Shown: positions 1 to 39,110 of the stretch, piece after piece
How positions within the stretch are numbered: the first letter of the stretch is position 1
Layout of the letters: each line of letters opens with the position of its first letter
DNA from: a virus
Reading direction: 5' to 3' (one strand)
Length of the DNA stretch: 39,110 nucleotides
IMG/VR virus record: IMGVR_UViG_3300044533_000249
Location: 1-39,110 of that record
Notes under the pieces: generated by a model
What the model was told of the DNA's origin: nothing
The model's database searches: none
The model's input: the letters and a program-made list of their open reading frames with translations, nothing else
Made by a program: the position numbers and the translations under genes

Positions 1-99
1 TAGCTTTAGCTTATGCTATAGTTTCAAGCGCGACATCCGCTAGATTTGGGACATATACTGGCGACGGAACATCTGGCCTATATCTGTGGGGCGCACAGG
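1..99 (+). repeat. Left window end identical to an internal fibre repeat
   Basis: Bases 1-99 are identical to 37965-38063; the first mismatch is at 100 (T against C). Similarity continues with scattered substitutions to about base 235 and is then lost. The repeat encodes the end of a fibre module. Confidence 0.9.
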
Positions 100-2660
100 T
101 CGAAGCCGTCACCTACCAAACAACCCCATCCACCTATGTAGCGACAACCACAGCCGCCTACTACGGCCCTCGCTTTGATTACAACCCATCAACTCTTGCA
201 GCAAAGGGATTGCTGATTGAGGGGACGAGGACGAATATTGCTACCTATAGCAACACCTTTGATAACGCGGCGTGGAATGCCTCAACAGGTGCGATGACAG
301 CTACTGCTGCTGCGTCTACATCTCCTGACGGGACATCTAATGCGTATAAATTAATACCGTCTACAAGCGCTGTATCGCATTATATTGGGCAAAGTATTCC
401 AGTTGCAGGAAGTCAAGCCACATTCTCACTTTACGCAAAATCCGCCGGGTATAATTTCCTTGTCTTGATGACCTCTACTGCCAACGCTTGTTTTAACCTA
501 TCCAATGGCTCATTACAGGCTACAAGCGGAACAGTTCAAGGAACCTCTATAACATCAGTGGGCAACGGGTGGTATAGGTGCTCCATAACGGCCACAAATA
601 CCTCATCCTTCCATTATGTATCCTGTGGCTCTTCAACTTCATCCACGTTCTTTAATGGCGCTGGCGATGGAACATCCGGCGTATTTATTTATGGGCTTCA
701 GGTAGAGTTAGGCGCATTTGCCAGTTCATATATCTCCGTTCCAACCACAGGTTCCACAGCCCGCGCCGCCGAAACCTTCGCCATTACTGGCTATAGCTCA
801 AGCCTCATCAACGCCTATTACACTGATTTACAGACAGGCGTATCATCTAGCTTACCGTATAACGCTGGAACCGCACCTAGCCCATCGTTCTCTTGGCTGA
901 CATCTTTAAGGCCATATACGAACGCATACGCTGGTAGCATAGCCTCTCCTAGCTGGCTGTCATTTAGCCGCGCCGGACAAGCGCTTATGACAGATAGCAC
1001 TGGTGAGTTGACGTATGCGCCAAATAACCAGTTTCTAAATAGTCAGACGTTCCAAACGACGTGGAGCGGCCTAAATTGCACTGCGACAGATAATGTTACT
1101 ACTGCACCTGATGGGACGCAGACAGCGGCAAATGTCGTTGTTGGGTCTACAACTGGCGCGACCATACTTTCTCAGGTTGGTATTATCTTCCTGACGTCTT
1201 CCTACATCATTAGCGTTTACGTGAAAAAAAATGTTGGGACGCGATATTTCCAAATTCGCTATTCTAGCACTCTTGCTTCCAGTGACTATGCTAACTTTGA
1301 TTTGAACACGGGAACGATAACGGACGGGGTTTATGCTGCGGCTAACATAACAAATGCAGGCAACGGCTGGTGGCGTATTTCAATGCTATCCACGAATGTT
1401 GTGGCGTCCGGCGTAGGTGTAGCATACACCTTCATTCCCGCATCGAACTCTGCGCGTGGTGCTTCCTATACTGGTAATAGCACAGACGCCGTATATCTCT
1501 GGGGCGCACAACTAGAGCGCGTCACCTACGAAACAAGCCCATCAGCCTACATCCCTACCACTACAGCCGCAGTCTATGGCCCCCGCTACGACTTCGACCC
1601 TTCTACTGTTCCAGCAACGCCGAGAGGATTGCTGATTGAGGAAAGTAGGGCTAATCTGCTGACATATAGTGACCAGTTTAATGATGCTTCGTGGACGAAA
1701 TCAAATTCTACCATAACAGCAAATGCAACGACTGCACCTGACGGAACAACGACTGCTGATAAGTTAGTCGAAGATACTGCCGCATCTGTTGCTCATTATA
1801 CATCAAAAACAGTTAGTGTGACGGTAGCAGCTCATACATATAGTGTTTATGCAAAAGCCGGTGAAAGAAATTGGATTAGGCTTCTTGCATTTCAATCAAG
1901 CTTATCAGGAGTGGAGGCTTACTTTAACTTATCAACTGGCACAATCGGAACTGTAGGTGCTTCAGCTACGGCAATAATTACTAATGTTGGAAACGGTTGG
2001 TATCGCTGCTCAATGACATATACACCTGTGAGCGCCGCGACTTGCACACATTATGTTTATGTAACTACTGCCAATAATGTAAGTTCATATACAGGCGATG
2101 GTGTCTCTGGTGTCTATATCTGGGGTGCGCAACTCGAAGCAGGCTCCTTCGCCACCAGCTACATCCCTACGACAACAGCCAGCGTTACGAGAGCGGCTGA
2201 TGTTGCGCAATTGACAGGTAGCGCGCTGACGGTTGCTGGTGCTAACACTGGAACGGCTATTGTGCAGACAACAGCTTGGTTAGATGCGACAAGCGCTACG
2301 AGGTATTTGTTGGCTAGTTCTGGTAGTCGCAGAATGATGTATTCAAGTGGAAGTAATAACACAATCGCAGCATACGATGGAACTAATGTTTTTAGCGCAG
2401 CACTTGGAAGCGGAACATTTACTGGCAACCCCGTAAGATTTGCGCTTGGATGGGCATCACCGGGTGGCTCTTTGGTAGCTAATAACGGCGTAGTTGGAAC
2501 ATCATCGACTATTAGCCTTGGGACAGGCGCGAATGTTTATTTAGGCGGTGCAAGTATTGCACCAGTTGGAGGGTTTTGGTTTGCCTCTATGGCATTTTAC
2601 GGCACCCGCCTGCCAGACGCCATCCTCAAACAAAAATCCTCCGTAGGAGCGCCATACTAA
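1..2660 (+). CDS. Modular fibre/spike protein, C-terminal part (5' truncated)
   Basis: The frame is open from base 3 to the stop at 2660, so the gene enters from outside the window and its first visible ATG at 210 is internal. The protein is a chain of beta-rich modules of about 180 residues. Each has the pattern YAPNNxxxxSQTF, APDGT, (S)VYxK, FxLSTG, VGNGWYRCS, YxGDGxSGVYIWGAQ(L/V)E, SYIPTTxA, then RGLLIEExRxNLLTYS. This matches carbohydrate-binding-like modules common in phage fibres. A distinct C-terminal domain follows from about base 2170. The gene is homologous to the fragment at 37361-39110 and is probably its continuation across a repeat that did not assemble. Likely role: receptor or polysaccharide binding on the virion. 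Confidence 0.8.
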   Translation, partial: ALAYAIVSSATSARFGTYTGDGTSGLYLWGAQVEAVTYQTTPSTYVATTTAAYYGPRFDYNPSTLAAKGLLIEGTRTNIATYSNTFDNAAWNASTGAMTATAAASTSPDGTSNAYKLIPSTSAVSHYIGQSIPVAGSQATFSLYAKSAGYNFLVLMTSTANACFNLSNGSLQATSGTVQGTSITSVGNGWYRCSITATNTSSFHYVSCGSSTSSTFFNGAGDGTSGVFIYGLQVELGAFASSYISVPTTGSTARAAETFAITGYSSSLINAYYTDLQTGVSSSLPYNAGTAPSPSFSWLTSLRPYTNAYAGSIASPSWLSFSRAGQALMTDSTGELTYAPNNQFLNSQTFQTTWSGLNCTATDNVTTAPDGTQTAANVVVGSTTGATILSQVGIIFLTSSYIISVYVKKNVGTRYFQIRYSSTLASSDYANFDLNTGTITDGVYAAANITNAGNGWWRISMLSTNVVASGVGVAYTFIPASNSARGASYTGNSTDAVYLWGAQLERVTYETSPSAYIPTTTAAVYGPRYDFDPSTVPATPRGLLIEESRANLLTYSDQFNDASWTKSNSTITANATTAPDGTTTADKLVEDTAASVAHYTSKTVSVTVAAHTYSVYAKAGERNWIRLLAFQSSLSGVEAYFNLSTGTIGTVGASATAIITNVGNGWYRCSMTYTPVSAATCTHYVYVTTANNVSSYTGDGVSGVYIWGAQLEAGSFATSYIPTTTASVTRAADVAQLTGSALTVAGANTGTAIVQTTAWLDATSATRYLLASSGSRRMMYSSGSNNTIAAYDGTNVFSAALGSGTFTGNPVRFALGWASPGGSLVANNGVVGTSSTISLGTGANVYLGGASIAPVGGFWFASMAFYGTRLPDAILKQKSSVGAPY
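948..1074 (+). repeat. Internal copy of the sequence at the right window end
   Basis: Bases 948-1074 (127 bp) are identical to 38984-39110, the last bases of the window; 947 differs (T against G). Weaker similarity extends back to about 735. It encodes the inter-module segment ending in YAPNNQFLNSQTF. Confidence 0.9.
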
Positions 2661-3010
2661 TGACCGACATCGTATTTAACAGCGGCGATTACGCTACATT
2701 ATTAAATGAAGCTGAAACGCTTGGCTTCGTTACGACTGACGCTGAAGGCAATAAGTCAATCATCGTCAACGGCACATTTGAAAGCGGCGGCGGTTGGTTT
2801 CTTAATATTGTGGGAACAATCTACGACACGCAAGATCCACCTGTCGCGCGGGATGGCTATTGGGGCCGCTTACGTCTTAACGGAACGCCGCAAGATATGC
2901 CGACCTTCTCTAGCGCCATCACGCAGTATGTGTATCAAGGCGAATGGGTAAATGCTGCAACTGGCGAACCTGCGCCAGATTATGTTGCAAATGTTGGAGT
3001 CATAGCCTAA
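2660..3010 (+). CDS. Small conserved protein after the fibre gene
   Basis: 116 residues starting MTDIVFNSGDY. The ATG overlaps the fibre stop in a TAATG junction, so translation is probably coupled and the two products may act together, for example as a fibre-associated or folding protein. Visible features are a GGGWFLNIVGTIYD segment, a GYWGRLRLNG segment and the ending PDYVANVGVIA. I recognise it only as a recurring hypothetical protein near phage fibres. Confidence 0.75.
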   Translation: MTDIVFNSGDYATLLNEAETLGFVTTDAEGNKSIIVNGTFESGGGWFLNIVGTIYDTQDPPVARDGYWGRLRLNGTPQDMPTFSSAITQYVYQGEWVNAATGEPAPDYVANVGVIA

Positions 3011-3057
3011 TATAAACAGACCGACTAGCCGGATAGCTAGGCAGAAAGGAAGTTGCC

Positions 3058-3837
3058 TTGAGCGACGAAGAACAGGCTGTAACGGAGATCAGCACCGGGC
3101 CAGAGCAGGAAGTTACGGCAGCTCCTGAATCTGTGGAAATATCGCCGGAGGAACAAGCTCAACTTAAGACTTTTACTGAAAAACAAGTAGAAGATGTAGT
3201 TGAGACGCGCCTGAAAAGACAACGACGTAAATTGGAACGCGAGTTCGCTGAAAGGATTGCGGAACAACAGGCTAGAAAGCCAGTTGCACCTCCCCCAGCG
3301 CCAGATGATTTTGAGAACGCTCATGCCTATGCGGAAGCATTGGCGGAGCAAAAAGCTCAAGAGCTTCTGGCACAACGAGAGACCGCAAAACAACAGGCAG
3401 CTCTGCTTGAAACATATAGAGATCGTGAAGAGGAAGCGCGCGATAGATACGATGACTTTGAACAAGTCGCGTATAATCCAAACCTCCCCGTAACGGCCTA
3501 TATGGCTCAAGCTATCCAGGCTTCAGACATTGGCCCCGAAGTGATCTATCACTTAGGCTCCAATCCAAAAGAGGCCCAACGGATCGCCAATTTGCCGCCG
3601 ATTTTGCAGGCAAAGGAGATCGGTAGACTCGAGGCCAAACTGGTCGCGGAACCGCCGACAAAACGCACTTCAACTGCGCCAGCTCCGCTTGCTCCTGTTA
3701 CAACTACTCGGTCAAGCTCCGGCCCTAGATATGATACGACAGACCCTAGGTCTACAAAGTCGATGTCAACATCAGAATGGATTGAAGCCGACAGGTTGCG
3801 ACAGATCAAGAAGTTGGAAGCGCAAAACCGTAGGTAA
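3058..3837 (+). CDS. Scaffolding protein (P22 gp8-like)
   Basis: 259 residues, directly upstream of the coat gene and downstream of the packaging/portal block, which is the usual place for a scaffold. The protein is very rich in Glu, Gln, Arg and Ala with long predicted coiled-coil stretches (about residues 30-135). A Pro/Thr/Ser linker is followed by a basic C-terminal helix (SEWIEADRLRQIKKLEAQ), where P22-type scaffolds bind coat. The start is a TTG at 3058 with a good Shine-Dalgarno (AAGGA) seven bases upstream; no ATG fits the N-terminus. It would direct procapsid assembly and then leave the head. Confidence 0.8.
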   Translation: MSDEEQAVTEISTGPEQEVTAAPESVEISPEEQAQLKTFTEKQVEDVVETRLKRQRRKLEREFAERIAEQQARKPVAPPPAPDDFENAHAYAEALAEQKAQELLAQRETAKQQAALLETYRDREEEARDRYDDFEQVAYNPNLPVTAYMAQAIQASDIGPEVIYHLGSNPKEAQRIANLPPILQAKEIGRLEAKLVAEPPTKRTSTAPAPLAPVTTTRSSSGPRYDTTDPRSTKSMSTSEWIEADRLRQIKKLEAQNRR

Positions 3838-3844
3838 TTAAATC

Positions 3845-5041
3845 ATGTCTAACTCGATTTTAACAATCGACATGATTACTCGCAAGGCTCTTGAGATCCT
3901 TGAGAATAGTCTTGTCCTCACGCGCACTGTAAACCGTCAGTATGACGACTCTTTCGCTGTAGAAGGCGCTAAGATCGGCTCGACCCTCCGCATCCGTCTT
4001 CCTGACCGCGCATTGGTCACGGACGGCGCTGCCCTTCAGGTTCAGGACGACAACGAGCAATACACCACGCTCACTGTTTCCAGCCAGAAGCACATCGGCG
4101 TGAACTTCACGACCGCCGAACTTACGATGCAGTTGGACGACTTCGCTGAACGTGTTCTGAAGCCTCGTATTTCGCAGCTTGCGTCTTCTATCGACGCCGA
4201 CGTTGCGAACAGCTTCAAATACATCGGCAACTCGGTCGGCACCCCAGGCACCACGCCTGCTACGTCGCTCGTCCTGTTGCAGGCCCAGCAAAAGCTCAAC
4301 GAGAACGCCGCAGTTATGCAGCCTCGTTATGCCACTGTTAACCCAGCCGCTAACGCTGCGTTGATCGAAGGCATGAAAGGTCTGTTCAACCCTGTTTCAG
4401 CTATCTCGAAGCAGTTCAAGAACGGCATGTTTGGTGAAGGCATTCTCGGCTACGACGAGCTGAATATGTCTCAGTCAATCAAGCAGTTCACGACCGGCTC
4501 ACGCACGGGCACCGTAACTGTCAATGCGACTGTCACGGCTGAAGGCTCAACGACTGTTGTTCTGACGGGCCTTGGCTCGACGATCATCAAAGCTGGCGAC
4601 GTGTTCACCATCGGTAGCGTCTTCGCTGTCAACCCACAGACCCGTGAGTCAACCGGCTCGCTGTATCAGTTCGTTGCTCTTGCTGACGTTACGGCGTCAA
4701 CGACGGCTTCGGTCACTGTTCCTGCGATGTATTCGGCTTCTCAGGCTCTCGCCACGGTTGACGCTCTGCCGGTTTCCGGCGCGGCTGTCACGTTCCTCGG
4801 CGCTGCTTCAACGCAGTATCCACAGAACTTGATCTATCATCGTGACGCGATCAGCTTCGCCACCGCCGACCTTCTGCTTCCGCAGGGTGTCGATATGGCA
4901 AGCCGTCAGGTTCACAATGGCATCAGCTTACGCGTTGTTCGTCAGTATGACATCAACAACGACCGTCTGCCTTGCCGTATTGACGTGCTCTATGGCTACA
5001 GCGTGATTCGTCCGCAGATGGCCGTTCGCCTTTGGGGCTAA
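3845..5041 (+). CDS. Major capsid (coat) protein, P22 gp5-like
   Basis: 398 residues, close to the 430 of P22 coat. The N-terminus (ILTIDMITRKALEILEN) followed by IGSTLRIRLP and LQVQDDNEQYTTLTV is the pattern of the P22 coat family within the HK97 fold. Residues about 215-315 (Thr/Val-rich: GTVTVNATVTAEG, GDVFTIGSV) correspond to the inserted beta domain. Codons are strongly biased to C-ending forms compared with the neighbours, as expected for a very highly expressed gene. It is followed at once by a terminator hairpin. Confidence 0.9.
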   Translation: MSNSILTIDMITRKALEILENSLVLTRTVNRQYDDSFAVEGAKIGSTLRIRLPDRALVTDGAALQVQDDNEQYTTLTVSSQKHIGVNFTTAELTMQLDDFAERVLKPRISQLASSIDADVANSFKYIGNSVGTPGTTPATSLVLLQAQQKLNENAAVMQPRYATVNPAANAALIEGMKGLFNPVSAISKQFKNGMFGEGILGYDELNMSQSIKQFTTGSRTGTVTVNATVTAEGSTTVVLTGLGSTIIKAGDVFTIGSVFAVNPQTRESTGSLYQFVALADVTASTTASVTVPAMYSASQALATVDALPVSGAAVTFLGAASTQYPQNLIYHRDAISFATADLLLPQGVDMASRQVHNGISLRVVRQYDINNDRLPCRIDVLYGYSVIRPQMAVRLWG

Positions 5042-5046
5042 TAAGC

Positions 5047-5074
5047 GATGGCCCTACGGGGCCGTCCTTTTCTC
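5047..5074 (+). terminator. Intrinsic terminator after the coat gene
   Basis: The stem GATGGCCC / GGGCCGTC (one T-G pair) closes a TACG tetraloop at 5055-5058, followed by CTTTTCTC. It lies six bases after the coat stop. Confidence 0.8.
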
Positions 5075-5095
5075 ATCATTCTTGGAGTTTAACCC

Positions 5096-5563
5096 ATGAC
5101 AACTACTCAGAACGCGGCTTATCCGCTTGAGACGTTTGGCCCTTACGGCGCTCTCCCAAATGGCGACGGCGGCTACCAGATTGGCACTGGCAACTTAGAT
5201 GAGGCCGATTTCGGCGTTTCACCTACGCCTGTTTCCATTACGGCTACGGCAACACTAACGGCAGCGCAGGTTCTAAATGGCCTTATTCTTGCCAATTCGG
5301 GTGTTAGTAGCGGCGCGCAGACTTATACTCTGCCAACCGTTTCTGACTTCGAGGCTGCGTTTCCATCGGCTGTTAAAGTTGGCGCAACCTACATGTTCCG
5401 TATTGTGAACCTCGGCACGTCAACGGCTACGGCTATCGTTGCCGCTGGCACTGGCTGGACGGTTTCGGGCTCATTGACGATGACCGTTCCAGTTACGACG
5501 GGCGCTTCTTTTATCGCCCGTAAGAGCGGCGCTGGCGCTTGGACGCTTTACCGCGTTGCATAA
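5096..5563 (+). CDS. Probable capsid decoration or minor head protein
   Basis: 155 residues, Thr/Ala/Gly/Val-rich and predicted all-beta. It sits between the coat gene and the head-completion genes with its own Shine-Dalgarno (TTGGAG, 5083-5088). The N-terminus (PYGALPNGDGGYQIGTGNLDE) is Gly-rich and the rest resembles beta-sandwich virion proteins (FRIVNLGTSTATAIVAAGTGW). Its position supports a decoration or structural role; no catalytic motif is visible and I do not recognise a named family. Confidence 0.65.
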   Translation: MTTTQNAAYPLETFGPYGALPNGDGGYQIGTGNLDEADFGVSPTPVSITATATLTAAQVLNGLILANSGVSSGAQTYTLPTVSDFEAAFPSAVKVGATYMFRIVNLGTSTATAIVAAGTGWTVSGSLTMTVPVTTGASFIARKSGAGAWTLYRVA

Positions 5564-5566
5564 CTA

Positions 5567-5596
5567 GGGTGGGCGCAAGCCCACTCTTTTCTCTTT
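5567..5596 (+). terminator. Intrinsic terminator with GCAA loop
   Basis: The stem GGGTGGGC / GCCCACTC (one G-T pair) closes a GCAA tetraloop at 5575-5578, followed by TTTTCTCTTT. It starts four bases after the preceding stop. Confidence 0.8.
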
Positions 5597-5609
5597 AGAG
5601 GACATTTCC

Positions 5610-6134
5610 ATGCCAAACACCAAAGCAGTTGGTGTTGCTTTCTCTGATCCTGAACTTACCGCAGGGACTACGATCACAGGGGCGACGCTGGACTCTACAA
5701 CTAGAACGCTTTCTAACATTGCTAGTGGCTTTTCTGAAAGTCAGCAAGGCGCTACGATTGCTGTCACAACCGGCGGGACTAATGATGTCTTTATCATCGT
5801 GCCTGCCGCTGGCGTTCTTTCTACGGCACTTTTTTCTGGCGTAGACGCTCTGGCTGCTAATGATACGAACTACATTACGTTCAGCATTACCAATCTTGGT
5901 CAGGCTGGCGCTGGTTCAGCGGCTATGTTGGCGGCTACTGACGCTAACACGACCAAAGCTACGGGCGGCACGGCTATTACAGCTAATGCCAAGCGCACAC
6001 TGACACTCAACGGCACCGCAGCCAATCTGGTTGTTGCTGATGGTGATCGTTTGCGTATCCGCGCGACGGTTTCTGGAACGCTTGCTAACACCGTTACATT
6101 CCCAGTTTACAATCTGGAATTTACGGTAGCTTAA
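5610..6134 (+). CDS. Second probable head decoration/structural protein
   Basis: 174 residues. The ATG follows AGAGGACA, giving Shine-Dalgarno AGAGGA. The sequence is rich in Thr, Ala, Gly and Asn with alternating hydrophobic stretches (VFIIVPAAGVLSTALFSGVDAL, RLRIRATVSGTLANTVTFPVYNLEF), typical of a beta-sandwich virion protein. It lies in the capsid block and ends at a terminator hairpin, like the two genes before it. Function is inferred from position and composition only. Confidence 0.6.
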   Translation: MPNTKAVGVAFSDPELTAGTTITGATLDSTTRTLSNIASGFSESQQGATIAVTTGGTNDVFIIVPAAGVLSTALFSGVDALAANDTNYITFSITNLGQAGAGSAAMLAATDANTTKATGGTAITANAKRTLTLNGTAANLVVADGDRLRIRATVSGTLANTVTFPVYNLEFTVA

Positions 6135-6136
6135 TA

Positions 6137-6167
6137 TATGGCGGCCTACGGGCCGCTGTATTTCTTT
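6137..6167 (+). terminator. Intrinsic terminator with TACG loop
   Basis: The perfect stem GCGGCC / GGCCGC (6141-6156, TACG loop at 6147-6150) is extended by TATG/TGTA with two G-T pairs and followed by TTTCTTT. Confidence 0.75.
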
Positions 6168-6179
6168 AGAAAGTAACCA

Positions 6180-6383
6180 ATGGCTGTTATTTATTTGAAA
6201 CACCCCGAACATGGGGTTAAAGTGGCGTGTCTCGACCTAGAGGCCGAAGCCGATATTGAGAACGGCTGGGAGAGGTTCGACCCAAATGACGACATACAGT
6301 TGCTACGATCAGATAGTGGGGGCGATGCGGCTCCTCGGAGTGTTAGCCGAAGGCGAAACGCCCTCGTCAGAGACAGCGAATGA
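6180..6383 (+). CDS. Small conserved protein before the gp4-like gene
   Basis: 67 residues starting MAVIYLKHPEHGVKVACLDL and continuing EAEADIENGWERFDPND. I recognise this short KHPEHG...KVA...DxxNGWxRFxP pattern from small proteins of many phages; its function is unknown. Only about the first 36 residues fit that pattern. The remainder is basic and overlaps the next gene in another frame for 98 bp, so the original stop may have been lost. Confidence 0.6.
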   Translation: MAVIYLKHPEHGVKVACLDLEAEADIENGWERFDPNDDIQLLRSDSGGDAAPRSVSRRRNALVRDSE

Positions 6384-7002
6384 CGCGCTATTTGCTCTTC
6401 AACAAATGATCGACAGTTGGGACACCGAACGACTCGCGGTGTTCTCAACTCAGGATCAAGTTTTCAATTGGCCGTCAGGCGAACGCACACGCACGTTAGG
6501 CCCAACGGGCGATTTCGTTGGCTTGCGACCTGTATTGCTGGACGATTCTACCTACTTCCGCGATCCGCAGACCAATGTGTCTTACGGAATCAAGTTTATC
6601 AATCAACAGCAATATAACGGCATTGCTGTTAAAACGGTAACGTCTACTTATCCACAAGTCATGTTTACGAATATGACCTACCCAGATATTGAGATGGTCA
6701 TTTACCCCGTGCCGTTGCGGTTGCTGGAGTGGCATTTTATCTCGGTCGAAAAACTCACGCAGCCCGCGACGTTGGCGACGACGATCCTTTTCCCGCCTGG
6801 GTATTTGCGGGCGTTCCGTTACAATCTGGCTTGCGAATTGGCCCCTGAGTTTGGCATAGAGCCATCGCCTACGGTCAGCCGTATTGCTATGTATAGCAAA
6901 CGCAATCTGAAGCGCATCAATAACCCTGACGATATTATGGCTCTGCCTTACAGCATTGTTGGCACACGTCAACGCTATAATATTTACGCAGGGAACTACT
7001 AA
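6286..7002 (+). CDS. Head-tail adaptor / tail accessory factor (P22 gp4-like)
   Basis: 238 residues. I chose the ATG at 6286 (MTTYSCYDQIV) over the in-frame ATG at 6256, because the helical start DQIVGAMRLLGVLAEGE ... ALFALQQMIDSWDTERL is the characteristic N-terminus of the P22 gp4 family and GAGAGG lies at a suitable distance. The family adds below the portal ring and forms the platform for the next adaptor. P22 gp4 is 166 residues; the longer C-terminal part here is common in relatives. The stop overlaps the next start as TAATG. Confidence 0.8.
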   Translation: MTTYSCYDQIVGAMRLLGVLAEGETPSSETANDALFALQQMIDSWDTERLAVFSTQDQVFNWPSGERTRTLGPTGDFVGLRPVLLDDSTYFRDPQTNVSYGIKFINQQQYNGIAVKTVTSTYPQVMFTNMTYPDIEMVIYPVPLRLLEWHFISVEKLTQPATLATTILFPPGYLRAFRYNLACELAPEFGIEPSPTVSRIAMYSKRNLKRINNPDDIMALPYSIVGTRQRYNIYAGNY

Positions 7003-8735
7003 TGGTCGCAACGCCTATCCTCGGCTCTAGTTATGTCACCCGCAGTCCAAATGCGGCTGACAACCGTATGATTAATTTGTTCCCTGAAGTTGTGCCTGAA
7101 GGCGGTAAGCAGGCCGCGTGGCTTCAACGTGCGCCAGGACTGCGTTATCTAGCGACGCTCGGATCTGGTCCTGTAAGAGGCTTATGGACATTTAACGGAA
7201 AAGGCTATGCTGTCTCCGGCGCGACGCTATATGAGATAGATACCGAATGGAACGCGACAGCTAAAGGAACAATTGCTACCGGCCCTAGTCAAGTTAATAT
7301 GACAGACAATGGCACGCAATTATTTATAGCCGACGGTAATAACGGATATATTTATAATAGCAGCAACTTCACGCTTGCTTGCACGACCGTTAGCGGCGAC
7401 GCGACGGTTACAACCACGGATACGTCAGGTATTTACGTCGATCAGCCTGTATCCGGCACAGGTATTCCTGTAGGAGCTAAAGTTTTAAGCATTACGAACG
7501 CTACGACTTTTGAGCTAACTGCCAATGCTACCGCCTCAAATACAGGCGTTACGCTGACGTTCTCCGACTTTCTGACGCAGTTAAGCACAAACTTTTATGG
7601 CGCTGTAGGCTGTGGCTTTCTTGATGGGTGGTTTGTCTATAACCAACCGAATAGTCAGACATTTTGGGTTATGGACGCGACAGGCACAACGATTGATCCG
7701 CTTTACTTTGCCAGCGCGGAAGGCTCGCCGGATAATCTTGTTACGTTGATCGTAGACCACCGCGAAATCTGGTTGTTTGGTCAAAACTCAGTAGAAGTCT
7801 GGTATGACGCCGGACTGCCTGACTTTCCTATGGCGCGTATCCAAGGCGCGTTTAACGAAATTGGCTGTCTTGCTGCCTATTCGGTCGCCAAACTCGACAA
7901 CGGTCTGTTCTGGCTCGGCGCTGACGCGCGCGGTAATGGCATTGTCTATCGGTCTAAAGGCTACTCCGGCGAACGCGTATCGACCCATGCAGTCGAGTGG
8001 CAGATCCAACAATACAGTAACCTATCCGACGCTGTTGGATATACATATCAGCAAGACGGCCATAGCTTCTACGTCCTGAATTTTCCGACTGCCGATACCA
8101 CATGGGTTTATGATGTAGCGACCGGCGCATGGCATGAGCGCGCAGGATGGGAGAACGATCAGTTCACCCGCACGCGCGGTAGTTGTCAAATGAACTTTAA
8201 CAATGAGATCGTTATAGGCGATTATCGCACAGGCGAAATTTTTGCCTACGATCTCAATGTTTATTCGGAATCGGGAACTACACAAAAATGGTTGCGTTCA
8301 TGGCGCGCGTTGCCAACGGGTCAGAACAATTTAACCCGCACAGCGCAGCATAGTCTTCAGCTTGACTGTCAAGCTGGCGTTGGTTTACCTGGGTATGCAA
8401 CGCCAACATATGTCTTTGAAAATATTTTAGACAGAGCGTCTGATAATATTTACACCCGCGATGATGAGCTTATTCAGTCTCGCGAATATAATCCTGCTAC
8501 AATAGGCGCAGATCCGCAGGTTATGCTGCGATGGTCGGACGATGGCGGACATACTTGGTCAAATGAGCACTGGAAGTCTATGGGGCCAATAGGCCGAACA
8601 GGCTACCGCACAATATGGCGTCGGCTCGGCATGACGATGAAACTCCGCGATAGGGTCTATGAGATATCGGGCACCGACCCCGTAAAGATTGCTATTATGG
8701 GCGCTGAACTGCACGCGAGCCCGACCAATGCCTAA
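7002..8735 (+). CDS. Packaged DNA stabilisation protein (P22 gp10-like)
   Basis: 577 residues. The N-terminus (GSSYVTRSPNAADNRMINLF, PEVVPEGGKQAAWLQRAPGL) is diagnostic of the P22 gp10 family, which closes the tail tube below gp4. The rest reads as beta-propeller repeats (GLWTFNGKGYAVSG, LFIADGNNGYIY, FWLGADARGNGIVY). P22 gp10 is 472 residues. The excess includes an inserted Thr/Val-rich domain at about residues 127-188 (SGDATVTTTDTSGIYV, PVSGTGIPVGAKV), a module also seen in other virion proteins. It overlaps the next start by 8 bp. Confidence 0.85.
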   Translation: MVATPILGSSYVTRSPNAADNRMINLFPEVVPEGGKQAAWLQRAPGLRYLATLGSGPVRGLWTFNGKGYAVSGATLYEIDTEWNATAKGTIATGPSQVNMTDNGTQLFIADGNNGYIYNSSNFTLACTTVSGDATVTTTDTSGIYVDQPVSGTGIPVGAKVLSITNATTFELTANATASNTGVTLTFSDFLTQLSTNFYGAVGCGFLDGWFVYNQPNSQTFWVMDATGTTIDPLYFASAEGSPDNLVTLIVDHREIWLFGQNSVEVWYDAGLPDFPMARIQGAFNEIGCLAAYSVAKLDNGLFWLGADARGNGIVYRSKGYSGERVSTHAVEWQIQQYSNLSDAVGYTYQQDGHSFYVLNFPTADTTWVYDVATGAWHERAGWENDQFTRTRGSCQMNFNNEIVIGDYRTGEIFAYDLNVYSESGTTQKWLRSWRALPTGQNNLTRTAQHSLQLDCQAGVGLPGYATPTYVFENILDRASDNIYTRDDELIQSREYNPATIGADPQVMLRWSDDGGHTWSNEHWKSMGPIGRTGYRTIWRRLGMTMKLRDRVYEISGTDPVKIAIMGAELHASPTNA

Positions 8736-9336
8736 TTTAGTTGATAACAACACACAGATCCCCGCCGCGCGCGTTAAGATGAATGACGACACTACGGGAT
8801 TCGTTAACCGCCCGTGGTATCGTTGGTTTTTTAATACTTACCAAGCGCTTGAAGCGGGACGTAGATACGGATCATTTTATAGCACAACAGCTTTTACACC
8901 TGCGGCTACTAACACAGCATATGCAATAACCTTCAATAATACATATACTCGCGCGGATGGGTCTGATGTAACGTATGGTGTTTATATCGGCACACCCACG
9001 TCTCGCGTTTACGTGGATAATACGGCTACTTATAATTTTCAGTTTTCAGCGCAATTAAAAAATATATCTGGCTCGGGGCATAGTATTTTTATTTGGCCTC
9101 GCGTTAACGGTGTCAATGTAGATGATTCCGCGACACAAGTAACTCTAGGCAGCGGCTCAAACGCTGCGGCTGTTGCCGCGTGGAATTTTGTGCTAAACCT
9201 CCAGACGGGGGATTATTTTGAGCTTATCTATTCAGTGGATAGCACAAACGTCACGATCCCTTATGTTGCCGCGTCTGGGCCTGTCCCCGCTATCCCCTCG
9301 GTCATCCTGACCGTAACAAGTTCTGTAGGTGTCTAA
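8728..9336 (+). CDS. Tail needle/fibre-like virion protein with C1q-like domain
   Basis: 202 residues from the ATG at 8728 (MPNLVDNNTQIPAARVKMND), which overlaps the gp10-like stop by 8 bp. The N-terminus is a short attachment-like segment with DDTTGFVNRPWYRWFFNTYQAL. The remainder is a jelly-roll pattern (YNFQFSAQLKNISGSGHSIF, IWPRVNGVNVDDSATQVTL, DYFELIYSVDS) resembling TNF/C1q-like heads of phage fibres. It occupies the place of the P22 needle gene 26. The role is inferred from position and fold. Confidence 0.65.
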   Translation: MPNLVDNNTQIPAARVKMNDDTTGFVNRPWYRWFFNTYQALEAGRRYGSFYSTTAFTPAATNTAYAITFNNTYTRADGSDVTYGVYIGTPTSRVYVDNTATYNFQFSAQLKNISGSGHSIFIWPRVNGVNVDDSATQVTLGSGSNAAAVAAWNFVLNLQTGDYFELIYSVDSTNVTIPYVAASGPVPAIPSVILTVTSSVGV

Positions 9337-10545
9337 ATGGCTGTTGTAACGCCCACCGCTAAAGCTCAGTTTATTGACGCCGCAGGCATACCGCTTGCTG
9401 GCGGTCTTCTCTATACATATCAAGCAGGCACGACGATTCCGCAATCGACTTATACGGATTCGACTGGCGCGGTTGCAAATACCAACCCAATTGTGCTGGA
9501 TGCGCGCGGTGAAGCTAATATCTGGCTTGGATCTGCGACATATAAATTTAGACTTGCTGATTCTACAGATACTGAAATTTGGACAGTCGATAACGTCTCG
9601 GCCCCAACAACAGCGTTGTCGCCAGTATTGTCAGGTAACGTCACGATTGATTCGGATACGGCAGGCCCAGCTCTTAAAATAACGCAGACTGGCGGTGGGC
9701 CAGTGCTTCGCGTTCAAGACAGCGCCGATCCTGACGCAACGCCTTTTATCATTGATAACACAGGCCAAGTAGGTATTGGAACTGCTACCCCAGCTAATGC
9801 CCTTGATGTTGCTGGCGGCACGGTTCAGATCTCGTCATCGGGCGGCACGTCTTATACGACTATATCAGCCGACGCGACGGATTCTATCTTTGCTGCGACA
9901 AGTTCACGAAATCTTACTTTTAAAACAGACGCAGCGACCCGATTGACTGTTAATAGCACGGCAGCAACATCTACTGTCCCTGTCGTGCTTCCGGCTGCGC
10001 CAACAACTACGCTTCAAGCGGCGACTAAGGGGTATGTTGATAACCTAACAGGTGCTCCCGCAGGCGTTATCATGGCTTTTGCGGGGACGGTTGCACCAAC
10101 AGGATTTCTTGCTTGCGAAGGCCAAGCAGTTTCAAGAACAACCTATGCTACTCTTTTTACCGCCATTGGCACGACATGGGGTAGCGGTGACGGATCCACG
10201 ACGTTTAACTTGCCAGATCTTCGCGGTATGTTTGTGCGCGGCACAGGCACTAATGCGACTGGATCGTCTAGCGGTGCGGTAGGCCCATCAGTCGGCGCAT
10301 ACGCGGCTGACACTTATTTAAACCATAACCATACTGCAACGCAAACCGCTCATAGTCACTACGTGCAACCTTCTGGTTTTAATGGTGGATCTTCGGGTGT
10401 ATATAATCAGCCAGTAAATTATGTATCTGATACTACCATATCTACATCTTCAGTGGCCCCTGCTATTACTGTAGCCACATCCACGACCGGCGGCACGGAA
10501 ACAAAGCCAAAGAACTATGGCGTGCTATACATCATCAAGACCTAA
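9337..10545 (+). CDS. Tail fibre with phage collar domain
   Basis: 402 residues, starting right after the previous stop. Residues 1-90 (GIPLAGGLLYTYQAGTTIPQ, TYTDSTGAVANTNPIVLDAR) resemble the head-binding domain used by P22-type tailspikes. The middle carries short fibre motifs (QVGIGTATPANALDV). Residues about 240-310 form a phage tail collar domain (GVIMAFAGTVAPTGFLACEG, TTFNLPDLRGMFVRG), and a His-rich turn (NHNHTATQTAHSHY) may bind metal as in short tail fibres. Likely a receptor-binding appendage attached to the tail hub. Confidence 0.8.
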   Translation: MAVVTPTAKAQFIDAAGIPLAGGLLYTYQAGTTIPQSTYTDSTGAVANTNPIVLDARGEANIWLGSATYKFRLADSTDTEIWTVDNVSAPTTALSPVLSGNVTIDSDTAGPALKITQTGGGPVLRVQDSADPDATPFIIDNTGQVGIGTATPANALDVAGGTVQISSSGGTSYTTISADATDSIFAATSSRNLTFKTDAATRLTVNSTAATSTVPVVLPAAPTTTLQAATKGYVDNLTGAPAGVIMAFAGTVAPTGFLACEGQAVSRTTYATLFTAIGTTWGSGDGSTTFNLPDLRGMFVRGTGTNATGSSSGAVGPSVGAYAADTYLNHNHTATQTAHSHYVQPSGFNGGSSGVYNQPVNYVSDTTISTSSVAPAITVATSTTGGTETKPKNYGVLYIIKT

Positions 10546-10882
10546 TGATCGCGCTATAGCCTTAAAGATAGGCTATGCCGCGACTGATTGGGAAGACTAT
10601 ATAAGTTACGAGGACTACGAGGCTATTGCGGCAGATTGGGATTTAAAATTGATCGTGAGAGATAACACGCCGATAGGAGCTATCTATTCCAAAAACGGCG
10701 AAACTCATGTATCAATATTACCTGAGTGGCGCAGGCGCTGGCTGACTAAAGGATTGTTAAAAGAAATCTTGGCGGATATGCAATTTACAAAAGTCGCTAA
10801 AGGCCATGATTTCATGTATAACATATTGGAAAGACTAGGTTTCAAGCGACAGGCAGATGGAACCGTAGCAAGAGAGAACTAA
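10517..10882 (+). CDS. GNAT acetyltransferase-like small protein
   Basis: 121 residues. The core (LKLIVRDNTPIGAIYSKNGE, THVSILPEWRRRWLTKGLL, FMYNILERLGFKR) follows the GNAT fold: beta strands, then a W-R-R-turn where acetyl-CoA is usually held, then a C-terminal LGFKR strand. No clear Q/RxxGxG/A loop is visible, so activity is uncertain. The only in-frame ATG near the start is at 10517, overlapping the fibre gene by 29 bp without a strong ribosome site. Similar proteins often sit between tail and ejection genes in P22-like phages. Confidence 0.6.
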   Translation: MACYTSSRPNDRAIALKIGYAATDWEDYISYEDYEAIAADWDLKLIVRDNTPIGAIYSKNGETHVSILPEWRRRWLTKGLLKEILADMQFTKVAKGHDFMYNILERLGFKRQADGTVAREN

Positions 10883-10883
10883 T

Positions 10884-11759
10884 ATGGGTTTTCAATCAGC
10901 CGCTAACGCTCAAGCGCAAGGCACCCAACAGGGCATGATGTTCCAAGCGGCTGCGGCTCAACAGCAACAGCAAGCTCTTCAGCAAGCGCAAGAACGCGCG
11001 GCGGCAGATTTAAAAGCTGGTCGGGAGCAAGGTATAGGCGCGCTGCAAGCCGGTCAGGCTGGCGCTCTCGGCGCTCTCCCACAATATTATCAACAAGGCA
11101 TTGGTTTCCAACAGCCTTATATGCAGGCAGGCGCTGGAGCTACAAATCAGCTCGCGCAGCTCTTTGGTCAAGGCGGCGCGTATACGCAACAGCCGACGCT
11201 TGAACAGCTTCAGATGGATCCGAGCTATGCTTTTCGGCGTCAGCAAGGTGAGCAAGCAATGCTTAACGCGGCTCGCGCGGGCGGTTTGGCGGGGTCGGGT
11301 AGAGCGTTAACGGCAGCTATTGATTACGGTCAACAAGCAGGAAGCCAAGAGTATAGCAACGCTTACAATCGTTTTATGGCTAATCGTTTAGCCGCCACAC
11401 AAGGGCTTCAAGGTTTAGCTGGTCTGGGCGCAAACGCCGCGCAAACTTCGACAGGTCTTGCGGGTCAGACTGGCGCTAATCTAGCGAATGTATACACAGG
11501 CACAGGCGCTAACATCGCTAACACCGCAACCGGCACGGCGGCTAATCTAGCCAACACCTACGCCAACACAGGCAACCAACTTGCCAATGTCTATGGCGGT
11601 CTTGGTCAAGGGCTTGCTCAAGGCGCGGCTAACATTGGTTCGATCTACGCCCAAGGCGCGATGGGGCCGACTAATCTTCTTGCCGCTCTTGCGGGTCAAG
11701 GTCTGCAAGCTGGCGCGTATATGTATGGGCGCAGGCCAGCGTCGGGAGTTGTAGGTTAA
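10884..11759 (+). CDS. DNA ejection / internal virion protein 1 (Gln/Ala-rich)
   Basis: 291 residues with Shine-Dalgarno AGAGAG. The N-terminus is Gln/Ala-rich. The segment DPSYAFRRQQGEQAMLNAAR ... GRALTAAIDYGQQAGSQEY is typical of phage DNA-transfer proteins that are packaged in the head and leave with the DNA. The C-terminal third is made of short ANxxxTG(T)GANIAN-type repeats. It is the first of three consecutive ejection genes, matching P22 genes 7, 20 and 16 in place. It ends in a TAATG overlap with the next gene. Confidence 0.7.
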   Translation: MGFQSAANAQAQGTQQGMMFQAAAAQQQQQALQQAQERAAADLKAGREQGIGALQAGQAGALGALPQYYQQGIGFQQPYMQAGAGATNQLAQLFGQGGAYTQQPTLEQLQMDPSYAFRRQQGEQAMLNAARAGGLAGSGRALTAAIDYGQQAGSQEYSNAYNRFMANRLAATQGLQGLAGLGANAAQTSTGLAGQTGANLANVYTGTGANIANTATGTAANLANTYANTGNQLANVYGGLGQGLAQGAANIGSIYAQGAMGPTNLLAALAGQGLQAGAYMYGRRPASGVVG

Positions 11760-13525
11760 TGCCGATTCAATACCAACCACTTCCCGAACTTCAGATTCCA
11801 AACGTCAATATCCTTGGCGCGTTAGCGCAAGGGCAAGCCTCTTCTTTGCAAGAAGCACAAGCGGAAAAACTGGCGCAGAGTTTACAGATTCAAGCCGACA
11901 AAGACGCACGCGAAGCTAGTCTGGCAGCGCAGAAATTAAAAAACGAAGAATTAGATTTTGCGGTTAAAAATGCAAATATATTTAGAGATCGTTTGCAGCA
12001 AATAAATCCCACATCACCTGACGCGCAAGCCCGTTACGACGCACTTTTACAAGAGTTTCAGCCTAAAGCCCCGTCGCTTTTGGCTAACGTCCCGACTGTG
12101 TTTAACGCGCAGACGCAACGCGATCTACTTACCTCGCACGATGACTTTATGAAAGTGACCGCGCCTAAAGAGCGCGACACGATGGTAGACGGCAAAGTCG
12201 GCAAGGCTACGTTTATCTTCGACCCATACTCTCAAACGGAGCGCATGGTCAGCGGATCATTTCAGCCAGGGGCTAAAGATCTTGTCGAAGTAAAAGACAA
12301 AGACGGAAATATTATCGGCGTCCGCGAAAAGGGTAGCACACAAATCCAAGAGCTGACGTTACCAGGGCAAGCGGCACCTACTGTTGCTGCGCCTGTTGAT
12401 GGTATGCCAGGGCCGCGTGGCGCGGCAGTCGGTATGGATCTTACCCGCAAGTTTGAAGGGTTTAGAGAGAAGCCATATTTTGACGTTAACGCACAGCGCG
12501 TCGGTTACGGCAGCGACACGGTAACAACGCCAGAAGGCAAAGTTGTTCCTGTCACTAAAAGCACGACGACAACTCAAAAAGACGCGGAACGCGATCTTAA
12601 ACGCCGGATTGAAACGGAATTTATCCCCAAAGCCGCCGCACAGGTAGGCCAAGAGAATTGGGATCGGCTACCAGAAAACGTCGCAGGCGCGCTTACATCT
12701 GTCACTTATAATTACGGAAGTCTACCAAACAAAGTTGCGGCGGCTGTTAAGACCGGCAACGTGAACGCTATAGCTAACGCGGTCGAAGCATTAGCCGACG
12801 ATAACAAAGGAGTTAATCGCGGACGCCGCATGAGCGAAGCCGCGACGATTCGCGGTAGCGAAATGCCTGGAACGGCTGCGGTTCCATCATTTGCCGCCGC
12901 TCCGCCCCCTGCGGCTCTTGGTATGTCTCCGCAGATTGTGCCGCCTATCAACATGATGGCGGGCGGCGCTATGCCGATTCAGAACGCGATGGCCGCTCCA
13001 GCGGCACCACCAATGACACTTGCAGAGTTTGCAAAACAGCCGTTAAAGAAAAAGAACACAGTGTTCTTTAAAGATCTTCTTACATCCTATGAAGACCAAG
13101 AGCGTGCAGGTATTCTTCCAACTAAAGAAGAAGGCCCGATTGCACGCGGTAAAAAGATCGCTTTGGCTAATGTGCCGCCTGCCGTTGCGCGCACAATAGA
13201 TCCAACGGGTCAAGAACTGCGCGACATTACGATCAATAAGATAGATCAGTATGTAACTATGTTGCGCGAAACTGGCACAATGACCGGCGGCGAAGGTAAT
13301 ACAATTGCTGAACTTGAGGCCAAAAAGAAAATGCTTGGCGGAAGCGATCTGACGATTGATGCTCTTCGTAAGATTGTAGTCGATCTTGATAAACGCTTTG
13401 GCACCGGCACACTCAAAGCCGAAGGCGGCTCAAAGACTTTCACGGTGAATGTCCCTGGCATGGGCGCAGTTCCATTCCCTAGCCAAGAAGCGGCGGACGC
13501 ATTTAGAAAAGAGGCGGGCCTCTAA
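11759..13525 (+). CDS. Ejection protein with lysozyme-like (GH24-type) domain
   Basis: 588 residues. Residues 1-110 are helical and Gln/Ala-rich. Residues about 226-360 form a lysozyme-like domain: LTRKFEGFREKPYFDVN with E233 and D242 nine apart as in T4 lysozyme, GYGSD at 249-253, then SVTYNYGSLP. A long Pro/Ala linker leads to a helical C-terminus. The place of the catalytic Thr of GH24 is taken by Arg or Val, so the mechanism may differ. Likely role: local opening of peptidoglycan while the internal proteins cross the envelope. Confidence 0.75.
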   Translation: MPIQYQPLPELQIPNVNILGALAQGQASSLQEAQAEKLAQSLQIQADKDAREASLAAQKLKNEELDFAVKNANIFRDRLQQINPTSPDAQARYDALLQEFQPKAPSLLANVPTVFNAQTQRDLLTSHDDFMKVTAPKERDTMVDGKVGKATFIFDPYSQTERMVSGSFQPGAKDLVEVKDKDGNIIGVREKGSTQIQELTLPGQAAPTVAAPVDGMPGPRGAAVGMDLTRKFEGFREKPYFDVNAQRVGYGSDTVTTPEGKVVPVTKSTTTTQKDAERDLKRRIETEFIPKAAAQVGQENWDRLPENVAGALTSVTYNYGSLPNKVAAAVKTGNVNAIANAVEALADDNKGVNRGRRMSEAATIRGSEMPGTAAVPSFAAAPPPAALGMSPQIVPPINMMAGGAMPIQNAMAAPAAPPMTLAEFAKQPLKKKNTVFFKDLLTSYEDQERAGILPTKEEGPIARGKKIALANVPPAVARTIDPTGQELRDITINKIDQYVTMLRETGTMTGGEGNTIAELEAKKKMLGGSDLTIDALRKIVVDLDKRFGTGTLKAEGGSKTFTVNVPGMGAVPFPSQEAADAFRKEAGL

Positions 13526-13527
13526 AG

Positions 13528-15141
13528 ATGGTCGATTATGCCGCGCTCATTGCTAAACACGGTGGCACCGCGCCAGAACCAAGCGCGGTAGACTATGCAG
13601 CTTTAATAGCCAAACACGGCGGCACCGCACCTGAGAAAAGTTTGACTGCCGAACGCGCAGTTCCTGTAGCTATGGGCGCGGCAGCGCCGACAGTTGTAGG
13701 CGCGTTAGGCGGCATGGGCGCAGCGGCATTAGGTGGCGGCGCAGCGATTCCGGCGGCTTTAGGCGGCGCGGCGTTACTTGGCGGCGCTGAACTTGTCGGC
13801 AATCTTTATAATGTTGCGCGAAGCGCGACTGGCTATAAACCCGTCAAAACACCGTTCGAGTATATTCGCGGGGCGCTTCCGCAAGAATTTCAGCCGCAGA
13901 CGCCGCAAGAGCGCATGTTAGCCGCTGGCGTTGAAGGCGGTCTTGGCGCGGCGACCGGCGCAGGCGCTGCACGATCAGCCATTAACGCGATGTCATCGGC
14001 AGGGCGCGCAGCTCCGGCAGCGCTTAACGTATTAGCCGCGCAACCAGTCGCGCAAACGGCAGCGGGTATTGCAGCGCCTGTCGCGGCTGAAGCAGCGCAA
14101 CAAGCTGGCGCGGATCCTTACACGCAATTTGGCGCGGCTATTCTTGGCGGCGTTGCTGCCGGTAAGTCAGTTAGCACACTTAATAAAGTTGGGCGCACCG
14201 CTTCGGCCACGCTTCAAAATATTGGTTTGCCATCTACGCAACAACTTGGGCGAGAGGCCGACGCAGCGTTTAACGCGGTTAAAAGATCTGGACTTGAGTA
14301 TGAGCCTTCAGCCGTTAAGGATTTTAGAGATCGTTTAGAATTGCAATTAGAAGCTGACTATGATCCGGCAAGCAGCCCCAAGGTCATGTCTATTCTTAAC
14401 GGAATCACGAAAAAAGCTGACGCCGGTAAGACATCTATTAAAGATTTGCATGATCTTCGCAAGAGAATTGGTAATGAACTCCGCAGCGGTTTCGATCCGT
14501 CGCAGCGCACACAGCGCGCTATGGGCGGCATAATGACCGACGCGCTGGATGATTTCATAACTGACCCGAATACGACAACTGTATTTAGCAAAGCCGTTCT
14601 TGACCCAACGCAGATCACGCAAACTTTCCAAGACGCTATCAGTAAATATAAAATGATGAGCCAAAGCGCGGAAATTGAACAAGCCGTTTCGCGCGCAGCT
14701 AAACCTAAAGCTGACTTTGGCTCTGTTATTCAAACTCAAATGAGTCGCATTGCAAGCAGTCCTGCACGTTTAAATCGCTTTACGCCAGAACAACGGCAAG
14801 CTATTTCGTCGATTGCGGCAGGTGAATTTGCGCCTGGTTTTGTCAGCGGTCTTAGCAGGTTTGCCCCATCATTAAGTGTCCCTGGTCTTCTTAAAGGCGG
14901 CATCCAAGGCGGTATCGGTTATGCTGGCGCGACGGCTGGTATGCCTTTAATTCCTGCCGCTATGGGCGGTTTAGCTGCCGGTGGTTTATTAGCGCGGGGC
15001 GGTCGCAATATACTGGCTAACATGGCTATGAGAAATCTAGCCGCTTCAACGCGCGGCGGCGCACTTGCTGCGCCTTTAGCACCTGCTAACTTTGGCTTGC
15101 CTGCAATAGCGCAAGGCGTAAACGCGATGGCTCCGCAATGA
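13528..15141 (+). CDS. DNA ejection / internal virion protein 3
   Basis: 537 residues. Two N-terminal copies of VDYAALIAKHGGTAPE (residues 2-17 and 21-36) are followed by Gly/Ala hydrophobic stretches at about 48-95 and 445-490, which could insert in membranes, and a helical middle (KDLHDLRKRIGNELRSGF). Size, position and amphipathic regions fit an inner-membrane channel-forming ejection protein such as P22 gp16/gp20. The last ATGA overlaps the next gene. Confidence 0.7.
   Translation: MVDYAALIAKHGGTAPEPSAVDYAALIAKHGGTAPEKSLTAERAVPVAMGAAAPTVVGALGGMGAAALGGGAAIPAALGGAALLGGAELVGNLYNVARSATGYKPVKTPFEYIRGALPQEFQPQTPQERMLAAGVEGGLGAATGAGAARSAINAMSSAGRAAPAALNVLAAQPVAQTAAGIAAPVAAEAAQQAGADPYTQFGAAILGGVAAGKSVSTLNKVGRTASATLQNIGLPSTQQLGREADAAFNAVKRSGLEYEPSAVKDFRDRLELQLEADYDPASSPKVMSILNGITKKADAGKTSIKDLHDLRKRIGNELRSGFDPSQRTQRAMGGIMTDALDDFITDPNTTTVFSKAVLDPTQITQTFQDAISKYKMMSQSAEIEQAVSRAAKPKADFGSVIQTQMSRIASSPARLNRFTPEQRQAISSIAAGEFAPGFVSGLSRFAPSLSVPGLLKGGIQGGIGYAGATAGMPLIPAAMGGLAAGGLLARGGRNILANMAMRNLAASTRGGALAAPLAPANFGLPAIAQGVNAMAPQ
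13531..13635 (+). repeat. Two-copy coding repeat VDYAALIAKHGGTAPE
   Basis: 13531-13578 and 13588-13635 encode identical 16-residue units, although the DNA differs at many third positions. Conservation is therefore at the protein level, not from a fresh duplication. Confidence 0.85.
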
Positions 15142-15401
15142 ACAGCGAAATCCAAGTCTTCTTTGATGTCGCCGTAGGCGTTATCGGCGTCCTGGGCGGA
15201 TGGGTATTGAATACCGTCTGGGGCGCTGTCAAAGACTTGCAAGTTGCCGATAAAGAACTGGCCGAAAAGGTTGGTGAAATCGAGGTGCTTGTTGCTGGTC
15301 GTTACATCACACGCGAAGAATTTAATACCGTGCTCAATCAAGTGTTTGCAAAACTCGACACCATTCGAGATCTTGTAAGCCAGAAAGCAGACCGGCGATG
15401 A
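15138..15401 (+). CDS. Small membrane protein of the lysis cassette (holin-like)
   Basis: 87 residues with one N-terminal transmembrane segment (about residues 8-30, FDVAVGVIGVLGGWVLNTVW), then a charged helical coiled-coil (DKELAEKVGEIEVLVAGRYI). It lies between the ejection genes and the endolysin with ATGA overlaps on both sides. Topology and place suggest a holin or antiholin-type role, in the style of XhlA-like proteins. This is inference. Confidence 0.65.
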   Translation: MNSEIQVFFDVAVGVIGVLGGWVLNTVWGAVKDLQVADKELAEKVGEIEVLVAGRYITREEFNTVLNQVFAKLDTIRDLVSQKADRR

Positions 15402-15901
15402 AAGAGAACTACGCGCAAGCTCTCAAACAAGTTCTTAAATATGAGGGCGGCTACGTTGACCATCCGAAAGACCCAGGAGGCCCGACGAATAAGGGCGTTA
15501 CGCAAGCAGTCTATGATGCTTGGCGCAAGTCGCAGAATCTCTCAACGCAAAGCGTGCGCGCTATTGTTGATTCGGAAGTTGCGGCGATTTACAAGAACCT
15601 CTATTGGGATCGTGTTTCTGGAGATAATTTGCCCGACGGCGTTGATTTTGCTGTGTTCGATTTTGCTGTGAATAGCGGAGTCAGCCGCGCAGCTAAGACG
15701 CTTCAAGCTGTTGTCGGCGTTACGCAAGACGGTCAGATCGGCCCTGCAACAATCCAGGCTACCAAAACCTACGTCGCTATGGCCGTGACCAATAAACGCC
15801 TTGCGTTCATGCAATCCCTGTCGATCTGGTCTACGTTTGGCAAGGGCTGGTCTGCGCGTATCGCAGACGTTAAAGCACAGATCATAGCGCTTGTTAAATA
15901 G
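15398..15901 (+). CDS. Endolysin, glycoside hydrolase family 108-like muramidase
   Basis: 167 residues. The signature EGGYVDHPKDPGGPTNKGVT begins at residue 16 and E16 is the expected catalytic acid. YWDRVSGDNLPDGVDFAVFD and the C-terminal peptidoglycan-binding part (GVTQDGQIGPATIQA) complete the GH108 + PG_binding_3 arrangement. There is no signal peptide, so it would need the neighbouring holin to reach the wall. The start overlaps the preceding gene by ATGA. Confidence 0.9.
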   Translation: MKENYAQALKQVLKYEGGYVDHPKDPGGPTNKGVTQAVYDAWRKSQNLSTQSVRAIVDSEVAAIYKNLYWDRVSGDNLPDGVDFAVFDFAVNSGVSRAAKTLQAVVGVTQDGQIGPATIQATKTYVAMAVTNKRLAFMQSLSIWSTFGKGWSARIADVKAQIIALVK

Positions 15902-15979
15902 AATCATTGTCGCTCTTACGGCGTCATATGTTGCGAAACTAGCATTTATGCTTGGCATTTATTTTAGAGGAGCACTCGA

Positions 15980-16141
15980 ATGATTAAGAATTGGAAAACC
16001 ACCATCCCGGGCATTCTCACTCTCGTTGGTGTCCTCTTCAACGCTTGGCAAACTAAAACGCTTGACTGGCCTTCTTTGCAAGCTGCGTTGATTGCTATTG
16101 GTCTTATCGGCGCTAAAGATTTTAACGTCACGGGCGCATGA
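15980..16141 (+). CDS. 53-residue membrane protein, holin-like
   Basis: MIKNWKTTIPGILTLVGVLF begins a protein with two short hydrophobic segments (about 9-22 and 33-44) ending KDFNVTGA. The ATG follows TTAGAGGAG, a strong ribosome site. Small proteins of this pattern ending in KDFNVTG occur in many lysis cassettes and are treated as holins or accessory membrane proteins. Its stop overlaps the next start (ATGA). Confidence 0.7.
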   Translation: MIKNWKTTIPGILTLVGVLFNAWQTKTLDWPSLQAALIAIGLIGAKDFNVTGA

Positions 16142-16350
16142 CAACTGCTATCTTAATTGGCTTATTTTTAACGGTGCTTTACGGCGGCGTTAAAATGTTA
16201 ATCGCTGATGCTTATGATCGTGGGCGGCGTGAGGAAGTCACACGTCGTATGGATCTGCAAGCTAAACTGAAAGCACAACAGACCAATGTTGTCATGGCCC
16301 CAAAAACCGTGGACGATACTATTTCTGATCTTGACAACGGCACTTTCTAG
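16138..16350 (+). CDS. Inner-membrane spanin subunit (Rz-like)
   Basis: 70 residues with an N-terminal transmembrane helix (ILIGLFLTVLYGGVKMLI), then a basic helical periplasmic part. It lies between lysis membrane proteins and a lipoprotein gene that starts inside it in another frame, the classic Rz/Rz1 arrangement. It is short for an i-spanin, but the architecture is right. It would pair with the o-spanin to fuse inner and outer membranes at the last step of lysis. Confidence 0.7.
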   Translation: MTTAILIGLFLTVLYGGVKMLIADAYDRGRREEVTRRMDLQAKLKAQQTNVVMAPKTVDDTISDLDNGTF

Positions 16351-16507
16351 TTGCCAGTCAACGAGCGGCGGGTCATGCCCGCCACTCGCTCAATACTCAG
16401 TCGCTCAACAGCGCGCCGTTGCCGCTGAACTTCGGCGGCTCCGTGGATCCGAAACGGCTCAGTTTATCGTCGATTACGGCAAGCTCCGCGCGGCGTGTCG
16501 GCTTTAA
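16286..16507 (+). CDS. Outer-membrane spanin lipoprotein (Rz1-like)
   Basis: 73 residues. A signal peptide (MLSWPQKPWTILFLILTTAL) ends in the lipobox LSSC with the lipid-bearing Cys at 23, followed by GGSCPPLAQYSVAQQRAVAA and an ADYG-like ending (IVDYGKLRAACRL), typical of Rz1 relatives. It overlaps the i-spanin gene by 65 bp in the +1 frame and runs 111 bp antisense into the convergent gene at 16397-16846. Confidence 0.8.
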   Translation: MLSWPQKPWTILFLILTTALSSCQSTSGGSCPPLAQYSVAQQRAVAAELRRLRGSETAQFIVDYGKLRAACRL

Positions 16508-16846
16508 CTCTTCTTTCTTAGCGGGCGTTAGGTTAGCGCGCTTCTTGTAGCCGATGTTAGCGCCGGTAGCGGCCTTCTGACTCACGTAATCATTGGCGAA
16601 CATCGCCGCGAACGCTTCATAGTTCATCGCGTCAAGGCGGCTGTCGATGTGCGTCGGATCACTGAAGGCGCGCGCGTTCTTAACGCAGACCATGATGGTC
16701 GCTACCTCAAAGGGATGAATATCGCGGCCCAGACGCAGGCTTGCCAGATCAGCAACAAGCTGAAAATTATCCTCAATTCCACCGTAGTTCTCACCGCGCT
16801 CGCTTATGATTTCGCTGGCTTGTTGTAGTAGATCGTGCGGATTCAT
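16397..16846 (-). CDS. DUF6378-like phage protein
   Basis: 149 residues. The core ERGENYGGIEDNFQLVADLA, SLRLGRDIHPFEVATIMVCV and KNARAFSDPTHIDSRLDAMN is a strongly recurring phage pattern that I associate with DUF6378; its function is unknown. The conserved part ends near residue 100, and the basic C-terminus is antisense to the o-spanin gene. It is the last gene of the leftward nuclease/helicase group. Confidence 0.75.
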   Translation of the reverse strand: MNPHDLLQQASEIISERGENYGGIEDNFQLVADLASLRLGRDIHPFEVATIMVCVKNARAFSDPTHIDSRLDAMNYEAFAAMFANDYVSQKAATGANIGYKKRANLTPAKKEELKPTRRAELAVIDDKLSRFGSTEPPKFSGNGALLSD

Positions 16847-17021
16847 CTATTTCCCCTATTAATTCGGCCCGTTCGCGCATCATACGCAGCGTTGTAAATC
16901 GCTGATGTAGTCTGATGAGCACCGTTGACCTGCGAGCGTTTCGGCGCTCGTCCGCCAAAAGGTTCCATACCTCTTGTTCTGTAAAGCCGTTGATAACTTC
17001 GTTTAGTTCACGCCAATTCAT
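16791..17021 (-). CDS. Small protein between helicase and DUF6378 genes
   Basis: 76 residues starting MNWRELNEVINGFTEQEVWN, helical and rich in Arg/Glu. It overlaps the helicase gene by 14 bp and the following gene by 56 bp, so it is translated as part of this unit. I recognise it only as a recurring short protein beside phage SNF2 genes. It may be an accessory factor of the helicase/nuclease. Confidence 0.6.
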   Translation of the reverse strand: MNWRELNEVINGFTEQEVWNLLADERRNARRSTVLIRLHQRFTTLRMMRERAELIGEIDESARSTTTSQRNHKRAR

Positions 17022-18303
17022 CTAAGGCTAACTCCGCTATTTTGCGCTTGTTATGCAGCGCCTCTAAAATCCCACTGTCAATAGTATCATTACACATGAT
17101 GAGGTAACACCAAACATCTTTTGTCTGTCCGCCGCGATGTATGCGCCCGATTGTCTGTTCATAAAGTTCTAGCGACCACGGCAATGACAGCCAGATCATT
17201 TTATTGCCGCCGTGTTGCAGGTTCAGCCCATGACCTGCGCTCTTTGGATGCAGGGCTAATAATTCGAGTTCACCTTTGTTCCACTTGTCAACGACGTTTT
17301 TGTCGTCCATTGTAGAGAGTTGTGGATAACGTCGTTTAAGTTCGGCAAGTTCTTCTTGGTAATTGTAGACAATGATTGTGTTGTCGTGTTGGTTTTCGTC
17401 AAGAATATCTTCTAGCATGTCGAACTTGTGATCTGAAATCCGCGTCGGGCCTTCTGGGCCGTAAACAAACCCGCCCGCGAGCTGTTGCAGTTTCTGAGTC
17501 ATTACCGCCGCTGTCGGCGCGGAGATCACTTGTTCGCGTAACTCCAAGACAAATTTCTTTTTCATGGCAAGATAAACGTCATAATCGTCCATGCTACAGC
17601 GCATCTTCACAATGTTGAGCGGTGGCAACTTGTCTTTGTATTCCCCAGGCTCAAGCACATAAGTCACAGGCTTGATCGCGGCCATCACGTATTCAAGCGC
17701 GTTACTGTTTGGTGCCCATTGGTTAAACTCGCGGTTTATAAGGTGAAAGTGTTGTTGCAGAAACGCGCCTTTGCTGCGGCCTAATAATTTTTGATCTATG
17801 ATCTTGCATTGGCCGAACACGTCTTCGAGGCCGTTCGACGTGAACGATCCTGTCAAACCCCAACGCACGTTAAACTTATCAATCAAGCCCCATAGGTGTT
17901 TAAACCTTTTGCCGCTTGGATTTTTTAACTTCGTAAGTTCGTCGAATACAACGCCAGCAAAGCCAGTAAAATTACTAAGATCGAGTGAAGTAATATTGTC
18001 ATAGTTTGTGACCACGATGTCTGCGTCTGAATCAAAGGCGGCTTTGCGTTGCGCTGGCGTTCCGACGGCAACGGCGATTTCAAACTCTGGACACCATTTC
18101 TTGCCTTCAACAGGCCAGACATCAGTGCAAACGCGCTTGGGCGCAAGCACTAGCCAACGATCAACAAGACCACGCGCAAGCAGTTCAGTCATTGCAGTTA
18201 ATGTGATCGCGGTCTTTCCTGCGCCGACGGGCGCAAGAATCATTGCGCGGTCGCGCGCAAATAAAAAGTCTGCGGCTTCATCTTGATACGGTCGTAATTT
18301 CAC
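17008..18303 (-). CDS. SNF2-family DNA helicase/translocase
   Basis: 431 residues from the GTG at 18303 (VKLRPYQDEAADFLF). Motif I is APVGAGKT at 24-31, motif II DELT at 121-124 and motif VI GRIHRGGQ at 386-393, giving a complete two-lobed superfamily 2 core of the SNF2/DEAD-like type. I prefer this GTG because AGGTGG lies just upstream; the ATG at 18345 would add 14 residues with no ribosome site. With the VRR-NUC gene upstream it forms a known phage helicase-nuclease pair, probably used in replication or recombination. Confidence 0.85.
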   Translation of the reverse strand: MKLRPYQDEAADFLFARDRAMILAPVGAGKTAITLTAMTELLARGLVDRWLVLAPKRVCTDVWPVEGKKWCPEFEIAVAVGTPAQRKAAFDSDADIVVTNYDNITSLDLSNFTGFAGVVFDELTKLKNPSGKRFKHLWGLIDKFNVRWGLTGSFTSNGLEDVFGQCKIIDQKLLGRSKGAFLQQHFHLINREFNQWAPNSNALEYVMAAIKPVTYVLEPGEYKDKLPPLNIVKMRCSMDDYDVYLAMKKKFVLELREQVISAPTAAVMTQKLQQLAGGFVYGPEGPTRISDHKFDMLEDILDENQHDNTIIVYNYQEELAELKRRYPQLSTMDDKNVVDKWNKGELELLALHPKSAGHGLNLQHGGNKMIWLSLPWSLELYEQTIGRIHRGGQTKDVWCYLIMCNDTIDSGILEALHNKRKIAELALDELA

Positions 18304-18571
18304 AAGCCCACCTGTCCACTTGTTCGCGGTTCCAAAGGCACGCATAACGCTGATTCAATTTACGCATGTCGTCGGCAAACAACTTTTGCAACGCGGATAG
18401 CTTGCCGCCGTCCTTTTTCAGTTCTACAAACCACGTCTCGCCATTGGGTAAACAGACAATTCTGTCAGAAACGCCACGGTTTGAGAGACTGTTAAATTTA
18501 AACGCAACGCCGCCAAGTGATTGAACTGTCTTGACAAAGTAGCGTTCCACATCTTTTTCCAAATCAACCAT
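18278..18571 (-). CDS. VRR-NUC domain nuclease
   Basis: 97 residues from the ATG at 18571 (MVDLEKDVERYFVKTVQSLG). The VRR-NUC catalytic set is visible: GVSDRIVCLPNGETWFVELK gives D36, E50 and K52 of the D-ExK core. Such small stand-alone VRR-NUC proteins are structure-specific or nicking nucleases and commonly precede an SNF2 helicase in phages, as here, where the genes overlap by 26 bp. It is the first gene of the leftward group, divergent from the gene at 18635. Confidence 0.85.
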   Translation of the reverse strand: MVDLEKDVERYFVKTVQSLGGVAFKFNSLSNRGVSDRIVCLPNGETWFVELKKDGGKLSALQKLFADDMRKLNQRYACLWNREQVDRWACEITTVSR

Positions 18572-18634
18572 GAAAAACTTGTTGCATAAAATTCTTTTAC
18601 AGTCTAGTCTCCGAATCACGAAAGGTAGATTCAT

Positions 18635-19738
18635 ATGCACAGTAATATAGTCGGCGGTTCAACTGCGAAGCGCGTCCTTCAGTGTCCTGGCAGTGTGAAG
18701 CTATGCCAGAACGCACCTCCTAAACCCTCATCTAAATACGCTGACGATGGAACGAAACTACATGACGCGGTTCACCAAGTTCTTTCCTTCGATGCTAATG
18801 CAGATGATCTTCCTCTTAGTGTTGAGGGTCGCGCTAAACTTGATTTTGCCATTGCAGCATTAGGCGAAATTGATCCAGATAACCAACTCGAATTTCAAAC
18901 GGAATGTCGGGTGCATTTTGGGGATTTTCTTGCAAACGTCTTTGGCTCCTGTGACCTTCTTGGTCGTTTACGGTCTTCTACAATTTTGGTTGATTGGAAG
19001 TTTGGTGATTGGGTTCAAGTCTTTCCCGAAGAAAATGATCAGCTTCTTTTTTACACAGCCGCAGCCATGCGAACGCCCGAAACGAAATGGGCGTTTGAGG
19101 GAACGGATGAAGTAAAACTTTACATAGTTCAGCCGCCAAGCGTTCGCGTTTGGACGACGACTAAAGAGCGCATCCAACAGTTTGAGCGCGATCTTTACGA
19201 CGCTGTGCAGCTTGCGTTCATGCCTAACGCGCCGCTTAACGCAGGCGATTGGTGCCGTTGGTGTGCGGCAAAAGCTATGTGTCCATTACTCTCTGGCGAA
19301 GTGGAGCGCGCCTTGAAAACACAACTTAACAACATAACGCCTGAAGGCTACAGCAATGCACTCATTATGGCAGACCGTCTTGAAGATTGGATCAAAGCCG
19401 TTAGAGAATTGGCGCAACAGGCGCTTGAAAACAACATTACAATCCCAGGATTTAAACTTGTGCCAAAGCGCGCGATCAGACAATGGGTCGATGAAGAAGG
19501 CGCATTGGAAGCTCTTAGAAAAATGGGACTTGATGATTCGGAATTGATAGAGACGGCGTTGATCTCGCCAGCGAAAGCCGAAAAGGCGCTTAAAAAGCAT
19601 AAGCTGGCATTACCTAAAGATCACGTCGCCGCTATCTCATCGGGCAACACTATCGCGCCGGAGTCAGATCCGCGCCCGTCAGTGGTGCAAGTCGGTTCGC
19701 AGTTGCGGGCCGCGTTCTCTAAACTTGAGGTAAAGTAA
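18635..19738 (+). CDS. DUF2800 / RecB-like PD-(D/E)XK nuclease
   Basis: 367 residues. The N-terminus (GGSTAKRVLQCPGSVKLCQN) and KYADDGTKLHDAVHQ match the DUF2800 family. The nuclease core includes FGSCDLLG and ILVDWKFGDWVQV (D-x-K motif), then NDQLLFYTAAAM. The C-terminal cysteines (CRWCAAKAMC) resemble the Cas4/AddB iron-sulfur corner, together with the N-terminal Cys. Shine-Dalgarno AAAGGT precedes the ATG. It opens the rightward replication operon; likely an exonuclease in recombination or end processing. Confidence 0.8.
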   Translation: MHSNIVGGSTAKRVLQCPGSVKLCQNAPPKPSSKYADDGTKLHDAVHQVLSFDANADDLPLSVEGRAKLDFAIAALGEIDPDNQLEFQTECRVHFGDFLANVFGSCDLLGRLRSSTILVDWKFGDWVQVFPEENDQLLFYTAAAMRTPETKWAFEGTDEVKLYIVQPPSVRVWTTTKERIQQFERDLYDAVQLAFMPNAPLNAGDWCRWCAAKAMCPLLSGEVERALKTQLNNITPEGYSNALIMADRLEDWIKAVRELAQQALENNITIPGFKLVPKRAIRQWVDEEGALEALRKMGLDDSELIETALISPAKAEKALKKHKLALPKDHVAAISSGNTIAPESDPRPSVVQVGSQLRAAFSKLEVK

Positions 19739-20373
19739 TGTCAAATATAGTAAAGTTTGGTGGTGCAAATCTTCCTTCACCGCAGTCATTGTCCACTGCA
19801 TTGCGCGCTATTGAAGCGGATGTCGGGCCTGTTGGTTCCGTAATCCTCAAAATGGATCGCACGGGTCATTGGGTGTATGGCGCGGATCAAACGGAGGTTG
19901 AGAAGGATACACTATGGGCGATCAATCCTTATTCGTTCGTTCATGGTTATATCGCTTGGGGAACGGGTGAAGTTCTTGCGGAGAAGATGGTTAACATCGC
20001 GGATCCGCTTCCTGAACTTGATCCGCCACCCGCAGGCGCACAGGCTGGTTGGCAACCACAAGTCGGCGTTTCGCTCAAGTGTTTAACGGGCGAAGATAAA
20101 GGCTTGGAAGTTCGCTTTGCTACAACGTCAGTTGGCGGCAAGCGTTCGATGCACGCGCTGGCGATCAAGGTTGCGGATCAAGCTGACAAAGATCCATCTA
20201 AACTGGTTGCAGTTGTAAAACTGTTAAGCGATCACTACCCACACAAGACGTATGGCAAGATCTATACGCCTGTGTTTGATGTGGTCGAATGGATTAGCAT
20301 TGATGGCGAAGGCGCTGAAGACGTAGCTCCACCTACGGAATCGGCAAACACGACCCGCCGCCGTCGAGGCTAA
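19738..20373 (+). CDS. Conserved unknown protein linked to the DUF2800 nuclease
   Basis: 211 residues, with a start overlapping the DUF2800 stop (TAATG). Motifs include WVYGADQTEVEKDTLWAINP, SFVHGYIAWG and HKTYGKIYTPVFDVVEWIS, and the C-terminus is basic (TTRRRRG). This protein repeatedly follows DUF2800 genes in phages. By context it may be a DNA-binding partner, such as an annealing or single-strand-binding function, but no motif proves this. Confidence 0.65.
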   Translation: MSNIVKFGGANLPSPQSLSTALRAIEADVGPVGSVILKMDRTGHWVYGADQTEVEKDTLWAINPYSFVHGYIAWGTGEVLAEKMVNIADPLPELDPPPAGAQAGWQPQVGVSLKCLTGEDKGLEVRFATTSVGGKRSMHALAIKVADQADKDPSKLVAVVKLLSDHYPHKTYGKIYTPVFDVVEWISIDGEGAEDVAPPTESANTTRRRRG

Positions 20374-20377
20374 TAAG

Positions 20378-20413
20378 ACGGGGCGGTATTCGCGTGACAT
20401 CGGGCCGCCCCGT
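20378..20413 (+). promoter_or_regulatory. Long stem-loop between replication genes
   Basis: ACGGGGCGG (20378-20386) pairs perfectly with CCGCCCCGT (20405-20413) around an 18-base loop. No T tract follows, so a simple terminator is unlikely; it could be an mRNA-stability or protein-binding element ahead of the next gene. Confidence 0.55.
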
Positions 20414-20439
20414 TAACTACCAAACAGAAAGATAAGAAG

Positions 20440-20619
20440 ATGACCGAACGTAAAGTTTGGAACGACGCAACACGTCTAACGCCCAAAGAACAACAGGTCT
20501 ATGATCTGTTCCGTAAGGGCTTTAAGTGTAAAGATATCGCTGTGATCTTGAGCATTACGCCAAGCGCAGCACGAACAAGACTAGCTCTAGCAAAGGATAA
20601 GGTGCGCTGTGGCGGATAG
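20440..20619 (+). CDS. 59-residue HTH protein (sigma region 4 / LuxR-like)
   Basis: MTERKVWNDATRLTPKEQQV starts a short protein whose core LTPKEQQVYDLFRKG ... CKDIAVILSITPSAARTRL is the helix-turn-helix pattern of sigma-70 region 4 and LuxR C-termini. GATAAGAAG precedes the ATG. It overlaps the next GTG start by 11 bp. Likely a small DNA-binding regulator; it is similar in layout to the protein at 27143-27355. Confidence 0.7.
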   Translation: MTERKVWNDATRLTPKEQQVYDLFRKGFKCKDIAVILSITPSAARTRLALAKDKVRCGG

Positions 20620-20821
20620 AGAAGCACGGCTAAAAGAACTGATGGGGGACTTACTGTTCACCATTAAAGAATACTCTGACAAACATGAGAGGCCCGATGA
20701 AATCTTATTTGTTCTTGACCGTATCGTTGACGCTTATCGTGCAGCCTTTGAAAGCACAACAGATCATCGTGTTCAACGGCCCGAACGGCCCCGTGGCAAC
20801 GGAGCTAAGTTACCCAACTGA
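20609..20821 (+). CDS. Small helical protein, GTG start
   Basis: 70 residues from a GTG at 20609 inside the previous gene. The first 47 residues (REARLKELMGDLLFTIKEYS, EILFVLDRIVDAYRAAFEST) are amphipathic helices. The basic C-terminal tail overlaps the secreted-protein gene at 20697 in another frame. I know no family. The overlaps suggest real coupling but the call is moderate. Confidence 0.5.
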   Translation: MADREARLKELMGDLLFTIKEYSDKHERPDEILFVLDRIVDAYRAAFESTTDHRVQRPERPRGNGAKLPN

Positions 20822-20942
20822 GAACTTTTACTATCTTGGCAATGACGTGATCTCAGCGCCGAAGATCGGAAACTACACAGTTTATAATGGGCCTAATGGC
20901 GAGCTGTTAGGAAGCCGTGTTGATGGAGTGGCAAATGAGTGA
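20697..20942 (+). CDS. 81-residue exported protein with two NGPNG motifs
   Basis: The ATG at 20697 has GAGAGG at the right distance. MKSYLFLTVSLTLIVQPLKA is a clear Sec signal peptide with a probable cut after KAQ or KA. The mature part has two similar units, IIVFNGPNGPVATEL and YTVYNGPNGELLGS, separated by NFYYLGNDVISAPKIG. It starts inside the previous gene in another frame and ends overlapping the next start. I do not recognise it; a periplasmic role during infection is possible. Confidence 0.65.
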   Translation: MKSYLFLTVSLTLIVQPLKAQQIIVFNGPNGPVATELSYPTENFYYLGNDVISAPKIGNYTVYNGPNGELLGSRVDGVANE

Positions 20943-21225
20943 GCGCAATGCACAAATATCTACGGTAGTAAAAAATATTAACGAAGCGTTGGATAAACTG
21001 CGTGAAAAGACGCAATTATTATATTCTAAGATGCAAGACCAGAATCAAATAATAGCCGATTTGCGTGCCGAATTAATGACGGTAAGACCATTCAAACAAC
21101 AATCAAAACGCGACAAAGAAATATGCGTCGCCAGAGATAACGGCGAGTCTTTTGTATCGTTAGGTAATAAATATAATTTGTCCACGTCTCGGATTCAGCA
21201 AATATATAAGCGTTGTAAAAAATGA
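20935..21225 (+). CDS. Coiled-coil protein with C-terminal HTH
   Basis: 96 residues from the ATG at 20935 (MSERNAQISTVVKNINEALD) with GGAG upstream. Residues about 8-50 form a coiled coil. The C-terminus KRDKEICVARDNGESFVSLG, NKYNLSTSRIQQIYKRCKK is a sigma-region-4-like helix-turn-helix. It overlaps the DNA polymerase start by 4 bp (ATGA). Likely a DNA-binding dimer; it may regulate or help the replication proteins. Confidence 0.7.
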   Translation: MSERNAQISTVVKNINEALDKLREKTQLLYSKMQDQNQIIADLRAELMTVRPFKQQSKRDKEICVARDNGESFVSLGNKYNLSTSRIQQIYKRCKK

Positions 21226-23150
21226 TCTGGCTTGACTTTGAAACGCGCAGTCATTGCGATCTAAGAGCGCATGGCGTCTATATCTACGCGCAAGACAAGA
21301 CAACACAAGTGTTGTGTATGTCCTTTGCACACGACGATGAGAACGTATCGACGACAACAAACATGTCGGAGATGCGGCACATCTTGTCAGAGAAGCCGCA
21401 ACAGATCCGCGCGCATAACGCGGCATTTGAGCGGCTGATCATAAAGCATGTGTTAGGCTTAGACATACCATTAGAACAGTTCTACTGCACGGCGGCGCAG
21501 GCGCGCGCTAATTGCGCGCCTGGGTCACTGGAAGACGTTGGCAGATTCTACGGCGCGTCGATGAAGAAAGATCACAAAGGCGCTGCGCTTATTCGCAAGC
21601 TGTCCATACCACAGAAGGACGGCACGTTTAAAGAGAGCCCATACTTGCTAGACAAGATGATCGCCTATTGTGAGCAAGACGTGCGCGCGATGCGCGTCAT
21701 TAGTAAGATGATGCGCGAACTGACCGACGAAGAGTTAGCAGATTACTACGTTAACGAGCGCATCAATGATCGTGGCGTGTTGGTTGATACTATAACATGC
21801 GGCGCGGCGGGCATGTATAGCCGCGAGGAAACGCTGGCGATTCAAAACCGCATAGATGTCTTGACGAAAGGCGAAGTCACCGCAGCGCGCGGAACTAAAA
21901 TGCGCGATTGGGTTTTGGCTAACGTAACAAACGAAGCCTATGATGTCGTCATGCGCGACGGTAAGGCGACGATTGATAAGCGCACACGCGAAATGTTGAT
22001 GGAGCTGGGGCCGGATCTTGTCGAGCCTGACGTGTTAGAAGCTATCGAACTGGTTGACGGCGGATGGTCATCATCGGTTGCTAAGTTTAATCGGCTTTAC
22101 AATTTAGCAGGAGATGATCGCCGCGTCCGTGGCGCGTTTGTGTTTGCTGGCGGTAGCGCCACAGGCCGCGCGTCTAGCTACGGCGCACAGGTGCATAACT
22201 TTCCGCGTGAGTGTGTAAAAGATCCTGACGCAGTGGCGCAGGCAATGGCGTTCTCGCGCGATCTAGTGCCTAAGTTCGGACGACGTGTAAATGATGTTTT
22301 ACGCGGCATGTTGCGCCCGTCTCTTTGCGCGGCGAAAGGCAAAGCATTAATTGCTGCCGATTGGTCGGCTATCGAAGGCCGCGTTAATCCGTGGTTGTCC
22401 AATAAAGGCCAAGATAAGCTAAACGTGTTCATTAACGGTCAAGATGTTTACAAGACTAACGCGGCGGCAACGTATAAAGTTTCTTACGACGAGGTATCAA
22501 AAGACCAACGCCAGGTTGGCAAAGTGCAAGAGCTGGCGTGTGGGTTCGGCGGTGGCCTTGGCGCGTTTGCTGCGATGGGTAAGATTTACGGATTAAAATT
22601 AGCCGCACCTAAAGCAAGACAAATGGTGAACGCATGGCGCTGGTCTAATCAGTGGGCGGTTACTTTCTGGCAAGAATTAGAATCCGCATACATGACTGCG
22701 ATGAGAAAGAAAGGGGAAGTTTCGACGGCAGGTAAAATAAATTACTTGTTCGACGGCTTACACCTTTGGTATTCTCTGCCTTCTGGGCGTGTGCTTTGTT
22801 ACCCATTCGCGCGCTTCGAGGAAAACGGCAACTTAACGTATGCAAAAGCATCTTGGAAGCCTGCGGCAGACGCCGAAGAATGGCCCAGGGGTAAGCTATG
22901 GCATGGCCTCGCGTGTGAGAATGTTACACAGGCGACCGCCCATGACCTTTTGCGTGATGCTTTGCGCCGTTGTGAGCGTGAGAATCTTAATGTTGTTTTG
23001 CATGTGCACGATGAAATTGTTTTGGAATCATCGTCGCCGGACGAAGATAAGATAAAATTAGAATTAATTATGACCACGCCCCCGTCATGGGCCGAAGGTC
23101 TGCCGCTTGAAGCGGAAGTAAAAATCATGGGAAGTAGATACGGAAAATGA
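21222..23150 (+). CDS. Family A DNA polymerase with 3'-5' exonuclease
   Basis: 642 residues. The exonuclease domain comes first: Exo I DFET (D5, E7), Exo II-like AHNAAFE at 64-70 and Exo III YCEQD (149-153). Palm and fingers follow: motif A ADWSAIEGRV with D380, motif B R430xxxK434 ... CGFGGG and motif C VHDE at 595-598. The 5'-nuclease domain of bacterial Pol I is absent, as in other phage replicases. It is probably the replicative polymerase, working with the primase-helicase two genes on. Both ends overlap neighbours by 4 bp. Confidence 0.92.
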   Translation: MIWLDFETRSHCDLRAHGVYIYAQDKTTQVLCMSFAHDDENVSTTTNMSEMRHILSEKPQQIRAHNAAFERLIIKHVLGLDIPLEQFYCTAAQARANCAPGSLEDVGRFYGASMKKDHKGAALIRKLSIPQKDGTFKESPYLLDKMIAYCEQDVRAMRVISKMMRELTDEELADYYVNERINDRGVLVDTITCGAAGMYSREETLAIQNRIDVLTKGEVTAARGTKMRDWVLANVTNEAYDVVMRDGKATIDKRTREMLMELGPDLVEPDVLEAIELVDGGWSSSVAKFNRLYNLAGDDRRVRGAFVFAGGSATGRASSYGAQVHNFPRECVKDPDAVAQAMAFSRDLVPKFGRRVNDVLRGMLRPSLCAAKGKALIAADWSAIEGRVNPWLSNKGQDKLNVFINGQDVYKTNAAATYKVSYDEVSKDQRQVGKVQELACGFGGGLGAFAAMGKIYGLKLAAPKARQMVNAWRWSNQWAVTFWQELESAYMTAMRKKGEVSTAGKINYLFDGLHLWYSLPSGRVLCYPFARFEENGNLTYAKASWKPAADAEEWPRGKLWHGLACENVTQATAHDLLRDALRRCERENLNVVLHVHDEIVLESSSPDEDKIKLELIMTTPPSWAEGLPLEAEVKIMGSRYGK

Positions 23151-23875
23151 TTGCAGTTTGGTTTTCATGCGGAGCCGCCAGCGCAGTCGCGGCAAAACTG
23201 ACGTTAGAAAAATATTCTGACGTTCGCGTAATAAATAATCCTGTAGCGGAAGAGGACGACGACAATCGCCGGTTTCTGCGCGACGTTGAATCCTGGCTTG
23301 GCATTAAGATTGAAAGCGCTATCAACCCTAAATACCCTACCGCGTCTGCGTATGATGTATGGGCTTATCGTAATTATATGTCGGGCGTTAGCGGGGCAGT
23401 CTGCACGGTAGAACTAAAAAAGCGCGCGCGGCAGATATGGGAACAGACAAACAAAGCCGAATGGCATGTGCTTGGTTTTACCGTCGATGAAAAACATCGG
23501 TTTGATAGATTTGTTTTAACTGAGCGCGATAATGTTTTACCTGTTTTAATTGACGCAGGACTAACAAAGCAAGACTGTTTAGACCGCATTATAGCCGCTG
23601 GCATAAAGCCGCCACGCGTTTACGGTCTTGGCTTTCCAAACGCTAATTGCATTGGCTGCGTAAAAGCAACGTCACCTACCTACTGGAATCTTGTCCGACG
23701 CACGCACCCAGAGGCGTTTCAACAGCGCGCCGAACAATCGCGGGGGCTTGGGGTGAAGTTGGTAAGGTATAAAAACAAACGTATTTATCTTGATGAACTG
23801 CCAGCGGACGCAAAAGGAAGACCAATAGCTAAAATGCAAATTGACTGCGGTATATTTTGCGAGGAAAGAATATGA
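23147..23875 (+). CDS. PAPS reductase-like (adenine nucleotide alpha hydrolase) protein
   Basis: 242 residues. The N-terminal loop WFSCGAASAVAA (residues 5-16) is a variant of the SxGxxS ATP-binding loop of PAPS reductases and PP-loop enzymes. Seven cysteines are present (8, 86, 144, 168, 171, 234, 238), among them NCIGC and the final CGIFC, which could hold a metal or iron-sulfur centre as in DndC-like proteins. A sulfur or nucleotide transfer to nucleic acid is one idea; substrate unknown. It is tightly overlapped by polymerase and primase genes, so it belongs to replication-time expression. Confidence 0.75.
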   Translation: MIAVWFSCGAASAVAAKLTLEKYSDVRVINNPVAEEDDDNRRFLRDVESWLGIKIESAINPKYPTASAYDVWAYRNYMSGVSGAVCTVELKKRARQIWEQTNKAEWHVLGFTVDEKHRFDRFVLTERDNVLPVLIDAGLTKQDCLDRIIAAGIKPPRVYGLGFPNANCIGCVKATSPTYWNLVRRTHPEAFQQRAEQSRGLGVKLVRYKNKRIYLDELPADAKGRPIAKMQIDCGIFCEERI

Positions 23876-26235
23876 GCGCCGAATTTCTTAATAAGATTAT
23901 GAGTCTTGCCGAAGATGAATCGGAAACGATGCTCTTAATTAAGCAAATCGTGATCCGTGGCGAAGATGGCGAGATAGAATATTTCAACGACGGCGCGCCT
24001 AACTCTTCTTATCCTGCATGTTTACCGCAACGTGCAAAGATAAAAGATGGTGATTCTTGGTATATTAACACAGGCGTTTATATCAAAGATCGTTTTATTA
24101 AAGGCAAACCATCCGCAAGCAAACGCTGCATTGACTATGTTGCGTTTATGATGTTGGACGATATTGGTTCAACAAAAACTTACAACGGCAAACAATTTGT
24201 TGTTAAGACGCCGCCGATAAAGCCGTCGTGGATTATGGAAACGTCGGAAGGATCTTTTCAATACGGTTACATATTTAGCACACAACCAACGAAAGAAGAA
24301 TTTAACGCTGCGATCAAAGCTATTATCGCAGCGGAATATACTGACCCTGGCGCATCAAACGCGGTGCGTAACTGTCGCCTACCTGGCTCAGTTAATCTTA
24401 AAAAGGGACGCGGTAATTTTAAAGCGCGTCTTGTCGAATCTAATTTAGATCTTGAATACACGCTTGAAGAGATCTGCGTTGCGCTTGATGTAACGCCGGT
24501 TGACGTTGCAACGGGTGATCATGTTTCTATTCGCGTAAAAGACACAGGCACAGATGCAGTTTTCCAATGGTTAAACGCGAACGGCCACGCTCACGGCGAG
24601 CCTAACCATGATGGGTGGGCTCCCGTTATTTGTCCTAACGCAGAAGAACACAGCGACGGCAGCAACGTCGGCTATTATAACCCGTCAATGCGCGCGTTTA
24701 CGTGCTTTCACGGTCATTGCCGCGAGAAGATAGACAGCAAGTTCTTTTGTAATTGGGTTGCAGAACAAGGTGGCCCAAAGGCGATGCCAGGGCTGCGCGA
24801 AGATCTGATAAACGAGAACATGCAACGACTGGCAAAGGCGCTGCCGGAGAACACCGCGTTTAAAGACAGTGCAGACAAACGTATTGCGGATGTTAAACGC
24901 TTTCAAGCCGGACGTGTCAAACAGGAAAGTTGGTTCGAGCGTTTCCTCTATGTCATGGACGATGACTCTTACTTTGATAAAGAATCTTGCATTGAATACT
25001 CACGCGCCACGTTCAACGCAATCTTTCGCGGCGTTGCGTGTGTGTCCGTTAATGGGCTAAAGCCGCGCCGGATTGAGGCGTCGATATATTACGACGAGCA
25101 CCGCGAAACCAAGTGTGAATACACGTTGAAGGGTGTGACTTACGCAGCGGGAGAAAGCCTGTTGGTTCACAAAGACGGGCTTGTCTACGGCAACCGCTGG
25201 CGCGACGCGCGGCCCGACGTGAAGGGCAAAGGCGGCGATGTCACGCCTTGGCTTGAGCATTGCGAAAAGCTGATCCCTGACGAACAAGAGCGCAATCACG
25301 TCCTCGATGTGATGGCGTTTAAAGTCCAACATCCTAATATTAAAATTAATCACGCGATCTTGCACGGTGGCAAGGAGGGTCGCGGCAAAGATACGATGTG
25401 GGCTCCATTTATCTGGGCGGTGTGTGGCCCGAATGAAAAGAACTATGGCCTAATAAATAACGAAAGCCTGTCGTCTCAGTGGGGTTACGCGCTTGAGAGC
25501 GAGATCCTCGTCCTCAACGAGCTTAAAGAGCCCGACGCCGCGCAGCGTCGCGCCCTGGCTAACAAGCTGAAGCCGATCATCGCCGCCCCGCCTGACGTCA
25601 TTACGATCAACCGTAAGAATCTGCACCCTTACGACATGCTCAATCGACTTTTCGTCCTGGCGTTCTCTAATGACGAGATTCCGATTTCTCTTCCGACGCA
25701 GGATCGTCGCTGGTTTTGTATATGGTCTAGCTGCGAGCGGATGACCCCAGAGGCCGCGCAGGATATGTGGGGCTGGTATCACAGCGGCGGCTTCGAGGCT
25801 ATCGGGTCTTGGCTGCACACGCGTGATGTGTCGAAGTTCAACCCGTCCGCAACGCCTATGGAGACAGACTACAAGCGCACCATGATCGTCGGCGGTCTGT
25901 CCACGGCAGAGGCTTTCATCCTGCATCAGATCGAGATGCGCGCCGCGCCGTTCGAGTCGGGCGTTATCGCTGGCCCTTGGTATCGGCACTGTGAGATGCT
26001 TATGGGGCCAGGTATCGCACCATCCGGCCTCAAGATCCCACAGCCCGCGCTACTGCACGCGCTCGCGGAGGCTGGCTGGGTTGATATGGGGATGTGCGCG
26101 GCAGAGGAGCTGCCTACCAAGCGTCACATCTATGTGCGGCCTGACCGCCAACATGAGTCGAAATCAGATCTGAGACGGGCAATCGAACCAGTAAAGGTCG
26201 AAGGAAATGTATCGCCTTTTCGTAATACTAAGTAG
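23872..26235 (+). CDS. Primase-helicase (AEP/RepB-type primase + SF3-like helicase)
   Basis: 787 residues from the ATG at 23872, which has GAGGAAAG upstream and overlaps the previous stop. The N-terminal primase-like part has FMMLDDIGSTK (D96, D97) and DPGASNAVRNCRLPGSVNLK. A zinc-binding stretch follows (C254, H260, C278, H280/C283). The C-terminal ATPase has a modified P-loop HGGKEGRGKDT (498-508, K506), typical of DUF5906-type superfamily 3 helicases. It would open and prime the replication fork for the family A polymerase. Confidence 0.85.
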   Translation: MSAEFLNKIMSLAEDESETMLLIKQIVIRGEDGEIEYFNDGAPNSSYPACLPQRAKIKDGDSWYINTGVYIKDRFIKGKPSASKRCIDYVAFMMLDDIGSTKTYNGKQFVVKTPPIKPSWIMETSEGSFQYGYIFSTQPTKEEFNAAIKAIIAAEYTDPGASNAVRNCRLPGSVNLKKGRGNFKARLVESNLDLEYTLEEICVALDVTPVDVATGDHVSIRVKDTGTDAVFQWLNANGHAHGEPNHDGWAPVICPNAEEHSDGSNVGYYNPSMRAFTCFHGHCREKIDSKFFCNWVAEQGGPKAMPGLREDLINENMQRLAKALPENTAFKDSADKRIADVKRFQAGRVKQESWFERFLYVMDDDSYFDKESCIEYSRATFNAIFRGVACVSVNGLKPRRIEASIYYDEHRETKCEYTLKGVTYAAGESLLVHKDGLVYGNRWRDARPDVKGKGGDVTPWLEHCEKLIPDEQERNHVLDVMAFKVQHPNIKINHAILHGGKEGRGKDTMWAPFIWAVCGPNEKNYGLINNESLSSQWGYALESEILVLNELKEPDAAQRRALANKLKPIIAAPPDVITINRKNLHPYDMLNRLFVLAFSNDEIPISLPTQDRRWFCIWSSCERMTPEAAQDMWGWYHSGGFEAIGSWLHTRDVSKFNPSATPMETDYKRTMIVGGLSTAEAFILHQIEMRAAPFESGVIAGPWYRHCEMLMGPGIAPSGLKIPQPALLHALAEAGWVDMGMCAAEELPTKRHIYVRPDRQHESKSDLRRAIEPVKVEGNVSPFRNTK

Positions 26236-26308
26236 CGCGCTTCTCTTATCCGGCTGTGAATTAACGAAGATCGTTTATCACACCTGTAAGGAAGGGTTGT
26301 GTCGTTGA
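26207..26308 (+). CDS. 33-residue lipoprotein
   Basis: MYRLFVILSSALLLSGCELT is a complete lipoprotein signal with lipobox LSGC (Cys17), followed by only 16 residues ending TCKEGLCR. Mature length is 17 residues with three Cys, so a disulfide is possible. It starts inside the 3' end of the primase-helicase gene in another frame and ends before a terminator. Function unknown; an outer-membrane role such as superinfection exclusion is only a guess. Confidence 0.65.
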   Translation: MYRLFVILSSALLLSGCELTKIVYHTCKEGLCR

Positions 26309-26338
26309 CATTCTGACAGATTGCCGTGATCATGGTCT

Positions 26339-26369
26339 GACCCTTTGGAGGGTCTGATCATGCTTTTCT
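26339..26369. terminator. Terminator between convergent operons
   Basis: GACCCT / AGGGTC (26339-26354) with loop TTGG, followed rightward by a T-rich stretch (TGCTTTTCTTT). It lies 30 bases after the lipoprotein stop and touches the end of the leftward gene at 26358, where it probably ends the rightward replication operon. Confidence 0.6.
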
Positions 26370-26579
26370 TTGCATTGCTGCAAGAATTTTTATTTTTGCT
26401 GTTTCGTCCACCTCAACCAGCGCCTCTTCGAGCGCCAAGCGAAGGCGGTTGCTTTCGTCCACGGCGGCGGTGATCGTCCATTGTGACCGTTGCCGCGCCT
26501 CTTCATATCCTTTAAGATAGGCCGCAGAAACTTCTTGCTGCAACGCCTTTAAGCGCCGCTCATATTCGGTGTCAGTCAC
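26358..26579 (-). CDS. Small coiled-coil protein after an internal terminator
   Basis: 73 residues from a GTG at 26579 (VTDTEYERRLKALQQEVSAA), almost wholly helical with heptad-like spacing. I place the start here because the upstream open frame (to a TTG at 26693) runs through a terminator hairpin and looks non-coding. No strong ribosome site is visible. Function unknown. Confidence 0.6.
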   Translation of the reverse strand: MTDTEYERRLKALQQEVSAAYLKGYEEARQRSQWTITAAVDESNRLRLALEEALVEVDETAKIKILAAMQRKA

Positions 26580-26588
26580 GTTAGCACC

Positions 26589-26618
26589 AAAAATAACCCC
26601 GCGTCGGTAGACACGGGG
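26589..26618 (-). terminator. Leftward intrinsic terminator
   Basis: Read on the minus strand, CCCCGTGTC pairs with GACGCGGGG (one G-T pair) around TACC and is followed by TTATTTTT. It lies after the DnaA-like gene and nine bases before the last small gene of the operon. Confidence 0.85.
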
Positions 26619-26689
26619 CCAAGTCAAGGGGAGGTCAATACGCTCCCGACTAATAGCAGATTCCCAGACCGTCGTATAGGTAGACGGGA

Positions 26690-26986
26690 TCAACGAGCAC
26701 GATCATACTTAGCCCCTCTCAGTTTAGCTTCCCAACATTTGACGCCATAGATCACCGTAGAATGGTCGCGCTTGAATATACGCGCAAGTTTTAAATAGCT
26801 AGAGTGGGTTTCATATCTAGCGCGATACATGGCCTTGTGACGAGCTTGCACGATCTTTGATACTCGTTTGTAGCCCACAATGTCTGACGGGAATATCAAG
26901 AACTCATCAGCCACTTCGGCTATTATTTCACGCACGAACACGTCGCCTTCCCTTTCATTGCTTGTGTCCCACCACGGCGCTCTCAC
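26690..26986 (-). CDS. DnaA domain IV-only DNA-binding protein
   Basis: 98 residues. VSKIVQARHKAMYRARYETH ... SYLKLARIFKRDHSTVIYGV matches the C-terminal DNA-binding domain of DnaA, including the RDH(S/T)TV signature (residues 73-78). R49 aligns with E. coli R407, and H75, S76, T77 with the base-contacting H434, T435, T436. The AAA+ domain is absent, so it cannot act as a full initiator. It is in the leftward operon whose two promoters each carry a perfect DnaA box, so autoregulation or competition with host DnaA is plausible. Confidence 0.88.
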   Translation of the reverse strand: MRAPWWDTSNEREGDVFVREIIAEVADEFLIFPSDIVGYKRVSKIVQARHKAMYRARYETHSSYLKLARIFKRDHSTVIYGVKCWEAKLRGAKYDRAR

Positions 26987-27174
26987 TGTTTCATCTTTCT
27001 CGCAAATGAATCAAGATCGGCTTGCGTCCAGCCCGCAGCGGCTTGATGCTCTTCAATTTTCTTCATAACCCGCGCAAACTTCTCTTCCACGTCCGGCCCT
27101 TCCCCGCTGACCGTGACGGTCTTTGCAGGGTTGCCTTGGCTGTCAACCAAAACGAGCTTCATTGATTTCTTCAT
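26983..27174 (-). CDS. 63-residue conserved small protein
   Basis: MKKSMKLVLVDSQGNPAKTV starts a beta-strand opening followed by helices (DVEEKFARVMKKIEEHQAAA). ATG 27174 is used; an internal ATG at 27162 is possible. The stop overlaps the DnaA-like start (ATGA), so the two are co-translated. No family recognised. Confidence 0.6.
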   Translation of the reverse strand: MKKSMKLVLVDSQGNPAKTVTVSGEGPDVEEKFARVMKKIEEHQAAAGWTQADLDSFARKMKQ

Positions 27175-27355
27175 TTTGCAGTTCCACTTTTTCTCTTATG
27201 GCTTTCATGCGCGACGCTATGCTGCCAGGTAACTGATTCAGCGCTGCGCCGATCTGATGGTTGTCCAGCCCTTGTTGGCGCAAGTCCCATATGCGTTGCT
27301 CGTATGGCGTCAGCGCCGCAGGGTCTTTCATGTGTCTTTGTGGTTCTATCGTCAT
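27143..27355 (-). CDS. 70-residue HTH protein (sigma region 4-like)
   Basis: LTPYEQRIWDLRQQGLDNHQ ... IGAALNQLPGSIASRMKAI has the same HTH spacing as the protein at 20440-20619 and resembles sigma-70 region 4. The start is coupled by ATGA to the AlpA-like gene before it. Probably a small transcription regulator. Confidence 0.7.
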   Translation of the reverse strand: MTIEPQRHMKDPAALTPYEQRIWDLRQQGLDNHQIGAALNQLPGSIASRMKAIREKVELQNEEINEARFG

Positions 27356-27561
27356 TTATTTTTTGCCTCTTCCACCGAACTGACCGCGCGGCTATCCAGC
27401 CATGCGTCAAGATCTTTTTTACGGTATCTGACCGCGCCGCCTAACTTGCAATAGGCTGGCCCTTGACCAAGAAAACGAAAGCGTTCCATCGTTGGTTTTT
27501 TAAGCCCGACATACGCGGCGGCTTCGATGGTCGTCATTACTTCGGTTACTATCGTGCTCAT
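27352..27561 (-). CDS. AlpA/excisionase-family HTH protein
   Basis: 69 residues. MTTIEAAAYVGLKKPTMERF ... GQGPAYCKLGGAVRYRKKDL is the MerR-like winged helix of the AlpA/Xis (HTH_17) family, with the usual final DLDAWLDSR. Members bind DNA as excision factors or transcription regulators. No integrase is visible in the window, so a regulatory role is more likely. It is joined to both neighbours by ATGA overlaps. Confidence 0.8.
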   Translation of the reverse strand: MSTIVTEVMTTIEAAAYVGLKKPTMERFRFLGQGPAYCKLGGAVRYRKKDLDAWLDSRAVSSVEEAKNK

Positions 27562-27686
27562 CGTCGCGCCTCAAGTTCGCCCGCGATCATCTCGCGCTTA
27601 ACGCGGTCGTCCTCATGCTTGAGCATGAGTTCAAGGGACTCTGTTGACAATCTATACAACAGACAAAGATAGTCGTAATCACTCAT
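27558..27686 (-). CDS. 42-residue small protein
   Basis: MSDYDYLCLLYRLSTESLEL, then MLKHEDDRVKREMIAGELEA: two amphipathic helices. The start at 27686 is fixed by an ATGA overlap with the tiny membrane-protein gene before it, and its own stop overlaps the AlpA-like start. No family recognised. Confidence 0.6.
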   Translation of the reverse strand: MSDYDYLCLLYRLSTESLELMLKHEDDRVKREMIAGELEARR

Positions 27687-27775
27687 TGAAGCACCCATAG
27701 TAAAAGGATGAAGATAGACGGAATCAACACGCTTACGCTGGCGGCTAGGCCGATAACATAGAGCGCGTGTTTCAT
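27683..27775 (-). CDS. 30-residue membrane protein (first of two)
   Basis: MKHALYVIGLAASVSVLIPS, then IFILLLWVLQ: essentially one transmembrane helix with a Pro kink. Both ends form ATGA overlaps with neighbouring genes, which strongly supports translation despite its size. Function unknown. Confidence 0.65.
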   Translation of the reverse strand: MKHALYVIGLAASVSVLIPSIFILLLWVLQ

Positions 27776-27969
27776 TTGCGGTCAGCCTCGATAAGGGCAA
27801 GGATGCGGGTCGCGTGGCGCTTGCCGCGCAGTATGCGTTCCATCAGTTTGTAAGGCAGTTGACCATTGTCGAGGTTCACGTTGTTGGCCGTGATTCGCGT
27901 GAACTCAAAGCCCTTCTCTTTGTCTGGTATCGCGTCGCACGACCCGCCTTCGAATATGTAAGTAATCAT
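27772..27969 (-). CDS. 65-residue small protein
   Basis: The start at 27969 (MITYIFEGGSCDAIPDKEKG) overlaps the methylase-like stop as TAATG. The C-terminal half is basic and helical (LMERILRGKRHATRILALIE). No family recognised; it could be a small nucleic-acid-binding protein. Confidence 0.6.
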   Translation of the reverse strand: MITYIFEGGSCDAIPDKEKGFEFTRITANNVNLDNGQLPYKLMERILRGKRHATRILALIEADRK

Positions 27970-28517
27970 TATTGTCCCCATTGATCGGCCATAGCGTCCG
28001 CTATGCCTTGATATGTTTTTGATCTTTCTTTCCATCGGTCAGGGCTTGGCGGCATTTTGTGGATGCGCGCCTCGCGGCCATCAACGATGTTAGTCGGTTC
28101 TAACTTTGGTAAATTCTTTAACCATAAACACGTCGCTTTAGTTTCGCCATGTCCAAATTGCCAAGGTTGAATAATTTGATCCGGCTTTCTGATTTGGCTG
28201 CTTATGATGCTGATCGGATTCTCTAACGCTATGCGAGGAATAGGCGCGTCCAACAACATTTGCACAAACCGTAATGCGTCTGCTTGTTCCTCCTTTTTAT
28301 CTTTAAACCAACGCGCGCCACTCACGGCCAGATGCGTGCAAGGCGGATGAGCTATCATCAAATCCCATCTATCATCTAGAAATTGAATAACGTCGCCTTG
28401 ATAGTGCGGCCCGTTAGCTTCTGAGGCCAACAAATCGCACGATACCGCGTCATGCCCGCGCCGTCTGAAAGCGTCGCGCACTGCCCCGCTGAACTCACAA
28501 GCCACTAAAACGCGCAT
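27969..28517 (-). CDS. C5 cytosine methyltransferase-like protein
   Basis: 182 residues. Motif I is ACEFSGAVRDAFRRRGHDA (residues 6-24), the acidic strand end is SCDLL (D28), and motif IV is AHPPCTHLAVSG with C60 in the place of the catalytic Cys of C5 methylases. It is much shorter than a normal C5 methylase and lacks an obvious target-recognition domain. Such short proteins are widespread in phages. They may methylate DNA, for protection, or act on a nucleotide; activity is not provable from sequence. Confidence 0.75.
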   Translation of the reverse strand: MRVLVACEFSGAVRDAFRRRGHDAVSCDLLASEANGPHYQGDVIQFLDDRWDLMIAHPPCTHLAVSGARWFKDKKEEQADALRFVQMLLDAPIPRIALENPISIISSQIRKPDQIIQPWQFGHGETKATCLWLKNLPKLEPTNIVDGREARIHKMPPSPDRWKERSKTYQGIADAMADQWGQ

Positions 28518-28741
28518 ATCTCTTCCATTGCGTTCAGGGCGATTCCATACATGTCAAGGCCGGTAAGCTCGCCGATCTCCCATAAGCGGCGAAGATCAGC
28601 GTGCAACGCGCGGCGGTCGTTGATTGGCAGTGGCGGCGAATAGTCGCTTGCGGGCGTGTCAATGTGAAAGCCTATGCCGATCTTACGCACCCAATGTTGA
28701 CAAATGTCTTGCGCTTCGGCTTCAAGTTCGTAGATTTCCAT
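28505..28741 (-). CDS. 78-residue conserved small protein
   Basis: The ATG at 28741 (MEIYELEAEAQDICQHWVRK) has TAGGA at a good distance and lies two bases after the preceding tiny gene. The middle has PINDRRALHADLRRLWEIGE. It overlaps the methylase-like start by 13 bp. No family recognised. Confidence 0.6.
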   Translation of the reverse strand: MEIYELEAEAQDICQHWVRKIGIGFHIDTPASDYSPPLPINDRRALHADLRRLWEIGELTGLDMYGIALNAMEEICAF

Positions 28742-28743
28742 GA

Positions 28744-28836
28744 TCAATATCCTACAATGTGAGGGATTACGTTGGTGAAGATGACGACCGCTATCAGTGC
28801 GGTCGCCAAGTTGATGAGGGTGCTGTCGGGGCTCAT
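28744..28836 (-). CDS. 30-residue membrane protein (second)
   Basis: MSPDSTLINLATALIAVVIF, then TNVIPHIVGY: one transmembrane helix. The ATGA overlap with the gene before it and the two-base gap to the gene after it indicate translation. It is similar in length and layout, not in sequence, to 27683-27775. Confidence 0.65.
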   Translation of the reverse strand: MSPDSTLINLATALIAVVIFTNVIPHIVGY

Positions 28837-29024
28837 TTGTAGAACCCCAAACCGGCTGCTTGTATGCGCTTGGCGAGTGCTACGATCTCGTCCGCGCCCG
28901 GATACATGCACACCGCGAACGGATGCTTCTTGTTGTAGTTGACCAGCGCGCAGGCAGCGCGGAAGGTCTTGTCATGGTTGCCAGAGGCGTAGGCGTTTTT
29001 GAGGTTTTGGATCTTGCCGTTCAT
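28833..29024 (-). CDS. 63-residue small protein, first gene after promoter P2
   Basis: The start at 29024 (MNGKIQNLKNAYASGNHDKT) has a strong AAGGAGAG ribosome site. The C-terminal half ends DEIVALAKRIQAAGLGFYK. It is transcribed from the promoter at 29049-29077. No family recognised; as an early leader gene it may act on host functions. Confidence 0.65.
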   Translation of the reverse strand: MNGKIQNLKNAYASGNHDKTFRAACALVNYNKKHPFAVCMYPGADEIVALAKRIQAAGLGFYK

Positions 29025-29048
29025 TTGACTCTCCTTTTGATGTTTGTA

Positions 29049-29077
29049 GTTATACACATGTTTAAAAGTTATGTCAA
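29049..29077 (-). promoter_or_regulatory. Leftward sigma70 promoter P2 with DnaA box
   Basis: On the minus strand, TTGACA (29072-29077) and TATAAC (29049-29054) are separated by exactly 17 bases. A perfect DnaA box TTATACACA lies on the plus strand at 29050-29058, over the -10 and into the spacer. Its ACATGTGTATAACT core is identical to that of P1. Confidence 0.85.
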
Positions 29078-29266
29078 ATACTTTTTTACATTACGGCGAA
29101 AAAAAAGAACATGTTTTTTAGCGATGCGCGTCGCCATTGCGCGGGTGAGACAAACGCCTTCACGCAACACAATCGTCTCGCGTGGCGTCTCGCGGTTAAA
29201 GCCGCTCACATGCCAAACATATCCGGTAGGAGTTTTGGTGGTGGCCCAGGCGTAACAGTTATACAT
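29069..29266 (-). CDS. 65-residue protein, first gene of the leftward operon
   Basis: MYNCYAWATTKTPTGYVWHV, then SGFNRETPRETIVLREGVCL and a basic end (KKHVLFFRRNVKKYLT). AAAGGA precedes the ATG, about 30 bases downstream of promoter P1. The P2 -35 element lies over its stop codon. No family recognised; its position suggests one of the first proteins made after infection. Confidence 0.65.
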   Translation of the reverse strand: MYNCYAWATTKTPTGYVWHVSGFNRETPRETIVLREGVCLTRAMATRIAKKHVLFFRRNVKKYLT

Positions 29267-29295
29267 GTGCGTGTCCTTTACGTTTGATGTTGTGA

Positions 29296-29324
29296 GTTAT
29301 ACACATGTGCACAACTAGTGTCAA
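29296..29324 (-). promoter_or_regulatory. Leftward sigma70 promoter P1 with DnaA box
   Basis: On the minus strand, TTGACA (29319-29324) and TATAAC (29296-29301) have 17-base spacing. A perfect DnaA box TTATACACA lies at 29297-29305 on the plus strand, across the -10. The palindrome CACATGTG sits just upstream of the -10. Confidence 0.88.
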
Positions 29325-29365
29325 TAGTTATTTTACACAAAATAAGATATTTTTTTACGGTGTGG

Positions 29366-29428
29366 GCGGTGTTAAGTAGTAAAAATGCGGTGTTGGGTAG
29401 TGAAAATGCGGTGTTGGGTAGTGGTTTG
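29366..29428 (+). repeat. Three tandem 21-bp repeats
   Basis: Units at 29366-29386, 29387-29407 and 29408-29428 share GCGGTGTT(GG/AA)GTAGT; a partial fourth starts at 29429. The top strand is G/T-rich and the repeat lies in non-coding DNA. Confidence 0.85.
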
Positions 29429-29479
29429 GCGGTGGTTGGGTTGGGGCAACTGTCTGTTAATGAACCCGTTTGTCGAGTT

Positions 29480-29530
29480 GGGTATATATATGATTAAAAA
29501 TCAATTTAAAAATATTGTTATACTATTGTG
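29480..29530. other. AT-rich tract in the control region
   Basis: Runs such as TATATATATGATTAAAAATC and ATTTAAAAATATTGTTATAC make this the most AT-rich stretch of the intergenic region. It is flanked by the 21-bp repeats and their inverted copies, as expected for a DNA unwinding element. Confidence 0.5.
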
Positions 29531-29565
29531 CAGTGCAGCGCAAAACTTACCAGCAACTTTTTGGG

Positions 29566-29585
29566 CACTACCCAAACTACCCAAC
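29566..29585 (-). repeat. Two inverted copies of the 21-bp repeat core
   Basis: CACTACCCAA (29566-29575) and ACTACCCAAC (29576-29585) are the reverse complement of the TTGGGTAGT core of the direct repeats about 150 bp upstream, so the same site lies on both sides of the AT-rich tract. Confidence 0.7.
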
Positions 29586-29696
29586 TCGCCAAACTCATTA
29601 ACTTTTGGTAATGTTTGGTAAGGCGCGACACGGACGTTGAAAGCGATGTGAGGTGCGTTGAAAGCCAAAAACCAGGCTTCGCCCCCTCTCTTACGC

Positions 29697-29727
29697 AAAA
29701 ACGCAGCCAGGGATTCCCTCGCTGCGT
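29697..29727 (-). terminator. Leftward terminator inside the control region
   Basis: ACGCAGC/GCTGCGT (29701-29707 and 29721-29727) and the inner AGGGA/TCCCT form a hairpin with one C-C mismatch. On the minus strand it is followed by a T run (plus-strand A at 29697-29700). It would block leftward transcripts coming from the GTTTAC array. Confidence 0.7.
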
Positions 29728-29766
29728 CAATAAAGACGCAGTAACATAAAGCGTGCGCGCCGTCAA

Positions 29767-30240
29767 GTTTACGTAAACTAAGTTTACAATCACGACGCGC
29801 CCGCGCTGGCAGTCGCTCGCCTGGTAGCTACATGACGAGCGCGCGCAGTGCGCGCCGCCAAGCGATCTTTAGTTTACATTCAGTAAGCGCGCACCGCTTT
29901 GTTTACATAAACACGTTTACAGCAAACAAGCGCGCGCTCGCGTCAATAGAACAAAGCGCGCACATTAACTGTCACACATTTGTTTACATAAACACGTTTA
30001 CCGCAAACGATAGTTTACATTCAGTTATTATATACCGCGCGTTTACATAAACATGATTATTATAAACTCCCCGTTTACATAAACACGTTTACATAAACAA
30101 AGCTGCATGATTGTAAACTGTGCCATAATGATACAGTTTACATTCAACCCCGCCGTTTACATAAACATGTTTACGTAAACATTAAGTTTACATTTGTTTA
30201 CATTCAGCTCCGTGTTTACATAAACTTAGTTTACATTCAG
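29767..30240. repeat. Array of 18 GTTTAC sites (iteron/operator-like)
   Basis: Eighteen plus-strand GTTTAC hexamers occur in 474 bp. Nine are near-palindromes GTTTAC(A/G)TAAAC, at 29767, 29901, 29982, 30041, 30073, 30087, 30155, 30169 and 30214. Five are GTTTACATTCA(G/A), at 29872, 30013, 30136, 30196 and 30229. Two are GTTTAC(A/C)(G)CAAAC, at 29915 and 29996. Two are variants (29782, 30186), and one lone GTAAAC lies at 30113. Four pairs have an exact 14-bp start-to-start distance (29901/29915, 29982/29996, 30073/30087, 30155/30169), and the pairs recur every 81-91 bp. The 16-bp sequence at 30167-30182 is a perfect palindrome. Confidence 0.9.
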
Positions 30241-30321
30241 CTCGGCCAGGGGGCTCTGGGCCAGAGGGAAGGCGGGAATATCTATACAGGGACTGCACGA
30301 AATTTTTATTATTTTATCAGC

Positions 30322-30349
30322 TTGACGGCCCTCCCCTGGCGTGTAATAT
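30322..30349 (+). promoter_or_regulatory. Possible rightward promoter of the packaging operon
   Basis: TTGACG (30322-30327), a 16-base spacer and TAATAT (30344-30349). The match is fair (5/6 and 4/6). The expected start of transcription falls almost on the ATG at 30357. Confidence 0.5.
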
Positions 30350-30356
30350 TAAAAGC

Positions 30357-30803
30357 ATGATTACTCAAGCAGAACTCAAACAATCTTTGCGAATTGATCC
30401 AGACACAGGCGACATCCTTACTTTAAAAGGACGCCCCGCAGGTTCTATGACTTGGAATGGATACCGGCGTGTAACGATAAGAGGCCGCGAATATAAAGCG
30501 CATAGACTAATATGGTTATGGGTGCACGGCGAGCATCCGCCAAAGGATATGACAATAGATCATGTAAATGGGATCAAAACAGATAACAGAATTTGTAACT
30601 TGAGACTGGCAACACAAATGCAAAATACGGGGTTTTACTTTAGACCTACTGAAATGCGAAACATATATAAGGTTAAAGATCGCTACTGCGTAGAGATGCT
30701 GTATTATGGAAAACGTATTCGACGCGAAGCTAAGACCTTGGAAAGAGCTAAAGAAATACGCGCAGAGATATATGCTATTTACCCGCCATTGTGTAATCGT
30801 TAA
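30357..30803 (+). CDS. HNH endonuclease with AP2-like C-terminus
   Basis: 148 residues. The HNH core is HRLIWLWVHGEHPPKDMTID and HVNGIKTDNRICNLRLAT, with D68, H69, N71, N77 and N81. The C-terminal NIYKVKDRYCVEMLYYGKRI, RREAKTLERAKEIRAEIY resembles the AP2 DNA-binding fold of homing HNH enzymes. There is no ribosome site. It is the first gene of the rightward packaging block; it may be a free-standing homing enzyme, or, as near other terminases, assist DNA packaging. Confidence 0.85.
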   Translation: MITQAELKQSLRIDPDTGDILTLKGRPAGSMTWNGYRRVTIRGREYKAHRLIWLWVHGEHPPKDMTIDHVNGIKTDNRICNLRLATQMQNTGFYFRPTEMRNIYKVKDRYCVEMLYYGKRIRREAKTLERAKEIRAEIYAIYPPLCNR

Positions 30804-30824
30804 AGCAATGATATAAAACATTTT

Positions 30825-31352
30825 ATGACATTCCAGTCTCTGCCATACGAGCCTCGCAGCATAGAGGCGACGGAAAAGAATCTAGAGTTGATTTACGACG
30901 CCGCGCGCAAAGGCTTGAAAGGTGATGCTCTGGCCTATGCGGCTGGCATGACGCCGCAAGAGTATCGGCGCTTAATACAGCTCGACCCGATTGCGGAGTA
31001 TGCAGAGTATAAGGGCCGCGCAGAGGGCGAAGCAGAGATGGCCGCGGTTCTCCGCACAGCGGCGTTGGCGGGCGATAGCAAAGCCGCGCTTGAGATGCTG
31101 AAGCACGCACATGGCTGGGTAGCCAAACAGGCTGTCAGCGTAGAGGTTAACCAGACGATCAGCATCACGGCGGCGCTACAAGAAGCGCAACAGCGCGTGA
31201 TCGAAGGGCAGATCATAGATGCAGACGACTATATACAGCCCGGAGGAAGAACAGCGCTTGATGGCAACGTTGTGGAATCCAGCGCTGAAAAACGACCCGC
31301 TGGCCTTCGTCAGATTAGCCTTCCCGTGGAAGAAACCGAATACGCCACTTGA
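30825..31352 (+). CDS. terS: Terminase small subunit
   Basis: 175 residues directly before the large subunit. The N-terminal half has an HTH-type segment (LIYDAARKGLKGDALAYAAG, MTPQEYRRLIQLDP) that would bind the packaging start site. Then come helices for ring assembly (EAEMAAVLRTAALAGDSKAA, LEMLKHAHGWVAKQ) and an acidic tail. It overlaps the large-subunit gene by 134 bp if that gene starts at 31219. The family assignment rests on context and general pattern. Confidence 0.75.
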   Translation: MTFQSLPYEPRSIEATEKNLELIYDAARKGLKGDALAYAAGMTPQEYRRLIQLDPIAEYAEYKGRAEGEAEMAAVLRTAALAGDSKAALEMLKHAHGWVAKQAVSVEVNQTISITAALQEAQQRVIEGQIIDADDYIQPGGRTALDGNVVESSAEKRPAGLRQISLPVEETEYAT

Positions 31353-32745
31353 GCACTTCGAGGGGCCGCGTAAATGGCAACGGGAAATTCTGACAGAATT
31401 ACGCGAGCACATCAAAGCTAACAACGGCAAGATAGACTTTGAAACGCTGCGTATGGCAGTCAGTTCAGGTCGCGGTATCGGTAAGTCTGCCCTCGTTAGC
31501 TGGCTGACGATCTGGATGCTGACCACACGGATCGGCTCAACGACCATCGTATCGGCTAACTCAGAGGCGCAGCTCCGTAGCGTCACCTGGGCTGAGATCA
31601 CCAAGTGGCTAAGTATGTCGATACACAGTCACTGGTTCGAGGTATCCGCAACGCGAGTGCTACCGGCGAAGTGGATAGCGGAGCTGGTCGAACGAGATCT
31701 GAAAATGGGAACGCGCTATTGGGGCGTAGAAGGGCGGTTGTGGAGTGCAGAGAATCCTGACGCATATGCGGGCGTGCATAACTTCGCGGGTGTCATGCTG
31801 GTGTTCGATGAGGCGAGCGGAATTGATGATAGTATCTGGTCAGTTGCAGCGGGCTTTTTTACGGAAAATACCCCTAATCGCTTTTGGTTGTGCTTCAGCA
31901 ACCCCCGTCGTAACTCTGGTTACTTTTATGAGTGTTTTAACTCCAAGCGAGACTTTTGGCGAAATAAAATTGTCGATGCCCGCTCCGTCGAAGGCACGGA
32001 TAAAGCCGTCTATCAACAGATCATTGACGAGTATGGCCCCGACTCAAGCGCCGCGCACGTCGAGGTCTACGGTCAGTTCCCCAACGCGAGCGACGACCAG
32101 TTCATCGGAAACGCGCTGGTTGACGAGGCAATGGAACGTCCCGCTATATCCGACCAGTCCGCGCCCATCGTGGTCGGAGTGGATCCAGCACGCTTTGGTG
32201 CCGACGCTACCGTAATAGCGATACGGCAGGGGCGCGACATACTGAGCATCCGACGACATCGAGGCGACGACACGATGGAAGTTGTTGGACGAGTGATAGA
32301 TACAATAGAGGAGTATAAGCCCGCCCTCGTTGTGATAGATGAAGGGGGTTTGGGCGCAGGTGTCGTGGATCGGTTGAAGGAACAGCGCTACAAGGTGCGC
32401 GGAGTAAATTTTGGAAACAAATCAAGTCGGCCAGGAATGTATGGCAACAAGCGCGCGGAGATGTGGGGCGCGATGAAAGACTGGCTGAAGGACGCAAGCA
32501 TACCGAAGGATCGGTATCTGAAATCAGACCTGATCGGGCCAATGATGAAGCCGGACTCGAAGGGAACGATCTTCTTGGAGTCTAAGAAGGACATGAAGTC
32601 GAGAGGACTGGCGTCACCTGACGCAGCGGACGCTATCGCAGTAACCTTCGCCTTTCCTGTCGCTAGACGCGAGCAACGAGTAGACAACCCGCGCCGCGTA
32701 ACGTATGCTGGCGGCGGTAATTCCTCTGGTTGGATGGCGCATTAA
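31219..32745 (+). CDS. terL: Terminase large subunit
   Basis: 508 residues. ATPase: Walker A SGRGIGKS (83-90) and Walker B VMLVFDE (192-198, D197 E198). RNase H-like nuclease: GVDPARFGAD (D322), LVVIDEGG (D374) and SPDAADAIAV (D471), which fits the usual acidic triad. The start at 31219 has AAGGG upstream; a second ATG at 31261 would also keep the conserved part. It pumps DNA into the prohead through the portal and cuts the concatemer. Confidence 0.93.
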   Translation: MQTTIYSPEEEQRLMATLWNPALKNDPLAFVRLAFPWKKPNTPLEHFEGPRKWQREILTELREHIKANNGKIDFETLRMAVSSGRGIGKSALVSWLTIWMLTTRIGSTTIVSANSEAQLRSVTWAEITKWLSMSIHSHWFEVSATRVLPAKWIAELVERDLKMGTRYWGVEGRLWSAENPDAYAGVHNFAGVMLVFDEASGIDDSIWSVAAGFFTENTPNRFWLCFSNPRRNSGYFYECFNSKRDFWRNKIVDARSVEGTDKAVYQQIIDEYGPDSSAAHVEVYGQFPNASDDQFIGNALVDEAMERPAISDQSAPIVVGVDPARFGADATVIAIRQGRDILSIRRHRGDDTMEVVGRVIDTIEEYKPALVVIDEGGLGAGVVDRLKEQRYKVRGVNFGNKSSRPGMYGNKRAEMWGAMKDWLKDASIPKDRYLKSDLIGPMMKPDSKGTIFLESKKDMKSRGLASPDAADAIAVTFAFPVARREQRVDNPRRVTYAGGGNSSGWMAH

Positions 32746-33009
32746 ATGGCTAAAAAGTCTGTGTCATTATCTATAGGGCGCGGCGAAAAATTGCCTACGA
32801 AAGCTGGCGCTGGTCTGACGGCTAAAGGTCGAAAAGCCTATAATGCTGCTACTGGCAGTAATCTTAAGCCGCCCGCGCCTAATCCTAAAACCAAAGCTGA
32901 CGAAGGCCGTAAAAAATCTTTTTGCGCAAGAATGGGTGCAGTTGCAGCTAAAGCTAAAAACGGCGAGCGCGCCAAAGCTTCTTTAAGGAGATGGAACTGT
33001 GGCAAGTAA
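32746..33009 (+). CDS. DUF6321-like small basic protein
   Basis: 87 residues right after the terminase stop. KAGAGLTAKGRKAYNAATGS, NLKPP and RKKSFCARMGAVAAKAK are the recurring pattern I associate with DUF6321, a phage family of unknown function usually near terminase or portal. Highly basic, so contact with packaged DNA is possible. It overlaps the next GTG start. Confidence 0.75.
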   Translation: MAKKSVSLSIGRGEKLPTKAGAGLTAKGRKAYNAATGSNLKPPAPNPKTKADEGRKKSFCARMGAVAAKAKNGERAKASLRRWNCGK

Positions 33010-33148
33010 GCCGGGACTTTACAGTAATATTCACGCCAAGAAAGCACGCATTGCAGCCGGATCGGGCGAGAAGATGCGTAAAGTTGGGTCTAAGGGCGCA
33101 CCAACCGCTAAAGCGTTCAAAGAGTCCGCTAAGACGAGGAAGAAATAA
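32999..33148 (+). CDS. 49-residue basic phage protein
   Basis: GTG start at 32999 with AAGGAG upstream: [20 protein letters not shown], then [20 protein letters not shown]. This short Lys/Ala-rich protein recurs between terminase and portal genes in many phages; its function is unknown. The stop overlaps the next ATG (TAATG). Confidence 0.75.
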
Positions 33149-33309
33149 TGCCGCTAGTTAAGTCATCATCTAAGAACGCCATGCGTAAGAACATAGCCGC
33201 AGAGATAAAAAGCGGAAAAAAACCGGCTCAAGCGGCTGCGATTGCCTATTCTGTTAAGCGCGAAGCAGCTAAGAAAGGCGGCGGGAAAAAAGGCAAATCG
33301 TGCAGCTAA
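33148..33309 (+). CDS. 53-residue basic phage protein
   Basis: [40 protein letters not shown], then a Lys/Gly tail ending KSCS. The pattern recurs in phages next to the previous gene. It carries a strong positive charge and a central helix. It overlaps the next gene by 10 bp. Confidence 0.75.
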
Positions 33310-33872
33310 TCTACGATGTTGGCATGCCATGCCGCAAAGGCCACACAACGGGCCGATATACGGTAAGCCGTAAATGCGTCCAATGCGCTAAAGATGCTGC
33401 GTTAGCTTGGAATAGAGCTAATCCTGAAAAAGCGCGCAAACATTGCGCTAATTATCGCGCGAATCACCCCGAACGCACGTCAGAACAATACAGAAACTGG
33501 CGCGTAAATAATCCAGACAAAGTAAAAGCCAAAAACGCTAATTGGCAGTCTAAAAACTGGGATAAATATTTAGGTATATCTTCTAGCTGGAAAAAACGTA
33601 ACCCAGCGCACAGAAATGCTAAAGTAGCTGAACGACGCGCGGCCCAAGAGCAACGCACTCCTAAATGGCTGACAGACCAAGATTTTACTGATATAAAGAA
33701 ATTCTACGACTTGGCCCATGAACTTTCACAGGCTTACGGCTTTCCTTGGCATGTGGATCATATTATACCGCTTAGAGGTAAAACCGTTTCAGGACTACAC
33801 GTAGTCGATAATCTCCAAATTATACCGGGGTCTGAGAACTCGCGGAAAGGCAATAGATTCTATGGCTGCTAG
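33300..33872 (+). CDS. HNH endonuclease with N-terminal zinc motif
   Basis: 190 residues from a GTG at 33300 (an ATG at 33324 is possible). The N-terminus has CRKGH ... RKCVQC, likely a zinc site, then Trp/Asn/Arg/Lys-rich repeats ([20 protein letters not shown]). The C-terminal nuclease is [20 protein letters not shown] followed by [18 protein letters not shown]. It is placed between small basic proteins and the portal and overlaps the portal start by 11 bp. Homing or packaging-linked nuclease. Confidence 0.8.
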
Positions 33873-35991
33873 TGATGTAGAGGGCGCTGGAAAAGTATCG
33901 GATGCGTCTGAAGGCGACCGTTTGGCTACTATGCGTCATCGTTTTACTGTTGCCTCTGCCGCTTACGCTGACAGTAGGGAAGACGAATTAGACGACTTGC
34001 GATTTATGGCTGGCTCGCCAGATAACCAATACCAATGGCCCGCTGACGTGTTGGCGACCAGAGGCGCGGTGCAGGGTCAGACGATCAACGCACGACCATG
34101 CCTGACAATTAACAAATTACCGCAGCATGTCAGGTTAGTAACCAATGAACAACGACAAAACAGACCGTCTGGTAAGGTCATCCCAGCGGACGATAAAGCC
34201 GACGTTGCGGTCGCAGAGATCTTTCAAGGTATCGTTAGACACATCGAATACCTATCCGACGCGGACGTTGCATATGATACCGCGTGCGACAATCAAGTTA
34301 CCTACGGAGAAGGTTATATCCGAATCCTTACGGAATATTGCCGCGAAGATTCGTTTGACCAAGACCTAAAGATCGGTCGCGTCCGTAACAGCTTCAGCGT
34401 CTATATGGATCCAATGATCCACGATCCTTGCGGATCAGACGCGGAGTGGTGCTTTATCACCGAAGACATACCCAAAGAAGAGTATGAGCGCCTTTATCCA
34501 GACGCACTGCCTATTAGCGTGATGATGTCGCAAGGCGTTGGCGATCAGTCACTTAGCATGTGGATGAGCCAGGAAACTGTCCGTATCGCTGAGTATTTTT
34601 ATATTGAGCATCAAAAGAAGACGCTGAATCTTTACCCTGACAATATCACAGCGTTTAACGGATCGCCGCAGGACAAGCAGCTCAAGGCTATGTTTGGCAA
34701 GCCGCTGAAGTCCCGCACGAGCGAGCACCGTCAGGTCAAGTGGCTGAAGACAAACGGCTTTGAGGTGTTAGAGGAACGCGACTGGGCGGGTAATTATATA
34801 CCGGTCATCCGCGTGGTCGGCAACGAGTTTGAAGTAGACGGGCAGTTATACATCAGCGGTTTGGTGCGTAATGCCAAAGACGCGCAGCGCATGTATAACT
34901 ATTGGGTCAGCCAAGAAGCAGAGATGCTGGCGCTGGCTCCGAAAGCGCCATTTATCGGATATGGAGGCCAGTTTGAAGGATACGAAACAAACTGGAAAAC
35001 CGCCAATACAAACAACTGGCCTTACCTCGAAGTCAACCCAGACGTCACTGACGGCGCAGGATCTCCTCTGCCATTACCTGAACGCGCGCAGCCACCTATG
35101 GCGCAAACCGGCCTTATCCAGGCCAAAGTGGGCGCTGGGGAAGATATTAAAGCCACCACGGGTCAATACGACAGCTCCATTGGTGCGACCAGTAACGAGA
35201 GGACGGGTCGTGCGATTCTGGCTCGGCAAAACCAGGGCGATACATCCACATATCACTACGTGGACAATCTCGCGCGAGCGGTTCGATATACGACAAGACA
35301 GTTAGTCGATCTGATCCCTAAGATCTATGATACTGAGCGCGTGGCGCGTATTGTCGGACTCGACGGCGAAGTGGATATGGTGAAGATCAATCCGAACCAG
35401 CCAGAACCAGTGCGCGTCATCAAGGATCCGATCACAGGTCTGGATATTGAAAAGATTTATAACCCGTCAATTGGTATTTACGACGTGGTTGTAACGACAG
35501 GCCCAAGTTACGCGACCAAGCGCCAAGAGGCGATGGAAGCGATGCAGATGATCTTGCAGACCAACCCGCAGCTCTGGGCTGTGGCGGGCGATCTGTTCAT
35601 TAAGAACATGGACTGGCCTGGGGCGCAGGAGATGGCGGCGCGCTTTGCCAAGACGCTCGATCCGAAGGTTCTGGACAACACAGATGAGTCGCCAGAAGCG
35701 CAGATGATGCGTATGCAAATGAACGACATGGCGAACCAGATGGAGCAGACTGCGGCTCTGGTTCAGCAACTGCAACAGTCGTATGATATGCAGAAACTGG
35801 CGATTGACGAGCAAAATACGCAAATCAAGGCGTATGATGCGGAGACAAAGCGTCTTCAAGCCATGCAAAGCGGCCTGTCACCTGAACAAATTAGTGATAT
35901 TGTTCAAGGAACTATTGCTGCCGCTTTAGACACAGGTGACATTGTGCCTAGATCGACGCCTATGCAACCTCAATTACCGGGATTAGAATAA
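33862..35991 (+). CDS. Portal protein (P22 gp1-like)
   Basis: 709 residues, close to the 725 of P22 portal. Typical segments are DDLRFMAGSPDNQYQWPADV, LTINKLPQHVRLVTNEQRQN, RNSFSVYMDPMIHDPCGSDA and ATTGQYDSSIGATSNERTGR. The C-terminal 100 residues are Gln/Met-rich helices forming the barrel (QMEQTAALVQQLQQSYDMQK). It forms the dodecameric ring at one head vertex, the docking site for terminase and later for the gp4-like adaptor. Confidence 0.92.
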   Translation: MAASDVEGAGKVSDASEGDRLATMRHRFTVASAAYADSREDELDDLRFMAGSPDNQYQWPADVLATRGAVQGQTINARPCLTINKLPQHVRLVTNEQRQNRPSGKVIPADDKADVAVAEIFQGIVRHIEYLSDADVAYDTACDNQVTYGEGYIRILTEYCREDSFDQDLKIGRVRNSFSVYMDPMIHDPCGSDAEWCFITEDIPKEEYERLYPDALPISVMMSQGVGDQSLSMWMSQETVRIAEYFYIEHQKKTLNLYPDNITAFNGSPQDKQLKAMFGKPLKSRTSEHRQVKWLKTNGFEVLEERDWAGNYIPVIRVVGNEFEVDGQLYISGLVRNAKDAQRMYNYWVSQEAEMLALAPKAPFIGYGGQFEGYETNWKTANTNNWPYLEVNPDVTDGAGSPLPLPERAQPPMAQTGLIQAKVGAGEDIKATTGQYDSSIGATSNERTGRAILARQNQGDTSTYHYVDNLARAVRYTTRQLVDLIPKIYDTERVARIVGLDGEVDMVKINPNQPEPVRVIKDPITGLDIEKIYNPSIGIYDVVVTTGPSYATKRQEAMEAMQMILQTNPQLWAVAGDLFIKNMDWPGAQEMAARFAKTLDPKVLDNTDESPEAQMMRMQMNDMANQMEQTAALVQQLQQSYDMQKLAIDEQNTQIKAYDAETKRLQAMQSGLSPEQISDIVQGTIAAALDTGDIVPRSTPMQPQLPGLE

Positions 35992-36353
35992 TGAGCTGCG
36001 CGGATCTAATAGGACACCTGTTTTTAGCCCGCGATGTGACGCATAGCGTGCATTTAAACACGCGATCCTATGCGAAACATAAGGCTTTGGGCGGCTTTTA
36101 CGGCAAAGTCATTGATTTAGCCGACGATTTAGCCGAAGCCTACCAAGGTAGACACGGCCTAATCGGGCCGATTACGCTCCATTCAGCTAAGAAAACCAAC
36201 AATGTCGTTGAGTTTCTTGAAGATTCGCTGAAAGACGTAGAAGATATGCGGTATAAGGTCTGTGACAAGGACGATACGGCTATCCAGAACATCATTGACA
36301 GCATCGTGGACTTATATCTGTCTACGTTGTATAAATTGAAATTCTTGGCGTGA
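35991..36353 (+). CDS. DUF5856-like helical protein
   Basis: 120 residues. LFLARDVTHSVHLNTRSYAK, HKALGGFYGKVIDLADDLAE and AYQGRHGLIG give a four-helix, ferritin-like pattern with His/Glu/Asp positions (H20, H25, H34) that could bind metal. I associate this with DUF5856, a phage family of unknown function. The start overlaps the portal stop by one base. Confidence 0.7.
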   Translation: MSCADLIGHLFLARDVTHSVHLNTRSYAKHKALGGFYGKVIDLADDLAEAYQGRHGLIGPITLHSAKKTNNVVEFLEDSLKDVEDMRYKVCDKDDTAIQNIIDSIVDLYLSTLYKLKFLA

Positions 36354-36360
36354 GGAAATC

Positions 36361-36636
36361 ATGGGTCTTAAATCTACGACCGTCTGCTTGGGCTACCAAC
36401 AGATCACATCTTTAAGCTCTGCGACGGGTCTGACGATTCCGCAAGGCACGACACTGGCTCTAATTGTGCCTGAGACGCAGAATGTGCGTTGGCGTGACGA
36501 TGGGACGGACCCAACAGCGAGCGTCGGTATGCCGATCTTTGTTGGCGCGTCTTTGAGCTATGACGGTGATTTGTCAAGAATCAGATTCATAGAGTCAACG
36601 GCTGGCGCGACTCTGAATATTTCGTATTACGCATGA
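36361..36636 (+). CDS. Small virion protein
   Basis: 91 residues, beta-rich: YQQITSLSSATGLTIPQGTT, VRWRDDGTDPTASVGMPIFV, then a final RFIESTAGATLNISYYA. This pattern is common for short structural proteins between portal and fibre genes. Function unknown. It overlaps the next start by 4 bp. Confidence 0.65.
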   Translation: MGLKSTTVCLGYQQITSLSSATGLTIPQGTTLALIVPETQNVRWRDDGTDPTASVGMPIFVGASLSYDGDLSRIRFIESTAGATLNISYYA

Positions 36637-36845
36637 CAATACGCCTTCGATCTATTTCGGGCGATGAATTGCGTTTAAGGCCGCAGCTTCAGAGCTATCC
36701 GGCAGAGTATGAGGGTGGATTAGGGCCATTTATGCCTGCGGTTGGCGAAGGCGGATCTGGGCCAATACCATCTCAAACGATTTTTGATCGTTTTAACGTG
36801 CCGATTTTAGATAGATTTGGCGCTGAAGTAGAGACGAGGGCATAA
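36633..36845 (+). CDS. Small protein, possible head-fibre linker
   Basis: 70 residues: LRSISGDELRLRPQLQSYPA, a Gly/Pro-rich middle, then TIFDRFNVPILDRFGAEVET. The repeated DRF(N/G) at the C-terminus is notable. Both ends overlap neighbouring genes (ATGA and TAATG). I recognise no named family. Confidence 0.55.
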   Translation: MTIRLRSISGDELRLRPQLQSYPAEYEGGLGPFMPAVGEGGSGPIPSQTIFDRFNVPILDRFGAEVETRA

Positions 36846-37357
36846 TGGCTTATATTTATAATCTTACAGATACTTGGAACGCCGCTGGAACGGCTTTCAA
36901 TGGCATCAAAATGGCCGTTACGAATACGGCGTCTGCGGCCAGCTCATATCTGCTTAATTTGACTGCTTCTGGCGCGACTACGGCGTCATTTACGGTTGAT
37001 AAGTCAGGTAATATGGCGGCTTCGGGCGTTGCGGCGACGATTGGCTATCAAGGCGCGTCGGGCATCGTAACGACTGATGCGACGACGACACGCACGCTTT
37101 CTGCGTCTGATAATGGTAAAGTCCTGTATTTTACCTCTGGTTCAGCGGTTACGGTGACGACAGCGACAGGTCTAGGCGCTGGATTTTCATGTCTTGTGAT
37201 TCAAGGCGGCGCTGGTCAGGTGACGATAGCACAAGGCGCGTCAACAACGCTTGTATCGAATGGATCGCTGACAAAGACAGCCACACAATACTCTGTTATT
37301 TCGGTTATTTGCCCCGTTGCAAATACGTTCTTGCTGGCCGGTGCTCTCGGGGGTTAA
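36845..37357 (+). CDS. Beta-rich virion/fibre-associated protein
   Basis: 170 residues. The N-terminus (IYNLTDTWNAAGTAFNGIKM, AVTNTASAASSYLLNL) and FTVDKSGNMAASG match short shaft motifs of phage fibres. The second half (RTLSASDNGKVLYFTSGSAV, TVTTATGLGAGFSCLVIQGG) is a beta domain found in many structural proteins. It precedes the large fibre gene by 3 bp. Confidence 0.65.
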   Translation: MAYIYNLTDTWNAAGTAFNGIKMAVTNTASAASSYLLNLTASGATTASFTVDKSGNMAASGVAATIGYQGASGIVTTDATTTRTLSASDNGKVLYFTSGSAVTVTTATGLGAGFSCLVIQGGAGQVTIAQGASTTLVSNGSLTKTATQYSVISVICPVANTFLLAGALGG

Positions 37358-37360
37358 TAT

Positions 37361-39110
37361 ATGTATCTTGTCCCTAACATTCATCCAGGTTCTGGCAGCG
37401 CAGGTGTGCCTACTGTGCAGGCTAACTTTGCTGTTCCGTTGAGTGATTGGACGACGCTTGACACAACCACCTCTATGCCGTCTGGCGGTTCTATTAGCCG
37501 TTCTGGACAAGGTATGCTGTATGATAGCACTGGCAAGCTGACGTATGCGCCGAATAATTTAGCGTTGCAAAGTCAGACATTAAACAATGCTTCTTGGACA
37601 TTATCTAATATTTTAGCTTTTGGTAGTGGTTCTGTAGCAGATGCTACAACGGCACCTGACGGGACAACGACAGCAGACAAAATTGTTGAAGATACGGCCT
37701 TAGCTTATCATTACGTATATCCATCGATTATAAATGTTATATCTGGTCAGTCGTATGTAATGTCTATTTATGCAAAAGCCGGCGAACGTTCGTTCTTGCA
37801 AATAGTAAGCTCTGGGGGATTTGGCGCAAATGCGTTTGCTAATTTTGATTTATCCACAGGTGTATTGGGAACTGTAGGCTCAACGGCGACAGCAAGTATT
37901 TTGTCTGTAGGAAATGGTTGGTATCGCTGCACAATCGCTGCAACTGCGACAGCAACAACAACTTTAGCTTTAGCTTATGCTATAGTTTCAAGCGCGACAT
38001 CCGCTAGATTTGGGACATATACTGGCGACGGAACATCTGGCCTATATCTGTGGGGCGCACAGGCCGAAGCCGTCACCTACCAAACAACCCCATCCACTTA
38101 TGTAGCGACAACCACAGCCGCCTACTACGGCCCTCGCTTTGATTACGATCCGTCAACGCTTGCTGCTAAGGGTTTGCTGATTGAGGGGACGAGGACGAAC
38201 CTGATAAGTTATTCCAATCTCCTAGATAGCGGCGGTTGGGCCATTAGCGGCGTTACACGTTCGGCTACCGTAACAAGCCCGAATGGCATTGCAAATAGCG
38301 CACAGACTATCGCTACAACAGCCGCAACAGCCATTCATATCATCCAAAATTCTGTTACAGGAATAACTGGTCTTACAAGCGGCGCAGCTTATGCGTATTC
38401 CGTTTATGTAAAAGCTGCTGGCAGCAACTTTGTTTATTTGGACAACTATTGGACGACTAACTATTACGCCTCTGCGGTGTTTGATTTAAGCAATTCATCT
38501 GCAACGGCTGCAAGTCAAACATCTGTGGGTGCGAGTGGTGGAACGATTTACTCCACGAAGCAAGAAAATATCGGCGGTGGATGGTTTAGGCTTACGCTTG
38601 TTTCAAGCATAGCCACGACAACAACCTCACCGGTAATAGGCATTGCTCCTGCCGCTACTGGCAACACGTTTACTACCGCTGGCGCAATTTCGTTTACAGG
38701 CACGACTGCGGAAGCTGTGTCTTTGTTCGGCGCAATGTATGAGTTGGGTAACTTCTCGACATCATACGTTCCTGTCCCGACCACAGGTTCCACAGCCCGC
38801 GCCGCAGAAACATTCGCCATTACTGGCTATAGCTCAAACCTCATCAACGCCTATTACACTGATGAGCAGACAGGTAACGCATACAGCCAACCGTATAACG
38901 CCGGAACCGCGCCTAGCCCATCGTTTGCTTGGCTGACATCATTACGGCCATATACGAACGCATACGCTGGTAGCATAGCCTCGCCTAGCTGGCTGTCATT
39001 TAGCCGCGCCGGACAAGCGCTTATGACAGATAGCACTGGTGAGTTGACGTATGCGCCAAATAACCAGTTTCTAAATAGTCAGACGTTCCAAACGACGTGG
39101 AGCGGCCTAA
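37361..39110 (+). CDS. Modular fibre/spike protein, N-terminal part (3' truncated)
   Basis: The ATG at 37361 (MYLVPNIHPGSGSAGVPTVQ) opens a frame that is still open at the window end, 583 codons later. A head-binding segment of about 65 residues (ISRSGQGMLYDSTGKLTYAP) is followed by two complete modules (APDGTTTADKIVEDTA, SIYAKAGERSFLQIV, VGNGWYRC, GDGTSGLYLWGAQ) and an inter-module block (ITGYSSNLINAYYTDEQTGN), then the start of a third. The frame continues in phase into base 1 of the window, and both parts share long near-identical stretches. Probable receptor-binding fibre. Confidence 0.8.
   Translation, partial: MYLVPNIHPGSGSAGVPTVQANFAVPLSDWTTLDTTTSMPSGGSISRSGQGMLYDSTGKLTYAPNNLALQSQTLNNASWTLSNILAFGSGSVADATTAPDGTTTADKIVEDTALAYHYVYPSIINVISGQSYVMSIYAKAGERSFLQIVSSGGFGANAFANFDLSTGVLGTVGSTATASILSVGNGWYRCTIAATATATTTLALAYAIVSSATSARFGTYTGDGTSGLYLWGAQAEAVTYQTTPSTYVATTTAAYYGPRFDYDPSTLAAKGLLIEGTRTNLISYSNLLDSGGWAISGVTRSATVTSPNGIANSAQTIATTAATAIHIIQNSVTGITGLTSGAAYAYSVYVKAAGSNFVYLDNYWTTNYYASAVFDLSNSSATAASQTSVGASGGTIYSTKQENIGGGWFRLTLVSSIATTTTSPVIGIAPAATGNTFTTAGAISFTGTTAEAVSLFGAMYELGNFSTSYVPVPTTGSTARAAETFAITGYSSNLINAYYTDEQTGNAYSQPYNAGTAPSPSFAWLTSLRPYTNAYAGSIASPSWLSFSRAGQALMTDSTGELTYAPNNQFLNSQTFQTTWSGL
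37965..38063 (+). repeat. Internal copy of the left window end
   Basis: Identical to bases 1-99 over its whole length. It lies at the end of the first fibre module. Confidence 0.9.
38984..39110 (+). repeat. Right window end identical to 948-1074
   Basis: 127 bp exact match reaching the last base of the window; the base before it differs. The similarity is to the inter-module block of the fibre gene. Confidence 0.9.

Follow-up and report, generated by a model that had tools for sequence, protein, structure and literature searches.

A free-standing DnaA domain IV protein in a freshwater podovirus, probably an autoregulator acting at DnaA-box-like operators

In this work we analysed a freshwater phage genome taken from an IMG/VR virus record (39,110 bases; this whole stretch is called the window below), in which a gene at 26690-26986 on the minus strand encodes a protein of 98 amino acids that consists of DnaA domain IV alone. 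The gene has a GTG start and a stop codon at 26690-26692, and its identification is based on profile, structure and relatives. The phage is a P22-like podovirus: its portal, coat and terminase genes are of the P22 type, and it has genes of its own for a DNA polymerase, a primase, a helicase and an exonuclease. Among the genes scanned there was no integrase. A match to phosphoadenosine phosphosulfate reductase (PHROG 424), an auxiliary metabolic gene, lies at 23147-23875 and separates the genes for the DNA polymerase and the primase. The nearest GenBank record is MW202483.1, which originates from Manatee Spring. Relatives of the terminase are found in MAG bins of Rhodoferax, Burkholderiales, Methylococcaceae and others, which gives only a hint of the host. 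A search of bacterial genomes for relatives, based on the DnaA domain IV protein, found none; a search with strict limits in 369 genomes of one class also found none, and is weak since it had no positive control.

The original prediction had described a free-standing DnaA domain IV without an AAA+ domain, and our results confirm this. The Pfam family Bac_DnaA_C (PF08299) covers residues 19-83 of the protein with E=1.1e-17 and 64.2 bits, above the curated cut-off of 31.5 bits, and phmmer against PDB sequences found DnaA chains only. The AlphaFold2 model, made from an input alignment of 19 rows, has a mean pLDDT of 84.4, and residues 21-90 average at least 90. A comparison of the predicted structure with DnaA domain IV had been suggested as a check, and the top 12 Foldseek matches in the PDB are indeed all DnaA (probability 0.99-1.00, TM about 0.6-0.73), including the DnaA-box complexes 3pvp and 1j1v. 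A full-length DnaA initiator can be ruled out by the size of the protein, as there is no room for an AAA+ part in 98 amino acids, and by its score against the full-length DnaA equivalog TIGR00362, which is 54.3 bits compared to a cut-off of 343.9, with the match limited to the domain IV part.

In DnaA itself, no domain other than IV is needed for duplex specificity (PMC5835720). We judged the contact residues of the phage protein against the list summarised in PMC7561715 and the residues named in the original prediction. The equivalences to E. coli DnaA proposed there are correct for R49 (R407), H75 (H434) and T77 (T436), and S76 occupies the position of T435, a conservative change; R41 (R399) and D74 (D433) are also kept and had been overlooked. 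Three contact equivalents are altered, namely P423 to L65, H439 to Y80 and Q408 to H50, although the H439 equivalent stays a histidine in the clade C relatives. Taken by its sequence, the protein appears to retain the ability to read DnaA boxes.

Relatives of the protein with 62-98% identity are present in 30 IMG/VR contigs, and the gene is conserved together with its operon in about 30 such contigs and in MW202483. In the GenBank record the orthologue is annotated 'dnaa protein helix-turn-helix' (UOF77628.1) and is 93% identical by tblastn. Between clades the phage protein differs at residue 41, which is R/K or N, and at residue 80, which is Y or H. Remoter stand-alone domain IV proteins were found in other phages. 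In the domain tree the phage proteins group beside DnaA, with the exception of one from a Bradyrhizobium phage, whereas the free-standing cellular homologues form a separate clade (support 98/98). The cellular homologues that we read carry RDR[ST]T or RHRST, compared to RDH[ST]T in the phage proteins. An orthology with the Caulobacter regulator GafY/HdaB was considered and is not supported by this tree clade, by the contact residues and by the profile NF004688, where the phage protein scores 21.4 bits compared to a cut-off of 136; among the control genomes this profile is found in Caulobacter only, from which we infer that it represents GafY/HdaB.

The gene lies near the end of a leftward operon. 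The operon starts with a small gene of 65 amino acids at 29069-29266 (minus strand), followed by a second small gene at 28833-29024 (minus strand; MNGKIQNLK...), which is listed as an open reading frame at 28833-29057 and has an ATG start behind a ribosome site. Two other helix-turn-helix genes are found at 27143-27355 and 27352-27561. The start of a micro-ORF of 18 amino acids (MIVLVDPVYLYDGLGICY, 26650-26706, minus strand) overlaps the 3' end of the domain IV gene. Each of the 21 contigs examined has such a micro-ORF, 18-21 codons long, which either overlaps this gene or closely trails it and reads M(M)FTYQLIDPALLYDGLGICY in other clades. Its variable columns number 2, 2 and 12 at the three codon positions (13 codons), that is almost all at third positions, a pattern which indicates that the micro-ORF is under coding selection. 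Its one near match in the phage collection is in MW202483, where it is unannotated, and any role in a switch would be speculation. Behind both genes there is an intrinsic terminator-like hairpin at 26594-26621 (minus strand), with a stem of 12 pairs and then a T run. The last in this order is a short helical protein, listed as an open reading frame of 111 amino acids at 26358-26693 (minus strand) and conserved in all relatives that have the domain IV gene. The protein probably begins well downstream of the listed start, at (V/M)TDTEYERRLKALQQEV past the terminator.

Two minus-strand promoters of the form TTGACA-17-TATAAC head the operon, and in both of them the 18 bases through TATAA form an inverted pair of DnaA-box-like 9-mers. 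The first pair, operator 1, is TTGTGCACA|TGTGTATAA at 29297-29314, with the -35 TTGACA at 29319-29324, and stands ahead of the first small gene. Operator 2, ahead of the second small gene, is TTTTAAACA|TGTGTATAA at 29050-29067, with its -35 at 29072-29077. In each case the right arm is the -10. Both operators lie on the minus strand and were identified by pattern match and conservation; they are the only zero-mismatch copies in the window. An extra perfect box, TTTTACACA, is found on the plus strand at 29331-29339 just upstream of the -35 of promoter 1 (TGTGTAAAA on the minus strand), and TGTAAAA is found again ahead of the -35 in other operator copies.

The near relatives have this arrangement one to three times each, and scanning them with the pattern read backwards gave no hits. 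Over 11 distinct operator copies the right arm is nearly fixed, which is expected because it doubles as the -10. The left arm is free of such promoter duty and occurs as TTGTGCACA, TTTTAAACA, TTGTCCACA, ATTTGCACA, TTATCCACA, TTATCAACA, TTATGCACA, CTGTCCACA and TTTTACACA; it follows the pattern TTWTNCACA, with positions 2, 4, 7, 8 and 9 invariant and positions 3 and 5 free. In the spacer preceding it, three of the four bases are nearly without information. One right arm in MW202483 is TGTGCATAA, where a perfect box is kept and the -10 is weakened. In clades B and C, which are more remote branches of the family, the lead promoter mostly has a single site, which is either a perfect box or has one mismatch: clade B has one box, TTTTNCACA, clade C mostly has TTATCC(A/C)CA, and contig L030 has an inverted pair, TTATCAACA|TGGGGATAA. 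Among 58-base pieces drawn at random from the window, 1% contain a perfect box and 7% a box with one mismatch or none, a comparison that flatters clades B and C as their promoters were partly located via their boxes. The TGTAAYAAATCMACAGG repeats in these two clades were rejected as operators, as most of them cover the junction of two genes, from the stop codon through the linker to the ribosome site.

Perfect boxes had also been reported in coding DNA at 6648, 17331 and 37850. We find TTATCCACA at 6648 and 37850 on the plus strand as described, while the minus-strand copy is really at 17321; all three are within coding DNA. This is more than expected (three compared to 0.18, and none of 100 shuffles reached three), but conservation did not bear the sites out. 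The 17321 box is altered in MW202483, the 6648 box is kept in this one relative only, inside a stretch of 84% identity, and the 37850 box had no alignable relative among the loci fetched. The evidence that these boxes are functional sites is weak, and we set them aside.

A region of repeats is found at 29750-30250, an intergenic region between the leftward operon and the terminase genes that adjoins the operators. It is dense in direct repeats of GTTTACATAAAC and AGTTTACATTCA, which are also found in relatives, and could possibly be an origin, a packaging site or an operator site.

We suggest that the protein is a phage transcription regulator which reads DnaA-box-like 9-mers. It most likely serves as a gene switch under its own control, and not as a means of attacking host replication. 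That it is a DnaA-box-reading autoregulatory repressor has in our estimate a probability of about 0.6. Its targets in this phage and the near relatives would be the inverted box pairs between the -35 and -10 of the sigma-70 leftward promoters, one arm of each pair forming the -10. Occupancy of these sites would exclude RNA polymerase, so repression would be the likely effect; and since the domain IV gene lies near the end of the repressed operon, before the terminator, the result would be negative autoregulation. We build here on what was observed, which is the fold, the conservation of the gene, its place in the operon and the operator sequences with their conservation pattern. The idea of an autoregulator was already part of the original prediction, and the conserved inverted box pairs at the promoters of the gene's own operon support it.

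The domain IV gene is present in every operator carrier and is the only one of the three helix-turn-helix genes of the operon for which this holds; several relatives have kept the operators although the other two were not found in them. In phage DSL-LC05 (L091, OR003940.1) the terminase is related and the genes are laid out similarly, but there is no domain IV gene. Its leftward block contains a gene annotated as repressor protein C, for which the helix-turn-helix assignment is weak. At 3600-4260 a different palindrome, ACCCAGTGGGT, sits between the -35 and -10 of the matching leftward promoter and is repeated in the intergenic region; this is likely the operator of the putative repressor C. 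The presence of the domain IV gene in all operator carriers, together with the different palindrome in DSL-LC05, therefore points to the domain IV protein as the regulator of the leftward operon, and we infer that it, rather than host DnaA, is the binder.

Some observations weaken the autoregulatory repressor. The P423, Q408 and H439 equivalents are changed, the -10 duty partly explains the conservation of the right arm, and the sites of clades B and C are mostly single, some of them with a mismatch. DnaA domain IV occupies one box as a monomer, and paired binding is for this reason an assumption. A further observation concerns a Rhodoferax MAG contig (L082) with tandem TGTGGACAA repeats. It has eight box-like copies of TGTGGACAAT (reverse complement ATTGTCCACA), several of them in tandem, on the minus strand 597-1110 bases upstream of terL. 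We found no domain IV gene in this contig, but the phage sequence in it apparently stops short of the place where the gene would be expected, so the contig decides nothing.

Because the operator arms are good boxes, host DnaA is a possible binder as well. It might even be the main ligand, tying the leftward operon to the host DnaA level, with the phage protein as a competing anti-repressor or modulator. DnaA is a known transcription regulator, the candidate host genomes have a normal DnaA, for which the right arm TTATACACA would make a good box. We nevertheless regard this as unlikely, as the form of the operator shifts between phage clades along with residues 41 and 80 of the phage protein, although the sites belong to the same operon throughout, and the clade C sites TTATCCCCA are poorer DnaA boxes. 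A mixed situation seems quite unlikely to us, in which host DnaA and the phage protein would compete for the same promoters as true DnaA boxes and so couple phage expression to the host replication cycle; a high level of the protein would then also block oriC, and the peptide of 18-21 amino acids could modulate the system.

The original prediction had put forward the idea that the protein competes with host DnaA at oriC in a dominant-negative manner, halting host initiation during infection. Prophage inhibitors of DnaA such as YfdR are known (PMC4776307), the phage brings its own polymerase, primase and helicase, and a protein with most of the box-contact residues and no AAA+ domain would suit such a role. 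These residues are also all that the sequence offers for it: the boxes in coding DNA show no clear conservation, and a dedicated operator system at its own operon accounts for the protein without a host role, which makes the competitor rather improbable. It is very unlikely that the protein acts as an activator bringing RNA polymerase to phage promoters in the way of GafY/HdaB, which is likewise a stand-alone DnaA domain IV-like regulator from a prophage-like element (PMC9632790; PMC11150451), given that the sites overlap the -35/-10 rather than lying upstream, that the promoters are near consensus, and that profile, tree and contact residues set the protein apart. A phage replication initiator acting at 29750-30250, which the name of the weakly matched PHROG 27829 ('DnaA-like replication initiation protein', E=8e-4) and the dense repeats beside the operators might suggest, is scarcely credible with the AAA+ motor missing, GTTTACATAAAC repeats that are no DnaA boxes, and a phage polymerase and primase at hand.

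If the protein is indeed an autoregulatory repressor, the domain with which the nearly universal bacterial initiator reads DNA has become an independent phage gene switch, with DnaA boxes as its operators. The cross-talk between phage and host DnaA could then be tested directly, using a single small protein and two short promoters. Phage proteins that now go by 'DnaA-like replication initiation protein' or 'dnaa protein helix-turn-helix' would also gain a suggested function, and they may have no part in starting replication.

Within our incomplete coverage of the literature, neither a phage-encoded stand-alone DnaA domain IV nor a phage repressor of this type turned up as already described. 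The closest counterpart, UOF77628.1 in MW202483.1, shares the operon type and the operators, and the record gives a deposited name only, with function and operator undescribed. GafY (formerly HdaB) of Caulobacter, whose counterpart in Rhodobacter is the N-terminal part of GafA, is also a stand-alone domain IV-like regulator for which transcription rather than oriC is proposed; the authors of that work argue against an action on oriC-based replication (PMC9632790). It activates from an upstream site with IHF and GafZ (PMC11150451), and the GafY-like proteins that we identified have RDR[ST]T and belong to the separate clade, unlike the phage protein with RDH[ST]T; the latter may do a similar job without being an orthologue. 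With the repressors of the lambda/P22 type there is the common feature of an operator between the -35 and -10 of the own operon's promoter. It differs from these in its DNA-binding domain, which is DnaA domain IV, and in its operator, a DnaA-box pair, and no lysogeny genes were recognised in this phage among the genes scanned. With the domain IV of cellular DnaA (PF08299) the phage protein shares the fold, the helix-turn-helix with its RDH[ST]T signature, most of the base-contact residues and probably also the reading of DnaA boxes. Unlike cellular DnaA, it is without domains I-III and the AAA+ motor, has the P423, Q408 and H439 equivalents changed, and is encoded in a phage operon that bears its own inverted-box operators.

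What the first reader, a model, noticed from the sequence alone, without database searches (positions are those of the whole stretch)
29049..29324. Twin promoters with DnaA boxes over the -10, facing an operon that encodes a DnaA DNA-binding domain
P1 (29296-29324) and P2 (29049-29077) are both TTGACA-N17-TATAAC, and each has a perfect TTATACACA DnaA box covering five bases of the -10. The operon they drive encodes, at 26690-26986, a 98-residue protein that is only DnaA domain IV with the RDHSTV recognition motif intact. The simplest model is an autorepressor that uses host DnaA boxes and also senses or competes with host DnaA, linking phage early expression to the host replication state. Boxes, promoters and motif are visible; the regulatory loop is inference.
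Basis: partly seen in the sequence, partly recalled or inferred. Interest (0 to 1): 0.88.

Follow-up and report, generated by a model that had tools for sequence, protein, structure and literature searches.

The report
Phage early promoters with DnaA-box operators
A group of uncultured phages carries a small gene for just the DNA-reading end of the bacterial replication initiator DnaA, and the promoters that drive its early operon contain DnaA recognition sites, which suggests the phages turned a piece of the host replication machinery into a switch for their own early genes.

Summary
P1 and P2 are TTGACA-N17-TATAAC, each with a perfect TTATACACA box over the -10; they are one duplicated cassette. 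The operon's last gene encodes a 98-aa DnaA domain IV-only protein (Pfam 1e-17; model matches DNA-bound DnaA domain IV). In 29 of 30 viral relatives with this gene, early promoters carry DnaA-box-type sites next to the -35 or -10, in several layouts. Enrichment: 13/49 TTGACA sites upstream versus 1/163 elsewhere, and 16/113 versus 2/201 in a test predicted beforehand. Relatives lacking the gene lack the sites, but that is one phylogenetic contrast. The gene is the only early-operon product in all 11 representative loci compared. Two clades with altered DNA-reading residues have altered sites. Best reading: a phage transcription factor that reads DnaA boxes, most likely a negative autoregulator of the early operon. 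Binding, sign of regulation, and any role of host DnaA are untested. A DnaA-like regulator of phage-like particles (GafA) is known, so this is a new variant.

The parts
29319..29324 (-). P1 -35 hexamer TTGACA
29296..29301 (-). P1 -10 hexamer TATAAC (17-nt spacer)
29297..29305 (+). DnaA box TTATACACA over P1 -10 (perfect to TTATNCACA)
29306..29314 (-). second, abutting inverted DnaA-box-like half site TTGTGCACA in P1 spacer (7/8 to TTWTNCACA)
29072..29077 (-). P2 -35 hexamer TTGACA
29049..29054 (-). P2 -10 hexamer TATAAC (17-nt spacer)
29050..29058 (+). DnaA box TTATACACA over P2 -10
29059..29067 (-). second, abutting inverted half site TTTTAAACA in P2 spacer (7/8 to TTWTNCACA)
29276..29337 (-). 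promoter cassette copy 1 (62-nt block shared with copy 2, 73% identical)
   Evidence: D1
29029..29090 (-). promoter cassette copy 2
   Evidence: D1
26690..26986 (-). domain-IV-only DnaA-like protein, 98 aa, GTG start; last gene of the early operon before a terminator-like hairpin; motif RDHSTV
26594..26621 (-). terminator-like hairpin after the domain-IV gene
26358..26579 (-). conserved ~73-aa gene downstream of the terminator (start GTG at 26579 by homology), kept next to the domain-IV gene in most relatives
29069..29266 (-). first small ORF of the operon (65 aa), between P1 and P2
27969..28517 (-). DNA methyltransferase-like gene in the operon (phrog_757, 7.7e-74)
27352..27561 (-). HTH_17/excisionase-like gene in the operon; absent from nearly all relatives that have boxes

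Best explanation
The 98-aa protein is a phage-encoded transcription factor made of DnaA domain IV alone. It recognises DnaA-box-type 9-mers placed inside the phage's own early promoters. As the product of the last gene of the early operon it builds up late, binds the boxes between and over the -35 and -10 of P1 and P2 (in this clade an abutting inverted pair, TTrTNCACA|TGTGTATAA), blocks RNA polymerase and so turns the early operon down (negative autoregulation). Shown: sequences, fold class by prediction, association of gene and boxes across many phages. Inferred: binding, repression, timing. Host DnaA may bind the same boxes, but nothing here requires it.
For: Boxes, promoters and gene verified. 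Fold: AlphaFold pLDDT 87, best solved matches are DnaA domain IV bound to a DnaA box (3pvp rmsd 0.7, 1j1v); the key base-reading positions are kept (R399 equivalent, D-H-S-T-V), R399 reading 5'-TTA and the 434-451 helix reading TnCACA per PMC5742627. In 29 of 30 viral relatives plus MW202483, early promoters carry box-type 9-mers in several layouts: (i) inverted pair over the -10, two of them perfect pairs, in L006 and L027; (ii) single TTTTNCACA, no TATAA -10; (iii) single TTATCCACA/TTATCCCCA two bases after the -35. TTTTNCACA fits the E. coli consensus TTWTNCACA (PMC5835720). Enrichment after TTGACA: 13/49 upstream versus 1/163 elsewhere versus 1/190 in gene-lacking relatives (Fisher 1.6e-8, 3.3e-9). 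Prediction written down first, then found: 16/113 versus 2/201, p=2.8e-6; strict boxes 6 versus 0. Domain IV is the only operon product found in all 11 representative loci; the operon's other HTH genes are not general. Clade ii changes the R399 position to N and promoter-box position 3 to T; the RTHAAV clade changes the reading helix and has AAACNCACA instead of A[AT]ATC[CA]ACA at gene starts.
Against: No binding or expression data. Gene presence is a single clade on the primase tree, so the gene-minus comparison is one phylogenetic contrast. The residue-site changes are also one event each, and members of the N399 clade keep A at position 3 in their start-associated sites. P1 and P2 are duplicates. 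Some sister-clade box hits are start-associated sequences rather than promoter spacers. Some gene-positive loci lack a clear promoter box (L127, L030). A DnaA-like regulator of a phage-like element, GafA, is an activator, so the sign could be opposite.
Confidence: 0.6

Rival explanations
1. Host DnaA is the intended reader: the boxes let host DnaA repress or tune phage early promoters, tying phage expression to host replication state. The phage domain IV competes with host DnaA at these boxes (anti-repressor) or at oriC.
For: The boxes are good host-type DnaA boxes (TTATACACA, TTTTCCACA class; PMC5835720 describes graded repression of mioC by such boxes). Nothing in the data excludes host DnaA binding.
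Against: Relatives at similar distance without the domain-IV gene lack the boxes; the RTHAAV clade lacks them and has altered sites; clade iii boxes are often TTATCCCCA, off the host consensus. Host unknown.
Confidence: 0.15
2. The domain-IV protein is an activator of the early (or another) operon, as for GafA, recruiting RNA polymerase at promoters with poor -10 elements.
For: The window-clade promoters have a non-T last -10 base (TATAAC/G) and clade ii has no TATAA at all; GafA with a DnaA-like domain is an activator that contacts RNAP omega (PMC9638019).
Against: Boxes lie over the -10 or between -35 and -10, where a bound protein would usually block polymerase (general knowledge); the protein has no recognised extra domain for polymerase contact; its gene is last in the operon, so it is absent at the start of infection.
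Confidence: 0.12
3. The boxes belong to a phage replication origin in the adjacent intergenic region (iteron-like GGTGTTGGGTAGTG repeats, AT-rich stretch), with domain IV as an origin-binding factor.
For: Direct and inverted GTTGGGTAGTG repeats at 29366-29600 and a low-GC, skew-changing stretch; the gene lies close to the primase-helicase gene in the relatives where both were seen.
Against: Box-bearing promoter cassettes recur two or three times within one operon, several hundred bases to about a kilobase apart, always at promoter positions; a single origin does not need that.
Confidence: 0.06
4. Coincidence: the box is just the TATAA -10 plus TGTG, and the repeats are copies of one promoter cassette; another regulator or none acts there.
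For: Five of nine box bases are the -10; P1 and P2 are duplicates. Abutting inverted boxes occur in other viral contigs without a domain-IV gene (36 of 38).
Against: In clades ii and iii and the sister clade the box is not at a TATAA -10, and enrichment persists; the left half sites match TTWTNCACA at 7-8 of 8 in 8 of 9 distinct cases.
Confidence: 0.07

Closest known systems
GafA, activator of the Rhodobacter gene transfer agent, and the separate small DnaA-like gene before gafA in Hyphomicrobiales (PMC9638019)
   Same: DnaA-domain-IV-like DNA-binding domain used as a transcription regulator of phage-like genes; in Hyphomicrobiales as a separate small protein.
   Different: GafA is fused to other domains, contacts RNAP omega and activates gene transfer agent genes; I found no mention of DnaA-box operators in the passages read; its R399 equivalent is E. 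Here the protein is domain IV alone, with R at that position and DnaA boxes in its own promoters.
DnaA autoregulation of dnaA and DnaA repression of mioC in E. coli (PMC5835720)
   Same: DnaA boxes at a promoter; binding through domain IV; repression, with autoregulation at dnaA.
   Different: Full-length ATP-dependent DnaA there; here no ATPase domain, phage genes, abutting inverted boxes over the -10.
Start-associated sequences (SAS) of cluster K mycobacteriophages (PMC3203893)
   Same: Short non-palindromic repeats just before the starts of many genes; binder, if any, unknown.
   Different: Here the sister-clade repeat TAACATATCCACA contains 8 of 9 bases of a DnaA box and changes in the clade where the domain-IV reading helix changes.
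Phage small-protein early autorepressors such as lambda Cro
   Same: Small HTH protein binding operators within its own early promoters (from general knowledge).
   Different: Different fold and operator; no lysogeny gene was recognised in the genes scanned here; not tested as a homologue.

Membership tests
DnaA domain IV (Pfam Bac_DnaA_C) | Significant match to the domain model | tested here: met
   PF08299 64.2 bits against cut-off 31.5
DnaA domain IV (Pfam Bac_DnaA_C) | Domain IV fold | tested here: met
   AlphaFold pLDDT 86.9; Foldseek 3pvp, 1j1v, 1l8q at probability 1.00
DnaA domain IV (Pfam Bac_DnaA_C) | Base-reading residues (R399 equivalent, D-H-S/T-T-V) | tested here: met
   R and RDHSTV present in window protein (alignment by eye); roles per PMC5742627
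DnaA domain IV (Pfam Bac_DnaA_C) | Binds DnaA boxes | not testable with these tools
   needs gel shift or footprint
DnaA replication initiator | AAA+ ATPase domain III and N-terminal domain I | tested here: not met
   98 aa, only Bac_DnaA_C found
GafA-type regulator | DnaA-like domain fused or adjacent to the GafA C-terminal (DUF6456/sigma-like) domain | tested here: not met
   only Bac_DnaA_C in the protein; the scanned operon neighbours match no such Pfam family (HTH_17 and a weak GerE only)
GafA-type regulator | Interaction with RNAP omega | not testable with these tools
   needs two-hybrid or pull-down
DnaA-box-regulated promoter | Consensus DnaA box at or near promoter elements | tested here: met
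DnaA-box-regulated promoter | Change of transcription on binding | not testable with these tools
   needs reporter or in vitro transcription
Start-associated sequences (cluster K type) | Repeated non-palindromic element a few bases before start codons of many genes | tested here: met
   in sister clades and classes ii/iii; the window clade has a different element (CATCAAA...)
Start-associated sequences (cluster K type) | Consensus GGGATAGGAGCCC | tested here: not met
   sequence is TAACATATCCACA or TAACAAATC[CA]ACA

The most novel reading that the evidence does not exclude
A whole phage group uses a captured DnaA domain IV as its early regulator, reading box-type sites both in early promoters and, in sister clades, before the start of each early gene. 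Because the same boxes attract host DnaA, the protein both autoregulates and competes with host DnaA (at phage promoters and perhaps at oriC), coupling phage early expression to, or blocking, host replication initiation.
Probability: 0.2. Interest if true: 0.85.

Novelty: new variant of a known kind. Interest (0 to 1): 0.63.

Why it matters
DnaA is nearly universal in bacteria, and small phage proteins made of its DNA-binding end turn up across virus databases with no tested role. Here the candidate binding sites are visible upstream of the gene in dozens of contigs, so the role becomes directly testable. The sites also give a candidate reader for start-associated repeats, whose binder was left open in another phage group in 2011 (PMC3203893), and a natural series of domain IV variants paired with candidate altered sites.

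Tried and rejected
Chance or -10 artefact: rejected because clades without a TATAA -10 keep the box. Other HTH genes of the operon as the box reader: HTH_17 found in 1 of 8 window-clade loci and in no other clade, GerE-like gene absent from sister clades. Prophage or host identification through the bacterial genome collection: no relative found. Abutting inverted boxes as a diagnostic sign: 38 viral stretches carry them, only 2 with the gene, both in this clade, so the arrangement alone is not diagnostic. Phylogenetically independent gain/loss test of gene and box: only one independent pair, so uninformative. Distant Bac_DnaA_C phage proteins (L057-L081): no strict boxes upstream of the gene; only L066 has any, downstream. 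Library searches found no paper on a phage domain-IV-only regulator; absence from that library is not proof of novelty.

Full report
1. What is in the window. The window is a virus record of 39110 bases, a podovirus-type genome with P22-like portal and coat genes, close to MW202483 from Manatee Spring (88.6% identical over part of the region), where the gene is annotated 'dnaa protein helix-turn-helix'. A leftward run of small genes goes from about 29300 to 26690 and ends in a strong terminator-like hairpin at 26621-26594. Its last gene encodes 98 aa with Pfam Bac_DnaA_C and nothing else.

2. Each TTATACACA is one half of an 18-bp abutting inverted pair: TTGTGCACA|TGTGTATAA at P1 and TTTTAAACA|TGTGTATAA at P2 (minus-strand reading). 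Across the window's clade the left half matches TTWTNCACA at 7 or 8 of 8 positions in 8 of 9 distinct cases (background 0.001 per site), with position 5 free, as in a DnaA box. Two relatives (L006, L027) carry perfect pairs. The promoters are copies of one cassette (two or three copies per operon), so these cases are not fully independent.

3. Comparative test. Thirty viral relatives of the protein were fetched. In 29 of them (all but L030) an early promoter carries a box-type 9-mer, in different layouts: inverted pair over the -10 (window clade, L027); TTGACA-N12-TGTGNAAAA, that is TTTTNCACA, with no TATAA (L008-L014, L021-L024, L026); TTTACA-N2-TTATCC[AC]CA (L015-L020, L025, L028, L031); and an inverted pair close to the -35 in L029. 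A more distant sister clade, found through the primase gene, often has TTGACR followed directly by [CTA]TATCCACA and a second TATCCACA 26-27 bp on, bracketing the -10. Counting TTGACA hexamers followed within 30 nt by a box with at most one mismatch: 13 of 49 upstream of the gene on its strand, 1 of 163 elsewhere on the same contigs, 1 of 190 in primase relatives without the gene. A prediction was written down before new loci were fetched; on contigs not seen before the result was 16 of 113 versus 2 of 201, strict boxes 6 versus 0. Some of the 16 are start-associated repeats rather than promoter spacers, which weakens but does not remove the contrast.

4. Which protein reads the boxes. Among products of the early operon only the domain-IV protein is found in all 11 representative loci; the operon's HTH_17 and GerE-like genes are not general. 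A regulator encoded elsewhere is not excluded. Two natural variants point the same way. First, in the clade with single TTTTNCACA promoter boxes the residue equivalent to E. coli R399 is N (motif HKNKPK against YKRVSK or HKRRSK); R399 reads the 5' TTA of the box (PMC5742627). Second, a clade with the degenerate reading helix RTHAAV has no promoter box in the two loci tested (L156, L158), and across its loci the start-associated repeat mostly reads AAACNCACA instead of A[AT]ATC[CA]ACA, a change at box position 4, inside the TnCACA part read by that helix. Each is a single evolutionary event, and the first is not mirrored in that clade's start-associated repeats, so they are suggestive, not proof. 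The residue numbering on the phage protein is my alignment by eye from known E. coli DnaA residues.

5. Limits. On the primase tree the gene is one clade, so absence of boxes in relatives without the gene is one contrast. L127 and L030 have no clear promoter box. Distant or longer Bac_DnaA_C phage proteins have no boxes, so this is not a rule for all phage domain IV proteins. Host unknown; transcription and binding not measured.

6. Mechanism. Boxes over the -10 or between -35 and -10 suggest polymerase exclusion, and the position of the gene at the operon's end suggests delayed negative feedback. [quoted passage not shown] An activating role, as for GafA (PMC9638019), remains possible. Host DnaA should also be able to bind TTATACACA; whether it matters is open.

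7. Novelty. DnaA-type domains as regulators of phage-like genes are known from GafA, and DnaA boxes at promoters are known from bacteria. The combination found here, a domain-IV-only phage protein with DnaA-box operators in its own early promoters, kept in several layouts across a phage clade, was not found in the held library. I file it as a new variant of a known kind.

Noticed in passing
L105, L118, L141, L089, L018, L025 and relatives; e.g. L118 reverse strand 2174 and 2516: Start-associated repeats TAACATATCCACA or TAACAAATC[CA]ACA stand just before the ribosome site of many early genes in sister clades and contain most of a DnaA box; in the RTHAAV clade they mostly read TAACAAACNCACA.
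   Followed up: partly
26358-26579 (-): A ~73-aa gene (VTDTEYERRLKALQQEVSAAYLKGYEEARQRSQWTI...), probably coiled coil, lies after the terminator next to the domain-IV gene and is conserved in most gene-positive relatives and not found in the gene-negative ones; no Pfam or PHROG match.
   Followed up: partly
29366-29600: Iteron-like direct and inverted repeats (GCGGTGTTGGGTAGTG / CACTACCCAA) with an AT-rich stretch between the divergent operons; a possible replication origin.
   Followed up: no
29257-29269: A third partial copy, AGTTATACATGTG, overlaps the start codon region of the first small ORF but is not a full box.
   Followed up: no
L063-L075, L078: Other phage proteins fuse a DnaA domain IV to a C-terminal region with HG and CxxC motifs, possibly a nuclease-type zinc site; no strict DnaA boxes nearby except downstream in L066.
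   Followed up: no
L261, L265, L276, L281, L283, L292: Some viral contigs, two of them from records of about 156-162 kb, carry a perfect abutting inverted DnaA-box pair TTATCCACATGTGGATAA just before a ribosome-site-like AAGGAGAGTATACC or AAGGTGAGTATACC, with no domain-IV gene in the stretch held.
   Followed up: no
27969-28517 (-): DNA methyltransferase-like gene with best DNA similarity, after the close relative, to Methanosarcina virus MetMV and cyanophages; a mosaic cassette present in only some relatives.
   Followed up: no

Follow-up and report, generated by a model that had tools for sequence, protein, structure and literature searches.

The stretch of DNA analysed here in full, hereafter called the window, is a virus record of 39,110 bp from a podovirus-like phage. 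It encodes P22-like portal and coat proteins as well as terminase genes, its best annotated-phage match over the region of the finding is the uncultured Manatee Spring phage MW202483.1, and we take it to be a freshwater phage, autonomous and tailed. The two contig ends (1-2660 and 38500-39110) resemble each other and are made of repetitive tail-protein sequence; thus, repeats in a circularly permuted genome are probably where the record was broken.

Genes and repeats at the intergenic segment

A leftward early operon occupies 26.3-29.3 kb of the window, and a rightward block of HNH, small terminase and large terminase genes starts at 30357. The segment studied here, 29366-29585, is intergenic and lies between the two; 3.1 kb of DNA, including the leftward operon, separates it from the upstream primase-helicase gene. 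The relevant features are as follows.

21222-23150: family-A DNA polymerase
23872..26235, plus strand: primase/SF3-helicase of 787 aa, the inferred initiator (Pfam, profile search and structure comparison)
26086..26154, plus strand: codons of the wing hairpin, aa 739-761, the inferred determinant of iteron specificity (residues 742, 743, 745, 748, 753 and 761)
26690-26986, minus strand: stand-alone DnaA domain IV protein of the leftward operon (PF08299, E 1e-17)
29049..29077, minus strand: leftward promoter TTGACA-N17-TATAAC, its -10 overlapping the DnaA-box-like TTATACACA; adjoins the proposed origin, outside it
29296..29324, minus strand: second leftward promoter TTGACA-N17-TATAAC with TTATACACA; adjoins the proposed origin
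29366..29428, plus strand: left arm, three 21-bp units with one 9-bp iteron each, spaced by exactly 21 bp
29372..29380, plus strand: degenerate iteron TTAAGTAGT, in register with both exact copies
29393..29401, plus strand: left-arm iteron TTGGGTAGT (exact-match count)
29414..29422, plus strand: left-arm iteron TTGGGTAGT (exact-match count)
29478..29485, plus strand: partial iteron TTGGGTAT bordering the AT tract (read from the sequence)
29483..29523, no strand: AT-rich tract, putative DNA-unwinding element (nearest-neighbour energies computed along the full 39,110 bp)
29567..29575, minus strand: right-arm iteron TTGGGTAGT, inverted (exact-match count)
29576..29584, minus strand: right-arm iteron TTGGGTAGT, inverted, head-to-tail with the 29567 copy at 9 bp (exact-match count)

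The sequence TTGGGTAGT occurs in four exact copies in the 39,110 bp, compared to 0.14 expected, and none of 100 shuffles reached four. All four copies lie inside 192 bp and none is found elsewhere in the record; two of them face the AT tract from the left (plus strand) and two from the right (minus strand). The 21-bp units at 29366, 29387 and 29408 (GCGGTGTTAAGTAGTAAAAAT, GCGGTGTTGGGTAGTGAAAAT and GCGGTGTTGGGTAGTGGTTTG) are exact in register and non-identical in sequence, the first two being 86% alike, and the left arm is lengthened by the degenerate copy at 29372 and the partial copy at 29478. Nearest-neighbour energies rank 29483-29523 as the weakest 40-bp duplex in the whole record; a -10-like TATACT lies inside this tract. 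In a scan for 8-mers placed as direct copies, AT tract and inverted copies, the window layout scored 4, the highest score among 40 local shuffles being 2. An Rfam search found no RNA family here, and a promoter and terminator scan returned nothing that exceeded the shuffles.

The first-pass annotation had described three exact-length 21-bp repeats, an AT-rich stretch and two inverted cores, all of which were confirmed where it had placed them. The 21-bp register holds, and the true unit was corrected to a 9-mer, since the relatives described below carry head-to-tail copies at 8-9 bp and the right arm of the window itself has 9-bp spacing. The repeat unit is thus a 9-bp iteron, and the 21-bp period is a spacing peculiar to the left arm of the window phage.

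Several neighbouring elements deserve separate description. Given that TTATACACA lies over the -10 boxes of both leftward promoters (29050 and 29297), it is possible that the DnaA domain IV protein regulates them. Between the iteron segment and the terminase genes, at 29764-30240, there are about 20 GTTTAC-type sites (GTTTACATAAAC and GTTTACATTC); this array is common to close relatives, another clade carries GTAAGTGAGTGCTCAC repeats instead, and a packaging or regulator site is one possible role for it. Just upstream of the small terminase gene, at 30240-30315, a GC-rich block (GGGGG..GGGCC...AGGGACTGCAC) is followed by an AT run. The block is kept in the relatives examined (L003 at 5490-5560, L005 at 5520-5580, and L102), and could conceivably be a cos/pac or promoter element. 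Between it and the small terminase gene, the window and locus L001 carry an HNH homing endonuclease gene (30357-30803 in the window), which is missing from L002, a relative with 98%-identical terminase.

A fixed address with changing letters in relatives

To define the layout in relatives, 160 related loci were drawn from IMG/VR by way of two baits, the large terminase and primase-helicase. Those with 2 kb or more of sequence upstream of TerL, 110 in all, were scanned along their whole length, blind to position, for a 9-mer (one mismatch allowed) that is direct before and inverted after an AT-rich gap 45-170 bp long. A score of at least 6 was reached in 55 of the 110 loci, every one of them 742-1727 bp upstream of TerL (median 932); in these whole-locus scans of 110 loci no score of 6 or more was seen away from that address, and none of 330 locally shuffled loci reached even a score of 4. 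The gap, conserved at 82-150 bp, has a median of 96 bp and is 66% AT. The iteron unit in the relatives is 8-9 bp and frequently head-to-tail, and in 52 of 59 layouts, a set that includes a few GTTTAC arrays, the left arm has its G-rich strand reading towards the AT tract. About half of the loci scored below 6, corresponding to weak arrays, other layouts or detection limits. It is to be noted that the best match of the 9-mer scan in the window itself is the GTTTAC array and not TTGGGTAGT, which ranks first only in the exact 8-mer version of the scan; the TTGGGTAGT motif was set by hand for the window and its nearest relatives, and its layout was identified by the first-pass annotation and through the relatives.

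The iteron letters differ between lineages, and both arms are altered together. Locus L001, for example, has four to five copies of TTGGTAGT, an AT tract and two copies of ACTACCAAC, and L075 has TTTGGGTCA in 4 and 8 copies; the iteron is TTTGGTCAT in L005, TTAGGGTA in L003, TGTGGACAA in L081 and TTAGGCTAT in L043, and TTTAGGCTA is another motif among the relatives. A comparison with relatives had been proposed by the first-pass annotation, with lack of conservation named as grounds for refuting its reading. The comparison showed an architecture conserved at the same address, with letters drifting in both arms, and because this architecture recurs there in dozens of relatives, the reading was not refuted on those grounds. 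As a separate observation, the phage-like relative L169 (8620-8940; a contig in an actinobacterial MAG) carries TGTTAGCAATGTAAGCAA iterons around an AT tract, along with many more TGTTAGCAATGTAAGCAA copies of alternating orientation.

The layout was also found in more distant phages. In the Nitratiruptor phage NrS-1 (AB746912.1; L166, 5060-5215), it lies directly 3' of the primase-polymerase gene with a scan score of 16, and consists of four GGTTACACTTT-like iterons, an AT tract and inverted copies; the motif published as the NrS-1 priming site, TTTGGTTA (PMC8718748), straddles the boundary between two of these iterons. An NrS-1 relative from IMG/VR (L180) shows the same layout with GGTAACACTTT directly after its primase gene, as does the Halomonas phage vB_HmeY_H4907 with CTGTCTGA, an AT tract and TCAGACAG. 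No such layout was found near the primases of the Vibrio phages 1.185.O, 1.021.A and VP5. The NrS-1 structure paper (PMC7102993) points to a pair of 8-nt sites as a possible origin and makes no mention of repeats; the iterons are undescribed in the NrS-1 literature that we searched.

The primase-helicase and covariation of its wing with the iterons

By Pfam, the 787-aa protein has an SF3 helicase domain (DUF5906, aa 497-613), a weak RepB/AEP-primase match (aa 91-201) and no Toprim match. The RepB_primase match, at E 5e-5, is just under the curated cut-off, and de novo priming by the N-terminus is only inferred. A profile search retrieved the NrS-1 primase-polymerase at E 3e-9. With a larger C-terminal model, the C-terminal region of the NrS-1 primase-polymerase ranked first (E 6e-7), and SaPI PriRep1 with dsDNA (7pds) was also matched, at E about 1e-3. 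AlphaFold2, run with an alignment of 59 relatives, predicted for the last 128 residues the order helix, helix, short strand, helix, helix and two-strand hairpin, i.e., a winged-helix topology whose core has a pLDDT of about 90. The two strands of the hairpin span aa 737-742 and 751-755 (residues 78-83 and 92-96 of the model). Structure comparison of the predicted fold returned many winged-helix DNA-binding proteins at Z 4-6, a moderate score that supports the general fold only, the matches being to unrelated winged helices. The P4 origin-binding domain was absent from this list of matches, which is no evidence against kinship.

When helicase distance was correlated with motif distance in sliding windows (a Mantel-type test), clade structure dominated and no sharp peak emerged. 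Since clade structure swamps the distance correlation, near-identical helicases with different iterons were compared instead. The sharpest case is L118, the helicase of which is 93-96% identical to those of L101, L102, L107, L114, L119 and L133; its iterons are TGTGGACA, as opposed to TTGGGTCA in these neighbours. Aligned origin DNA showed that the L118 iterons have been rewritten in both arms at homologous positions, with the flanks still recognisable. The L118 helicase differs from its neighbours at 15 private columns, of which 12 are C-terminal. When 763 gap-free columns were considered, six were found to join L118 to an independent TGTGGACAA clade (L071, L079, L145, L153, L156 and L163) against both TTTGGGTCA clades, namely aa 742, 743, 745, 748, 753 and 761. 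The chance that all six fall in the 45-residue C-terminal part is 3e-8, assuming independence of columns; five of them lie within the predicted hairpin or loop, and aa 761 is just past it.

The same tendency was seen in wider comparisons. Among pairs with N-part identity of 0.93 or more, C-terminal identity was 0.98 for the same motif versus 0.71 for different motifs, although the low value in this bin rests on L118 alone; at N-part identity of 0.85-0.93, the corresponding values were 0.86 and 0.69. Helicases of L138 and L141 (GTTTATGC), when compared to those of L130 and L108 (ATATCGTCA), are 0.83-0.87 identical in the N-part and 0.47-0.51 in the C-part. Within the window's own clade, the change from TTGGGTAGT to TTGGTAGT (L001) is accompanied by changes at residues 743, 745 and 748, and the combination of K743 and R745 marks held-out lineages with TGTG-containing iterons (L059, L067, L068 and L070), the arrays of which are weak and score only 4. 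A simple rule in which P or Q at aa 748 signifies GGGT failed on the held-out L007 and L031, L007 having K748.

Among the L118 ORFs matched in both clades, none other than the helicase is closer to the TGTGGACAA clade, with one exception, an ORF antisense to the portal gene that scores marginally higher with that clade; one 128-aa ORF has no clade-1 match. As no other matched gene of L118 has switched, the helicase rather than a neighbouring gene is inferred to be the reader of the iterons. The wing codons of L118 are 0.71-0.73 identical to the TGTGGACAA clade and 0.60-0.64 to its own, with many synonymous differences, which rule out a recent short gene-conversion tract at the DNA level and point to an old exchange or to parallel change. 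It should be borne in mind that L118 is a single metagenomic contig. Overall, covariation with the wing residues supports C-terminal reading of the iterons by the primase-helicase, in the absence of any binding data, and since the spelling of the repeat changes together with the wing, origin and initiator appear to co-evolve.

The origin reading, its rivals and its significance

We consider it very likely (probability about 0.85) that 29366-29585 is a replication origin read by the phage's own primase-helicase, there being no replication, binding or melting data. In the mechanism that we propose, copies of the primase/SF3-helicase would use their C-terminal winged helix to bind the 9-bp iterons in the left and right arms, with the wing reading the iteron bases. 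The helicases would assemble on either side of the AT tract, probably as two rings, melt the tract, load onto the exposed strands and travel outwards, and the same protein would prime synthesis for the phage family-A DNA polymerase. The layout, its excess over chance, its position, its conservation and the covariation have been shown by computation, and the fold is a prediction. Binding, melting at 29483-29523, double-ring loading, outward forks and priming by the same protein are inferred from the layout and covariation and by analogy with the biochemistry of SaPI, P4 and NrS-1. The core claim of the first-pass annotation, that initiator sites flanking a melting region make up an origin, is strongly supported by the comparison, its melting and initiation remaining inferences.

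By analogy, the window system would be a variant of the kind in which a self-loading primase-helicase acts on iterons, working like the origins of SaPI/PICI and P4. PICI origins have an AT-rich region with a set of iterons on each side (PMC6092414, figure 2 legend), a layout also seen in the window. The SaPI/PICI initiator, to which we liken the window protein, is a helicase that loads itself and often carries a fused primase, and SaPI Rep recognises the origin iterons through its C-terminal domain (PMC7581432). However, a SaPI/PICI origin follows its initiator gene immediately on the 3' side. NrS-1 and the Halomonas phage share this placement, whereas in the window the proposed origin is near terS and 3.1 kb from the initiator gene. 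Moreover, the window phage has its own DNA polymerase and structural genes, whereas a PICI is a satellite that needs the structural genes of its helper. Being an autonomous phage with its own terminase, portal and coat, and with an origin distant from the initiator gene, the window is not a PICI. P4 alpha is similarly a multifunctional primase-helicase that binds origin repeats with a winged helix (PMC4234260), which is C-terminal; in the window protein the winged helix is only predicted. The P4 alpha primase is of the Toprim type (PMC4234260), in contrast to the window N-terminus, which resembles RepB/AEP primases, and as it lacks a Toprim match the window protein is not a P4 alpha member. 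P4 also uses two separated cis elements (ori/crr). In the RSF1010 oriV (RepA/RepB'/RepC) and in pRN1 with its ORF904, iteron recognition, helicase and RepB-type/AEP primase likewise cooperate at the origin, and ORF904 has a C-terminal winged helix (PMC4234260); unlike the window phage, RSF1010 splits the functions over three separate proteins and pRN1 has a stem-loop and no iterons. The closest solved relative of the window protein in both sequence and fold is the NrS-1 primase-polymerase (6k9c/6k9e/6lrb), with which it has in common the order of primase and SF3 helicase, the SF3 domain (DUF5906) being homologous to the NrS-1 CTR. Unlike NrS-1, the window phage has a family-A DNA polymerase as well, and polymerisation by its N-terminal domain is at most inferred.

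Other explanations of the segment must be weighed against this reading. The arms could be operators, bound by the helicase or an unidentified repressor that controls the divergent operons without any origin function. In favour of this, the segment lies between divergent operons, with the leftward promoters at distances of about 70 and 320 bp on its left side, the AT tract contains the -10-like TATACT, and many initiators are known to autoregulate as well. Nonetheless, we find it unlikely, as the letters covary with a helicase that carries a primase domain and not with a dedicated regulator, no duplex in the record is weaker than the AT tract, the array is arranged symmetrically around that tract with a conserved gap, and the layouts of NrS-1 and the Halomonas phage directly follow the primase gene. 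Alternatively, this could be a pac/cos region with repeats recognised by the small terminase, whose gene lies just downstream. Arrays of repeats close to terS commonly serve as pac sites, and the layout in relatives is 0.7-1.8 kb upstream of the terminase genes. This is made very improbable by L118, which has switched iterons and yet kept TerS/TerL with clade 1 (90.6%/98.8%; only 68%/87% to the TGTGGACAA clade), and the GTTTAC array and the conserved GC-rich block, both nearer to TerS, are better candidates. The first-pass annotation had linked the segment to the GTTTAC array, which was not supported, since the array is a separate element, missing or replaced in other relatives with the same layout.

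Its link to the DnaA-box promoters was not supported either, and bears on a third possibility, an oriC-like origin in which TTATACACA is the binding site of a host DnaA or of the phage DnaA domain IV protein, with the host DnaA melting the tract. The occurrence of TTATACACA at 29050 and 29297, the phage protein with DnaA domain IV (PF08299, E 1e-17), and the fact that TGTGGACAA of some relatives reads TTGTCCACA, one base off the DnaA box TTATCCACA, speak for it. However, TTATACACA sits in the -10s of the two leftward promoters, outside the flanked tract, and there is no DnaA-box cluster at the unwinding element; most iteron types are unlike DnaA boxes, and it is the helicase wing that tracks their spelling. 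The domain IV protein was found in just 26 of 90 spanning loci and in none of the TGTGGACAA phages that were identified. We therefore regard this alternative as very unlikely, and the domain IV protein, missing from most of the loci that bear the layout, was dropped as a candidate reader. The iterons could also serve the primase as start sites in single-stranded form, either in place of or in addition to a role as double-stranded sites; this less likely reading can coexist with the origin reading. The NrS-1 polymerase primes at TTTGGTTA (PMC8718748), which is close to several iterons here and in NrS-1 spans a two-iteron junction in the same kind of layout, and the orientation of the iterons would direct synthesis outward on both sides. 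Against it, the specificity maps to the C-terminal wing and not to the N-terminal primase, and the priming site of NrS-1 has been credited to the helix-bundle domain (PMC8718748).

The origin reading, with the primase-helicase as reader, invites a bolder version, to which we incline by a modest margin: that in widespread, free-living tailed phages the iteron spelling and the primase-helicase wing diversify in step, that they form a repeatedly rewired protein-DNA code in which the origin of each lineage is private, and that the 'PICI-only' organisation of the origin is general to replicons of the NrS-1 type of primase-helicase, NrS-1 included. For a large set of uncultured freshwater phages, the analysis assigns, from sequence alone, both the origin and the protein that reads it, and names a few wing residues that should set iteron specificity. 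It extends to autonomous phages, including NrS-1, an origin organisation that was described as unique to phage satellites (PMC6092414), and the origin of NrS-1, an open question in the literature searched, now has a candidate layout. If true, such private origin codes would bear on the mixing of replication modules between phages and satellites.

Follow-up and report, generated by a model that had tools for sequence, protein, structure and literature searches.

A packed array of GTTTAC sites between an origin-like element and the terminase genes of a phage

The P1 c1 operators and the L5 stoperators are phage multi-operator arrays, in which many copies of a short site are read by an HTH protein. 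The origins of SaPI and P4 have an AT-rich core flanked by iterons and are read by an initiator of the AEP-primase/SF3-helicase type (for example, PriRep1 or alpha), and the pac sites of SPP1 and P1 contain repeats bound by TerS. The window described here, the whole stretch of 39,110 bp that was analysed, is a phage of ~39 kb with relatives of the P22-like portal and coat proteins, PolA, a primase-helicase and terS-terL. Its hosts are freshwater bacteria, and its closest named relative is MW202483.1 (locus L008), a circular GenBank genome from Manatee Spring. A non-coding gap of 1.09 kb (29267-30356), with leftward early genes on one side and a rightward HNH-terS-terL operon on the other, holds a dense array of GTTTAC sites.

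This array is similar to the c1 operators and stoperators in having many copies of a short, partly palindromic site, for which the candidate reader is likewise a small HTH protein. Unlike in those systems, the copies crowd into a single 0.47-kb locus next to an origin-like element, and relatives differ in their number (2 to 21). A multi-site operator platform is a known kind of element; the packed, copy-variable form beside a probable origin that swaps its iterons appears to be a new variation on it. Among the papers found in searches on phage repeats, iteron and SaPI origins, pac sites, NrS-1, phage DnaA domain IV and DSL-LC05, none describes such an array in its title or abstract. Like the SPP1 and P1 pac sites, the locus combines repeated sites with a T-tract next to terS, but the TerS of this family does not track the sites. 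The SaPI and P4 origins resemble not the array but the adjoining element at 29372-29585, which has inverted iterons, an AT-rich core and a probable initiator of similar model fold; the iteron sequences differ, and its role in replication is a predicted one. We know of no counterpart of the GTTTAC array at SaPI or P4 origins. The features of the window discussed below are as follows.

20440..20619, + strand: sigma-region-4/GerE-like HTH protein of 59 aa, the best-supported candidate binder
23857..26235, + strand: primase-helicase (DUF5906; NrS-1/PriRep1-like) whose model has a winged helix at the C-terminus, probable origin initiator
26690..26986, - strand: stand-alone DnaA domain IV protein (Bac_DnaA_C) of 98 aa
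27143..27355, - strand: second GerE-like HTH
29049..29077, - strand: second predicted leftward promoter (TTGACA-17 bp-TATAAC)
29296..29324, - strand: predicted leftward early promoter (TTGACA at 29324-29319, 17-bp spacer, TATAAC at 29301-29296)
29372..29484, + strand: left iterons (TTAAGTAGT at 29372; TTGGGTAGT at 29393 and 29414; TTGGGTA at 29478)
29468..29527, no strand: AT-rich core of the origin-like element (80% AT in 60 bp)
29561..29584, - strand: right iterons, inverted (TACCCAA at 29569 and 29578), with a direct TTGGGCA at 29561
29767..30234, + strand: GTTTAC array
30214..30240, + strand: terS-proximal GT sites (GTTTACATAAAC and GTTTACATTCAG), the array portion for which counterparts exist throughout the clade
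30249..30318, + strand: G-rich block (GGGGG..GGGCC..AGGGA.TGCAC) with a T-tract after it, conserved family-wide upstream of terS
30357..30803, + strand: HNH (HNH_3, homing-type) endonuclease gene, between the array with its G-rich block and terS
30825..31352, + strand: terS, small terminase subunit, which precedes terL and is assigned from the product name of a homologue in OR003940.1 and the family alignment
31219..32745, + strand: terL, large terminase subunit

Composition of the GTTTAC array

The array contains the 18 forward GTTTAC hexamers that the earlier note had counted in 474 bp, at the same coordinates, and three reverse-strand sites (29773, 30113 and 30175) that were missing from its count. 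Dinucleotide shuffling of the array (2000 rounds) gave 0.9 hexamers on average and never more than 5, compared with the 21 observed, and the rest of the 39,110-bp window holds 17. Three right halves had been proposed for the forward sites; these describe nine (RTAAAC, forming GTTTAC[A/G]TAAAC palindromes), four (ATTCAG) and two sites (NGCAAAC), while three of the 18 fit none of them (29782, AATCAC; 30136, ATTCAA; 30186, ATTTGT). The palindrome GTTTACATAAAC occurs seven times in the window, always inside the array, compared with no occurrence of a reversed-pattern control. Eighteen of the 21 hexamers point forward, as in the direct repeats of an iteron origin; the array is 59% AT overall with GC-rich spacers, a composition unlike that of an AT-rich unwinding region. 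Its sites are not DnaA boxes, as had been proposed, and 29767-30240 contains no TTATNCACA.

Four pairs of sites are spaced by 14 bp (29901/29915, 29982/29996, 30073/30087 and 30155/30169) and recur after 81, 91 and 82 bp, in agreement with the 81-91 bp given previously. The claim that this arrangement is too regular for chance stands for the density of sites, but the pair register is weaker evidence than was stated, since randomly placed sites gave four or more pairs sharing a spacing between 6 and 39 bp in 9% of 20,000 trials. Because the 14-bp pairs sit inside 36-nt direct repeats and the arrays of relatives have lost whole units with ends at repeats, the register is for the most part a product of duplication. 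Searches at the array returned no Rfam match for an RNA element, and its surroundings contain no intrinsic terminator (1.9 expected) and four promoters (4.1 expected).

The array and its sites in related phages

From IMG/VR, 30 DnaA-type and 80 TerL loci of relatives were collected, including some fragmentary contigs in which absences carry little weight. The array is kept in all seven of the loci L008-L014, whose DnaA-type protein is 92-98% identical to that of the window, so the multi-site platform foreseen in the earlier note is indeed present at the corresponding position in close relatives. L008-L014 and L034 have arrays of 14-21 GTTTAC within 500 bp, and an exact search with a 20-bp pattern returned 12 stretches, among them L121, L124, L125, L127 and L128. 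When the arrays of eight close relatives are aligned, they are seen to differ by deletions of whole blocks at repeats. Sites were more conserved than spacers in all six pairwise comparisons (for example, 94% versus 83% with L128 and 92% versus 85% with L034), with single p-values of 0.008-0.34.

Beyond these close relatives, GT[ATG][TGA]ACAT sites are concentrated between 90 and 270 bp upstream of terS across the terS-terL family. In 85 upstream regions, a set thinned by 12-mer sharing, 141 such sites were found in 15,300 bp at -270 to -90 versus 26 in 64,078 bp further upstream; for the window (W), L008 and L036 this zone was measured from the HNH gene instead of terS. The counterparts of the terS-proximal sites at 30214..30240, which in the window lie upstream of the HNH gene, hold this distance in the site-bearing relatives, as expected for an operator acting on the predicted terS promoter. 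Site counts are bimodal: among 37 phages with known DnaA_C status (L025, with too little upstream sequence, was left out), 19 have at least two sites, 18 have none and no phage has one. Amplified sites were observed only in the clade of the window and in a handful of phages, L034 and L128 among them, and relatives outside the amplified branch have two to six copies. The far relative L049 has other half-sites, which are also spaced by 14 and 14 bp. The enrichment in the clade-wide zone and the bimodal counts indicate that the array is an amplified version of a site shared by the clade, and with ~20 copies in the window against two to six elsewhere the site looks to have multiplied in one branch of the family. 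We are confident that this is a real, conserved and amplified multi-site element.

In L066, L068 and L072, the corresponding stretch upstream of terS is occupied by unrelated tandem repeats (six units of GCTCGACG, nine of GCCCCCTG and 14 of CCTGCCCT, respectively), and this gap therefore seems generally prone to repeat growth.

Origin-like element and leftward promoters

The array had been suggested to represent iterons of a replication origin. This is probably not so: TTGGGTA iterons arranged like those of an origin adjoin it at 29372-29585 and are a constant feature of the family, whereas GTTTAC is missing in half of it. Nor do the GTTTAC-type sites covary with an initiator, being absent from 18 of the 37 related phages despite a primase-helicase that was found family-wide wherever a contig spans its locus. 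In the window, the iterons of the adjoining element are inverted around the AT-rich core, in the manner of SaPI and P4 origins. Using a repeat chosen blind to orientation, we found the iterons inverted at 45 of 77 loci and direct at eight, with 13 ties and 11 loci without a shared 7-mer. The relatives keep this build with drifting iterons, which include TTGGTAG, TTAGGG, ATAGTCAT, TTGGTCAT, TTGGGTCA and others. The element at 29372-29585 is thus a probable replication origin, as judged from its layout. GC skew was rejected as an origin marker, as it is modest and tracks gene direction.

The primase-helicase resembles NrS-1 by sequence, and both the NrS-1 CTR and PriRep1 by fold (model pLDDT 78). 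Its predicted structure ends with the helix-strand order of a winged helix, as would suit a winged-helix initiator, and on the basis of this model it is probably the protein that initiates at the origin. Among W, L008 and L034, which have alike iterons, the C-terminal half is 78-98% identical when compared in 60-aa stretches, whereas the N-terminal half is 36-86% identical. Iteron sequence and the C-terminal half swap together between relatives, a natural set for studying origin-initiator co-evolution.

Two DnaA boxes of the TTATNCACA type are located near the array, at 29050 and 29297. Both are perfect boxes, read TTATACACA (29050-29058 and 29297-29305) and overlap the -10 element of a predicted leftward promoter. 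Identical or near-match boxes were observed at the corresponding spot of the leftward promoters of relatives. In the DnaA domain IV protein of the phage, Pfam shows only domain IV and no AAA+ DnaA domain. Its recognition motif, RDH[ST]T, is shared with chromosomal DnaA and predicts TTATNCACA as the recognised site, and the probable targets of this protein are the TTATACACA boxes in the leftward promoters. The locus is similar to bacterial oriC in the presence of these boxes and of a domain IV protein, but it differs in that the array sites are not DnaA boxes and the phage protein of 98 aa lacks the AAA+ domain.

Candidate binders and readings of the array

Of the binders named in the earlier note, the GerE-like HTH protein encoded at 20440 fits best, as suggested by its co-occurrence with the sites. 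A GerE match was detected in 16 of 21 site-bearing records compared with one of 16 site-free records, and the five site-bearing records without a match are contigs only 6.6-27 kb long. Of the near-complete records (at least 34 kb), all eight with sites have this HTH and none of the seven without sites has it. The matches are weak (E ~1e-5 per genome), and only one passes the Pfam cut-off. At the same loci, ORF 20440 has a median identity of 93% (n = 35) versus 60% for PolA (n = 24) and 56% for the neighbouring ORF 19738 (n = 35). Three changes on the TerL tree suffice to account for the site-bearing label (with L054 labelled site-bearing by hand, its site count being zero), and descent alone could therefore give the pattern of co-occurrence. 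L042 has five sites and no 20440, and since the sole such HTH found there is similar to that at 27143, the binder in this phage would have to be the latter. As a common binder, however, the HTH at 27143 does not hold up, because it is missing in five of eight array carriers (L008, L009, L011, L012 and L013). The same applies to the AlpA-like protein at 27352, detected in one of the eight other array carriers (L010), and to ORF 20917, which was found in no array relative spanning it (43% in L038). HTH_17 proteins in general were rejected as binders, with matches in only two of 38 records. The partition-like site proposed as an alternative found no support in the form of ParA or ParB among 20 proteins scanned with Pfam. 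A host regulon was also rejected: in five MAGs holding relatives, GTTTACATAAAC occurs 0-1 times per genome, like the reversed control, which makes a phage protein the likelier binder.

In L058 and L056, a GerE/LuxR-like HTH is fused to DnaA domain IV (L186:963-1655 for L058; around 65-410 in L056), and the fusion gene of L058 directly follows the homologue of 19738, the position of 20440 in the window. That the domain IV protein (26690-26986) itself binds the array is very unlikely, even though it was found in all 19 site-bearing phages (18 strong matches and one weak) and all 12 phages without it have no GT sites. Six phages have the protein (three strong and three weak matches) but no sites, the TTATNCACA boxes are located in the leftward promoters and not in the array, and L049 has four sites despite the loss of the domain IV motif (RTHAA).

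We tentatively favour a reading of the array as a multi-site operator or enhancer, amplified at the boundary between the origin and the late genes, with a GerE-like binder; judged from sequence features, this reading falls somewhat short of an even chance. Against it stands a role in replication, in which the sites would be accessory to the TTGGGTA core as an enhancer, a copy-control element or, in the manner of P4 crr, a second cluster of iterons. The array adjoins the origin-like element, all aligned phages with the window-type C-terminal half of the primase-helicase (W, L008 and L034) have an amplified array, and several relatives have a second iteron cluster right before the GT sites, where the window has GTTTAC copies. 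We nevertheless consider an accessory role unlikely, if still worth weighing, because the GT sites hold their position near terS and not near the iteron core, are absent in half of a family that retains the primase-helicase, and are independent of the iterons in sequence, with GTTTACATAAAC found alongside TTGGGTA, TTAGGG and ATAGTCAT alike.

The array could also form a pac region together with the G-rich block and T-tract, its repeated sites being bound by TerS rings. It adjoins terS, the block that follows the sites is conserved in 77 aligned sequences, and each of five near-complete records (including the window) opens at a different position with respect to terS, which, together with the circular relative, suggests headful packaging. 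The conserved part, however, is the G-rich block and not the GT sites. The N-terminal region of TerS, a protein (30825..31352) with no convincing Pfam match, is nearly alike in phages with sites (L057 and L063) and without them (L047, L053, L060 and L065); TerS therefore does not track the sites and was rejected as their binder by covariation, and a pac role for the array itself appears improbable. The block at 30249..30318 is a candidate pac and/or late-promoter element, and the record openings suggest headful packaging with a pac site near it. Neutral repeat expansion by unequal recombination, with a function only in the ancestral one or two sites, would account for the evident duplications and whole-unit deletions in array relatives and for the other repeats in this stretch elsewhere (for example, those of L072). 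It is hardly credible given the excess conservation of sites over spacers in every comparison and the shared orientation of most of the array (18 of 21 sites).

In the branch of the window, GTTTAC[A/G]TAAAC, GTTTACATTCAG and their kin were copied leftwards by segmental duplication to ~20. Under the operator reading, this is the lineage-specific amplification of an operator-type site that the clade would have kept between the origin and the late (terminase-structural) operon. The palindromic sites would be bound by a small dimeric HTH of the GerE/sigma-region-4 type (ORF 20440), or alternatively by the 27143 protein in some relatives and the HTH-DnaA domain IV fusion in two. Many copies would make occupancy steep and titratable, and the filled platform, as an activator or a repressor, might switch the region between early use (replication from the neighbouring origin and leftward early promoters) and late use (terS transcription and packaging). 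That the GerE-like HTH and the domain IV protein, separate in the window and fused in L056 and L058, act as one regulator and form a new phage switch is a long shot. If so, the DnaA domain would occupy the DnaA boxes of the leftward early promoters on one side of the origin and the HTH the GTTTAC platform at terS on the other; one protein pair would then set replication, early shut-off and late start, and site copy number would tune its threshold. In this uncultured phage family, a putative regulatory site has grown from about two to about 20 copies beside a probable origin whose iterons keep changing. Testable pairs can be named: HTH 20440 with GTTTAC, DnaA domain IV with TTATACACA, and the primase-helicase tail with TTGGGTA.

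The HNH gene at 30357-30803, undetected in several array carriers, has its own promoter-like sequence (TTGACG-16-TAATAT) that ends seven bases before the ATG, and its transcript is possibly leaderless. A junction repeat, CTGTKGATTTRTTAC in the sense of the window + strand, gave no hit in the window itself to the exact patterns used; in relatives, it precedes successive leftward early genes in up to four copies (L035 4838-5298, L038 4624-5296 and others) and may help gene cassettes to shuffle.
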